DNA from: Ulota crispa
Lineage: Eukaryota > Streptophyta > Bryopsida > Orthotrichales > Orthotrichaceae
Assembly (NCBI GenBank): GCA_963920765.1
Contig: OY987249.1
Span: 15,934,817-15,998,816, forward strand
Reading direction: 5' to 3'
DNA: 64,000 nucleotides
The translations under genes and the position numbers were made by a program. Below the pieces are notes generated by a model. It made no database searches. It was not told the DNA's origin and saw only the letters and a list, made by a program, of their open reading frames with translations. The number at the start of each line of letters is the position of its first letter. Within the stretch, counting starts at the first letter, position 1. Shown here in pieces: positions 1-64,000 of this stretch.

Positions 1-95
1 TTCAAATTAGGTCCATATTTGTTTCAAATGCACGTCTAATCTAATTGCTCCAGTTTCTAATGAATTTTGAGAAAATGTGTGTGGTCTTTAAAGAG

Positions 96-304
96 TTATC
101 CCTTGAACGGGCCAAAGGCCATATGTACATACGTATTTGAGCTGCTCTGAGGGCTTTCCAAAAAAAATTATGCATCCATCATCATACAACACCTCAATAT
201 GTACGATTGTAACACTTAATTTCAAGCTATTCAAACTTCTGAATATTGATTGCTACCGTATTTAGTACCATATCTCCAGTACCCAAGGGCCCTTCAGGGG
301 TTAC
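96..304. mobile_element. Small TTAA-bounded element, copy 1
   Basis: The left end reads TTAT then CCCTTGAACGGGCC; the right end reads GGGCCCTTCAGGGG then TTAC. The interior (GCTGCTCTGAGGGCTTTCC, a run ending in ATGCATCC, and CAGTACC near the right end) matches the element at 5657-5889 in the opposite orientation, so these are two copies of one short family. The ends follow the TTAA-CCC pattern of the larger elements listed below. No coding capacity. The 79-aa and 65-aa open frames overlapping its right end are not credible genes. Confidence 0.6.
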
Positions 305-550
305 TGACAGGATTGGAGGTTCGGAGGATGCGGTGAATGAATTGCTGATTGTAAGATTAGGTTATGACGAAATTGATTTTGACGATGAGACAGAGCTCGA
401 GAGCATTCAGAGAAGAACTATACAGGGAAGACCATCTCCACCCATGGGGATCTTACCTGGCCTCGATTTGCCACACAACTCGTAGTCCAAATATTTTCCT
501 ATTGCTCTGTAAGCTTACTCTGGGATGTGGGTTTGAACAAATGAACTCTT

Positions 551-1186
551 TTAACCCCTAAATGCGCAAGGCCTTTCTGAACTTCTTGGTGAACAATTAA
601 CCAATCTTTTCATAAATCTCATACAGTATTTTTAAGTTGTAATCGTACAAATTTAAACTTGACATGTTAGAGATTACTTGGAAAAATAAAACACAACAAT
701 ATTACTTATAGTTTGAAAGAATATAACATTTGAACATGAGGGTGTTAGAACTACAAAAGTGACTTGAAGTTTTCTAATCTTCATTTCACATGTCAAATGT
801 AAAAAGTTGGTCATCAAAAAATATGAGGTTTAAGGTCATTACATATTTAACTTTAGCCAATTTACAACTTCCAAAATCTACTCATGTATTTTTTTTAAAT
901 GGGTTGCTAATGCGGATTTTTTCTCCAAGCTCTAGTGTATTTGAGGCTCATTTTCAAGATCTTTGAACACTAAAAAACTCAAGATTGCAGTGGACACCCT
1001 TGTACAAAATCTTGAATAGAAAAATCATGAAATTTTTATTAAAATCAGATTTTGGGTTTTGAAAATAGACTTCAAAACAAACCTGCGTTCAAAAGAAAAT
1101 ACCAAAATAGTGATTTGATAAGATTTTATTTGTCTTCAAAGTTTTGCAAACACTCAAATTGGGTGCCTTGGGCATTTAGAGGTTAA
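551..1186. mobile_element. TTAA-bounded MITE, family A copy
   Basis: Starts TTAACCCCTAAATGCGCAAGG and ends GGTGCCTTGGGCATTTAGAGGTTAA, an imperfect terminal inverted repeat with TTAA on both sides. The interior shares long stretches with 9804-10447 and 26033-26685: a segment on expressing growth of phrases such as CAAGATTTTGTACAAGG, CTAGTGTATTTGAGGC and ACACCCTCATG. About 636 bp, non-coding. TTAA target duplication with CCC-beginning termini is the known signature of piggyBac-type elements; assignment to that superfamily is inference. Confidence 0.75.
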
Positions 1187-1189
1187 CCT

Positions 1190-1581
1190 TTAACCCCAAA
1201 ACGCCCAAGGGGATGATTTTTGTCCCCAGTCAAAAAAAATAACGCTTTGTAGGATAGAAAAATCTGTTTTTTATCTGATTTTTTTGTGAAAGTGATCATA
1301 GATACATGGTGCATTATGGGAGGCCAAAAAACAATCTTACCAAATGTACTCATATTTTTAGGTAACTCAACTTTCAAGAAGATTCAAAAATATGGTGTTA
1401 AGTCTCATAGTGTCCTTACAATTTTCATGAGGTGAGCATACAATGTTGACTTTTACAACTTTTATAGAAAGTATTATAACAAATGGGCACTTGTCACACC
1501 ACTATATAGCATTGTAGAGAGTATTGTAGAGCATTGTAGAGAGGGGCAGTCACAGTTACTGGCCTACCTTTCAAGGGTTAA
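1190..1581. mobile_element. Possible further TTAA-bounded element
   Basis: Immediately after the preceding element the sequence reads TTAACCCCAAAACGCCCAAGG. A plausible right end, CTTTCAAGGGTTAA, lies at 1567-1581. The terminal match is short and no second copy was recognised, so this is a weaker call than its neighbour. Confidence 0.35.
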
Positions 1582-2645
1582 GTGAAGTACTGTACTTGTG
1601 GCTAATGTTGGAATTTGCTTCTTGCATTTACCTTTTAGAAGACATTCACCTAACAATTTCAAGGAAGACACGTCATGTGAAAGACAATATTTCATGTAGG
1701 CAAATTTCACACGAAAGAAAAAACAAACTTATCACCTGAAATTCAAATCTCATCCATAACATGTCCTTGCGACTTTATCCATGAAACTTCGTTATAGTGG
1801 ATGAGTGGCAATAAGGAGAGTAAATATATATAAAAAGGTTGTTGGTTTGATAAATGAAGGGTTTTTTAACATTCCGTATTCACCTTGACCACGCTATGTA
1901 GTCTTCGTCGTTATCCAAATAATGAAAGTAAAAATATGAATATAGCAAACCAATAGCCAGAGAGGATATTTTGGAATTACAGACAAACGATAAAGAATAA
2001 AGAAAACTTCAGTGTAGGAACGCCAATTTAAATTCCACACTTCATTTGAAAAACAATATTTTTGGATAACATGTCACTTGAAAAAATCAATTTACAGAGG
2101 CACGTCACTAGATAGTCAAGAGGATTTCTCAAATTCCAACACTGCTCGTGGTGAAAGCACATAATACATCCAAGCGAATAGATCCTCTGACTTCACAGTG
2201 CTGAGTAACATGATTAGCACCACTAAGCTTACTAACTACGGCCTCTGAAGTCAATCAAATCGCTATGGCAAACGCACAGTGCTACAAAAAAAAAAATGAA
2301 TATTTACAACCCGCATTTACAAGATCCTCAAGAACCAGAAACTCGTCCTGGACTACAAAAACTTAAATGGACAATGAACACAAACCTTCAAAACAAGGCT
2401 AGACCTGTAGTCGGATTATAGTGAGATACTGTTTAATTATCACACAGATATCAAACCTCAGTGACAGGATCAGAAGCATCAGAGCTGCAGAAGGTAGACC
2501 CTCCTTTCTGAAAGCGCCCATCATTTGCACCAGTAACAGCGTCTAAAACTTCCTCAGTCAAAATGTAGCTCTTCACACAAACGTCTCTCAAAACGCCTCA
2601 GGCTCAACCACGATTCATCTCCGAAGCTAATTTCGGACACCTCAT

Positions 2646-2981
2646 TTAAATCTTGATGTGCAACTGCTTGAACCAAGCGGAGGTGCCTCCAAAGATGCTG
2701 TAGAAAGGAAGCCGAACAATCTTCAAAAAAGATGAGAAGCTTGATGACATCATCCCGGAGGAATGGTTTTCACGTTGAGTGCGGCTGGCAGTGGCAATAT
2801 AAGCTCTCGCAGCCTTTTCCAGCAGGGGATTCCTCATGTGGACATGGCCATTGTCGGAGAGGAAGTGGGAGGGACGAAGCTGATTACTCCACTGATTGTT
2901 GCTAGCAGCAACAAAGGAGGAGGCGACGACATCTCTTAGGGAGGTGTAGGAGTGTGAACTATACGAACGAACTCCGGTCAT
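2646..2981 (-). CDS. Hypothetical 111-aa protein
   Basis: An ATG-initiated 111-codon frame on the minus strand, in a block (about 2.1-4.5 kb) with fewer A/T runs and no recognised repeats. It is rich in Ser, with a central segment reading LEKAARAYIATASRTQRE and a hydrophobic/aromatic C-terminus (LPFYSIFGGTSAWFKQ). No signal peptide or membrane segment is obvious and I do not recognise a family. Support is codon use that looks coding rather than AT-rich noise, a clean ATG, and the non-repetitive setting. On the minus strand the ATG is preceded by an AG, so an upstream non-coding exon is possible. Transcript data would be needed to accept it. Confidence 0.4.
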   Translation of the reverse strand: MTGVRSYSSHSYTSLRDVVASSFVAASNNQWSNQLRPSHFLSDNGHVHMRNPLLEKAARAYIATASRTQRENHSSGMMSSSFSSFLKIVRLPFYSIFGGTSAWFKQLHIKI

Positions 2982-2984
2982 GTC

Positions 2985-4490
2985 CGTGAAACTTCAGCTA
3001 TCTCAATCAAACTCCACCACTAGCCAACAGTTACGGCAATTGGTTGGATAATAAAAAGCTTAGATACAGATTCACTTGTAATGACAGATTCAATAAATCT
3101 CTGCATATGACAAAGAGATCCATCTCAGTACCAATCTCATTTCAAAGAAAAGATATCCTTACAACAAAATTACGGAGATTTAACTACACATGATTGTCCT
3201 ATTTTCATATATTCATACAAGACAAGAGCTAGATAATATTTCGTTAGAATTTCTGAGGCAACCGCCTAATACTCCATCGAAGCAGGCAAGCACGTATCAG
3301 TAAGCACGTATCAGTACAGCGTAATTTCAAAGTCTCCGTGTAGCTAAGTATTAAAAGTCCACTTACCGACAACAAGGCAGGCATAAACTCAAATGTAGAC
3401 GATTATCAACCGAAGAAGATCTCGAAAACTCTATTCTCGCGCCTATAAAATGCTTGTAAGAGCCTCCACAACCGCCAGCAAAAGAAAGCAGCAGGCTTCT
3501 GTGAATATCTGCAGGAACGAAGAAAACATTCTCAGTACAAACCTCTGTTCTAAGACAATCATCTTAAAAAACTGCAGAGATTGGAGCCTCATTTAAAACA
3601 AATCGGCCTCTCCGAAGCATCTCATTACAAGAGGTTTGCTACCTAATACTCGACGCAGTCTCTTCAAACATCCTTCTATCTGACTCAAGCAGCTCCTCTA
3701 AAAACATTTCAGCATACTCCGAAACGTTCAAAGCAAATCCTACACGAAGATAACAAAGAATTTATAATCATAAACTTTTCCTCCTCGCAGAACCTCCATA
3801 CAAAGCAATTTTCAGGAACAGATTACTTCAAACTTTTCCAGCATTCTCACATACGTCGAATGTAGCGAACACAGTAGTTCCATTTCAGCTATTACCAGAT
3901 CTCCTAAAATTGTACAAGCCTCGGAAATTCACTTAACTTACCAGCAAAGACGATACGTAAACTCTACTTCGACGCTTCTTAACAGCTAAGGATCCAGATA
4001 CCGCAGCTCTCGTCAAGTTAACTTAAACCGCCTCTCGGGATCTTCCGCAAACGTTGGAAATGAACGCCTCACGCGGATGCATGCCACAAAACACTTAAAT
4101 CTCGGCAAAGAACTAAGTTAACGTCGAATGAAAAGCTCTTCAAAAAACACGAGAAACAAGGAAGATAAACAAAAAGGGAGAAATCAAAGGGCCGATTAGC
4201 CGCTAATTGAGAAGAAGAGGCGGAGGATCCATGGCTGGAGACACCATCGCGAGCAGCAAATACTAGACTAGAGAAAACTGCTCGCTTTTCCTGAGTTTGT
4301 AGAAGGTGCTAGACTGCTACAGAAGCGATAACCCCAAGTCGATACCATGGTGACCTAGGTTTCAAGCACATACCCGGATGCCTGGAAGTCACTCGAGAGT
4401 CGAGAATCTTCTCGACCTGCCCCCTAGTCAGCCAGCTCCACACGGTAAGGTAGAAGAACCTAAAACCGACACTTACTTCAGATGCGGTGC
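2985..4490. other. Non-repetitive, higher-GC block without a recognised gene
   Basis: Composition is clearly less AT-rich than the surroundings and I see no terminal repeats or matches to other parts of the window. No open frame above 60 codons is convincing. It could hold the promoter and 5' leader of the minus-strand frame at 2646-2981 or an unrelated transcript. A direct duplication of about 12 bases (AAGCACGTATCAGT) occurs at 3290-3315. Confidence 0.35.
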
Positions 4491-5240
4491 TCTAGAAGGT
4501 CTTTCAATAATGCAATACCATGTGTTTGTTAGAAAATGGACACAAGTGCAAGCATAATTTTTTTTGGAATTTTCTGAGATTGTATGAATAAACTACTAAT
4601 TGTTAAAAATAACTCCCTAGACTATTCTATTGTTGAAATTAGACCCCTTTTGAAATGCTCATATTAAAATGAAAAGGCACCATCAAAAAGACCATATCAC
4701 ATGCTCAATTCTTTTGCTCTCTATACCCAATTATAGTGGCAGCTTTCATTAGCCTGGGTGTCAAGATTAGGTCAAGCAACTAGTGCATTCCTCAACTTTA
4801 TAGCTGTTGGATAACAACTCGTGTCCCAATTGGGTGCTCCTACCTTAGTGGCAATAAAAATATTGCCAATTTCTGCTACAGTCACTGTGGTAGTGTGTTC
4901 ATAAATGGAGCATTTAAGGGCTGAAATAGACTTTTGGGGAGGTGAAACTTCTTGAACTATTTTGCAATAAATTTTCCTTGGAAGACAAGAAGAATTGACA
5001 CCTAACCCAAGTTGTTTCATATTTTTTGGAGCTTTGTGGAACTAGTTAAGAAATTTTGTAGTGGAAAGGCCATAAGTCTCTAAAACCATCCATCTCCTCA
5101 AATGTACATAACATGTACATTGTTGAAAGGTTATGAAAAACAACATATATCAATAAAGTACATTTGGTGAGGTGAGCAATTTTAGAGCCTAAACGGAATC
5201 TGAGCAAGCTACCTTAACTCACTAATAATACCAATAGATC

Positions 5241-5554
5241 TTACAAAAAATTTCATGGATACCCCTAAAGTTTGCAATATTTTCATAGATACCCCTGCTT
5301 TTTTCAGAAATTCACAAATATCCTTGGACCAAAAAAATTAGGTGTTTGTTTTGTTGTGCATGTCACTTCCTTGTTTCTTTGTGCTCACACTACTTCATTC
5401 TTGTTATGTGTGCGCACAAAGGAAGAAGGGAAGTGGGTTGCACAACAAAACAAACACTTGAAAATTTTGGTCCAAGTGTATTAGTCAAATTTCTGAAAAA
5501 GCAAGGGTATCTATGAAAATATAGCAAACTTCAAGGGTATCCATGACAATTTCC
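5241..5554. repeat. Foldback (inverted-repeat) element
   Basis: The two halves are imperfect reverse complements. The left half carries TTTCATGGATACCCCTAAAG and CATAGATACCCCTGC; the right half carries GCAAGGGTATCTATGAAA and CAAGGGTATCCATGACAATT. The central arms pair GTGTTTGTTTTGTTGTGCA with TGCACAACAAAACAAACAC. A half copy of the same left arm occurs at 23674-23752, inside intron 1 of the SARD4-like gene. The 70-aa open frame crossing the element is a by-product. Confidence 0.7.
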
Positions 5555-5656
5555 CTAGAACTTATGCCCAATTACAATTTTTAGGAGTAATCAAGATCTT
5601 AGTCATGGCTGTCACGCTACGTACTCTTTAGTAGATTTAAAATCTATACAAACTGA

Positions 5657-5889
5657 TTAACCCGTGAAGGGCCCTTGGGCTCTAGAGCTACAGTACCAAA
5701 TATGGTCACAACCAATATTCAAAAGTTTGAATCAGTTGAAAATTAATTGTTACAATTATACATATTAAAAGGTTGTATGATGGTGAGTGCATTAAAAAAA
5801 ATTGGAAAGCCCTTAGAGCAGCTCAAATACATCTATACATACGACCATACGTACAGCAGCAAAAGGCTTTTGAGATGTTTAGGGGTTAA
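5657..5889. mobile_element. Small TTAA-bounded element, copy 2
   Basis: Left end TTAACCCGTGAAGGGCCCTTGGG, right end TTTAGGGGTTAA, with perfect TTAA on both sides; 233 bp. It is the inverted counterpart of 96-304 (shared CTACAGTACC, GGAAAGCCCTTAGAGCAGCTC and a CATACGTAC segment). The better-preserved ends of this copy support the TTAA boundary of the family. Confidence 0.7.
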
Positions 5890-6221
5890 CTTAGGCCCGC
5901 TTTATATATGGAGGCCAGGCCATCTGACTGCATCAGAGGCCACTAATCTTGCACTCTGATTGGACAAAAAGCTGAAATCAACCCCAAGGCCTTTACACCT
6001 AGTGACAGGGCCAATTTGGTGGAATGGATTTTTTATTCAACAAACACAAGATCTGACATGGCCCGAGCTCTTTGAATTGGGTGCACCAAAAATGGAAAGC
6101 CAATTCTTGGCCTTGTGGCCAATGTCAAGTTTCATTAAAAAAATATGTTTTTTCATAAAATATTAAATTTTCTCCAATAGAATCCGTTATATCATAAGCC
6201 CGGGGGCACGAGAGAGAAGCC

Positions 6222-7309
6222 AGGGGATGGGGGGATGGGGGGATGGGGGGATGGGGGGATGGGGGGATGGGGGGATGGGGGGATGGGGGGATGAGGGGGA
6301 TGACATGCGGGGATGGAGGGGATGGCACGGGGGGATGGAGGGGATGGCACGGGGGATGGAGGGGATGGCACGGGGGATGGAGGGGATGGCACGGGGGATG
6401 GAGGGGATGGCACGGGGGATGGAGGGGATGGCACGGGGGATGGAGGGGATGGCACGGGGGATGGAGGGGATGGCACGGGGGATGGAGGGGATGGCACGGG
6501 GGATGGAGGGGATGGCACGGGGGATGGAGGGGATGGCACGGGGGATGGAGGGGATGGCACGGGGGATGGAGGGGATGGCACGGGGGGATGGAGGGGATGG
6601 CACGGGGGGATGGAGGGGATGGCACGGGGGGATGGAGGGGATGGCACGGGGGGATGGAGGGGATGGCACGGGGGGATGGAGGGGATGGCACGGGGGGATG
6701 GAGGGGATGGCACGGGGGATGGAGGGGATGGCACGGGGGATGGAGGGGATGGCACGGGGGGATGGAGGGGATGGCACGGGGGGATGGAGGGGATGGCACG
6801 GGGGGATGGAGGGGATGGCACGGGGGGATGGAGGGGATGGCACGGGGGGATGGAGGGGATGGCACGGGGGATGGAGGGGATGGCACGGGGGATGGAGGGG
6901 ATGGCACGGGGGATGGAGGGGATGGCACGGGGGATGGAGGGGATGGCACGGGGGATGGAGGGGATGGCACGGGGGGATGGAGGGGATGGCACGGGGGGAT
7001 GGAGGGGATGGCACGGGGGGATGGAGGGGATGGCACGGGGGGATGGAGGGGATGGCACGGGGGGCTGGAGGGGATGGCATGGGGGGATGGAGGGGATGGC
7101 ATGGGGGGGATGGAGGGGATGGCATGGGGGGGATGGAGGGGATGGCATGGGGGGATGGAGGGGATGGCATGGGGGATGGAGGGGATGGCATGGGGGATGG
7201 AGGGGATGGCATGGGGGGATGGAGAATGACATGGGGGGCATGGGGGATGACATGAGGGGCATGGGGGATGACATGGGGATGGGGGATGGCATGGGGGGCA
7301 TGGGGCATT
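6222..7309. repeat. G-rich minisatellite (20-21-bp unit)
   Basis: Begins with an 8-bp array (GGGGGATG, about nine units), then roughly forty copies of a 20- or 21-bp unit, GATGGAGGGGATGGCACGGGG. In the last 250 bp the unit becomes GATGGAGGGGATGGCATGGGG, then decays to GGCATGGGGGATGACAT-type units. Units differ mainly by one extra G before GATGG. The plus strand has dense G4-5 runs and could form G-quadruplexes. Long open frames exist in several frames of both strands (GMEGMAR, GDGGDGT, PSPPS repeats), which is expected from a near stop-free repeat and is not evidence of a protein. Confidence 0.95.
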
Positions 7310-7361
7310 TAGCTTGCTAAATGAGTTTACTAATTACTTGTGTAGGCTTGTATATTTTGTA

Positions 7362-7779
7362 CTCCCTCGATCCCAATATAAAGTTCCAAATTAGGCATAG
7401 TTCTTGTCCCACTAAAAAGCTCCATTTTGCTAATTTCAATTGTTGAGAAGACATTTGTCATGTCCAATGATCTCATGGGGGTAAGTTAAGCAATTACAAA
7501 GCATTCCTCTCCTAACAAGCTTGGCCTTGCCCATATGAGGTACCATTGTTGCTACTAATCTTTAAATCATCAATCATGAGGAGCTATCAACATGTACAAA
7601 TATGATACTTTTTGCATGGAATTTGGGTGTCAACGGCAACATAAAAACTTGAACTTTTGCAAATGTTTGGTAGGTGGTATATTGATTCTAGAATGCATTT
7701 GTTACTAGCATAATGACTAAAATTACAATTAATCTGTCATGGAGAACTTTTTTGGAGCTTTATAATAGGACAGAGGGAG
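7362..7779. mobile_element. Stowaway-type (Tc1/mariner) MITE
   Basis: Flanked by TA on both sides. The left end CTCCCTCGATCCCAATATAAA and right end TATAATAGGACAGAGGGAG form an imperfect terminal inverted repeat of the classic plant Stowaway type (CTCCCTCCGTCCC). The interior matches 30364-30935 in inverse orientation (TGGACATGACAAATGTCTTC, CTTGGCCTTGCCCATATGAGG). About 418 bp, non-coding. Confidence 0.85.
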
Positions 7780-8630
7780 TATCTATTTGCAAACCATTTT
7801 TTTCCTTCTATGCTTCTCATGAAGTTTTCAACCTTGCATATGTTGATATTTTGATTTCTTTTTCTATGATCTTTTATGCAAGATACTCTTGATGATCCAT
7901 AACTCATAGTATATATTTTGCTACATACTATCTGCATAAAACTTGATTTATGCAAGAACAAATCAATATGCAAAAATATTATAAATGCTTTGTGGTTGAT
8001 AAAAAGAAATTAATAAAGGCAATTGGTATAATATACCTTGATAAGGTAAACAAAGAACTTAAGAGTATGTTTCAAACTTCATGTTTAGGGTTCATGCACA
8101 TTTTGGCAACATCCCCCTTTGTTCAACTCTATTTTTTGGTATCTATCATCATGTCATTGTTTCAAAATAAAAAATAAAAAATAAAAAAATCAATTAATTA
8201 AAAAAAATTGTGACCTTTTCTCACTTTACATTGCAACAAGAAGCCACTATCTCCAAATGCTAACTTTTTGAAAACAAGCCATGGCCCATAAGAGATTTTT
8301 GTCACAACTTCTCACCTCTAGTGTAGAGATGGCTAAACTTTATTGAATTGGCCCAACTCCTTAACCTCAAGACCTTTACGTATGAGACAATTGACCCCAC
8401 TATAATCTTATTTAGTAACATAGACTGACCTTAAACAAAATGTGGGTTGAAATTTAAGACAATCAACCCCTAGCCAAATTGACCCGGCCCCCATATGTAG
8501 AGCGGCCTTTAGTATTCAAGATTTATTTCCCTCCAATAGTTTGTAGTCCCTTGCTATTATTTAGAAATGGAATCAGGAATCCGCCACCTTATAATACATT
8601 TATAAGTTTGTCTAATAAATGCTCTGGACA

Positions 8631-8660
8631 CACTTATTGCACTTATTGCACTTATTGCAT
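8631..8660. repeat. Three tandem copies of CACTTATTGC
   Basis: Three exact 10-bp units followed by ATTTAATGC. It sits 11 bp before a GAGCATCTCC motif at 8671, a sequence that recurs at the ends of several repeats in this window. Confidence 0.85.
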
Positions 8661-9475
8661 TTAATGCTTCAGAGCATCTCCGCCGGTGTAGGTCCGCCTG
8701 TTTTTTTTGGTCGCTCGACAAGCACCAAACAATGTAAGCAGGCAGGTTTTTTTTGTTTTCCGACCATGCTTGTGTGGTATTCTTTGAAATTGGGTTGCAC
8801 CCGTGCGCCCTGCGGACTCCATCCTATTTTTGGTTGGAGTTGAAGGTGACCCTTATGCATGGATTTTTGCAACATCATGGGATTTTTTTGGAGGCAAAAA
8901 ATATTCGTTGACATTTTTTTGAAAATATTCAAATAATCATTGGTATTATTTAATTATTGCATGGAATTGGATTAGACAATACCTCAATTAATTTTAAAGT
9001 GATGGCATCCATTTTCAATTCGACAAGAATTTTATGGAAGCTTAGATTACAATGCAATTTTCATTATTGCACTCTAGCATTTTTTGAAAAGAAATCCCTC
9101 TTTTTTTTCTATAGGTTTGAAGCTCACATTTTTTTTTGAGGCCATTAGGCCTTAAATTGCCCAAAAACAAAAAAAACTGTAAGCAAGTGAGAAAAATTTG
9201 AATAGAAATGGATAGAACCATTGACATGTGTACATTCATTCAAAAAATACACTAATTTTAGTAACTTTCATCCAATTGTTGGCAAATGTAGTGATTGCTT
9301 GGGGAGGGACCTGGCAATTTCATCCATTTTTTAACATGATTTTTATAGTGTTATGATAGCTAGTATAAATTGGAGGTAAGATTTAGGCAAAATTTACCAG
9401 GAATTTAAAGGCTAGTCTAGGCTCTTTCAAAGTTTTCCATCTATGTTGGCCGGTCCTCAAGCACTTTGATCTCCA

Positions 9476-9715
9476 CCCATGCTCTTCAAAAAGCTAGCCT
9501 TGCACTGCAACATGCCACGTAAATAATCAGTTGACCACTTATCAAGAAAAGTAGAAAATAATATTCACTAAACTTAGGATGTATAATGTCTCCAAGGATC
9601 TTTGCTAGACACGATAAGACAAAGTATCTTGAGAGGGTTTTGAGAGGGTTTTGAGAGGGACCTCAACACTTTTCATCCACTTTGAGCTTGTTTGAGCCAC
9701 TAGTGGAGATGCCCT
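9476..9715. repeat. Dispersed repeat with GAGCATCTCC-like end (uninterrupted copy)
   Basis: The right end reads CACTAGTGGAGATGCCCT. The whole stretch matches, in reverse complement, the two outer pieces of 13032-14212: GATAAGTGGTCAACT, the CCTAAGTTTAGTG stretch, and CACTTTTCATCCACTTTGAG. In this copy the position corresponding to the split is an uninterrupted CTAG at 9605-9608, so it is a paralogous empty site for the TTAA-family element at 13128-14070. A short GAGAGGGTTTT tandem repeat lies at about 9632-9660. Confidence 0.75.
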
Positions 9716-9803
9716 TCGTGTGTCTTTTCTCACAGTGATTACAACTTGATTACCTTTATTAGCCTACTAGTTCTCCTCATGTATCACTATAGAAGAGTTT
9801 TCT

Positions 9804-10447
9804 TTAACCCCTAAATGCCTAAGGCCTTTTTTGGGCTTATAGGAATTTGCTTCAAATTGAGCAAAAAAGGCAACATTTTAGTAAGATGTGTCAAGTTCTT
9901 TTGTATTGTAACCGTACAAATTCAAACTAGACTATGTTAGAGGTCACACAAGAAACGAAAACACAACAATATCACTGATAAATTGAAAGATTATAATGTT
10001 TGATCATGAGGGTGTTAAAACTACAAAAATGACTTGAAGCCTTTGAATCCTCTTTTCACATGTTGGATTTTAAAAAATTACCATAAAAAAAATATAAGGT
10101 TAAAGGAAATAACATACATAACCCCAACCACTTTATAGCTTTTCAAAATCTCTTCTACATTTTTTTCAAATGAATTTTTTGTCTAATTTTTTCTCCGAGA
10201 TCTAGTGTATTTGAGGCTCATTTCTAGAAGCTCTCAACACTAGAGAAAGTCAAGACCCTTGCACAAAAGCTTGAGTAAAAAACTCATAATTGATCATTTT
10301 CAAAATCAGATTCTTGATCCTAAAATTAGACTTCACAAATTATGAATCCAAAATGCAAAATACTAAAAATAGCAACTTAGTTAGGTTGATCGAACCTTGT
10401 AATATTACAAACACCAAAATTTGATGCCATAGGCATTTAGGGGTTAA
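9804..10447. mobile_element. TTAA-bounded MITE, family A copy
   Basis: Starts TTAACCCCTAAATGCCTAAGG and ends CCATAGGCATTTAGGGGTTAA, with TTAA at both borders; 644 bp. The interior aligns along its length with 551-1186 and, inverted, with 26033-26685. Non-coding. Confidence 0.8.
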
Positions 10448-10493
10448 TTGCACATTGAAATTTGGTAAATTAGATTTTGGTATCTTTGTATTA

Positions 10494-11600
10494 TGGGAAA
10501 ATATCGAAAGTAGTCTTAACAATTGGCCGTATTTCAAAAATAGGCCTGACAAATAAAAATATCAAGAATAGGCCTCATCAAGGTCCAATCAATTTCAATC
10601 AAATCCCAAACCGGTTTACCAAGGAACATTTTCCGTTATTTTCTCTATTTCATGCTATAAGTATGAAAAATTAGATTTTCAACCAATTTTTAGTTAATGT
10701 TTACAAATTGCAAACGATTTTTTCTCATTTCAACCGGCTAGCTGTGAACTAGCCGCCGGTTCTTCCCGGACCCCCTCATCATATATAAAAAGTAGGCATT
10801 GCAACTAAGGTGACCAACATTTTGTGCATGTTTATTCAAGGGAGTTGATATGAGCACACCTTGGGTTTGATATATGCACACTAGGATAGGCGTAAATTTT
10901 AAATATTTATCATCAAAAAGCTAAATTTGGAAAATTTGAATTTAGATTTGGATTTAGAGACCTTGATTTTGTCTAGAACCACAATGATGGTTACAAGTGA
11001 ACCACGCCCAATGGAAAATATTAGCTAGGAGGCAGTTTATGACTTTTACCCTTGTTTGTAAAAAAAGTGAAGCTTTTCCATTAGGCGTGGTTCACTTGTA
11101 ACCATCATTGTGGTTCTAGACAAAATCAAGGTCTCTAAATCCAAATCTAAATTCAAATTTTCCAAATTTAGCTTTTTGATGATAAATATTTAAAATTTAC
11201 GCCTATCCTAGTGTGCATATATCAAACCCAAGGTGTGCTCAAATCAACTCCCTTGAATAAACATGCACAAAATGTTGGTCACCTTAGTTGCAATGCCTAC
11301 TTTTTATATATGATGAGGGGGTCCGGGAAGAACCGGCGGCTAGTTCACAGCTAGCCGGTTGAAATGAGAAAAAATCGTTTGCAATTTGTAAACATTAACT
11401 AAAAAATTGGTTGAAAATCTAATTTTTCATACTTATAGCATGAAATAGAGAAAATAACGGAAAATGTTCCTTGGTAAACCGGTTTGGGATTTGATTGAAA
11501 TTGATTGGACCTTGATGAGGCCTATTCTTGATATTTTTATTTGTCAGGCCTATTTTTGAAATACGGCCAATTGTTAAGACTACTTTTGATATTTTCCTTT
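10494..11600. repeat. Large near-perfect palindrome (foldback element)
   Basis: Two arms of about 525 bp (10494-11017 and 11074-11600) are reverse complements with only a few differences, separated by about 56 bp. Matching landmarks include CCGGCTAGCTGTGAACTAGC with its complement GCTAGTTCACAGCTAGCCGG, and the AGGTGACCAACATTTTG stretch. The innermost 170 bp of each arm resemble the foldback at 51758-52160 (AAATTTTAAATATTTATCATCAA-like and TTTAGAGACCTTGATTTTG-like segments), so the two belong to one family. Each arm is non-coding. Near-identity of the arms suggests a recent origin or arm-to-arm gene conversion. Confidence 0.92.
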
Positions 11601-12730
11601 ATATTATTAATGTCATCATTCAAGTTACTTTTAGATATTCTAAAGTGCTCTTTTTGAGATGAGCCTTTTGATGCCGAGGCCACACCAAATTTCCCAAAAT
11701 TTGTTATGGGTTTTTAGCCAAATGGCTATAACCGTGGGAAGAAAGGAGCTATTATTGCAATATGGAAGAAAAATGGTAAGACACAATAGATAACTTAGGG
11801 AAAAAAATGGAGATTTTTGGATATATATAGTTTTGAAGTAGAGCATGACTTGCAAACTTGAAGGAAATTGTGGAGTTTATTGATGGCTACTTTTGGTTAA
11901 TTAGTTTGTTGCAATTGCTAACTAGTCTTGGAAAATGTAAAATATTGACAATTGTGTTACAAATTTTCAAATGTTGTAAAACAAATATTGTCACAAATAG
12001 TATCATTAATTTGGAGATTGAACCCATTTTGCGTTAGCAAGATTGCTCATTTTGCAATATTAGCAATTTGCACAATAATAAAAACAAGTCACAATAATAT
12101 GGGTTAAAATTGGCATTTAGTAATGAAAAATTGCAATTGCACCCACCTCAAACTCCATGCTTTAGCTTTCCCAACAAGTTCAAGTGAAATCTAGTAGAGG
12201 TTGTTGAAGTTAAGGTTCAACTTCTGAATTGTAGAGCATGCTTATCCTCTGCTGCAATTCAACCACACGAATGTGCATTTGGTGCAATTGAACCTAAACC
12301 GCATGGTAATAAGCAATTGAAAATTGGGCCTCACAATTCATTGCATAATAGCAAATACACAAGTGGCGCTAAGTTGCTACAAGTTTGTAACGGAGATCAA
12401 CGCCTCAACTAGTAAGCCACTATACCTAAACTCCACTAGTTCAACGAACCCCTTCACTAACCTAAACTTGTTATTTTTGCGCAAAAGCAAATCGAAGGTT
12501 GCGCTGCAGCAATAGGTTTATGCTTGAGATAGCTAAGGAGCGACATCCCCAAAGCTGGCGGAGAGGATGGATGCTTGTTGTGGAGTGGGAGGAAATTGCA
12601 AGCCATGTTTTGACATTTTCTAAGTACAATTTCTTGCTCAAATCTCCATTTATTTAAAAAAAAACATATGTATGTGTAGCACACATTTTCATTTTCTAGA
12701 AATCCAGCTAAATCTTGCTCATTTTAGGAA
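11601..12730. other. AT-rich intergenic stretch, nothing recognised
   Basis: No convincing coding frame and no terminal repeats recognised. Short frames of 60-75 codons here have no features of real proteins. Confidence 0.4.
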
Positions 12731-12731
12731 T

Positions 12732-13026
12732 GCTGGGCCACACATGCCAAAACAATAAGTTTGAAATGGTTGAAGAAGGAACTTGTATTTTTGAAAAAAT
12801 GGAAGACAATCACTTTTCTAAGGTTTCACTTACTGTTTTACTAAAGAAACATCTCCACTATTTTAGGACAAGAGGTTTAAGATGCCATTTTGTGAACTCT
12901 CAAAAACATTAGTTTTGAACAAACCAAAAAAGTGGATGTAGTAAACCTAAAAATCTATTTTTACCCATAGAAGTAGCACTAACACTTGTTTTTTACTAAA
13001 CACCGGTTTAGTTTGGTGTGGCCCAG
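12732..13026. mobile_element. MITE with GCTGGGCCACAC terminal inverted repeats
   Basis: The left end GCTGGGCCACACATGCC and right end GGTGTGGCCCAGC give a 12-13-bp perfect terminal inverted repeat. A diverged copy lies at 40344-40645 (shared CATGCCAAAACAAT, ATTTTTGGAAAA-like, CTCCACTATTTTAGG and TTGGTGTGG segments). About 295 bp, non-coding. Superfamily not assigned: I could not read a clear target duplication. Confidence 0.7.
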
Positions 13027-13031
13027 CCTTG

Positions 13032-14212
13032 AGAGCATCTTCACCAGTGATTCCAAGACACTCAAAGTGGATGAAAAGTGTTGAGGCCACTTTCCAAACC
13101 CTCTCAAGACACTTGGCCCTACCATGTCTAGCCCCTAAAGGACCATTGCCCCTTCGGGGGACAGATAGGAGTTTGGGCATGTACTTTTGGATAAGCTACT
13201 TTGTGTGATTTTCTAAAACTTTTATTGAAGGTGGGGAATTCAAAGATCTACGCGAGCATCTAATTTTTTCCTCATTTTGACAATTATTGAAGAAGTTACG
13301 CAAGAATTTCTGAAAATTTGGGGAGGACTGCCCACTTGGGCAGCCAAAAACTTCTTTAAAAATTAATTAAAAAAAAAAATGTTTGAAATTGGTTCTTTAG
13401 AATTTTTTATAGGTGAAAAGCTTTGAATCATTCAATTTCAATCAATGAGATCAAAGTTATGAGGAGTTTTTGTTTGCGGGCAATTATGGAATCTCTACTC
13501 TAAAATAAACTTTGAAGTCCTTTATTTTACTCAATTTTCATTATTTTGGAAAAAAAATTAAACCAAAGGAAGTAGATTGTTTATCACAACATTTTGACCA
13601 TTGGGTTTTGCAATTTTCATTTCCATAATTAAATTCTTAACAATTGAGTGATTTGACTCATTCTCTACTTCTATTTACTTACTGATTTTTCCCATGTGTT
13701 GTGTAGTTCCAATTGATTTGAAAATTCTCCCACACATAGCTAACTTGATTTCACACATGGGAAAAATAAAGCGCAAAGTTGCGTAGAGCAAATTTTTTAT
13801 TATAAGAGTGGTCAAAGGCTTCTAATAATTTTGGGCAGCATGAAAAAAAAACTTTTTTTTTCACTTTAGATGTAAATATCTCACTCATCTCCATCTGGAA
13901 TGACTTGACTTTTTCTCCACAAATACCTAATCTAGTCTAGGGCAAGATCCTACGGTTGGATCTCCTAAATAAATAAATAAAACTACCTTCCTACTAACCC
14001 CCTCCCCCCCCAAAAGTGGCAGTTTTGAGTGATTTTCAGTGAAAAAATGGCTCGGTCCTTTAGGGGCTAGCAAGGGCCCTTCAAACCATTGTTCATCATT
14101 ATTGAGCCTAAGTTTAGTGGACTTTATCCTCTACTTTCCTTGATAAGTGGTCAACTACTTATTTATGAGACAAGTTGGAGTGCGAGGCCACCTTTTTGAA
14201 GAGCATGGGTTA
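13032..14212. repeat. Dispersed repeat split by a TTAA-family element
   Basis: The outer pieces 13032-13127 and 14071-14212 together match 9476-9715 in inverse orientation: AGAGCATCTTCACCAGTG at the left, GTTTAGTGGAC and TGATAAGTGGTCAACT at the right. The interruption between them is the 943-bp element at 13128-14070. This gives the order of events: the repeat first, the TTAA-family element later. Confidence 0.75.
13128..14070. mobile_element. TTAA-family MITE (family B) inserted at CTAG
   Basis: Ends CCCCTAAAGGACC and GGTCCTTTAGGGG form a perfect 13-bp terminal inverted repeat, with GGACC/GGTCC followed by a CCCCTTCGGGGGACA stretch on the left. The interior aligns with 36238-37146 (GGTGGGGAATT, AATCATTCAATTT, GAGTGGTCAAAG segments). 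The flanking 4 bp are CTAG on both sides instead of TTAA. The uninterrupted paralogue at 9605-9608 has a single CTAG at the same place, so CTAG is the actual target duplication. 943 bp including both CTAG copies, non-coding. Confidence 0.85.
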
Positions 14213-14223
14213 GCATTTTTTTT

Positions 14224-14860
14224 CTAACAGAAATCAACCACTGCCGTTTCTTCCCTCCATAAATACTCCAATCTATAAATGCCACTGCAAAGGTCTTTGT
14301 CACTTAGAAAAAACACTGCCATGGGTGAAAATCCAGGGGCTTGAGGGCCGGTCAAAACAGATGGAAAACTCTGAAAGAGCCCGGACCGGTGGAAATGCTC
14401 TGTGTTCTGGCTAGTTGGCGTTGGGAAGGGGGTTGAGTCCAAATTCTCTCCGAAACCCCAGCCCTTTGCAAGACACAGGTGCTCTTTGACAGATGATAGA
14501 ATGTTTGCAAATACCAACAATCTGGGATCCTGGAAGGCAACGACAAATGGTTATTCCCTGGCATGACATATGGAGCTGCACACAAATTCACGAAGATTTG
14601 TTTGCCCCACACAGAAAACCTGCAGAACTCGTCTCTGAGAAGCAACACTTGGACAGCACTGGTCCCAACCCTACAAGCTCTACCTTGGTATGGTCAACTT
14701 TCAAGGATCATGGTATACCTACTACTGTATATAGTACTGGCGCTACAATTGTTTTGACAAGCCTCCCTTGATAGTGCGTTCTGGGAGAAATTTTAGCTTC
14801 TCTGCCTATCATCCAGCATTTCCCCTTTATAACATGTTTTTCACGTGCATGCATTAAGGC
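14224..14860. other. Less AT-rich stretch of unknown nature
   Basis: Open frames of 90-98 codons overlap on both strands here, and composition is closer to coding than the surroundings. None of the translations resembles a family I know and no start or splice context favours one strand. It may be a gene fragment or an old transposon remnant. Confidence 0.3.
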
Positions 14861-15110
14861 AGATATACCCATAGCAGACAACCTCCCAATGCGGCACTCT
14901 ACATTTGAGGTGTTCTCCATACATTCTTGAACTTGAAGTAGAGCAGTGACTGCCACTTGCACAAGCAATCTTGTCAAATGTCAATTTAAGAGTTTGTTTG
15001 GAGGGTTGGGATTGGGACCGTCAATTACATGTACAAGAACACATCCAAGCAATTTCAAGGTTAGTTTACAATTACTTTTAGGGTCTTATGAGTTGTAACT
15101 TTGCGATATG
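14860..15110. repeat. Dispersed repeat shared with intron 1 of the SARD4-like gene
   Basis: Shares a series of landmarks with 23790-24020: ACCCATA, CACTCTACATTTGAGGTGTTC / CACCCTACATTTCAGGTGTTC, ACACATCCAAG, and GGGTC(T/C)TATGAG(T/C)TGTAACTTT. Superfamily unknown. Confidence 0.55.
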
Positions 15111-15125
15111 GGTAATATCTACCTT

Positions 15126-15523
15126 AGAGCATTTGCACCTAGTCTCCCAACCTCAAGCTCCACAAACTGCATGTTGAGGGTGCATCAGCAATTGAGAGCT
15201 TGTTGAAATCCCAAATATACCATTGTTGCCTTGGAGCTTGAACGCAAGAGCAACTTTTGGAGGACAAGTGGACCACTTGAGCTTCAATTGCAAGCCTCAA
15301 CCAACCATCAAGCTGTAACCCAAAAAACAAACAAAAAACCTCCTAGATTTGGGCGTGCTAGCAAAATACCCAAACCATCAACGTTTATATTTTTGATCTT
15401 TAATTGTACAAGCCTTGGCTAGCATACAACGTTAGTACATTTGCAGTGAGGCGCGCCAAAAGTAGAGTGGGTAGGCAAAGTGGTATTTTAGATGTGTTTT
15501 ACGTGTAACGGTGTAGATGCTCT
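15126..15523. mobile_element. MITE-like repeat with AGAGCAT...ATGCTCT ends
   Basis: The left end AGAGCATTTGCACC and right end GGTGTAGATGCTCT are an imperfect inverted repeat of about 14 bp, similar to the termini at 17265-17603 and 37528-38367. Target duplication not clear. Confidence 0.5.
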
Positions 15524-15539
15524 CAGTTTTTTTCTATAA

Positions 15540-17260
15540 TTTTTCTTATATTTGAAATGTCACATATTACAATTGGTCATTTTGAAAAACTTTGGCATAG
15601 TTTCAAATTTCAACTAATTTTTTTGCAATTTCAACTAGCTTACAATATGCTAAGTCCGGCTCTTCTTAGACCTTTGCTTGCTGCCATGAAAGATTGTCTT
15701 GGTATTTTACATATGCGTATTTGTGGGACCAAGGTGGAAAAGCACAACCAGTTTTTTACCTTGCCAAAAATGTACAACTTTCAAAATTTGCAAATTTGAG
15801 GATTTTGAACTCATATCAAGATTCAAGGACCTCAGTTTAGTTTCTAGCCGTGTAGGGAGATAAAATTAACCAACTACAAAATTGGGACAAATTCTTACTT
15901 TACCCTTGGATGCAAAAAAAACAAAAGAAGCTAAACATCTCCTCCTTGGTCCACAATTACGTATACGCGATATACCAACCCTAAAGGATTTGATATGTGA
16001 GACTTTAACCTTTTTGTGTTAATAGGCTATAAAATTTTGGATCACAAATGGATTTCAATATGTACTAAGCAAATGTATATGCTTCATTTTTCGATTCATT
16101 TAAATATGTTTACGTACACTTTTTCTAGTTTTTTAAGGCTTATTTATCCTTAGGGTCTTTTATGATGGGTTCATGACTAGTTTGGAATTGGCTCAATTTA
16201 CAATCCATTGGGCCATTGATTGTACTAGAGTTTTCATGTTGGGTCAGAGTTTAGGTATTGGTTTTAAAATTAAGTCCTAATACAAAACCCATGGGCTCAA
16301 TTCATTATTTAATTTTGAATTTTAAAATTGGGACCAAGTTTTTAAATTGGGTGTCCAATTATGGAGACTTAAGTTTTGATGCCAAAAAGTTGCTAAAAAA
16401 GCAATCATGTCACCAACAAAAATGTAGGGCTTACCTCAATAGAGTGCCTTGGGCCCACGTCAATGACTAAATTTTCGGATTTAAGGATATCTAATGCTTC
16501 TTTTAGGTGGGTTTTATATTGGGCCAACTATCAAGTCCTAATGTAAAGTGATTCATAATGCTAGATGGAGAATTTACAACATTACGTGCAACATTACTAG
16601 GAGGCGTATTATGATAGTTGTGAGAAACGAATTTAGGAATAAGCACATATTAGATTTAATTTTGGCAAATATCATGTTACCCCCAATTGTTGTCAACAAG
16701 AAAGATTCAAAAGTATATTACCGGAGGTAAATCCATTTACTTCAAAAACAAACTTTCAGGATCCCCTTTTTCATGGAATAACTCTTTTTTTGTGAACTTC
16801 ACATTCCTATTATTTTCTAAGACATTGTTGAAAGAATTCTTGTTGGGTCCAAGATAAGAGCGATTACCAATAGAGGACATTTTAGGTCAAAGATAAGAGA
16901 ATGTGGAAATGGTTACATGTGGCCCAAGAGAGTGGATAAAGTGAATAGAAAATTGGCCAGAAAGTACACACACTTGGTGATTTTGAAGGTATGCGTTTGG
17001 TTTTGACTGAGAATTGTTTATATAATGTCGTGTATCAAATGTATCAAAATTGTCCAGCTGGCATGACAATGCTGGTACCATGATCCAGTAGATTCCGCTA
17101 TTTTTTCCTTAGGCTTAGTCAGCTTTGTCATGCCACATGGAAGGTTAATACTTGACCCCTTAGTTTGAATTGGCTTGTTAGGCTAGGTTACGTTTCTGCA
17201 CGGATTATGCGAAGCAGGGAATCCATGTAGGATTCTACCACAAACTAGAGGGAATTGGAG
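15540..17260. other. AT-rich intergenic stretch
   Basis: No gene, RNA or repeat boundary that I can support. Open frames are short and lack recognisable motifs. Confidence 0.4.
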
Positions 17261-17264
17261 TATA

Positions 17265-17603
17265 AGAGCATCTCCACCCATCCTAACATGTTATGGATAC
17301 TTTTGGATGAAAAGAGAGTAATTGATGTTTGGATTGGTCAAAAGATTCTTTCTTGTATGGTAAAATTTGTATTTTTCTAGTGCACGGCAATTCCTCTAAA
17401 TATTATTTTTTTTTAAAATTAGTTAATAGGTTGAGTAAGTAATGATGTAGAATCTATTTACTTTTTCAAGCAACAAGGCTTATTATTGGTTGAGCACTAT
17501 TCTACCTAGTTGCATGGGTGGGGGAAATTATAGCTGAACACATGAAACAAGAGACAAGGTGTTTCTCTAGGATAAATTTCTACAAGTATGGTGGAGATGC
17601 TTT
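17265..17603. mobile_element. MITE-like repeat with AGAGCATCTCCACC ends
   Basis: AGAGCATCTCCACC at the left and GGTGGAGATGCTTT at the right give a 14-bp terminal inverted repeat with one mismatch. It abuts a second, related unit at 17606-17913. The same terminal motif opens several other repeats in the window. Confidence 0.6.
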
Positions 17604-17605
17604 AC

Positions 17606-17913
17606 AAGCATCTTCAACATTGCCCTCCCAGGGTCTGACACACCTCAAGCATGAATGATAAGTACTGCTCTGGGTTCCCCAAAATACTCTCATGACACTC
17701 TATCCCAATGTGTCAAAGCAACAACTTTTCAGAGCATTATTTATCATAAATTTAGTGAGCTTTATCTTATATTCCATATTGGGAATGATCAAATGACTAA
17801 TTATGAGGCACGCCTAAAGTGCAAGGGTGGAAAACAAACAAAAAATCAGGGCCTTTCAAAAATAAATGTAATCTCAAAGTGTCAAGTTTGCAATGCAAAG
17901 CCAAAGATGCTCT
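17606..17913. mobile_element. MITE-like repeat with AAGCATCTTC...GATGCTCT ends
   Basis: Begins AAGCATCTTCAACATTGCC and ends AAAGATGCTCT. The interior (TTTAGTGAGCTTTAT, GATCAA.TGACTA, TTTCAAAAATAAATGTA) is shared with about 20780-21002, so it is a dispersed family. Confidence 0.5.
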
Positions 17914-18083
17914 AATAGTTCCTTTGTCATTCCTCCATTTTAGCATGAATGAATTGCAAGATTGGTTCTTTTTTAATAAGCTATCTTCAGTCTTCAAGAA
18001 ATGTTCAGATGCATTTAGACTGTAATGTGGACCCCGATGATTACATTAGCCGGTTTTAATCCTAGATAATTTTGTGCTTGGAC

Positions 18084-18476
18084 ATTAGGAAAAATATGGG
18101 GCCTTCGGAAGGCCTTTAAAAACAAATTGGCAGCTCCCATTCTTTTGGTTCCCAATGTGGGGAACCAGCTTGCTGATGGTTGGGAAATTTGAATTAAAAA
18201 CATTCAAAAAATCTATTTAAAAAAATTTAAAAAAAAATCAAACAAAAAAATCAAACAAAAAAAATCAAATAAAAAAAAATCAAATAAAAAAAAATTGTTT
18301 GTTTGTTTGTTTGTTTGTTTGTTTGTTTGTTTGTTTTTTAATAAAAATTTCAAAAAAGTTGAGGTGGCATCAATGATGCCACCTTAGCTTGCGCATGATT
18401 TTATTGGGAATTGGGTTCCCATGGTTAAGGACCCCCCAAACTTAAGGCCTTACTGGAGCCCCATATTTTTCCTAAT
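18084..18476. mobile_element. Inverted-repeat element with ATTAGGAAAAATATGGGG ends
   Basis: The left end ATTAGGAAAAATATGGGGCC and right end GCCCCATATTTTTCCTAAT are an 18-bp or longer perfect terminal inverted repeat. The inner arms also pair (GGTTCCCAATGTGGGGAACC against GGGAATTGGGTTCCC). The core is simple sequence: AAAATCAAA-type runs and about ten TTTG units at 18296-18338. Non-coding. Confidence 0.75.
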
Positions 18477-18719
18477 GGGTTGGTTGTGTGGTTTCAGTTT
18501 TTGAAGGATAATGACTTTAGTTAGTCCAAGCAATTGATTCCTTCCAAAGTTGGAATCCTAGCTCATTTCATTTCATATAAGTGATTATGCGGATATTAAG
18601 AAACTCCATTACAATTGAAGCGCATTGTCATTAGATTTTTTTGAATTGAAGATAAAAAGTCAAAAAAACTTCAATGCAAGTGAAGCACAGTGGTTGTAGT
18701 GTGGAGGAATCTATATGTA

Positions 18720-18775
18720 TAATAGATTGGGCTGTCGGTCAGTATTAGTTGGAGCATAGTTAGCCTAATCTATTA
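18720..18775. other. Perfectly spaced hairpin of unknown role
   Basis: TAATAGATTGGGCT (18720-18733) pairs with AGCCTAATCTATTA (18762-18775) at 13 of 14 positions around a 28-base loop. No terminator-like T run and no tRNA-like arms. It could be a small transposon remnant. Confidence 0.4.
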
Positions 18776-19263
18776 TATATATGCTAGTATAGGCAAGTAG
18801 CAGTCCGACAAGATGCAAAATAATTTTAGGTCAAATTATGCAAAACATTTCTCTTGTAAGAATATAGTTCTTAATATTTATTTACGCACTCCAATTTCAA
18901 ACTTCATCCATGCAGTAAAAAATTTGTCTATGTTTACAAAACATTCCTTTACAAGAAAGCATTTTGTGTTCTATATCCATAGAAATTTTAACCTACGCAT
19001 TAACATGAATGTCATACACAAAAATTGTTATTTATTTCTTGACTGCACATATTGTTACCCACGTTGTAATTATTCATGCAACTTTATTGTATATTTTTGT
19101 TGTTTACCCACACAGTATTATTACAATTTTTGTTATTTATCCACACATTTTTTTACACATACAATTTTTACCTTTGCATGCTCTTGCATGCAAGTTTTAC
19201 CTATGTAGATTTATTTACCCACACAATACATGGTAAAAGGATTGCCTCATAGCAAATCATATT

Positions 19264-19265
<2 letters not shown>

Positions 19266-19308
<43 letters not shown>
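19266..19308. repeat. (TA)n microsatellite
   Basis: About 20 uninterrupted TA dinucleotides. Open frames reading YIYIYI across it are artefacts. Confidence 0.95.
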
Positions 19309-19309
<1 letters not shown>

Positions 19310-19310
<1 letters not shown>

Positions 19311-21385
19311 CAAGTTTTGGTTGTTGGACAATACAAGCAGATGCACAAGAAAGACAACACAGACATATGTGTTTGCCTTCTTGTGTTTTTAAGGACATTT
19401 TTAGGATTATTGACCTAAAAATGGAAGAATCAATTTATTATTTTTCCTTTTTAATTTGTGATATGGTTTTAAATCCACGTTTTGACTTCATATTGGCAAC
19501 AATGAGTGTCACTAGCATGTATGAAGTAAGTTTATAAAATCATTTTATACCATTTCTTGGAGTCAACTATGAGTTGACTTCATTAGATTGACATGAGCTA
19601 AATTGGGCATTTTGGGCATACGGACATGCATTCCAACGTAACATCCATGACAATAGCAACTATTTGCAGATCTAAAATTTCTTTTTAGCCACCATAGTCA
19701 ATTTCTAAATATGTGAATTGTGCTTTTATTGTTGTCCCTTGTTTTGGTAACACCATAGTGGATGCCTCCAAAAATTGCCCCTCACTATTTGAAATCAATG
19801 GTTTGGTATCCTAATTTTGTTAAGCCTAGTCAAGTTGTGGCCTTTGGTTCACACAACACACTAAAGGGTCATTTTTAGGGTGCAAGTTTGCACACCGCTT
19901 GGCGATGGGTATGTCCATCTTATGTTAGAACATAACCTAAGTGGAACCCAAGCATGTCAAGGTTTAGCCCAATCATGTCAAAGTTCAACGCATATGAGAT
20001 TTTAGCTTGAGCATGTCAAAGATTATAAGTAAGCTCAATATAATAACTTGCTTGTGTTAGAGTGTAACCCAAATTAGCTAGCAATGACAGTATCAGTTCC
20101 CTCCTCCATGATAGAAGGGTAATTACAAACAAATGAGATATATATTGGGTCTCTCTACTTTGTATACAACATCCTATTTACAAGAGCCTCCTAAACCAAC
20201 CCTTTAGCTCTTTTGATGCTCTCATATGCAATCTTATCATTGAGGCTGCTCTAGGAGCATATGTACCTCCACTAGCAAAATTGTTGTATGTGTCAAACTT
20301 GGATGAGAAGTGCTCGGTCCCTCAAAAAAAATCTCATTATATTCTATTCGAGTTTGTCAGGTATCAACCCTTTAAATCATTATACATTAGCAAAGTTTTG
20401 AGCCCTCCAAGAGCCCTCTCCAAGACACCAAAAATGGTCCCAAGGTATGTACTTCTTACAACAAACAAATCACTAATCCCATGTTTCTGCTCACCTTTGA
20501 GTGCAATGCAATCATGAAAATTATATTACTATGTTATCCCTATTGGACAAAAACTATGGGTACAAATGTACAATAGGACCATAATCCTACTTTACTTTAC
20601 TTGAATAGATGAGTGAAGTACTTGGATAGTGAATAGTGAGTACATTTACATATTTTATGAGTACAATGCCATTTTTTATCATTTTAGGTTGTGCATGTGG
20701 CTTAGGTCCTTCATACAAGGTAGCAATGGGTATAAGTGCACTTTTCTTGTACTCACGCTAGCCAATTAATAGCTTGGTTTGTCAAATCTTGGGGGCTCTT
20801 GGAGGGCTCAAAACTTTGCTAATGCATCTTAAATTTAGTGAGCTTTATTTTGAATTCCACTTGGTGATTGATCAATTCACTATTTACGGGTACTTTTTGA
20901 TAGCAAGAGAGTGGAATTAAAACTTTGAAGGTTTTTCAAAAATAAATGTAAAATTTTAGTGCAACAAAGTTGACAAGTAAGTTCAAGGGTGCGGATGCTC
21001 TGATGAAGAAAACAAGAAAATAAGCAACTTTACCACATGAGGCTAGGTACAAGAGGCTAACTGCAACAAGATTTGTCCGGCCATGCAGCATTGTGGCTTG
21101 TACGTTGGTTTCTTTCCTTTTTTTATTCATGTATGTGGCTCATTTTGTGAGTAAAATACCTCAAACTTCTTTGAGATAAATTCTCTTGATGCAAAACATC
21201 TCCTTCTATTGCAATCCAAAGCCAAAAGCACAAACTTGGATCAATTGATGTTATTCCAGCAAACTTAGAGTGCTGCTTAGTAGTGTAGGTGATGTTAGAT
21301 TTTTGAGTATGAGCATCTTCAATCTAAGTTAGGCCAGAACTTGCACTTAAGATTGCTCTTTCAGCATGGGTGTTTGTGGCTACTT
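19310..21385. other. AT-rich intergenic stretch with degenerate dispersed repeats
   Basis: No gene supported. An imperfect inverted pair is present: CAAAGTTTTGAGCCCTCCAAGAG (about 20391) and its complement CTCTTGGAGGGCTCAAAACTTTG (about 20796). This suggests a degenerate MITE of roughly 750 bp between about 20245 and 21002. Confidence 0.4.
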
Positions 21386-21388
21386 TTT

Positions 21389-21821
21389 GGGGGCGGTTTA
21401 CACTATATATGTCCCAGGTGTAGAGCCAAAAGTTGGAACTTGGTGTTTCATATTAAGGGGGTCTACGTTGTGTTCCACATCTCAAGTCTCACAAAAATTT
21501 GAGAATCTAATTGGTGTATCTGATTGGTGAAGAGTCAAAAGTTAGGATTTGGCATTTCCCACTACATCCCATGTCCCAGTTGCTTACATGGCATCATTTT
21601 TTTGGAAATTTTGGTGCCAAAGAGGGTGACTCACTCCAAGTTTGGGTTGACCATTTTGCTAGACCCAACTCTTAGCCCAAGTTCCACTAGTTTGTTTGCA
21701 TAAAATATTCATGGCTTTCTTTAAAGCTCTTTTTTGCCCTAAATAACCTAACAAAGTTGGGATCTAGCATTGCAATAGGACTCACAAAGATGCAACATGG
21801 GATGTAGTGTGAACTGCCCTA
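21389..21821. mobile_element. MITE with GGGGCAGTTCACACTA-type ends
   Basis: The left end GGGGGCGGTTTACACTA and right end TAGTGTGAACTGCCC form an imperfect terminal inverted repeat. It is related to 33017-33281, with shared interior blocks GCATAAAATATTCATGGCTTTC and TTGACCATTTTGCTA. Non-coding. Confidence 0.65.
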
Positions 21822-21999
21822 GGTTTTGAGTTTGTTTGTTGCCAACATCAACCAATGCACTGCTGCCAAAGCATATCCCATTTTCAGGTTTCTTGCTCTT
21901 TTTCATAGCATATCATGCAAACTAGTGCCTTTTGAAATGCAAAACATTCTTGCAAATTGGACAACACTTTTTTGTGAGCGTAAAATGATGAGCCAAGAG

Positions 22000-22202
22000 C
22001 GGTGAGCCAAGATATTGTGAGTGAGGGAACAAATTTTGAGCTCAAAATCAATGAAAAATTTAAAAAAACAACAAATTTTTCAAAATATGAAAATTTAAAA
22101 TACACAATTATAGGACCCTATGTACAGTACATGGTTATAGGTGAAATTTGGTGTTTTGGGAAAAAGTCCAAGCTCACAGCTCACACATCCCTGCTCACTG
22201 TA
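22000..22202. repeat. Dispersed repeat (empty-site paralogue of 44320-44700)
   Basis: Shares ATTTTGAGCTCAAAA/TTCTAAGCTCAAAAA, AATTTAAAATACACAATTATA and ATAGGTGAAATTTGGT blocks with 44320-44700. At 22121-22129 it reads CTATGTACAG without the 117-bp hAT-type insertion that splits the other copy. Confidence 0.65.
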
Positions 22203-22458
22203 TAGCATTTCCCGCCTTGAGATGGAGAAACCTCACTAAAAATGATCCTAAAGATGGAAAAGTTCCTACAACATCAAACCGTGACCGTGCCTCCAAATCT
22301 CTTCTCCAAAAAGGATTTACGTTTGCATACGTGGACAAAGATCACGTGCACAATATGATCCCAATAAAAAAGTTTGAGAAGTTGGTGCACCTAGAAATTC
22401 TCAATACAACGGGACATACGAGACTAAATAAATCTTTTTAGAAAAAAGCAAAACTTTT

Positions 22459-22690
22459 ATCAGAGCAGGACGTTCTTCTTCAGATACACCGTTAGGAATA
22501 ATGCACTAAAAGGAAGCCTTCTCAAAAAAAAAAAGAAAAAAAAGAAACCAGAACTCCAGAACTCTAGAACTCCAAAAAGGCTTAAAAAATTTCAGAGCAG
22601 GACGTTCTTATTCGGATATACGGTTGGGAAGCACTAAAAAGGAAGCCTTCACTATAAAAAAAAAAGACCAGAACTCCAAAAAGGCTAAAA
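22459..22690. repeat. Direct duplication upstream of the SARD4-like gene
   Basis: TCAGAGCAGGACGTTCTT...AAGGAAGCCTTC occurs at 22459-22522 and again at 22592-22650. Each copy is followed by an A-rich run and CCAGAACTCCA(AAAAGGCT). The second copy is about 500 bp upstream of the gene's ATG. Confidence 0.7.
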
Positions 22691-22738
22691 ATAATAATAT
22701 TCAAACATGCAGGATCGAAAAACGAGGGGAGAAGCCCT

Positions 22739-22746
22739 CCACGTGG
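22739..22746. promoter_or_regulatory. Palindromic G-box CCACGTGG upstream of the SARD4-like gene
   Basis: A perfect CCACGTGG lies about 455 bp upstream of the chosen ATG, in a short GC-richer stretch (22690-22960). G-boxes bind plant bZIP and bHLH factors; whether this one is used is unknown. The 100-aa open frame here could be leader sequence. Confidence 0.3.
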
Positions 22747-23200
22747 CACTGCGGAGCCCCCACCAAGGAATCACACTCACACCACCTAGCCCTGACTCCG
22801 ACTCCTTTAGAGAGTTTGTTAACAAAATCGTTTCTTCCGGTTTGAACTCCAACGAACTGCAAATGTGTGCTCGGCAGTGCAGCAACCGAGGTTCTCCGCC
22901 GACTGGACCCCGAAATCCTTACCCCAGTTTGCTCTCTTCAGGTATTTTCACCTCATTCAGATTGGATTTAAAACCGTTTGCTTCTTTTGCCTCACCTTGT
23001 TGTTTGTAGTTTGTACCATTGCCACCCCATTCAATGCACCGACAGATTTGAAAATGGGAGTGTTTTGAACCAATGTCTAAGATTTAGTCTTTTTTGGACA
23101 GTCCAATGCGTGCGTGATGGTTTGAATTTTATCGGCGATGGCTCCGTGGGCATGGATGTAATGTGAGGTGTCGGCTACGATCGAAGGATCGATCTGCGCC

Positions 23201-26200
23201 ATGGAGGACGTGCTGGTGATCTCGGCGCCCAGGATTCGTCAGATTGTTGACTACTCGTCGCTCATCGAGAGCCTGCGCGGTGCGTATGCCGACGGTCCGT
23301 CGTTCTCCGTCCCACCGACGACGCGCCATGCGATTTTCTCGTCCAGATCCAAAGTGACGGCGACGGAGGAGGCGTCGTCTTCGTTGCCGTCGCTCTTGCT
23401 CATGCCCGCGTGGGGCGCCGCTCCCAAGTGCCCGTACCTTCTCGTCAAGAGCGTCACCGTGTTCCCCGAAAATGGTTCCAAGGGCCTGCCGACTGTCACG
23501 GGCACATACGTGCTCTCGTCCTTGGAAACTGGTAATATTCTCTACCCCACTTGTGCTATTTCATGTTTGTCTTTTAGCATCACCAATGTGCCCTCTCTAG
23601 ATTCTCTGGTTTAAGTTTCCCAAGTTTTGAAGGAAGAGAAATATTTCTCATCTGGTCTGTTTTAATTTTGTGAAGGGAAGTTTCATGAATAACCCTAAAG
23701 TTTTGCAATAATATTTACATAGATACCCCTGCTTTTTCAGAAATTACACAAACCTTGTACCCGCTGCTTGTGCTATTTCATGTCTGGCTTTATCATTACG
23801 ATAGGTGTACCCATACCTCCCCAGTCCCCAATGTTGCACCCTACATTTCAGGTGTTCATTATACACTCTTGAACCCAAAGGGCATAAGTGAATCCTACCA
23901 CATGTTGATTGCTAAGCTAATTTGGGAGGGTTAGAATTGGGACCCTCAAGTGCTATTATAGGTACACATCCAAGTAGTTTCAGGGTTAATTTAGAGTTGC
24001 TTTTAGGGTCCTATGAGCTGTAACTTTATCCTTTAATATAAAATATTCTACAACACTTTTTTCACAAAAATAACATTCCATGATAGCTTGTTGAAAAACT
24101 AATGCTACATATTTTTTTCCTGAATTTTTAAAGACCTTGCGGTACCCCAAACCCTTAAACGCAAATTCTTAAACGCTACGGTATGGGTCTGTCTACGTTA
24201 CCAATGCGTCCTCTCTACATTCTCTGGTTTAGGTTTCCCAACTTTTAAAATTGAAAAAAAAGGAAATGTTTCTCATCTGGCCTGTTCTAATTTCTTGAAT
24301 TCTTGTGCAAGGATGCAAAGTTCGGTTACTTATTCAAAGTTGACAGAAAGTGCTTGAGTTCTTATGTGTTTACTCTCAGATAACTTGTAACATTTTCTCT
24401 GTGAACAAGATTTAGTGTGTTGCATTTAGGTGCATATGTCAATCAAGTACGTCCACCTTACACACGAGTAACAGAGAAGACTCTTGTGGCCGACCGTGCT
24501 TACAAAAACCTAAGTTCAATGAGACCCTCGTGTATAAGAGTTTCAGTGCATTAACCCTAAGCAGGATGATAGCCTCATGGTCAATCCAGCCTTTCACAAA
24601 CCCCACACGCTTTGGTTTCGAGGGTTTTTGGTGTTCAAAGATCACTCTAAAAGTTCTGATCGGAGACCTGAAACCATTGAGTGAGTACGGTGGATAAACG
24701 TCAATGGGGTTTTAGGGTTTCCAGACCCTCCTTTATAAGAGTTTCATTAACCCTAAGCAGGATGATAGCCTAGTAGTCGATCCAACCTTTTATAAACCCC
24801 ACACGCTCTGGTGTCGAGGGTTTTTGGTCTTCGATGATCACTCTAAAAGTCCTGATCGAAGACCTGAAACCATGTTAGATATCTGTCAATGGGGTTTTAG
24901 GGTTTCCAGACCGTCGTTTATAAGAGTCTCATTACATCAGCCCTAAGCAGGATGATAGCCTCATGGTCAACCCAGCCTTTGATAATCCCCACACGTTCTG
25001 GCTTTGAGGGTTTTTGGTCTTCAAAGATCACTCCAAAGTCCTGATCGGAGACCTGGAACCATTGAGTGAGTATGTGGGAGATCTGTCAATGGGATTTTAG
25101 GGTTTCCTGATCCAGTGTCAGTGGATGCGGAAACAGGAAAGCAATTAGCGGTAATGGACGGAACAGAGCTCATCCTGTGGAGAACGGCGTGCACATCAGC
25201 GTTAGCAGCGGATTACCTAGCAAGGAAGGATTCCAAAGTGATGGTCATGGTGGGCGCAGGCGCATTAGCGCCACACCTCATCAACGCGCACCTCACGATT
25301 CGACCGTCACTGGAGACGGTGCTCGTCTGGAACCGCACGCACACCCGAGCGCTCCAACTGGTGGAGCACCTGAAACTCTCGCCGCTCTTGAGAGGAAAGG
25401 TAGGAACAACACCCATAACTGTTAGTGTCCCCATAACTGTCACCTCTACAATCTTGGAAAATCTGTAGAAGTAAATAGCTGTAATTACAAGGATGTACAA
25501 CATGTGAACATGAAACCTTAGTGTTGGTTATGGGTACAATGGCAGTTTGCTCTTCAAAAAACTCACAACTTATTCTCAAATCTTATCTCTATAATATTCT
25601 TATTTCTATCAGCTAAGTAGTTGCAAGCAAAGTATGATTGAAAAATTTGTGATTGGCCGTGGGCCAAAAGGCAAAGTTAAAATTTTGATGGGCATTGTGT
25701 GTGAAAGGACATATTTGGTGAAACCCATTGAATCTTTTTCCAACTTGAATTTGGAATTCACATATAAAAGGGTGGAGAGGGAGATGAAGAGGCAAATTGA
25801 TTTGAATCTAAAATTAAATTTGATTGTATATTATCCCATGAATTTTTTTGTGTGAATAGGGGGTGGCATGGGGATAGCATGGGTACAATAGCCTTCCGCT
25901 AGAATGGCAGGTGCACGAGTCCACTAGTATCCAAATAACACATTTGAAAGTGCAAAATCATTACATTTTTGTTAGCTAACAGGACCCTATAATTTGCTAG
26001 ATGTTTATTAATAGTCATCATGTTCAAAACCCTTAACCCCTAAATGCCCAAGGCACCCAATTTGGGTGTTTGCAAAACTTTGAAGATGAATAAAATCTTA
26101 TAAAATCACTATTTTTGGTATTTTCTTTTGAACACAAGTTTGTTTTGAAGTCTACTTTTAGTATCAAAAATTTGATTTTGAAAATGAATATTCATGATTT

Positions 26201-27578
26201 TTCTATTCAAGATTTTGTACAAGGGTGTCTATTGCAATCTTGAGTTTTCTAGTGTTGGAAGATCTTGAAAACAAGCCTCAAATACACTAGAGTTTGGAGA
26301 AATATCCGCATTAGAAATTCATTTAAAAAAAATTTAGGAGTAGATTTTGAAAAACTTAAATTGGTTGAGGTTAAACATGTAATGACCTAAAACCTCATAT
26401 TTTTTGATGACCAACTTTTTAAATTTGACATGTGAAACAAGGATTAGAAAATTTCAAGTCACTTTTGCAGTTTTAACACCCTCATGTTCAAACGTTATAA
26501 TCTTTCAAACTATAAGTGATATTGTTGTGGTTTCTTTTTCCATGTAATCTCTAAGATGTCAAGTTTGAATTTGTATGGTTACAATTTAAAAAAACTTGAT
26601 GAGATTTATGAAAAGGTTGGTTGATTATTCACTTTTCTGAAAATGCCAAGGAGTTCAGAAAGGCCTTGTGCATTTAGGGGTTAAGAACCAACAAGCCTTG
26701 TTTTTAGCATCTCTTACACATGGTTCCTACAATTTCAGTAATTTGGACTTTGAAAAATCTTTGTGAACAATTGCTTGCAGCTAGAACCTTGAAATTGATG
26801 CCAATATTTCTGGTTTCCACTTCCTAACTTACAATATTTTTTTCAAAGTTAGTCAATTGTTTTACCTACTCCAAAACCCTTATTTCCACACTTATGGGTG
26901 CGCCTACCTTATACATACTATGTCCTATGGTTGCTTGGTCGTTTAAGGGTTAAACTAACACTTATGGGTGTTCCTACCTAAAGCGAATATCGGCGGTGAC
27001 GGATTTGGAAGCGGCAGTGCGAGCAGGGGACGTCATCTCGTGCGCAACGATGTCGAGAGAGCCTCTGGTGCGCGGGGAGTGGTTACACGCAGGGGCGCAC
27101 GTGGACCTGGTGGGGTCGTTCACTCCGTCCATGCGAGAATGCGACGACGAGTGCATTCGGAGGTGCCGCATTCTGGTGGACTCGGCTCACGCCCTCGACT
27201 GCTCCGGCGATCTGGTGCAACCTCTGCAGGCCAGTGATCTTTAAACTGGCTAAAATTTCGCAAGATTGCTACCAAAAAATTTATGCAACTAAAAATCTTG
27301 TGAAGTTTATAATTTGAAATCTTTAGCTTTTTAGCAGTGTTTTTAGCCACTTGAGCTAAAATTGAAAATCATATTTGGGATCACTGCTGCAGGCCATGGT
27401 GGTGCCCAGAGACCACGTGGCTGGCACGCTGGCGGAGCTGGTGCAGGGCGTGAGTGCAGAGTTGGTGCAGGGGCTTCGGAGCTTTGATGATGAAGTCACG
27501 CTTTTTAAGAGCGTGGGGTGCACTGTTGGTGACTTGGCAGCTGCCCAGGTTGTCTTTGAGAATTTTAAAACTGGTTAG
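23201..27578 (+). CDS. Ornithine cyclodeaminase/mu-crystallin family protein, SARD4-like (four exons)
   Basis: Proposed exons 23201-23531, 25137-25399, 26984-27229 and 27393-27578 join in phase to about 341 codons, the usual family length. Exon 1 carries the N-terminal substrate region (LLVKSVTVFPENGSKGLPTV). Exon 2 carries LAVMDGTEL and the Rossmann nucleotide-binding motif VMVGAGALAPHLINAH. Exon 3 has DVISCATMSREPLVRGEW and HVDLVGSF. Exon 4 ends with LFKSVGCTVGDLAAAQ, the conserved KSVG block. In Arabidopsis the plant member SARD4 acts as a plastid reductase of dehydropipecolate in pipecolic-acid synthesis for systemic immunity; that role here is inference. I chose the ATG before EDVLVISAP. 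Oddities: exon 1 can also join an acceptor at 25115 in the same phase, adding seven residues; intron 3 needs a GC donor; introns 2 and 3 are transposon-bounded. All exons are free of stops, so the gene looks functional if spliced this way. Confidence 0.85.
23674..23752. repeat. Half copy of the foldback at 5241-5554, in intron 1
   Basis: GGGAAGTTTCATG, CCCTAAAGTTTTGCAA and CATAGATACCCCTGCTTTTTCAGAAATT match the left arm of the 5.2-kb foldback. The other arm is missing, so this is a truncated insertion inside intron 1 of the SARD4-like gene. Confidence 0.65.
24520..25107. repeat. Three tandem ~190-200-bp units at the end of intron 1
   Basis: Each unit contains TATAAGAGT(T/C)TCA, CCTAAGCAGGATGATAGCC, CCCCACACG(C/T)T(T/C)TGG, GAGGGTTTTTGG and TGATCG(A/G)AGACCTG, and ends with (T/A)TTTTAGGGTTTCC. 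Units start at about 24520, 24721 and 24908. The third ends at 25107, eight bases before the pyrimidine-favoured acceptor at 25115. The array therefore abuts exon 2 and its unit end may contribute the branch/acceptor region. Confidence 0.85.
26033..26685. mobile_element. TTAA-bounded MITE, family A copy nested in intron 2
   Basis: TTAACCCCTAAATGCCCAAGG at the left, CCTTGTGCATTTAGGGGTTAA at the right, TTAA on both sides, 653 bp. The interior is the inverse of 551-1186 and 9804-10447. It lies inside the MITE that forms intron 2, immediately after AAAACCC, a position that is continuous in the intact 314-bp copies, so it inserted later. Confidence 0.8.
26690..26917. repeat. Fragment of a second MITE nested in intron 2
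   Basis: The segment from CAACAAGCCTTGTTTTTAGC to CTTATGGGTGCGCCTACCTTA is the inverse of 45001-45225 and ends in the CCTACCT-type terminus. The next 35 bp to GTCGTTTAAGGGTTAA resemble the right end of the element at 28127-28365. The piece of intron between 26690 and 26954 is thus a mosaic of two further families. Confidence 0.6.
27232..27386. mobile_element. 155-bp hAT-type MITE that constitutes intron 3
   Basis: Starts CAGTGATC and ends GATCACTG, an 8-bp perfect terminal inverted repeat of the hAT type, flanked on both sides by the identical octamer CTGCAGGC (27224-27231 and 27387-27394), the 8-bp target duplication known for hAT elements. Removing the element plus one octamer restores an uninterrupted reading frame (LVQPLQAMVVPRDH), which is also what splicing from 27230 (GC) to 27392 (AG) yields. 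Unspliced, translation stops at a TAA four codons after the junction. Non-coding. Confidence 0.93.
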
Positions 27579-27589
27579 TTTTGTAACAT

Positions 27590-28035
27590 TCTCTCTCACA
27601 CACACACACAGCTTGTTAAAAATTGGATTTTTGGTGAAATTCTATTTGGTAAGAGTTTGGTGGATTTTTTGTGAAGATGTGGGGGAAAGTTTGGAACTTT
27701 CGTGACACACACACACAACTTTTAAAAAATGGATTTTTGGTGAATTTTTTGTGAAGATATGGTGAAAGTTTGAAACTATCGTGACACGCACACACAACTT
27801 GTAAGAAATGGATTTTTGGTGAAATTTTTTGGTAAGAATTTGGTGGATTTCTTGTGAAGATACGGTGAAAGTTTGAAACTTTCGTGACAGTTTCGGAATT
27901 TGACCCCACACACACATAACCTTTAAACAATGGATATTTGGTGAAAATTTTGGAGTTTGGTGCATTTTGTGAAAGTGTGGTGAAAGTTTGAAACTTTCGT
28001 GAGAGTTCGGGAATTTGGAATTTTTTTTTTTCAGG
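27590..28035. repeat. Degenerate ~100-bp tandem repeat downstream of the SARD4-like gene
   Basis: Four to five imperfect units, each with a CACACACACA(A/G)CTT run, ATGGATTTTTGGTGAA, TGTGAAGATNNGGTGAAAGTTTG and AACTNTCGTGA. It begins about 15 bp after the stop codon, so it is likely in the 3' untranslated region or just beyond. Minus-strand open frames across it are artefacts. Confidence 0.85.
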
Positions 28036-28126
28036 GGCAGAATTGCTCAGTTTACCTTGCTTTGTAAGTTCCATGGGGTTGAGAGTGTTGAGCTATTGCC
28101 AGGAGAGGCTTTGTTCGCACTGGTAT

Positions 28127-28365
28127 TTAACCCTTAAACGTCTAAGACTTTTTTGTGACCAGTAAAATACAAGGTATTCTTGTGTATTTGGAATGGATCC
28201 ACACTCTTACTGCATTTGAAATCAACAAGGAAGTTGAAATATAGATCAATGTAGTTATAGATCAATGCGGTTCTAATGGGTTTTTTGAAATCCCAAACTG
28301 AAACTTCTTGTTGGTAGGAAAGGCCAATTATACAACAACGTATCCATGGGACGTTTAAGGGTTAG
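28127..28365. mobile_element. TTAA-bounded element, family C
   Basis: TTAACCCTTAAACGTCTAAG at the left and GGGACGTTTAAGGGTTAG at the right; 239 bp. A diverged copy lies at 41073-41338 (shared GGTATTCTTGTGTATTTGGAA-like, CACTCTTACTGCATTTGAAATCAA-like and TTGTTGGTA segments). Confidence 0.65.
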
Positions 28366-28611
28366 TTAGTGTTCCTCCTAAGTCCTATGTACAATAAAAG
28401 GATTTTCTGATATTGTTTGTGTTATTTAAGGGAGCATACTAGTATCTTGGAGGGGGTTGGATTACACTTTCTGATATTGCTTTTCCATCTTCGCGTGGCT
28501 CTGAATCGAGTAGCAATCTCGGTTGTCAATTTTAGAGTAGTTGAATGAACATGCTCTGATGTAGGAGGTGGTGAAAGCAGCTTTTGTAAGGTTTAATGCA
28601 GCTTTTTGGAA

Positions 28612-29020
28612 GGGGAAATTACAAATAGGGGCATGAAAACGTAAAATATTACAAATAGGGGCACAATTTTTTTTGAAGTTGTAATTTTTTGTAATTTTTT
28701 TGGTTTGGACATTGGTTGACTTAGACACATCACATTAAATGTTAGCTACCTTTCAAAAAACTTAAAGGTCTCTCCAAATCAAGCCTAAATAAAGAAATGT
28801 TAGTATAGGAAATGGTAATTTTTGAAAATTTTTAATTTTTTTGGAAGTTAGCTAACATTTAATGTGATGTGTCTAAACTTGTCAACCAATGTCAAAACCA
28901 AAAAAACATTACAAAAATTTACAACTTTTTTTGAAACTATGCCCCTATTTGTAATTATTTTGAAACCGCGCCCTTATTTGTAATATTTTATGATTTCATG
29001 CTCCTATTTGTAATTTCCCC
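28612..29020. mobile_element. Foldback MITE with 9-bp target duplication (Mutator-like)
   Basis: The ends GGGGAAATTACAAATAGGGG and CTATTTGTAATTTCCCC are inverted repeats extending inward over most of the element (GGTTGACTTAGACACATCAC pairs with GTGATGTGTCTAAACTTGTC). It is flanked by a perfect 9-bp direct repeat, TTTTTGGAA, at 28603-28611 and 29021-29029. Nine-base duplications are typical of Mutator-like elements. Non-coding, 409 bp. Confidence 0.88.
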
Positions 29021-29974
29021 TTTTTGGAAGTTGAGTACACCTTTCAACAATTTTTGGTAAATTTTTCTTGAAAGGAAAATGGAAATTGCATTTATTTTAT
29101 TTTTGTTCATTTTTTTGAACTCGTGGTATTAAGTTAGTTGTGAATTTCTGAAGTTGGAATGGTACAAGGCTTTGAAAGGTATTCTCACCTTGAAATGTTT
29201 ACCATCAACACGTTGAAAAATCCAATATGTACTTTTGTGTTGGAGGATGGTGTTAAAGCCCAAATTATTGAAACATCTACCACCTTATACCTTGTGGGGA
29301 AGGCAGTTTTGTTGATAAAGAAAAAAGCAGAATTCCTATTTGGAGTTTGTTGAAAAATCAAGTCTAAAATGTAAAATGCGTTAAAATTGATTTTAACTTG
29401 GCAATTTTTGTATGAATGGTTTTGAAAGTTTAGAAATCATGTTCCAAGTGTTGAATTAAGCAAACTTCTAAAATTTTGTTACTTCAACATTCGAGTGTGC
29501 ATTTTTGGAGGTTTATTTCAAATGCAATAAATTGGAGAGAAGTTGCTTATATACTACAGTAGTGTTATAAGTTCTGCATAGAATGAGCTACAAGAATTTG
29601 TTTTGTACTTCCAAAATCTTAAAAAAATTTGCAAGGATGTGATTGAAGATTGTCTTACATTTTAGAATAGAAATCTAATTATAATATTGTATGATAAACC
29701 TATCGAACATCATAATTTAAACATTACAATTTTTATTTCAAATTTGATGTGATTTTAAAAATACAATGTTGCAAGATTTGGTATGAATATAACGTTAGTA
29801 AGCAAGTAGTCTTAAGGTTTAGAATGCTGAAATGTCTTTCGTAATGATTTTCAGTTAATAATTGAAGCTAAAAAAGTTTTTGTATTAGGCAGTTGCGCTT
29901 TGAAATTTGCGTTGTATGCTCATTTGCAAAGTTGTGATCATGGATTTGGAAGGAGGGTCATTAATTTTCAAGTA

Positions 29975-30288
29975 AGGTAGGAACACCCATAAGCGTCAGT
30001 GTCCCCATAACCGTCACCTCTAAAATCTTGGAAAATCTGTGGAAGTGAATAGATGTAATGATAAGGATGTACAACACGTGAACATGAAATCTTGAAAGTG
30101 GTTATGGGTGCAATGGTAATTTGCACTTTAAAAATTCACAACTTATTCTCACAGTATCCAAATAATACATTCAAAAGTGCAAACTCAATATTTTTCTATT
30201 CCTAATAAGATCTTGTAATTTGCTAGTTGTTTATTGATACTCATCATGTTGAAAACCCTTGGTTTGACGTTTATGGGTGCTCCTACCT
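29975..30288. mobile_element. 314-bp MITE with AGGTAGG ends, intact copy 1
   Basis: AGGTAGGAACACCCATAA at the left and TTATGGGTGCTCCTACCT at the right, flanked by TA on both sides. Exactly the same length as the copy at 43102-43415 and nearly identical to it. It is the reference for recognising intron 2 of the SARD4-like gene as a member of this family. A TA duplication fits a Tc1/mariner-like origin, which is inference. Confidence 0.88.
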
Positions 30289-30363
30289 TAACAACAATAA
30301 ACACTAAAGGTTCATAAGTGGTTGTTTCCCAATTTTGTACACAAAAGTTGCCATTATGCATTA

Positions 30364-30935
30364 CTCCCTTTGTCCCATTATAAAGCTCCAAAATACTTCT
30401 TCATGAGGGATTAATTGTATTTGTAGTCATTATGCTAGTGACAAATGCATTCTATAATCAATATACCACCTACCAAACATTTGCAAAAGTTCAAGTTTTT
30501 ATGTTGCCGATTAGATACCCAAATTCCATGCAAAAAATACCGTATTTGTGCATAGTTTGTGAATGCTGCCAGCTCCTCATTATTTTAGTTTTTTTACTAA
30601 TAACATGTGCGTTCTAGAATCAATATACCATTTACTAAATGTGTGCAAATTCTCCAACTTTGATGTTGTCGTTTGGGCACCCAAATTTCATGCAAAAAGT
30701 ACCATATTTGTACATGTTGCTAGCTTTTCATTATTGATGATTTAAAGATTAGTAGCAAGTACCTCATATGGGCAAGGCCAAGCTTGTTAGGAGAGGAATG
30801 CTCTCTAATTGCTTGTCCCCATGAGATCATTGGACATGACAAATGTCTTCTCAACAATTGAAATTAGCAAAAGAGAGCTTTTTAGTGGGACAAGAACTAC
30901 ACCTAATTTGGAGTTTTATATTGGGATAGAGAAAG
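30364..30935. mobile_element. Stowaway-type MITE, longer copy
   Basis: The left end CTCCCTTTGTCCCATTATAAAG and right end TTTTATATTGGGATAGAGAAAG are flanked by TA. The interior is the inverse of 7362-7779 with about 150 bp of internal duplication (ATCAATATACCA(C/T)(C/T)TAC occurs twice). Small open frames inside are by-products. Confidence 0.8.
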
Positions 30936-30939
30936 TAGA

Positions 30940-33016
30940 AGTTTTGAGCAACTCCAAAAAAACCAAAAAATTCTATACTTATCCACATTCAATCACAAAT
31001 GTCTTAAAATCCGTGTGGCCACTTTGGTTTTTTTTGGTAGCACCTTCTAGAAGTCTTGAAGTTCAAGATTCTACATTACAATTTTGTTTTGATGTTTGAT
31101 AAGAATCTTACAAGGACAATTCAAAAACTTCAAAATTACCTTCCAAAGACAAGAAAAACACCCTTGGGCATTTGAGGGGCTAACACACTCACACTTATTA
31201 GAAAGAGATAATTCTTTCGTAAGGCAGATGTGTTGGATGGTAAGACTCATTATTTTGTACAGAGATTACATAAACTTTGTGTCTGTACATAAAGTATATA
31301 AAATGGAGTACCAGTTGTAAGCTCCTAAGCAAAAGACGTGTGTTGAAAAGTTCAATAATACACTCCAAATGCATGCTTGTCAACATCAATGCGCTTGGAT
31401 TTAGTTGAGTTATAACAAACACTCCACTAATACGTTATCCAAGGATAGAAAGCATCCAAGGGCATCTCTAGCACTACCAAATAACTTTATAAATATCAAA
31501 ATGTGGTGTTGGATCAAATTGGCAAGTTGCTTGTTTACTCCTCTTGTGGACATCATCATAATTGCTTTCAACCAATTGCAAGTATTGTAGTTTGCCAAAC
31601 AAAACAACAAATCATCATTAGTTATAACAAATTACTAATTGTTTAAGAAGAAAAAGTGTTTTAAGACTTATTGACCCCAACAATGATAACTTGTTTGCAC
31701 AGACAACAGAGAACTTGAAAGTGGGTTCAAAACATTATTTCTATACATTCCAAAATTTGAAGATGGTAAGGTTATTCTTACATCATTGCATGTTCTCTCA
31801 AATACATGCTTACTTAAGAAACTAGGAATTAGATTCAAGGTCATATTTTCTTGGGAAACTCCGTTTTCCTGAAATAGTCACTTACTACTCATCTGAACGT
31901 TCTTCCCCTTGGGTCAAACATTTTTTTGGTAACAACGCCAACAAATTGTTGCCTTCAATGTCTCTTCACTTAAAAATTGATGCACAGTTACAAATAGGGG
32001 GTTTCAAAGTTAGAAAATTTTATTGCCGAAGATGCACATGATTACGCACAAATTTGGTTATGACAAAACAAATCTGGTTGTGAAAATTTGTTGTGATGAA
32101 ATAAGTTTTTGTTGTGGGAGTAAAATTTTACACTTAAACTAGTGTCTCGGACCTTGATATAGTAATGTGCCGTCATAAGAATGCACGTTTTGAGTTCCTC
32201 ACTCTCAAAAATCAACAAACTTTGCAAGTTTTTGTGAGCAGTTTTCCACACTTGTTGTAGGTGAGGAAAACTAAACAACAAAGTCAAGTTCTTAAACTCA
32301 ATTCATCAAGCTATTTTATTACTTGATAAGCAATAAGTTTTTCCTTCATAAAACTTGTTGATACATAAAGATTTTATCCTGACTTAAAAAAACCCCTGAT
32401 ACTCATTTTCACTGGCCTTGTAAACGAACTAAATTATGTGCATCTCAAATAACCAAAACATGTTTATGAATGTGAACTCTTATAAATTTGTCTTGATTTT
32501 ATTGAGTTCTTTGGGAATTGGGTCATGTGTTTTTGAACACATTACAAAAGTCCTATGAATTAATCACTAATTAACTAGTGCATCCAAAATCAATCCTAGA
32601 TCCCTTGTTGAGACATATTTAGATGTGTTGATTTTTTGAACATATTGCAATGAAGTTACCTTAACACAGGACATATTATCCTAGAAATACATGTTAGAAT
32701 TCTTTTTGTGTTATTTCTTAAACTTTGGCTTGGACATGGAATCCTCATTTATATGAAGTTTACAGTTTCCTCCAATTGGTACATGAACTAATTCAGAATC
32801 TTGCACAAAAATTGTTATGCAACTAATGGTAACACCAGTAATAGTGCTAATCAATACACAAAAAGCAATTATATTAAAACATTTAGATAATTGAAATCTA
32901 GTAACACAGTTGTGACAACATCAGCAAGCTTGCATATATGATTGTAATCCAGATATTAGACACTAGCATATTCTTAGGAATTAAACAAATAATTGAGTTC
33001 AAATACGTGTTGAGTA
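30940..33016. other. AT-rich intergenic stretch
   Basis: No gene supported. A solitary right end of the TTAA type (CCCTTGGGCATTTGAGGGGCTAA) lies at about 31153-31175 without a convincing left partner. Confidence 0.4.
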
Positions 33017-33281
33017 AGGGACAATTCACACTACATCCAGTGTCCCACAACCCAATTTATGGTATTTTGCCTTCATAACAGCATTTTTTGAAAGTTTCGA
33101 TGCTAAGAAGGTGGGATTTCACTCAAGGTTTGGATTGACCATTTTGCTACACTCAACTTTGAGTCCAAGTTCCACCAATGTTGTTGCATAAAATATTCAT
33201 GGCTTTCTTTCAAACTACTTTTTATCGTTAATTACCTAATGAAGGTAGGGTCTAGTTTGGGCTGTAGTAAGAATTGCCCCT
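33017..33281. mobile_element. MITE with AGGGGCAATTCACACTAC-type ends
   Basis: The left end AGGGACAATTCACACTACATCC and right end GCTGTAGTAAGAATTGCCCCT form an imperfect inverted repeat. The interior matches 21389-21821 (CATAAAATATTCATGGCTTTC, GGATTGACCATTTTGCTA). 265 bp, non-coding. Confidence 0.7.
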
Positions 33282-33284
33282 ATA

Positions 33285-34618
33285 TATACATATAAGCATA
33301 GTTTATTTGGTTTGATTTTTTTTGTCCATTACCAAGTTGCAAATTTTAAACCAGTATGAAAAGAAACCATATCACTCGTTGAATCATCGTTTTGCTTCGT
33401 AGCCTGGATTCCTTGTATTAAGTTCCAAAATAGCGTCATTTAAACTTAACTTGTAGTAGGACGTACAATTATATCAATGCAAGGGATCTATTGAAAAATC
33501 AAGTCAACCGGAGTAGGGCATAACAAAGTTAAATTCTCATTTCAAGTGTCCGTGCGGGCTCGGTTAGTAAATCAAAGAAAACAAGGATCCCTTAGACGTT
33601 CAAGTAGACATCACTAATTAATTCCTAACCCTTCAACGTTCCTACAGCAAAAACGTTGCTCCATTCCCCGTGTATTCTGTGATACTCAAGGGAGTTGAGG
33701 GGCTAAACAATATATATAGTCCAGGAGGTCAAGTGTTCACATAATTTTTCTTTGTAAAGGAGTACCAATTAGTTTTGGTAGCCTAGGCAAAGGTTCTTCA
33801 ATTTTGTATGTATCGTCCATTGCACATATTTGCAATCTCAAAAAATTTCACATTTGTTTGCAATGTGCACAACAAATTTTTGAAGGATCATTTGATTCTT
33901 GCCCAAGTCCCCAATTGATTCCTCATGTGGTGACTGATCATGCAAGCTTGACATTTGTACTTACTTCGTGTTATTTTTGTGATTCTTAGAGCTGCCCTAC
34001 CAAGATCTAAGAATATTGAGACTTGCCCATATTTTAGCTTTGTAAAGTGAGGGTATTGAAAGGACTTGATTTTGCTCTAAGTTTGAAAAATTAATGTCCA
34101 TATGTGTAGATTTAAACATTACAAATGATCATATTGTTGTACATATAAAAGGTAGAACTTGTTATTTCTATTTATATTCACATGAGGTAGCTATGAGATA
34201 GCTATGAATACCCCAACAATCTCTAGTTGTCATATTAGAGGATGCAAGGTTAGACAAATTTTACCACACAAGCCATGGCACCCTCCATGCAAGAGTAGTA
34301 GTTTGGAAGGCCGTGCACAATGCAGTAAAGAACAATGAAACAATGTAAAGTTAGAAAGAGTTTTCAATGGGGAATGGTAGCACTTATTTTGTACATTGGG
34401 GGGTGGAGTGTTGCACTACACCTTTCCATCATTTTTCACAATTTTTCATTAGACTATTAATGAAATAGCTTATGACAGGTTTGAGGACATGACTCCAAAA
34501 AAAAGTCCAAAAGACAACACAAGACATGGCACATATCAAATTTTGTTGTAGAAGTAAAATTTCAAAACATATAGAAGACAAGCTCACATAATTTGACAAG
34601 TAGTTTTTGTAACTTACC
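33285..34618. other. Intergenic stretch
   Basis: Nothing coding. About 33626-33706 is bounded by TAACCCTTCAACG and GTTGAGGGGCTAA, a possible very short TTAA-type derivative. Confidence 0.35.
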
Positions 34619-35531
34619 TTAACCCCTCACCGCCCAAGGGGCCTAAATCAGGCCCTTGTGAATTTTATTCAATGGTGCGCAACCTTTTTTCAAGATTTTT
34701 TTTAGTGATTACTATTATTTTTAAATTCTTATTGAAGTCTAGTTTCAGCATTAGGAGTTGATTTTGAAAATGAATTAAAGTGACTTGTCTATTCAAGATT
34801 TTGTGCAAAGGTGTCCATTGTAAGTCTCCACTTTCTAGTGTTGAAGGCTCTTGGAAATGAGCCTCAAGTACGTTAGAACTTGGAACGCGTTATTCGTTAA
34901 ATTGGGAAAAACAATACATTTTGGGACTTTCAAGAATTCAGATGATCACCTAAATTTGAGCTCACAGCGTTTTTTTTGGTACACATGCCCTCACTTGAGA
35001 GGAGGAATTTGTGAGGGAAAAAATCTTAGTGGCTCAAACTGAATTTGATACCTTTGAATTTAGTTTAAGGTAACTTTTTGGGTTTCAGGTGGAATACAAA
35101 ATGGTACCTACGTTTTTCCCAATTTAATGAATAACATGTTTTGGAGAAAAAATCACATTGAAAATTCAATTTAAAAAATTGTAAAATAGATTTTGAGAAG
35201 CCTTAAATTGATTGGGGTTATACATGTTATACTTAACATACTTATATTTTTTGGTACCCTTAGTTTTAGGTTTGAGATGCAAAAAGAGGATTGAAAGACT
35301 TCAAATCAATTTCGCAGTTTTAACACCCTCATAATCAAACATTATAATCTTTCAATCCACAAGTGATATTGCTGTGATTTCTTTTTGTATGTGATTTGTA
35401 ATATGTCTACTTTGAATTTGTATGGTTGCGCTTCAAAAAAGATTGATAAGATTGATCAAAATGTCGACATTTTGTTTACTTTCAAGAAAATTTTGAGATA
35501 CTCAAAAGTACTATAGGCGGTGAGGGGTTAA
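34619..35531. mobile_element. TTAA-bounded element with a nested inverted repeat
   Basis: The ends TTAACCCCTCACCGCCCAAGG and TAGGCGGTGAGGGGTTAA match perfectly over 14 bp inside the TTAA flanks. The outer parts of the interior resemble family A (TTCAAGATTTTGTGCAAAGG, AACACCCTCATAATCAAACAT). The extra length comes from an internal inverted repeat, with arms GCGTTATTCGTTAAATTGGG (about 34886) and CCCAATTTAATGAATAACATG (about 35118), which sits where the other family A copies are continuous. Confidence 0.8.
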
Positions 35532-36075
35532 CCGAGGGAAAATAGTCAATAAACCAATAAAACAAGGCCAAGTTATTAAGCTCTCTTATCACCTTATAAG
35601 CATTAAGTTTTCCTTAATAAAATCTGCACAATACACTAGTTTTTTAAATTAATATTAAAACCCATGTTGATACAATGGTGTTTCCTCATGCTTGTTTTGG
35701 AGCTGAGAAGCTGTACCATACTTTTGCTTAAAGCCAAGATTAGTATTTGTCTTTTTTGGTTTTGAAAAAAAAAACCATGTTGAATTCATAAAAATGACTC
35801 ATTTTAACATAAACGACGTTTTATAATTCATCATAGCTAAATTCACCACCAATAGAAAGATCTCATTCACACTCATAATACAGGAAGAGCACAATAATGT
35901 GAAAGATAGAGAGTCGATAATACGTATTGCAAAACTGATGTCAAAACTAGCTATAGTATTCCATGTAACAATATTTTCTGTTTTTTCTATTGCTTGTTTT
36001 CAAGCTAGGGTAGAGCTTTCTTTTAAGTTGTTAAAGTTCTGGTCATATCTTCTGTTATGCAACATCTTTCTTCCT

Positions 36076-36140
36076 GACTTGACTTGTACAGAACATCCGT
36101 GGCTTCTGACTAGACTTGTACAGAACATCCGTGGCTTCTG
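36076..36140. repeat. 32-bp tandem duplication
   Basis: Two exact copies of a 32-bp unit beginning GACTTGTACAGAACATCCG and ending GCTTCTGACTA. Confidence 0.92.
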
Positions 36141-36237
36141 ACTACTGTAGTGTCTTGGTATCAATGCTGTCATATCTTTCTTTTGACCGATTTCCATGCA
36201 AGTGATAACTTACAACTGAACAATCTGAATCAAGTTA

Positions 36238-37146
36238 TTAACCCCTAAAGGACCAAAGTCCCCTCGGGGACAAATGGGATTTCGGGCATGTACCTATGGC
36301 TAATTTATTTTTTATGATTTTCTGAAATTTTTACTAAAGGTGGGGAATTTCAATGATCTATGTGGGCATCTAACTTTTTCTTCATTCCAACATTTGCTGA
36401 AGAAGTTATGCATGAATTTATGAAAAACAGTGTTCAAGGGGCAGCCAAAAACTTTTTTAAAAATTTCATTTTTTTCAAATAAAAATCTAAAATAGGTTCT
36501 TTAGACTTATATAGATGTGGGGAGCTTTGAATCATTCAATTTTGATAAATGAGATGAAAATTATGAGGAGTTTTTTGTTTGCCGGCAGTTCTAGATTCTC
36601 TACTCTAAAATAAACTTTGAAGTCCTTTATTTTACTCAATTTTCATTATTTTGAAAAAACAACAAAACCAAAAGATGTAGGTTGTTTATCACAATATTAT
36701 AACCATTGGGATCTCCATTTTTCATTTTTATAATTAAATTGTGACTCATTCTCTACTTCTTTTTTCTTCCTATTTTTTCCCATGTGTTGTATAGTTCCAA
36801 TTGATTGGAAAATTCTCCCGCACATACCTTACTTGGTCTCCTACATGGGAAAAATAAACCTGAACTTTGTGTAGAGTAATTTTTTGATCTAAGAGTGGTC
36901 AAAGCCTTCTAAAATTTTTGGGCAGTAGCAAAAAAAACACATTTTTACAATTCATATGTAAATATCTCACTCATTTTTGTGTAAATTGAGTTGAATTTTT
37001 ACCACGTGTACCTCTTATAGTCTACTGTAAGATCTTATGATTAAATTCTTGTAAAAATCTTAATTTTTACCATTATACTTGCTTCCTCAAAAATGACAAT
37101 TTTTTGTGTTTTTCACAGAAAAATGGCTTGGTCCTTTAGGGGTTAA
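36238..37146. mobile_element. TTAA-bounded MITE, family B copy
   Basis: TTAACCCCTAAAGGACC at the left and GGTCCTTTAGGGGTTAA at the right: perfect 13-bp terminal repeats inside perfect TTAA duplications; 909 bp. The left end continues with CCCCTCGGGGACAAATGGG. The interior aligns with 13128-14070, and its left half also aligns with both arms of 37614-38321. Non-coding. Confidence 0.88.
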
Positions 37147-37527
37147 TGGCCTTACAAAAGGTTGACAAATTTTAGGTGTAACTGTCCGATCCTCTAAAAG
37201 AAATGCCCTAAATCAATCCTTAGAAAAAAGCCCTATAAAAAGAACCCCAGAAAACTGTCCACAACAAAAAGTAATGCCCTTATCAATCATTGCGGAAAAA
37301 CCTTTAGTGCATTTGTAATTCAGGTCTTTTAAAATTTACTTATTGTCGTAGTACAAAGTGTCTACATGGCAACGTTTAAATCGCCCATTTACATAATTAT
37401 TTATATTAATTGATTATTGAAATAAATTGTATATATAGATGGGTTTTAGAACCGATGGGAAATCTTTACAGGGTGTTTTAGTAACAAAGTGATTTATTTC
37501 ACCTTGTATCAAACATGTGACTGCTTT

Positions 37528-38367
37528 AGAGCTTCTCCACTGCAGCCCCGTAAGCAGACCCTAAATACGGAGCGTGATTTGTTAATAGCCTTCAAATCAT
37601 GATCTGATGCCTATTAATCCCTAAAGAATCACTTGTCTCTAGGGGGATAAATGGGATTTTTGGTTTGTACCTATGATTAAATTACTTTGTGTAATTTTTT
37701 GAAAATTTTATAGAAGATGGGGAACTCAAAAATCTGTGTGGGTATTTATTTTTTCCTCATTCCAACATTTATTAAAGAAGTTAAAAATGAATTTATGAGA
37801 ATTTTTGTTCGATGGGCAGCCCAAAAACTTCTTTTAAATTTTTATTTTCTTAAAATAAAAATTTGAGGTTAGTTCTTTAGACTTACACATATGTGGGAAG
37901 CTTTGAATCATTCAATTCTAATTGATGAGATGAAAGTTACGAGAAGTTTTAGTTTGCGGGTAGGTGTGAAAAATCTCAAAACTATGCCTACCCGCAAACT
38001 AAAACTTCTCATAACTTTCATCTCATCAATTAGAATTGAATGATTCAAAGCTTCCCACATATGTGTAAGTCTAAAGAACTAACCTCAAATTTTTATTTTA
38101 AGAAAATATTTTGGGTTGCCCGTCGAACAAAAATTCTCATAAATTCATTTTTAACTTCTTCAAGAAATGTTGGAATGAGGAAAAATAGATACCCAAATAG
38201 ATTTTTGAGTTCCCCATATTCTATAAAAGTTTCAAAAAATTACACAAAGTAATTTAGCCATAGGTACATGCCCAAAATTCCATTTGTCCCCCGTAGGGAC
38301 AAGGGGTCCTTTAGAGGCTAACAAATTATGTTTTGTATTCAGGGTCTGGCTGCAGTGGAGAAGCTCT
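37528..38367. mobile_element. Small MITE with AGAGCTTCTCCACTGCAGCC ends, split by 37614-38321
   Basis: AGAGCTTCTCCACTGCAGCC at the left and GGCTGCAGTGGAGAAGCTCT at the right are a perfect 20-bp inverted repeat. The inner arms continue to pair (AGACCCTAAATACGG with a CAGGGTCTGG stretch; GATTTGTTA with TAACAAATTATG). Without the inserted element it would be about 130 bp, almost entirely hairpin. Confidence 0.8.
37614..38321. mobile_element. Inverted-duplication derivative of the family B element
   Basis: The left end TTAATCCCTAAAG and right end CTTTAGAGGCTAA are followed by arms of about 350 bp that are near-perfect reverse complements, meeting at a short loop near 37970. Both arms correspond to the left half of 36238-37146 (CATTCCAACATTT, GAGCTTTGAATCATTCAATT landmarks). 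The element is therefore two left halves head to head, with the right half lost. 708 bp, non-coding. Confidence 0.85.
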
Positions 38368-38369
38368 TG

Positions 38370-40340
38370 TATCTCAAACTAATTGATGTACTTTAAGACT
38401 AAACCTTAATTTTAGAGTGGTTAGCATAGATTTGAAGGTCTCATTGGACCTAAGGAGTTTCAGTTCAAATGTTTCATCAAAGAAGTGAAACCTTGAGTAT
38501 AAATAATCACTTTAAGATCGATTTTAAGGAATTTTATGATTTCTATGTGTAATGAATAAACTTGGGTGGGTGTAGTGAGCACATTATAAACTAAACCAAA
38601 TGAATGTGCTATACACGTAGTTTATCCTATTATCACTCCGCTCCTATTATCATATTCTTACTTTTTAAAATTCATATTTTTTAGGGTTTAGTTTCAAATT
38701 CAAGTTTACAAATATTGCAAGAAAGGCCTTAGAATCCTTTACTAGTTGTGCAATTTTTGTTTCATTTGACAAAAGTTTGCAGAAGAAATAGCGTATTAGC
38801 TGTGAAGACCTTAGTTAGATATACAATTTATTGCCTCAACACCTTATCTATAGCAATGTCAGTTGCAAAATACTAAAAATAAATGAAAATTGTCAACTAA
38901 GTTAGCACTTATGGATGACCACATTGGTCAAGGAAAGGAAGAAATTCAAAGATGAAAATGACAAAATATTATTATGTATGACAATGAAACCCTTTAAGAA
39001 AATGACAAGAAAGTGATAATAGGGCAATTTCAAATTTGAGTAGAGCCTTGACCCTATCTCATTGAAACCTTGATAACTAACTTATACTTCACTCATTTAG
39101 GAATTTGGGACTTGATATAAAACCTTGACTTGATTATCTTTCAGATGAGACCACATTTCATGTCATTTGATGTATTATTACAAATTTTTTATTGATTTTT
39201 TGTCTAAGGCCCAATGATAATAGGGTAAACTACCTGTAACAACATTCCATATTTATGTTGGTCAGAAAGTCATCATCACAACTATGTGCCTTTCATCCTT
39301 AAAACAAATCAACATTGAAGATTCTCTCTTATAAAACTTGAATGTAATGTCCACGATTGATTCTTATAGAAGTCTATAGTATAAGATTGAGTTAATGTTG
39401 TTTTAGGCATTTTGTTATATCTATTCTCACTTGCTATAGGTACTCATAATGCAATGACCTCTTGGTTGGTCCTTAGAAGGCAACATTCGTTAATTTAAAA
39501 AACCCATAATTTTGGGATTTCTAGATTTTTCATTTATCAAAAAAATTAGGTGATTTAGAGTGAATTTTTATGATGAATTCTTCAAGACCTTACATCAATG
39601 ATGAAGTATCTTGAAGGAATTATAAAAAAAAAAATTGCTTTAATTCATCAAAATATTCTCAAAAATGTAAAATTTAATACCCAAAATAAGGTTCAAGAAA
39701 TTATTTTTTTCCAAATTACCAAATATTGTGTTTTAGTGACTCATGTTTATTCACTTGAATTCAAGTAATTTTCTTTGACAACCATGAGTGTATGTCATTG
39801 AGGTTTGCTTTGGGGTAATCCAACAATTAATCCTTCCTTACCTCAAACAAAATTCAAAACTGACATTTGAGGGCAGCTTTACACCACAAGTGTAGTCATG
39901 AAACTTGGGGCCATTTCTAAGGAAATCTCAATCCAAATGGTCTCAAGAACATCCGCAAGCACTCATTGTAACAAGAGAGTAATTGGAGCCAATTTCCTTG
40001 TATGTGAGAACCTTGAGGCCAAAAAGTTGATGACATTAGTGCAAACCTTGAAAATTTCAAGAGAAAAGGGACTAAATTAAACAAAACAAAAAACAAAAAA
40101 AATACGTAGAGCTATTGATAATTTTCCTCCATACCTAAGATGTTGACCATTTCAGAATATTGTAATTTTATTCAAATAAAACATGACAATGGTCCAAGGG
40201 TTAAGAATTGGCATTTTTAAAAGATACTTATTTATTTATTTTAGGGACCCAATTTTGAAGTTGGGACTGTATCAAATCTTATTTTTAAAATATTAATAAT
40301 GTTTTAAGAATTGAAACTCAACTCCCAGTGTAAAAGTTTG
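38370..40340. other. AT-rich intergenic stretch
   Basis: No gene, no recognisable repeat boundaries. Frames of about 60 codons have no recognisable motif. Confidence 0.4.
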
Positions 40341-40343
40341 ATA

Positions 40344-40645
40344 CCTAGGCCATACATGCCAAAACCAATGATTTGAAATGGATGAAAAGGTAACTCATAT
40401 TTTTGGAAAACTAGGAAACAATCCTTTTTCAAGTTTTCATCTACTGTTCACCTAAAGATATCCTCTCCACCATTCTAGGGCGGAAGGTTTGAGACTTTGG
40501 TTTGTGGACTCTCAAACCTGACAGTTTTGAACATACCAAAAAAGTGAACCCTAGAAAGTCAAAGACTCTGCTAGTAAAAACAACCACTTGTTTTGCAAAA
40601 AACGGCGTTTTTAAACGCTGGTTTGTTTGGTGTGGACTGGCCTTG
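40344..40645. mobile_element. Diverged copy of the GCTGGGCCACAC MITE
   Basis: Matches 12732-13026 in the same orientation across ATGCCAAAACCAATG, CTCCACCATTCTAGGGC, GTGGACTCTCAAA and TTTGGTGTGG. Terminal repeats are degraded (CTAGGCCATAC at the left, GTGTGGACTGGCC at the right). Confidence 0.55.
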
Positions 40646-41072
40646 AAACATTTTTATTTTTGTTTCAAAAAATCAACCAATGAAAAGCCAGCAGTTAGAG
40701 TATCACAAACTCCAAACTAACCTCGACCTCTACTGCAAAGCTGTCCTGATTTTATACACATAATTTACAAGTGGCTAAATTTATACTTGTCTTATCTCTA
40801 AACCTATATCCTAATTTTCAGTATTTCAAAATTCGTTAATTTTTGGAAACTTGCTTGGGAATGCATGATTTGTACCTTCCCGAGAGTGGGTACATCAGTT
40901 GGAACCAACTCAGGTTTTGAGGTTCTGAGAAGTATCCCCAATTATGATTTTCATGATTTGTTCTATTATTCAAGAATCCTGCTAAATACGTTGAAATTTC
41001 AAATAAATTCTTTTTTGGTAGGCATTTACTTTGGAAATTTAGGTGGACTTGTATTGAGCTATAAGAGTTGTT

Positions 41073-41338
41073 TTAACCTTTCAAAGTTTGAGCGTGTCAG
41101 TGTGACCAATACAATATGAGGTATTTTTTTTGTATTTGGAATAGATTCACACCTTTACTACATTTGAGGTCAATAAAGAAGTTGGAATACACATCAATGC
41201 AATTCTAGTGAGTTATTTGAGATCCCAAATCAAAACTTTTTGTTGGTAACTAGTTATATGGTAGCATATATAACATGGCCTATGGTAGTTAGTTATATGG
41301 TAGCATATATAATATGCCCTATGGTTGTTAAAGGTTAG
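41073..41338. mobile_element. TTAA-bounded element, family C, diverged copy
   Basis: Left end TTAACCTTTCAAAG, right end TTAAAGGTTAG. The interior matches 28127-28365. It contains a roughly 40-bp tandem duplication of TAGTTATATGGTAGCATATA... at about 41250-41327. Confidence 0.5.
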
Positions 41339-41339
41339 A

Positions 41340-43062
41340 ATCACAGGGCCACTTTACACCAAGAGTAGATGCCATCAAGATTTGGGGCTATATGAATCAA
41401 GATTTCATTACATATGAACTCAACCACATTACATATGGTCTCAAACTGTATAGTAGGCAGTTTAGATTTTACTTCTTGTGTCTAAGAGCTCTTAAGATAA
41501 TAGATTTGAGGTCATAACTTCAAGTCTTTTAATTCCATCATACAATGTTAAGCATTCAATTTTTATTTTTACTTTTAACAAATTTTCAACACCACAAACT
41601 AACCTTCCATTTTAGGTGGACCCATTTTTGGACTTGGGGCCTTGTCAAATCTTGTCTTTTTAGCATCAAAACATTAATTCCAATTTTGGTTTAAATTCCT
41701 AACATAAAGCCCTTGATACTAATTTCATGAATTGAATTGAATCAATAAGAGGCAAGGACTGGAAGCGTTTAAAAGCTCAAAAAACACCCTAGCTTCTAAG
41801 TATCATGCCTCTCTAATTTCTAAATAAAAAATTATGTCATGCACGCCCTTTGTGTTGTCTCTCTCTTAATTTTCAACTTGACTTTCCACATTTCCGTTCT
41901 ATGCCTTTTCCTCTCTCATTTTGAACTTCGTGATTTCGGTAACTCACAAGCATCCGATTCTTTATAATAGAGAATTTTGAATTTTTTTTTGACACATGGA
42001 CACTTGAGGCTTTGTAATATAAGTTTATTGTAGTGGTTATGCGTGTTTTGTAAGAATAAATAAGGTTCCATGTACTCAAGGCTAAATGACGTCATATTTG
42101 TAAGGTTATTGACTTTTGATTGGTGGTATACATCAGCCTCATCATTCAGTTTCCCTTGGGGTCAGAGAGAAGAGTTCTTCGCCACTCCAACCTCCACTCA
42201 TTTTGAGATTACTTGTACAAATCCATAGACGGCCTTCTCAAGACTTGTGCCAACTGCCAAAGTACCATATTAACCTCTAAGCAACCCCGTCCATCCATCA
42301 TCCATTGAGTTTCAACACTCTAACTAGAGATGTTTCGATTTTGAAGGTAGGCTTAACTTGCTAATAGATAGGAATTATTAAGATGTTTTACATCTGTAAC
42401 TACATGGATTGGGAATGAAAATATCATGCAATCAGTCAAATAGATCAACATTTATTGTACTGGGGTAATGCCGTCTGACTTCTGAAAATTCATTTGGGTG
42501 ATTTCGAGTGATTTAGCCATTCAAGTAAGAAAAAGTTTTGTGAAATTTTGTAAATTTTGTATTTGTCAAAATTGCAAATGTGCACAATATTGACACAGAT
42601 TAAACCTTGTCTAGGTAATTAAAACTTAAAAGTGGCTTTGTTTGTTTGATGTCCCACGCTAAAGTCTAAAGGGTCATGAAAGTGGAGCCACGTAAGAGTT
42701 GGGATATACTAAGACAAAGGGGCTCTTAGAAAGTTTAGTATTTACCCAATATTTGCAAAAAATATGGACTCCATTTTTCAAATGAGTCTTTTTAGATTGT
42801 GTTTATTGCAACTATTGTGTTTGTGTGTTTGATCAGGTTACATTTTCCTAGAAAGACTATCTTCGAAAACATGTTTGTGAGCGTGTTGCAATTTATGGAC
42901 TAAGAATGGCTAATTGGAATGAGTATGATCTTGAATTGTTTGTTTTTCGTTGGTTTTTACTTTGAAAACGTGTAGAAACGTATATGGATATCGAACATTG
43001 TAGATTCCAGATGAGCCCGCAACAAAATGAAATGTTTTGACTTTGCCCTAGACGTGGTAAAG
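41340..43062. other. AT-rich intergenic stretch
   Basis: Nothing coding recognised. A 22-base A run occurs at about 43065-43086, just upstream of the MITE at 43102. Confidence 0.4.
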
Positions 43063-43101
43063 AGTAAAAAAAAAAAAAAAAAAAAAACCCCTATTACTCT
43101 A

Positions 43102-43415
43102 AGGTAGGAACACCCATAAGCGTCTATGTCCCTATAACCGTCACCTCTGAAATTTTGGAAAATTTATGGAAATGAATAGATGTAATTACAAGGATGTACA
43201 ACATGTGAACATGAAATCTTGAAAGTGGTTATGAGTGCAATGGCAATTTGCTCTTTAAAAATTCACAACTTATTCTCATAGTATCCAAATAATACATTTG
43301 AAAATGCAAACTCAACATTTTTCTGTTCCTAATAGGATCCTATAATTTGCTAGTTGTTAATTGATACTCATCATGTTGAAAACCCTTAGTTTGACGTTTA
43401 TGGGTGCTCCTACCT
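43102..43415. mobile_element. 314-bp MITE with AGGTAGG ends, intact copy 2
   Basis: Same ends, same TA flanks and same length as 29975-30288, differing at scattered positions only (for example CTATGTCCCTATAACCG against CAGTGTCCCCATAACCG). A poly-A tract of about 22 bp lies just to its left. Confidence 0.88.
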
Positions 43416-44319
43416 TAAATCCAATATATTGCAAATGGTACGGTTTTCTTTGTAGCAAACATAATAACTTGGGTTTGAAGGCAAAAATTGTGACACTTTC
43501 TAATCTAAGAACCTTTCGAGTTACACTTTGGCAACACTTAGAAAATACGTATGGATAAAAAAAAATACTTTCCATATAACTTGAGTGATTTGAACTCATT
43601 TGTTCCAACCAACCTTTCTCATTTTGGAACGTCCAAGACAACCACTTTATTTTAGAAGTGGAAGTCATAAAACATTTACATGTTTGAAAAACAAGCCAAA
43701 TAAAAGTAATTGGGGTGCTTGTCAGAATTACGACTGAGAGGGACCAGTTTCTGATTTTTGAGAAATATACGACAATTCAATTTTGAAACCTTGAGATCAT
43801 AGTCAGGTGGTACTGTTTCAGTTGCAAGGGTCCAGGCCACTTCAGGAATACATGGGGAGTGAATCAAGACAGAGGGAAGGGATTGCGGACACTATAAAGC
43901 AGGGATTTTTTTTTAAGGCAAAAATTTAACCACAATTTGCCTCACTTTGACACTAACTGGATGAAATCACCAAATACCTCTCAAAGAATCATTAGGTGCG
44001 TCAATTTTTGGATGAAAGTTTTTAAGATTGGATGATGTTATGGATGAATGTGTACACACCAATTATTCTATCCATATATTTTCTTACATGCATGCAGTAT
44101 AAGGTAGTTGCTCAGCCAATCAAAGACCCCAAAAAAATCCCTCCTCCAAAGTACAGTACCACGGTATTTGACTTTACTCTGTACTCCAGCAAGGACGCCA
44201 GTTGCACTCTCTCTAACAAGGGGAGTGGATCCTGACTTCCTGACTTCCTGACTCTTCAGTGAAAAATCAGGGCTCATGGGGCCAGGGTGGAAAGGCTGAG
44301 GTTTTTCCAAACAAGGGGT

Positions 44320-44700
44320 AATAGTGCGGACGATGCTATTTTGTGAGCGAAAAAGGTGAGTTGTGGGTGGTATGCGAAGATTTTTGTGAGCAGGAACCCC
44401 AATTCTAAGCTCAAAAATAATTTAAAATTTAAAAGAACATCAAGATTTTCGAGAGGTGAAATTTTAAAATGCACAATTATAAGGTCTTATGTACCAGGGC
44501 ATTTTTTTTTAGCAAAAAACTGCTACTCATCACTAACATATTGGTTTAAATGTGGAGGGATCACTTCCATTTGGTCGAGCCTGGCAATTTTTTGCCAAAA
44601 AAAATGCCCTGCTATGTACATGTTTATAGATGAAATTTAGTATTTAGATAAATAATGTAAGCTCAATGCCCACGGCTCATAGATCCTTGCTTAAGGTTTA
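44320..44700. repeat. Dispersed repeat split by a hAT-type MITE
   Basis: Same family as 22000-22202 (AATTCTAAGCTCAAAAATAA, AATTTTAAAATGCACAATTATA, ATAGATGAAATTTAGTA). It is interrupted at 44495-44611. Confidence 0.65.
44495..44611. mobile_element. 117-bp hAT-type MITE
   Basis: CAGGGCATTTTTTTT at the left and AAAAAAAATGCCCTG at the right form a perfect 15-bp terminal inverted repeat, extended by GCAAAAAACTG / AATTTTTTGCC. Flanks TTATGTAC (44487-44494) and CTATGTAC (44612-44619) match at 7 of 8 bases. The paralogue at 22000-22202 shows the site without the insertion. Confidence 0.87.
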
Positions 44701-45000
44701 GCATTCCTTGTAATAATACTAATTTGCTCTCTATTGTTTTGTTGTTCAATTGTATCCTCTTTTGGAGTTCTGGGCAATTGCTTCTCAATCCAAATTTAAA
44801 TTCAATCTCCTAATTGTAAATATCAAAACTCTCACATTTTATGTATGGTGAAGAAACAATGCTTTTCCACCGTAGCTCCACATCAACGTATGTGCAGTAA
44901 ACTGAGCCCAAAAACCAAAATAAGGTGGACTCCCCTTATTCCAACCTTGCACCCAATGTTGTGCAAACACTTGTCTAATGTGGACAGAGGCTTTGAATTA

Positions 45001-45395
45001 AAGTAGGCGCACCCATAAGCGTGGAAATAAGGGTTTTGGAGTAAGTAAAATAGTTTACTAACTTTGAAAAAAATACTGCAAGTTAGGAAGTGGAAACCCA
45101 AAATATTGGCATCAATTTCAAGGTTCCAATTGCAAGCATTTGTTCACAAAGATTTTTCAAAGTCCAAAATCATTGAAATTATAGGAACCATGTGTAAGAG
45201 ATGCTAAAAACAAGGCTTGTTAGTTCTTAAATAGTGAGATGGGTACTCAAAACCGTCGTGCAAGTCATCCACAAGCATCACTTTGTCATCCATAACTATA
45301 ACTTAATTTCCCATAACCATTTGATTTATATTTGTTAATCCCTGACAATGTCAAGTAACGCCCATGAGGACACGATGGGGATGGTGGGCCTACCT
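45001..45395. mobile_element. MITE with AAGTAGGCGCACCC and GGGCCTACCT ends
   Basis: Flanked by TA on both sides. The termini resemble the 314-bp family, but the interior is different and matches the nested fragment at 26690-26917 in inverse orientation (CCCTTATTTCCAC, GCATCTCTTACACATGGTTCC landmarks). 395 bp, non-coding. Its right terminus forms the TTAA used by the next element. Confidence 0.65.
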
Positions 45396-46323
45396 TAACC
45401 CCTAAATCCTTGGGGCCTTGATTTTGTCAAGAGACACTCAAAATTGCCATTTCTATTGTAAAAAGTAAAAAAATTTGAAAATTGATCTTTTTGCATATCT
45501 AATTGTAGGATCTTGTACTAGACTAGTATAAGAATGTGCACACAAAAATCCAAAAACTTTGACCGCACAGATTGCAAGATATCTGCATTCAAAGTGTAAA
45601 AAACAGATTTTTTGCACCTTGCTTGATTAGACTATTTGACTTTGAACTTTTTTAACTTAAAACTTTTGCACCACTAAATTTTGAAGTTTTTATTTTTTAG
45701 GTGAGAAATTGAGTTGAGAATCTCTGGAAAAAAATCAAAACAAAAAATACGTAATTTTCATTCTTAAAAAAAACATTAGGTAGAAGAAGGTATGAGATTG
45801 AACAAAAACTTAAATTGTTAATAACCTTGCAATGCAATTGAAACTCAATAATCCCAATAGTGAGATTGTTCTAGCAAGCAAACTTCACCCCTTCCAACAA
45901 TTTTTTTTGAAAAAATGTTAAACTTGCATTCAAAAATGAAGTTTATAAGTTATTTTTTCAAGAAGATGCTTGAATTGCCCAAAAAACAAGATTGTCCATA
46001 ACTTTCTCATAACTAGTCCAAATGGAATGGATCAAAGCTTCAGATGTATACAAAGCCATAACCTATGAGTAAAAAAATAAAAGTAAAAAAATTCAAGTTT
46101 TTGTAAATTTTTTTTGCTGCCGAAGTTGCATAAATTTTTGCTTATATGGGCATAACTTTTGCTTTTGGGCATTGATTGGAATAAAAATTATATTCCCCAA
46201 AAGCTAATTTGTTTTCCTATTTTCAAAAAAGTTTCAAAAAATCAAAACAAAAATTGAGGTTGTAAGTATCTGCCTGAAATCCCATTTGTCCCCCGAGGGG
46301 ACACTTAGGGATTTAGGGGTTAC
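45395..46323. mobile_element. TTAA-bounded element adjoining the piggyBac-like element
   Basis: The left end TTAACCCCTAAATCCTTGGGG and right end CCCCGAGGGGACACTTAGGGATTTAGGGGTTAC form an imperfect inverted repeat; 929 bp. The right part resembles family B ends (CCCATTTGTCCCCCGAGGGG). It ends one base before the TTAA that opens the piggyBac-like element. Confidence 0.7.
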
Positions 46324-49300
46324 CTTAACCCCTAAACGCCCCAGCGTGCCGCTATGGCCAATACTAGGGGTTTTCAAGGTATTCGGAGGGCTTCCAGAGA
46401 TTGAATTCTTCCAAGATTTTTTTGATGCTGTATCAGCGTGATTGTCTATCTGCTCGATCAATTTTCAGAGCATGGCGGTGATTTCTTGGCGTGGTGGAAT
46501 CAATTGTATGGCGTTTCAGGTATGGTATACGTATGGTGCGCGATTTGTGCAGCCCAGAGGAGCGCAGGGTCCCCTGGCAACGATGTGGCTTCAACACTAG
46601 CGGGAATGTGGGCTTTGTTGTCTTGACGGGGAGGACTTTTTTGTTGAAGTGAGTGGGTCGTCTTTTCTTTTTGTAATTCATTTGTAGATTGTCAAGTAGA
46701 GCAATTGCTCTTGCTGCAAAAGTAGTGGAGGTTAGGATTTGGGGCAAGATTTGCAATTCTGATTATAACTCAGACTAGTGGCTTCAATGCGGAGGAAGAT
46801 TGGCGCAGCCTTTTCTTTTTTTGGTTGCGAGTCTTAGTCACGAATTTCATGTCGTCATGAGTCCGCCAAAATTGCTAATTACTCTCCTAGAATTGCCGAC
46901 GACTATGCTGGAATTCCCAACGAGCCCACCAAAGGAGTTAGAGTTGGACGTTGCAATTTTGTATTATTGGGCAAGAGATTGCATTGTCATTGAATTCCAA
47001 AGGAGGCTAAATACTCGATTCATCTGTGCTAAGTGGAAGTGCCACCATTGACTCCCACCTCGTAGTACTCACGCAGCAGGCACCGCAAAAGCTTGCTGGC
47101 ACTAGTACCTTTTGAGGCGACACATTCAGGAAGTTTTTGGGTGGAAGGAGCGGCTTGAAGAAGGAGACCCCCCACACGGCTTCAGTGCTCCAGTGAATTT
47201 GTTGATCCGGCACAAGCATCTTCACTCGATGGGACGAATATGGGAGGAGTCTTGCAATGCAGCACGCAGTCAACAGGGAGTTCACTCCTCGTCCTCTCAG
47301 CCATCTGTGCAAAGGAGGCTGTTGGGAATTGTAGAACAACGTCAGCAAAATTCATTGACGGCTTTAGGCAGGAACCTTAGTCCACTTTGGCCATTAGAAG
47401 TTGCCAATGCAAAAGAAGCCGGTATGAAGACCTCGGTGTTAGCTATGTGCACAAATACAAATTTGTCTTAGAGTTTTATGGTGGGAGAGAATCGTGTTTC
47501 CGTCATGGGCCTCCTCCTTTGGCCTGGAAGCCAAAAAGACAATTGCCTCCCACTGTTGGGGTTAGCAAACACGCAAGTAAATCAGTAGGAGGGGCCCTAG
47601 GCCATGGTGGAAAGCGAAGCAGTGATGGATCCTAGAAGAGGTGAAGGCATTGGGGGGACGTGGGCCTTGTGCCATTGGGCTGCAGAGGAAGGGGTTCTGG
47701 TTGTCGGGGATCCCAATGTTCAAATTCAATTCCAACCACCAATTCAGGTATTGTTTTACCAAACATTGACATTGGATTACCGTTTCTAGGCACAAGAGGT
47801 CGGGGAGGGCGTGCCCGTCTTTGTGGTAAATGGAGCAGGGCTGGCCGGCGCGGTGCTGGCGAGAGCACGTCGTTGGGGCGGGGAGCTAGTTAGCCAAGAA
47901 ATGTGGCTCCTCTTGGATGGACCCCCCCTCAAATTTCATCGATCCCTAAGAGTCCCATTCAGCTACGTTCAACACTACGGTCAAGTATGAATCAAAGGCA
48001 AGTTCTTTCTGCTCTTTGGTTTCATTGGTCATGGTTGTTTAGAATGGAGAGTAGGTTGAATTATGGAGTTTGATGTTCTTGAGCAATGACAATGTGCCTC
48101 TTCTTCATGGTCTGGAAGTATGCTTTGCACTAACTAGTATGTCATTGAATTATGCAAGGACTTGAACAACAGAACAGAAATGCCTTCAAAAACTTGCAAC
48201 GACGGCTCTTATTCCAAAGAAGCACCAATTGATATCACAACAGTAGTAGAGCATGTGTTCTTCACGCCTCTTTAATCACCAATATGTGAAAGTCGAGGCC
48301 TGCTGCCATCCACGCTTGTTGCCAGTGCATACTTTCCAGGAGTGTGCCGCTACTCAATATTGGATTTCACTCCCGGCCTCTCCGAGCTAAAGAATGAAGT
48401 GGGTCGGAGAACATCAACGTATCGCCCATGGGAACACGCTTGTGGCAATGCCCAATGCCCATTTGCTAAAGAGGCCAAAGCTGCCATTTCAAAGGTTGCG
48501 AAGGAGGGCCGACCAATGCAATCAATCATTTGTTGGGAAGGTAAGCAGCAGGTTGATGCACAAGCTTGGCTTTGAAAGGTGCATGTGCTGGTGAAGTTAC
48601 TTACTATGGGTCAGGACGCCTCAGTCTGGGGAGATGACACAGATTTCAGTGGCGAGGTGTTGAATAGGTATTACCACCCTATTACGGGAGACCCCATGTT
48701 TAGCATAGAATTTCGAGGCTCCATTGGTGTACGCAAGCATTGGGTGAGCGACACGTAGTTCAACAGAGTGGACAATGGCGACCTTCCCACCCAACATACT
48801 TTATTTTACAGGGAGTGCTCAAATGGTCTAGGTATGGGAGGACCCTCTGCACTTTTGGCCATGCATGATGTTTCTGCAAGTGACAAATCACTATCATATC
48901 CTAGCGATGTGGATTGGCAAGGTGAGTTCCAGGACTTTAGCAACTCTAGCAACGAGTGAGTACCGTTGTCACCGATAAGCACCTTCCACGAGATGCCAAT
49001 GTCCGAGCTGGGGTTGTATAGAGATGAAGAAAATACCTCATCATGGACATTTGAGGAGAAGTGGGGTGACGATTAGTGGCAGGAGCCGCTTTTTGAACTA
49101 TCTGGAGATCGTGAATTCCGCAGACCGATCCCCGGAACGACGAGGACTCCGGATGGCACCTACGAAACCGATGGATTACTTCATCAAGTATTGGCCTTGT
49201 GAAACTCTGGGATAGATTGTCAGGGAAACTAATAGGTAATCCTTCTACTTTCCTTTTTTTGGGTACTTTTTGGGTTCTCATCAATTAGATTGTAGGCTTT

Positions 49301-51757
49301 CTATACATTTTTCTGTGGATATTCTACTTGATCGTGGAGAAGGTCTTCCCTTTTTTCCAAGTACCAGCTTGTTGTTGAATCTTGAGTGTTGATTTCACAT
49401 CAACCAAAGCGTACTTTATGGTGGTTGCTTTAGTGTTCTGCAAAAATGGGATGTATAAAGTGTAGAAGTAGTTGTTTGTCAAGCAATTTGGTTTTCAAAG
49501 TATTTATGTGAAGCTCATACCATGACAAGTGAGTTCAAATTTGTTAGTACATTGTGGGTGGGAAATGCTGAATGGTGCGTCATGGTAGGCGCCAAGGATT
49601 TTGTACCTCACTGGCGTAGGTCAGGTTCTATTATCCATGGACAGTACCATGTATAGGGGTTGATCAAATATCCTCAAGGTAGAAGCCGTTGCACCCAAGG
49701 CTTGGATTGAGTTCTCCCATTTTTATCTTTATGCTTTCATCAAAGTTTCATCTCTGGAATAACCTGGCCAAGTTTAGAATGTCAATGTAAAGCTATGGTC
49801 TGACCAATGTCTGGGAAGGGCCTTGGTTGTCTTCCTTGTCTTGTCTATCACTAGATAGTATGTTCTTGATTATCAAGTCCCATTACTGCTCTCTATATGG
49901 ATAAGCAGCTTTTTTTGAAGGAGAGGATGTAAGGATTGTTGGTGCTTGGCCATTTTCAAACTTGGGTTGCACTTGGTTTGTCGTCTTGAATTTGCCATGT
50001 GAGTGGTGGGTGTTGCAATGGCTGGGTAATTTTTTTCCTTTTTGGGTTAGCATGGGGCACTGCTTTTCTAATCTTTGTGCATTCCCATGTGGACCATGTT
50101 TGGCAGGTATGTGAGCCAAGTTAGCCACAAACACCCTCACCTCACAAAGAGATGGCGTGATTGGGTCAATGTGACAGAGGAAGAGATATTGTGTTGGTTT
50201 GGAGTTTTTATTCTGATGGAGTTGAAGGTGTTACCTCACAAGCGATTATACTGGGATATAAGACCATTTTAAAATTGCCCCATCATAACATCTATTATGA
50301 CTAGGAACAGGTTTGAAGCAATTGTGAGATATGTTCATCTAGTGAACAAGAAAAACTTAGTATCAAACGTTCATGACCTGCAGTACGATAGGATTGGAAA
50401 GGTGTGCCACATCTTTTGGGATTTTGCTTGGATTAGGTAGTCATTGTATAACAACAAAGCTATTTGTACAGTTGACAAGATCATGGTCTCCTACAAAGGG
50501 AGATACCGCGGCATTAGGCAGTACATGAGAGCAAAGCTAGTACGCTTTGGAATCAAGATATGGGCGCTAGCATCCAGTCAGTCTAGGTATAGTTGGCCAA
50601 AAACTTTTCAAATATTTCCTTTTCTAATTCTAGTTTCAGGTCCATGAATTGCTATGAGTAAATGTTTCAATTCTCATAAGAACATCTCTTGTACTCTTTT
50701 CAAAGGGTATATGAGACATTGTCACATACAATATTTGAAACTAGTTTGAGTGGTAATGTCTTTTTCTTTGAATATGCAGGTATGTCTCCAATGTGCATGT
50801 GTACTTGGATACTGGTAGTGAATGCAAACACTAGTAGAAAATTCAACACAAAATCAACAGAATTTCAACCGAAAACTATTGATTTATTCTGTGGATTTGG
50901 TCAAGTTGATTTGGTTACTTTTATGTTGATTTCTATTGATTTTTTGTTGATTATTTATTGTTTTCTGTTAATTTTCTGTTGATTTTCTATTACTTTTCAC
51001 GTGTTTTATGTTGTCCAATTCTTTTTTTTTCTTTCAATTTTTCAATTCTTTTTTCATAGAATTTTATTTTATTTTGTAAGGGCCGAGCAATTGTCCACGG
51101 CCTTGGGCAGCTGCCCAACGGTATGGGCAGCTGCTCGCACAATCGGATAGGGCTGCCGACAGTGGGGTTTGAACCTCCCACCTCCGAGCTCACACTCCAC
51201 AACTCTTCCACATTACTCACAACCACTAGAGCACGTGCACCCACACATGTGCACAATAGAACCATGATTCTATTCGTACATTAAATGTTCATGTTTTTAG
51301 TAAGCCAGTAGACTTTGGAGGCTATTTTGGCCCATTAAAGGATTTTTTTTCAAAAAATTTAGAACTAAGAAAAGTTGGTAAATGTATTTTACTTTCACCT
51401 CCAACAATTTTTTTTTGGATTTCAATCTTTTTATCAAAAGTTCTGAGCTAAAATTAGAGAAGGTGTTTAGAAATTTAAAAAAAATTGTTTATTTCCATCC
51501 TTTTGATTTTGTTTATAAATTTTTATTGGAATTCACAAATCTCATAAGGATTGTTGCAGGCAAAGGTTGGGTTTATCAATAATTATTATTTAGTGCTAGT
51601 TTCTATGTAAAAAGAACCTTATTTTGTTAAAATAGCCTCCATAGTTTGATAGCTTTAAATAACATGAAATCGTGAAAAGTTATGGAATTAAAACCTTGCA
51701 ATTATATAATCAAAATTCTATAGACTTTTGAATAGTTTTGGATAGTTTTTAAAGGCA

Positions 51758-52160
51758 TTAATATGTGAACCACACCCTTTGAACTACTGTACCACACCTC
51801 TAGGGTAAATTTTAGATTTCTACTATCAAAAATTTGAGTCTGAGAATTTTGAATTCAAATTTGGACTTAGAGACCATGATATTGTCTAAGACCATTAAAA
51901 AGTTGCAATTCAACAACACCCAATGAAAAGGCTTATCTTTTTTTACAAACAAAAGTAAAATTAACAATTTTCTCCCTAACTAAACTTTTTCATTGGGTGT
52001 TGTTGAACTACAACTCTTTTTATGGTTCTAGACAACACCATGGTCTCTAAGTCCAAATCTGAGTTCAAAATTTTCCAATTCAGCTTTTTGATGGTAGAAA
52101 TCTAAAATTTACCCCGTGGTGTGGTATAGTACTTGGAAGGGTGTGGTACACATATCAATT
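51758..52160. repeat. Foldback element within the CACTA-type insertion
   Basis: Arms of about 170 bp are imperfect reverse complements: GTGTTGTTGAACTACAACTC pairs with a GTTGCAATTCAACAACACCC stretch; GGTAAATTTTAGATTTCTAC pairs with GTAGAAATCTAAAATTTACC. The arms resemble the inner parts of the 10.5-11.6 kb palindrome (TAGAGACCNTGATNTTGTCTA, CAGCTTTTTGATGGTAGAAAT). Confidence 0.8.
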
Positions 52161-52225
52161 CCCATCTTTTAAAGCTTGTAAAATATTTTATAAGATTGTT
52201 TTTTTTAATTCATTTGGTTGGTAAT

Positions 52226-52690
52226 AGAAGGAAAAATACTAAAAATACCCTTTAAGTCTTTCAAAATATCAAGTTTACGCCAAAAATATTTGAAATATAA
52301 AAAATATTCCTTATTTTTTGTAGGAATGTCAATTATACTCCTATTATTTTGGAAAAATAATAAAAAAACTCTTCTATTTTGAAATGTTAAATATATCTTT
52401 GTGTTATTTGAAATGTAAAAATCACCTTTGGTTTCTTGTAAGAATTTGCATTAAACTATATACTTGGTTATCACATAACACAAAGATATAAATAATTTAA
52501 AATAGTTGAGGAGCATTTTTAATATTTTCTCAATATATTAGAAGCATTGTTGATATTTGTACAAAAAGGAAAGATATTTCTAGTACTTTTAATCCTTGAA
52601 GGACATATATGATTTTTTCAAAGAATTGAGGAGCATCTTTTATATTTGTTTGCAAAGAAATTTTGGTATTTAAAACAACAAAATGTTGTA
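52226..52690. repeat. Degenerate relative of the 57.4-kb foldback
   Basis: Contains GGAAAAATACTAAAAATACCC, TTTCAAAATATCAAG, GTAGGAATGTCAATTATACTCC and, inverted, GAATTGAGGAGCATCTTTTATATTTG. These are the repeating phrases of 57428-58135. No clear borders. Confidence 0.5.
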
Positions 52691-53091
52691 CTTTTTATAT
52701 AAAATTTTGTTGAATTAGTGAAGTTGTGTCCAAAAGTATACAGATCAACAGAAAACGGTTGATTTTTTTGTTATTATGGTCATGTTTTTACTTGACTTTA
52801 AAGGCTGCTAATTTTAAATCTAACCAAATTGTGAAAAGTAAAGAAAATAAAACCAATCAATGTACACTCAAACTTCTAAAAGATTCTATTTTTTTTTAAA
52901 ACTTCTTTTATTTTTTAAAACTTCAAAACATTTTAATGAGGTCCAAAAAGATTCTAGAAAGATTTCAAAAATAAACCTAAACTATTGTAATAGTTTTTTT
53001 ATTAAAAATATTTTAAAGTATTTTGATGAATTACAAAAAGATTCCTAAAGGACTCTAATTCAGTCTAAGAGATTCTATTCCTATAAATATT

Positions 53092-53810
53092 TTGAAGTAC
53101 TTTAACAAATTTCATAAAGATTTTAAAAAGATTCTCAAAGATTCCAAAAAGGTTCTTGAAAATTCTCAAAGATTCTCAAAGATTTTTAAAATTCCCAAAA
53201 AGATTCCCAAAAGATTCTCAAAAGATTCCCAAAGATTCCCAAAGATTCTCAAAGCTTCTCAAAGCTTCCAAGAAGATTTCAAGATTATTCTTAAAGATTT
53301 TCAAAAATTCTCAAAAAATTTCAAAATTCCTAGAACATTTCCAAAGATTCTCCAATATTCCTAAAAGATTCTCAAAGATTCTCAAGAAGATTCTCAAAGA
53401 TTCCAAGAAGATTCTCAAACATTCTCAAAGATTCCAAATAAACTTGAAAAGATTTCCAAAGATTTCCAAAGATTCTCAAAGATTCCTAAAAGATTCTCAA
53501 AGATTCTCAATTGTCCTCAAACATTCTCAAAGATTCCAAAAAAACTTAAAAAGATTTCCAAAGATTTCCAAAGATTCTCAAAGATTCCTAAAAGATTCTC
53601 AAAGATTCTCAAAGATTCGTAATTGTCCTCAAACATTCTCAAAGATTCCAAAAAAACTTGAAAAGATTCCCAAAGATTTCCAAAGATTCTCAAAGATTCT
53701 AAAATCTTGAGAAGATTCTTAAATATTCTTAAAAATCTTGAAAAGATTCTCAATGATTCCCAAAAGATTCTTAAAGATTCTTAAAGATTCACAAAAAATT
53801 CCCAAAAGAT
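53092..53810. repeat. Tandem array of AAAGATTCTCAAAGATTCC-type units
   Basis: About 700 bp of imperfect 9-10-bp units (AAAGATTCTC, AAAGATTCC), with a higher-order repeat of about 110-120 bp that includes AATTGTCCTCAAACATTCTC. Open frames reading KDSQRFSK and LRIFENL on the two strands are products of the repeat, not genes. Confidence 0.93.
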
Positions 53811-54789
53811 TCCAAAATTTCTGTTGATTTAGATAATGGTGTCCAAATCAACAGAACATATTTAGTTTTTTACAGAATTTTGTTAAATTAGTCAATTAGC
53901 GTGGGCAAGTGCCCAAATCAACAAGAAATTGTTGGTTTTCTGTTGTTTTGAACGGAGTTTTCTACTAGTGGAGGTGGAGGCATTGGTGGGTGAAGATGTC
54001 GTGTTGCAGGCCATGCATGGCTTAGAAGGACGCGGGCACACAATTGTCATAGACAATTTTTTCACAGGAGTGAAGTTATTCATGAGATTGCTTGACAGAG
54101 GCTTTTATGCTACTAGAACAGTGAAGAAGGGTTCTACGGGATTCCCTTCATCGTTAGCCGGATTTCCCAAGATCAACCTTTTGTAAAGAGGTACTGTGAT
54201 TATTAAAATGCACAGATCTAGGGCCATTTCAACTATCTGCTAGATTGATTCTAAACTTGTTTGGTTGTTGAGCACTGCTACTAATCTGATTGAGGAGGGT
54301 GCTGTGATTGGACGATGGATCAGGCACGACAGGGTGAATTTTCCAACTAGTCCCATCTTGTTGGAGTATCAGTGCAATATGCACGGGATAGATGTAGTGG
54401 ATCAGCACTGGGGAAACTACACAAAGCAGTTGCAGTCCCACAAATGGTGGTCCACGTCTTCATGTTTGTTATCAATTCATCTTACTTGAATGTTTATGTT
54501 CTGTATTGGGAGGATGCGGTGCGTGTTGGGTTACAGGTGCAGCCTAGACAAGGTTGGCATTACGACTTGGCCATGGCACTTGTCTGGCCGCACTTGCAGG
54601 CTGGCACTGTGCGGGGTCCCCACCGTACTTTGACAAGGCCGGGGTTCCATCGCATAGAGGGCCATCCCACCCGGAGGCGCGCATGTGTGGTTTGTAGAAG
54701 ACGCACTCGTTGTTTCTGTGGGATTGCAGCTGCGCTTTTATGTGCGACGGACGGTGCTACATACTAGTGCATACACAACTTGCCTTTGT

Positions 54790-56900
54790 TGCGCATGGTT
54801 GACATTGAGTGGGAGGGAGCAGCAGTTGCAACAACGTGGAAGTATTGCCCAAGGAACTAGTGGACCAACTCTAAGGAATGCAATAGCGGAGAGGCTACAG
54901 GTGCAGTTCCATTGAGGAACTAGTTGTATTGCCAACGGTTGTGTTGTAGAATTAAGAGGTTGTTTATTAGAGAATTTGGAAGCGGCGTAGTACTTGCTTA
55001 TGTTGTCTGAAACTAGGTCAGCGGGCTTCATTTTGTTGAGAAGAATGTGCAAATCACTTATTGACTTGGCATTTGTCAAAATTCTTCTTTTTATGAGAAT
55101 GCCGATATCTCTTTGCATAAGCACACTTTTCAATTTTTGTTGAATGTGCATGTTTCCCCCTTGGGTCAGGAGTTCTTGGTTGAAACTGCAGGTGGGTGAC
55201 GTTAGAAATGGATTTTTTTTTCAGCCCCACATTCCCTTCCACCCTGGTTGTTGTTGCTTCATGTTGCATTTGAGGTGCAATTCACTAAAGTTTCATTGTA
55301 AGGTAGGCATTTGTAAACTGCTATGGCAAAGAAGACAATATGTTTAGGGCCATTCTTCCAATGTGATAGAAGACATTATGGTCGTAATGTTTGTTGTTGC
55401 AATTGTCTTGTTCTTGGTGAACCGGGAAACGGAGTTCCACCATAACAAGCCCATTAGTTTGAGCGTGAGTCTGCCCCCATGGGATTTCCGTTCTCACTAA
55501 GGTCACTTTCATTTGTCTAAATGCAACGTGCACATTCCATGTAATTGCTGTAACCTTGCAGTCATAGTAATCAACTCAGGAAATCAACTTCTCCATAACC
55601 TGGGAAACCCCCCCCCTTTTGCCCTTGGGACACTGCAAAGTCACCCCTCAAAACTCAACGGTCAATTCAATATGTTTCAAGACAATTAGCCATTTCCCGC
55701 TTGTCATCATCAACATGGCTGAATGTGAGAACAATGGGGTGTGGATGAATGTGAGAACGATGGGGTGTGGAGAGTGCGTAAGTGCAACAATTCTAAGATT
55801 CATAAAGATTTCATGCAAGTATCGAATGAACATGCGATGCAACACAGTACTGAACCACAACTTGGACATTCGGCTCCTAGATTGGAAAACAATATCGACA
55901 TAGACGCCCACAGGTTTAGGCCGTTCTTTGTAAATCGTCAAGGATTAAGAAGTTTTGCATCAACGGACCCCAAAGGAACCCGTAAACCAGCTACAACGAT
56001 GGTGTGCATAGTTGTTGCATTGATGAACAAGTGAGTGGAAAGCGGTACATCTACTGATTGCCAAACCGCGGTGGGGTAACTAAATGAACTCCAATGGAGT
56101 ATGAGCTTCAATTGTAGCATTCTGCTGTGTGTACAATGTAGAGCTCCCCGTGCTTATGAATTGAAATGCAAAATTGTCGCTGGCACCCCAACCCAAGCAC
56201 CGCAAACATTCTGCGGTGAAAGACTAACATTCCCCTCTGCCGCTATTGCGAGCCACAACTGCCATCGTTGTTTAGTTCATCTTCATTTGCTTGGGTCACT
56301 TCTGAAGCCAATAGATACTGAATCTAGCTCAACTTGCGCAGTCATGTGCCATTTACACTAAATCAAAAGTGTGCAGAGGATGAAAGGAGAGATCAATCGG
56401 GTGGCGTTGAGCATTGATCTCAAAGCACACCCTGTCCCAAACATTTTAGAACATGAGTTGATGCAACAGAAAATAGTCAACCTTGTGAACGAGCTTCCCT
56501 TGCGCCAATGAAACCGTTACCACGGAATTATTGAAAGCATATACCGTGAGTGATCCCGTATTGCCCAACTGCTTCCCACCATCAAAAGTGTGCGCTAGAG
56601 TAAGCTAGCCATGCTTCCCGCCAGCCACTTCATGAAGCTAGCACCCAGCGTAGGACGTATCAAAGCTAGAAATGTACACCCTGTCGAGTCACCCGGTGCG
56701 CAGATACATCCGTAGTTTTTCAATTCTAAACATTGATCCTTTCCTCCGAAATTGCAATCGCATCGCGACAGGAATCCAAGTACATTGGCCAGAACAAATT
56801 TTGCGATAAACAACTCGCTAGAGCTAGCAGTTGCCGTATCAAACTATATAAGTGATATACGGTCCCAGAACAACGGACCCTTGTAGGTGTTAGGGATTAA
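54790..56900. other. 3' part of the piggyBac-like element, no recognised gene
   Basis: Open frames of 70-137 codons occur on both strands but none is recognisable. A duplication of GTGAGAACAATGGGGTGTGGA / GTGAGAACGATGGGGTGTGGA lies at 55727-55775. Confidence 0.4.
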
Positions 56901-57427
56901 TAGAAAATATTATGAGGAAAGTTGAAGAGGTGTCTTACTTGAAAAGTTAGCCAATGCTACATGAAGAGAGCTTATTGCAATGTAACCACTTGTTTAATAT
57001 ATATTACCTTCTATACTATAAAGAATCAAGTGTTTGTTTGTCACCAAAAATTTGAAAAGAGAGGGGGGAGAGAGGAAAAGGGAGGGTGAGAAGCTACAAA
57101 GAGAAAGAAAATAAGTAAGTATGAGATGTTGAGGTCGCTAGTGAAAATAAAACCAAGGATAGTGCACAAACCCTCATCCCTTGAGGATCAAATGATAGCA
57201 CAAAATGAGTTGTCTTAGATCTTGATGGTGAAATGCATGTTTTAGAGACATTTAAGATTTTGAAATGCTTTTAGTACCTATTCCTACTTGATATGGTTTG
57301 ACGTTTTAATACAATATAGAGGGCACTATGGCAAGTCATATATTTGGTGCAAGTTATGTTTTATATGGGCAAGGTAGGATCATCCAAAGTGGAGAGCACA
57401 GCTAAAAGCAAGCCCTGATTATTTCAA

Positions 57428-58135
57428 GGGAAAATATAAAATATGCCCCTCAATTCTTTCAAAATATCAAATATACCGTTCAAAAATTTGAGATATCAAA
57501 AATATCCTTGGCATTGTGTAGGAATATCAACTATACCCCTAGCTACTAGGAAAATACTAAAAAAATGTCCCTTGATTATTCTGAAGTATCAAATATATCC
57601 CTCTATCATTTGAAATATGAAAAATACCTCTAGTTTTATACAAGAATGTCAATTAGCTTATATCCTTGGTTATCTTTGAGAATATCATAAATACCCTAGT
57701 TCTTGTGTGCTTCTTTACTACAAATTTTAATCAATATTTGAATGACAATAAGAATTACTATGTAGTCAATGCAATGGTTTTGGCCACGAAATACTTACAT
57801 GCAAATATCCTTTATAAAGTTTAAAGAGTTTGCCTCCAAGATTTGGCTTGCATGCAACTCACATCTAAATTTTGAAATTTCTAGTGATATTCTAGTATTT
57901 ACAAAAATTTGCAATAAGAAGCACAAGAGAATTAGGGATAATTTTTATATTTCAAATAACACATGGATATATTTTATATTTCAAAACAATTGAGGGGCAT
58001 TTTTTATATTTTCCCAAAAACTAGGAGTATAGTTGATATTCCTACACAAAGCTAGGGGTATTTTTGATATTTCAGATCTTTAAGGGGTATATTTTATCTT
58101 TTGAAAGAATTGAGGGGATTTTTTTATGTTTTTCC
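57428..58135. mobile_element. Foldback MITE with 9-bp target duplication (Mutator-like)
   Basis: The left arm (GGGAAAATATAAAATATGCC, CCTCAATTCTTTCAAAATAT, GGAATATCAACTATACCCCTAG) is repeated inverted on the right (CTAGGAGTATAGTTGATATTCC, GAAAGAATTGAGGGG). A perfect 9-bp direct repeat TTATTTCAA flanks it at 57419-57427 and 58136-58144. 708 bp. The 74-aa frame in its centre is not credible. Confidence 0.88.
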
Positions 58136-58145
58136 TTATTTCAAA

Positions 58146-59936
58146 TATGATAAAAATACATGCATTGAAGATATTTGGACATTAGGTTAAGAGGAATTGA
58201 TAATACAACATTGAAATTAGATGTTTGGTTTTTTTAAATATTTCAATTGGTTTTCATCTCTTATAACTTTACAAGCAATATCTTGTGCCATTATTGGATT
58301 TCACCTCAGTTTTGGGAATTATCTTTATATGAGTTCCTAAAAATTTCAAACTCAATAAAGATAAAAGACTGTTGTATGAATGATTGGCTTAGTTATTTAT
58401 TGAACCTACTTTATCCATAGGGAAAATCTCAACAATTGTGTACAACCATTTGAAAGTTTAAGGTGGTGACGTCAAACGAAAATAAGACTTGTATTAATAG
58501 TGGCATATTGGGGTATGATTCCTAACTCCCCTTGATGCTACACTAAATAACTTTGAAACTAATTGTAAAGTTAATTTGTCTCAAAATTGTGAATTGTTTG
58601 GATATTTGAAATAATTTGATGACAATAACAAAAGTACCAAATCATGGTACTATTGAAGTTTAAAGACACACTAAAGTGGACAACTGAAAACTTTGCTTGG
58701 CTAGATGGTGTACGTTTGAAGAAAATTTTAAATCACAAGAGGGAGATAAAAGTTAGATATAAAAACTTAATTCTACCACTAACACCTCAAAATAAATGAA
58801 TTGTCAGTTGACCAAAGTCAAGGACCATTTGTGTTTAATAAATTCACCAGCTTAACATTTTGAGCATTATGTTCATGTACTGTACATGATGAAATGAAGC
58901 AAATATTAACTCTGTGGAAATGAATTAAATAATATTTTTGTAAATATGTTGTGAACAATGATTCTATGTGACACTGAAAAGAAAAGGAAACAATGAAATT
59001 ATGTCATATATAAATAATGTTTTACGTCATATTGAAGCGTGGTTTTTTTTATTTCCATTAGCAACTTTCATCAATTGACCATTGCATGATTGCAATCTGA
59101 GCTCTTGGCAAAAAAATGGGCAAACAAAATATTATTTCAAAAAATTTGAGCATAATAAATTTAACAATCTTTTTGTAGAATTAATCTAAATGAATATAGT
59201 GGGTAAACTATCCTTATATGTAAAAGAGTGCGGATTTTTTGAATGTATTCCCAATGACTATGATTTTGTTGTTTGGAGGGAACATTGTACTTTTACCATT
59301 GACTTTAGGTTTCTTGGGAGGCCGCTGCCGCCGCTTCGCACGCCGAACCACAGTGCTGTGGCTCAATTGCCTTCTTTCACACAGTTAGTCAGCATCTTGC
59401 ACGTCGCTGCCAGGTTTCCCGCAGTGCTGGAATAGGACAGTCCTAGTACTACACACTTGAGAGAATTCCGGTCACATTTGAATTCAATCTTGTCGTTTTC
59501 AGGTCAAGTCCCAATTTCTGCGCTTTTACGTATAACCCAGTATTCCGACAATAGCAATTGATGTATGCAGCCTGGCACTTGGAGCATTCATATAATGCAA
59601 ACAAAGATAGCTGCAATGTACAAATCTGATGGGAAGTCTTATGGATTTGGCTTGTGTAAGTTCGGAGCCATATAGGATCCTTAGGTTGCTATACAACTCC
59701 CAAGCAATGAGTTCAGTGGCAGGAGGCCCCCTCCTGCGACAAGGATAGTAGCTACAGGGACCACACAATTCTAATCTTCATGTTTGAAAGCAATACACCA
59801 CATGACAGAGTACACACAAATTAGGGTTAGGGTTTTTCGCCACTTACCAGTGAAACAAAGTAGCTAGGCTAGCAAATACCATACTTGAAGATCATCTTAC
59901 CTCTTTATAAGATAGAGAAAGGGGCAGCAACTAAAT
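58146..59936. other. Intergenic stretch and possible 5' region of the LINE
   Basis: AT-rich to about 59290, then a less AT-rich stretch (59290-59936) that may be the LINE's 5' untranslated region. No gene supported. Confidence 0.4.
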
Positions 59937-62407
59937 ATGGAAAGTCCTAATACTAGTGAAGGCACCCTAGAAGCCCTAGAACCTCAAGTGGCACTAGAAA
60001 GGGAACTCAGACAAAGTGCTGCTTAGACTAGTGGCTAGATGAGTGCTAACATTGAGAAGCCGGTAGATTTTCCTAAATTGTGCAACAAGTGTTGGAACGG
60101 AGAACCACTGCAAGAGGAGAAGCAAATGTGCTCACACAAGCAAGCAGCCCCAGCATCGCAAGCACCACAAGCAGAGCAACCAGAAGCACACCAGGAAGAG
60201 TATGGAGCCTTTGCCTTGGAAAGCTTACAACTACAGACGACTCAACATACAACACAGGAGATGAGGCAACAGCTCCGTTTGCCCAGATAAAAGGATGTTT
60301 CCAAGCAGAAGGGAAAATCACAATAGCCTTCTCCAAGAAAGAGATTAGTGATCTAAAAGCAAAGCAACAAGAGAAGGTGAAACGTTCCATACTGGGACAA
60401 ATTCTAGGCTTGGCACCAGACTATGCTGACTTATTGCACTTCCTAAGGACCCACATTCAGGACAAATTCACAACGTTACAAACACTTGCAAAGGGTTTCT
60501 TTCGTCTTGAATTCCTAGATGAGGCCAATGCAATGAGATGCACAAAAAAAGTTTGCATAGCCTGGGAGGGAAGGGTAGTTTGCTTCCAACAGTGGGAGGG
60601 AGACTTCAAAGCATATATGTTGCATGCTGATTTCAATATGGGCTATTTGGTGAGACTACAATTCTTTGATCTAACGCTAGCCTTCTAGGAGGAGAAATTC
60701 TTCAGAATGCTTGGGTCAAAGGTAAGAGAAGTAGTGGCGGTAGAAAATAAACATTCATTTGTCAAAAGGCCGACTAGCCCCATCACCAATGTGATTGTCA
60801 AGAAAATAGAAGGACTACCCAAAACAATCATCCTCTCGGACATCTTCTCAAGTGCAAAATAAAGTGAGTTCACGCACATCAAAATCATCTATTCGGGGTT
60901 GCCGGATCAATGCAATCGTTGCGGGCAATTCAGGCAAGCCAGCACCGACTGCCGCTTACAACAATACAAGAAGGAGGGAATCAGCAAGGAGACACCGCTG
61001 CCTTAGGAGTTGGGAGAAGCCCAAGAAAGACCTTTCACTAAAGTCACCCACAAGAAGCGTAAGAAGAAGAAACCACAACAAGCTACCAGCAGCTCATTTG
61101 GCAGAAACAACAAAGCGGGAGGGACAAACAACAAGGGGAAGGGGCCACTACCCACAAGCAGCAGGCCAACGGCTCTGGTCAAGCATGTCAATTCATATGG
61201 ATGCCTCGAACAAGTAGAACAGACAAAAGAGGAGGAAGTGACCCCTAAACCCAAGCAGAGCGTATTAGCCATAGAGCCTCATCCACAAGGGAAGCCATCA
61301 ACATTGGACAACTCCAGCGCCCATCCCGTGGATCTCGTTGACACAGGAGCAGAAATCAAGGCAGCAGAGGCCTTGCAAGAGGCCTTGTTAGACGCCACTG
61401 GACCCACGGACAATCCACCGGGAGCCCTAGAAATCCACCTGCCTACACTTGAACCAAAGGATGCAGCCTCGGCATGCATTGAAACCAAACTAGCATAGAT
61501 AGGGCCCATGCTAGATATAACGGAACATCCCCTGTCCCATATTATAGAAGCCAATCTAGCACCAATAGAGGTGGAAATAACAGAACCAACTCACCCCGAG
61601 GCCCCTCTACCACCAGAACAGTGTGAAAGTCTAAAGGTTCAACCAACTGGAGAGCCAGAGCCAGAGTCAGAGACTGAGCAGGAATGGACGCCAAAAATAG
61701 ATGGATGCAAGGGAACCTTCTCACACAACCTCAAACCAAAAAACGAAGGAAGAAAAGAAGAAATAGAAGAGGCGACAGAGAAGACTGACCCAGAACCCAT
61801 GGAAGACCTCTGGTCCTCCATCCTGGATGAACAACTAAGAGACATCTTCTAGACAATCGGTAAAGCGAGCCCAATAATTGGAAAGAGGACAATTAGTATC
61901 TAGCTAGTGATCCATAGAGGCATATGGATAGAGAGCTCGGATCTGATCAAACAAGACAAGACGGAAAACAAAATCACAAAACCAATCCTGCTCTCTGCTG
62001 CCAATAGACCCCTCTCAACGCAGAAGCTGAAAACATCAATACTACACCTCCTCAAAGACTATCTCAATGAGAACCTAGCACATAAGATCCACAAAATTCA
62101 AACATGGGATAGCATTAGCTAGTCCAGCAAATGGTATGGATAGCAGAGGAACCATGAGCTAACGGTGATTGCCATAGTATTGATGACACCAAAAACACGC
62201 ACAACCAGAATGTGCCCATGCTCATGGGTACCATGCAATGATGTAGGGGTCCTATCAGTGGCCAATGGCCGCGCCATAGCCAACACCTTGCTTGAGACAT
62301 GGCTGGGAGCAAACATGCACACATATGACCCCTCCAACTGGCATCTAAGGATGCAAGCTATACCCGCGGCATGGAAGCCGGAAAGCCCAAAAAACCGCCG
62401 CACATGA
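59937..62407 (+). pseudogene. LINE ORF1 (gag-like, DUF4283-type region plus zinc knuckle), decayed
   Basis: Opens MESPNTSEGTLEALEPQ, then continues in a frame that shifts near 60220. From about 60230 to 62407 one frame holds throughout, broken only by TAG/TAA stops (60686, about 60860, about 61003, 61496, 61850, about 61901, 62120, 62141). A DUF4283-like region (FFRLEFLDEANAMRC, CFQQWEGDF) is followed by the knuckle C-N-R-C-G-Q-F-R-Q-A-S-T-D-C at 60911-60952, in which the usual His is Gln. A basic stretch (HKKRKKKKP) and an acidic, Pro-rich C-terminal part follow. The final TGA overlaps the ATG of ORF2 (ATGATG at 62404-62409). It is an RNA-binding/assembly protein in related elements. Confidence 0.75.
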
Positions 62408-64000
62408 TGCAGCAAACACTTGCAATAGCAACTCTCAACACGAGAGGCATAAGCATTGGAGCTGCCGAAGCCAGAAAGCAAGTCTATATACGCCAAGTGT
62501 TCAAATGTATGGAGATCCCATCACAAGTGCTCTTGATTCAAGAACACTAGCTACTCAAAGATGCCTGCACTAGCAACACTCAAAGCCTTCCTTTCAGGAG
62601 CGATACCAAACTATGGAATCTAGGAGTAGTAGCAAAAGGAGGCGTCATATCCAAAGGTGGTACATCAATACTCATAGCCCCAAGTATGGCCCCAAAAATA
62701 CTGAGGGATGGAATCATACACCAAGGCAAAGCCCAATATGTTGTTCTCCAATGGAATGACAATACTACTCTCGCTATAATCAACGTATATGCAAATTCCA
62801 CTAGCTCAGATAGGATCCATCTATGGAGACAGATAAATCAAATCCACATTGACGCAGATGCCTTCATCATAGGTGGTGATTACAATATGGTAGAAAGGCC
62901 ACAAGATTGAGAAGGAAGTGAAGAGCACCGCATGGGTATGAACAAGAGAGAGAAAGCTGACTGGGCGCTGCTCTTAAATTCATACGGCCTCACCGACTCA
63001 GTGTGCTGTGACAGCATCAGGGACAATAATTAGAAAGCTCACACATGGGACAACGCAAGGACATGCCAAGCTAATCATAAAGCACAATTGGACAAGTTTT
63101 ACATTAGCAGATTGGTGGAAGAGACAGGAAGAACCCACATGATCTCCCCCTACATTAATCTTTCATACCATTGTCCGGTTACGCTCGCAATCCACCCACT
63201 ACTAGAGGAAACAATAAAGAGGGACAGGTTCAACCCGGGCATATTGCAGGAATGCTGGCCACAAAGCACAACTTATAGCAGCCTGGAGAGAAGAATCAGA
63301 CCCAACCGACGATGAAGCATGGCTTCCATGGCTGGAAAGAGCCTTGGCAAGAGTCTTTGAAGCACCAATCCAAGTTAATAAGAAGATAAGACGAGCTAGA
63401 TTCAAAAATGAGAGAGAACTTCTAAAGAAGATACAAGCGGCCGAACACTACCTGGAGAATTACCCCGGGGATAAGGTGGTCATGGCGGAGGTCTCTTGGT
63501 GCTGCACCAAACTCCACAAATACACATCCCAGGTACTTGACATGCACTATCACAAAATGGCCGCAGTCTGGACAAGGCACGGCGATAGCTGCTTGAAGAG
63601 ATTCTTCTAGCACCACAAGCTACGCCAGCAACGCACCTTCATTCCAATGTTGATGGTGGGAGACAAAACCATCACAACACAAACATGGAAACTCAATGCG
63701 GCCAAAGATTTTTCCAAAGAATTTATAGCAAAGAGGAAGAGACAGAAGAGGTCTGAGCATCACTGTGAGAGGTAATCTCATGGGTACCAGTGACGGTCAC
63801 CTAAAACATGAATACCAACCTAATACAAGAGGTTGACCTCTTTGAGCTGAAAGAGGCAGTCAACGACATGGCCACAGGCAAGACCCCTGGGCCAGACAAA
63901 GTGCCAAACGAGTTCCTTAAAGAGTGTTTCAATGACATACAAACGCAGCTGTTAGCCGCCATAAACAAAGCTCTCTAGACTGGAGAATTACCACCAAACC
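62407..64000 (+). pseudogene. LINE ORF2 (endonuclease and start of reverse transcriptase), decayed and partial
   Basis: Starts MQQTLAIATLNTRGIS, the typical N-terminus of the L1 endonuclease. Visible motifs: LLIQEH (62531-62548, catalytic Glu), IIGGDYNMV (62869-62892), and LSYHCPV (about 63163-63183) at the place of the SDH motif, with Asp replaced by Tyr. Stops at 62549 and 63031 sit where Trp is usual, and a TGA at 62908 follows QD. The frame shifts near 63250 (continuing WREESDPTDDEAWLPWLERAL) and again between 63610 and 63838, where LFELKEAVNDMATGKTPGPD begins the polymerase. A stop within NKAL-TGELPP is at 63976. The rest lies beyond the window. Confidence 0.8.

Follow-up and report, generated by a model that had tools for sequence, protein, structure and literature searches.

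What precedents are there for a transposon that is removed from a plant gene as an intron? The maize elements Ds and Ds1, of the hAT group, are reportedly spliced from exons, in cases that go under the names of Dennis 1988, Wessler 1991 and Giroux 1994 and are said to be single mutant alleles of a crop. A general model starts from AGGT targets, in which the duplicated AGGT provides both splice sites and the coding sequence stays unchanged; the accessible part of that account puts the number of transposon-made introns in Oryza, Drosophila, Oikopleura and Zea at 35 (PMC3443670). Introner families, in turn, are defined as at least four introns which are alike up to both boundaries, lie in non-homologous genes, are annotated as introns or seen to be spliced, and were gained recently, and some of them take their splice sites from the target site duplication or the insertion site; the survey searched 3,325 genomes, and its accessible part reports none in land plants (PMC9860276). 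For the moss Physcomitrella, the accessible text describes chiefly intron loss (PMC3729371). Titles and abstract openings of open-licence PubMed Central yielded no report of Introners in land plants. Here we characterize a gene of the moss Ulota crispa, located in a stretch of 64,000 nucleotides referred to as the window, in which a short transposon appears to constitute the third intron.

Results

Structure and identity of the host gene

Open frames and comparison with homologues delineate four exons on the + strand: exon 1 (23201..23531), with GT directly after it; exon 2 (25137..25399), at whose junction the sequences of two relatives, P0005 and P0010, start; exon 3 (26984..27229), ending in CTGCAG at its 3' side; and exon 4 (27393..27578), including the stop codon at 27576-27578. 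Once the introns are joined out, the frame reads through 341 codons without a stop or frameshift. The product matches PF02423 (E 3.3e-53, 181 bits against a curated cut-off of 24), and on its sequence the gene is assigned to the ornithine cyclodeaminase/mu-crystallin family, 'SARD4-like' being the label chosen in a first-pass annotation of this DNA. Among the best 120 of 7,918 matches, a sequence of the moss Ceratodon purpureus (72%) comes closest of those with a name, and liverworts and a lycophyte follow at greater distance. A genome-wide protein search of the 275-Mb assembly that contains the window (157 contigs) returned these four exons only, as the single gene of its kind found; a paralogue was rejected on this basis. 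A fifth exon modelled at 28035 was dropped, as exon 4 reaches its stop codon in the way the homologues do. Downstream of the stop, 27580-28034 holds degenerate repeat blocks with CACACACA and GTGAAAGTTTG motifs, and an Rfam scan of 23000-29000 at gathering thresholds gave no match.

A hAT-like MITE as putative intron 3

The first-pass annotation had described intron 3, a numbering that is correct in the four-exon model, as a 155-bp hAT MITE with a perfect octamer on both sides. Direct reading, a script check and matches to other family members place this element, with 30% GC, at 27232..27386 (+), between two target duplications CTGCAGGC at 27224..27231 and 27387..27394 (both +) that match in 8/8 letters; the ends CAGTGATC...GATCACTG form an 8/8 inverted match. 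The direct repeat stretches to 10 nt, CTGCAGGCCA, because the element and the downstream exon both start with CA. On its own, the octamer CAGTGATC is seen twice in the window against 1.28 times expected, which is not significant; the MITE is judged real, and chance octamers are rejected, because a dispersed family exists, and not because of the octamer count.

The GC of the left duplication (27230-27231) would act as the donor, and the AG of the right one (27391-27392) as the acceptor, of a GC-AG intron of 163 nt (27230..27392, +), whose splicing we infer from the sequence and the restored frame. Deletion of precisely this segment yields, as had been claimed, the exact pre-insertion coding sequence in a script check, and the joined product of exons 3 and 4 is gapless at the junction in the alignment to homologues; with the intron kept in, the frame reads ASDL and then a stop. 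The element contributes its CAGT (27232-27235) as donor positions +3 to +6, such that the donor string CAG|GCCAGT shares 7/9 letters with CAGGTAAGT. Counting against this assignment, position +3 is C, not A, and GC donors make up 1.2% of plant introns in the accessible part of one account (PMC6310983). The MITE could instead be removed at other boundaries, for example from a donor CA|GTGATC at 27234, which would lead to an altered protein or to isoforms; the presence of a GT four letters inside (27234-27235) and the minority status of GC donors speak for it. However, this donor is a poor match to the consensus, and used with the same acceptor it leaves 4 extra nucleotides and shifts the frame, whereas the exact GC-AG product is gapless and AGGC targets recur in a transporter and an APS kinase gene. 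We therefore regard such boundaries as very unlikely.

In a predicted RNA fold of 27224-27392 (z -2.88, with 2/200 shuffles folding equally well), both CTGCAG copies and the terminal inverted repeats (TIRs) pair in one stem that brackets the splice sites. A stem of this kind might just as well mask the splice sites as draw them close to each other.

A dispersed family

The genome search for further copies, which the first-pass annotation had proposed, uncovered a family: the element has at least 42 matches including itself (40 of 1194 candidates scored), the other 41 at 81-93% identity, and members are 155-164 bp long. The flanking octamers agree at 8/8 positions in 10 and at 7/8 in 3 of 43 BLAST rows from 39 loci, with the automatic placement of ends being off in some rows. 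Patterns for the element ends with up to 3 mismatches gave 107 left and 181 right ends, in overlapping sets, and 0 matches with reversed control patterns. The TIRs of hAT elements are short and begin with CAG or TAG. Those of the family (CAGTGATC/CAGCGATC) follow this rule, the target duplication has the 8 bp of hAT elements, and the members are short, non-coding, TIR-bearing and present in high copy; by these sequence features, the family is a non-autonomous hAT-like MITE. Many copies sit outside recognisable exons, and a minority are apparent introns.

Further genes carrying the element as an apparent intron

The search started from the at least 42 copies and continued with patterns for element ends adjoining AGGY. 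We read all 18 loci of one pattern set, 5 of the 23 places of a second and 14 places of a third, the latter taken among the matches listed for a pattern with 200 matches and 16 in its reversed control. The same arrangement with an intact joined frame was found in five further, unrelated host genes and in one gene with a FAR1 domain. An NFD4-type MFS transporter (L036) has an apparent GC-AG intron of 344 nt consisting of a tandem double MITE, with TCGCAGGC, again TCGCAGGC, and then GACGCAGGC. In a glycinamide ribonucleotide synthetase gene (GARS, L068), the apparent intron is of the GT-AG type and 151 nt long, reading CCAG|GTCAGCGATC...GGGATTCCAG|GG, with the right end eroded. An RmlB-like dehydratase gene (L087+L091; GT-AG, 1,296 nt) has CTGCAGGT perfect on both sides of a reversed element that holds inserted DNA; inserted DNA is also found within the copy of an APS kinase gene (L129+L116; GC-AG, 1,470 nt; ATGCAGGC/GTGCAGGC), while the copy in an ankyrin protein gene (L130+L115; GT-AG, 505 nt) is flanked by CTCCAGGT plus four extra letters and by CTCTAGGT. 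Nested DNA breaks the family similarity near one end in three of these copies, those of the RmlB-like, APS kinase and ankyrin genes. The FAR1-domain gene, which is probably a transposon's own, occurs in two copies (L119:295-480 and L118:296-480), with the MITE as an apparent intron of 171 nt.

The host genes differ in Pfam family (PF02423, PF01071/PF02843, PF23262, PF16363, PF01583 and ankyrin), and in four of the five others the junction is spanned by a Pfam match or a PDB alignment. The products of the GARS, RmlB-like and APS kinase genes are gapless at the junction against chains 1gso, 1bxk and 3uie, and the NFD4_C match of the transporter (residues 11-128) covers the junction at residue 119. 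In the ankyrin gene, all Pfam matches fall on the upstream side of the junction, for which the support consists of the open frame and the 7/8 duplication with its four extra letters.

The best solved relative of the RmlB-like protein is 1bxk, a bacterial dTDP-glucose 4,6-dehydratase; the gene was possibly acquired horizontally and carries an apparent MITE intron. Among other places read, L070, L077, L079, L083, L084 and L085 are donor-like pattern matches without a MITE body by eye, L122 is plain coding sequence, and reading of L120 and L123-L128 revealed no convincing exon junction.

Relatives at the insertion sites

Fourteen homologues of the SARD4-like gene were fetched, and in five of them (P0005, P0007, P0010, P0011 and P0015) the frame is continuous through the sites of introns 2 and 3 to its end. 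P0005 and P0010 show a few foreign residues right where exon 2 starts, P0011 shows a longer foreign stretch there, and P0007 and P0015 start at a methionine inside exon 2; P0010 represents a set of ten contigs, none of them longer than 9,359 bases. The simplest reading of these sequences would be genomic DNA with intron 1 and without introns 2 and 3, the alternative being transcripts with a retained intron. The transporter exon is likewise in one piece in P0244 (contig of 169,680 bases), P0246 (27,273), P0248 (6,855) and P0242 (4,690). P0124 crosses the MITE site of the GARS gene without a break, and its last residues resemble an intron; P0121 and P0122 are possibly transcripts. In relatives, the insertion appears to be missing for three of the six genes, these being the three compared (SARD4-like, GARS and transporter).

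These comparisons also bear on the possibility that the intron is old and that the MITE landed inside it or at its edge. Such events do occur in this genome, as copies of the repeat of intron 2 lie inside an existing thioredoxin intron. However, the element is separated from the splice sites by duplicated target letters alone, and the frames of relatives cross the position in the SARD4-like gene as they do in the transporter gene, leaving an old intron with hardly any credibility.

Donor composition and AGGY targets

Are the splice sites of the different genes built in the same way? At the end of the left duplication, AG precedes GC in the SARD4-like, transporter and APS kinase genes and GT in the GARS, RmlB-like and ankyrin genes. 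Donor positions +3 to +6 then come from the element, as CAGT or CAGC, in five of the six; in the ankyrin copy four letters intervene, and the donor reads GTCGGT. The acceptor would be provided by the right duplication. In hand-entered strings, 8 letters match CAGGTAAGT in the RmlB-like gene and 7 in each of the SARD4-like, transporter, GARS, APS kinase and ankyrin genes, with 9 and 7 for the two FAR1-gene copies and 6 each for the first two introns of the SARD4-like gene. In the FAR1-gene copy L119 the donor reads GTAAGT, in place of the GTCAGT or GTCAGC that is typical of the family; this single case would fit an improvement of donors after insertion.

In a post hoc comparison judged partly by eye, coding exons contain 7 of the 13 copies whose duplication has AGGY at positions 5-8, versus 0 of 11 other copies (Fisher p 0.006). 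With L072, L074 and L076 added to the non-AGGY set, its count becomes 0/14 (p 0.002), or 1/14 (p 0.013) when the doubtful L074 is counted, which by eye adjoins a RING-like frame for 7 residues beyond the junction. The seven coding cases are the six host genes plus the FAR1 gene counted once. The non-coding cases, assigned by eye or from the joined frame, are L086, L088 and L089, in the AGGY set without an established right duplication, L090, without a matching one, L117, and L121, whose left side reads AGGG; L045 was first flagged as AGGY and then excluded, its octamers agreeing at 4/8 positions only. Of the 11 non-AGGY copies, which have a clear duplication, the scan covered seven, whose joined frames gave no Pfam match; the joined frames of the other four have fewer than 90 residues. 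The suggested rule is that the hAT insertions which survive in exons are those at targets ending in AGGY, because there the CAGT of the element end completes the donor.

A second apparently transposon-made intron in the same gene

Intron 2 (25400..26983, +; GT-AG) appears to be another intron of transposon origin, its source being a TIR family other than the hAT-like MITE. It is bounded by the ends of a high-copy repeat family, which has at least 40 scored matches among 1821 candidates; the element, AGGTAGGAAC...GTTCCTACCT (25398..26979, +), is flanked by AA at 25396-25397 and 26980-26981, and removal of the intron restores GGAAAGCGA exactly in a script check. The donor AG|GTAGG lies inside the TIR, and the flank gives the acceptor AG. 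A Tc1/mariner-like element would be expected to have a TA target duplication. Other family copies have the left end TAAGG (L016, L019) and mostly the right end CCTTA, where TA could be duplication or TIR, and the SARD4-like copy has AA on both sides. Intron 2 is probably the older one, because further repeats are nested in it, at 26033..26684 (+; 73-87% matches elsewhere in the window) and 26681..26912 (+; up to 97% at other loci). The claim for this family draws on one gene, because no further intron was recognised at the 21 of 26 distinct pattern places that were read; for six of the 21, the part that was read contained no left end, and the one of these that was extended, L092, lies in the existing thioredoxin intron.

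At L092, L113 and L114, the repeat of intron 2 extends as far as the acceptor of that thioredoxin intron, and repeat and flank together form the present 3' splice site. In the window, more copies of the repeat lie at 29973-30290 and 43100-43415.

Condition of the SARD4-like gene

The MITE might also be a disabling mutation in a dead or dying allele, with the splice sites being coincidental. It differs from its sister copy L002 by 4 private substitutions and 2 private indels, and departs from a 30-copy majority sequence at 9/154 positions; with only 4 private substitutions, it may be young. Exon 4 is, moreover, slightly more changed at conserved columns, with 2 of 18 otherwise invariant ones altered against 0-1 of 15-17 in other sequences, while exon 3 (2/34) is inside their range of 0-3. 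However, the 341 codons are free of stops and frameshifts, and for 1,023 bp of unconstrained sequence the probability of the observed 0 indels would be about 0.006 at the MITE indel rate, a rate taken from two events. The nested repeats entered intron 2 while the exons remained intact, and five other host genes are alike, including enzymes of purine and sulfate metabolism. Mosses are mainly haploid, and if this applies here, a null allele would be unsheltered. A disabled gene thus appears quite improbable.

Discussion

What scenario accounts for these observations? With a probability that we put at roughly 0.87, a hAT-like MITE inserted in an exon of the SARD4-like gene and is removed as a GC-AG intron, the same having happened in five or more further host genes. 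A non-autonomous element would have landed in the exon, and its 8-bp duplication would have placed a sequence ending in AGGC on either side. The left copy, together with the element's CAGT, would then form the donor CAG|GCCAGT, and the right copy would end the intron in CTGCAG, such that the AT-rich element is presumably excised, leaving the mRNA as it was. Other members of the family would have done likewise where targets ended in AGGC or AGGT, and the family thereby behaves as an Introner family. From the sequences we infer that the spliceosome recognises these sites and that splicing, by hiding the insertions, has let them persist. The birth of an intron from a DNA transposon, as proposed in the first-pass annotation, is thus supported by the sequence tests; the perfect duplication, which it took as a sign of youth, is weak evidence of it, since the majority of its letters serve coding or splicing.

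More tentatively, and with odds somewhat short of even, the genome may harbour a land-plant Introner system, in which two unrelated transposon families make introns in ordinary genes, one through an 8-bp duplication plus its own CAGT and the other through a donor AG|GTAGG in each TIR, with some copies tuned later, as in the GTAAGT of the FAR1 gene, and dozens of lineage-specific introns so derived. Intron birth could be tested in a land plant with a moss that has a multi-gene family, perfect duplications and uninterrupted exons in its relatives.

How does this family relate to known systems? The novelty in a plant gene that the first-pass annotation had seen has to be divided: hAT-made plant introns are precedented, the closest precedent being maize Ds spliced from exons of mutant alleles, and what is new is the occurrence of an Introner-like family in a land plant rather than the mechanism itself. 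With maize Ds and Ds1, the moss family shares a hAT element in a plant exon that is removed as an intron, as its sequence implies; unlike them, it forms a natural multi-gene set, and the exons of relatives are continuous. It goes beyond the AGGT-target model in also using AGGC targets, in three of the six host genes, and the terminal CAGT of the hAT element that finishes the donor is a moss feature absent from the accessible part of that account (PMC3443670). BLAST of the intron bodies to the family sequence finds similar introns in six host genes, above the four of the Introner definition, and their distinct Pfam families mark these genes as non-homologous. In common with Introners, as far as the accessible text describes them, are near-identical introns in unrelated genes, the marks of target duplication and TIR, insertion in either orientation, splice sites drawn from the duplication or insertion site, and GC donors, which reach up to 50% in some Introner families (PMC9860276). 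Unlike the families described there, however, the moss family resides in a land plant, its TIR and target duplication jointly make the donor, and many of its copies are outside recognisable exons, a minority being apparent introns, whereas those families were defined from introns (PMC9860276).
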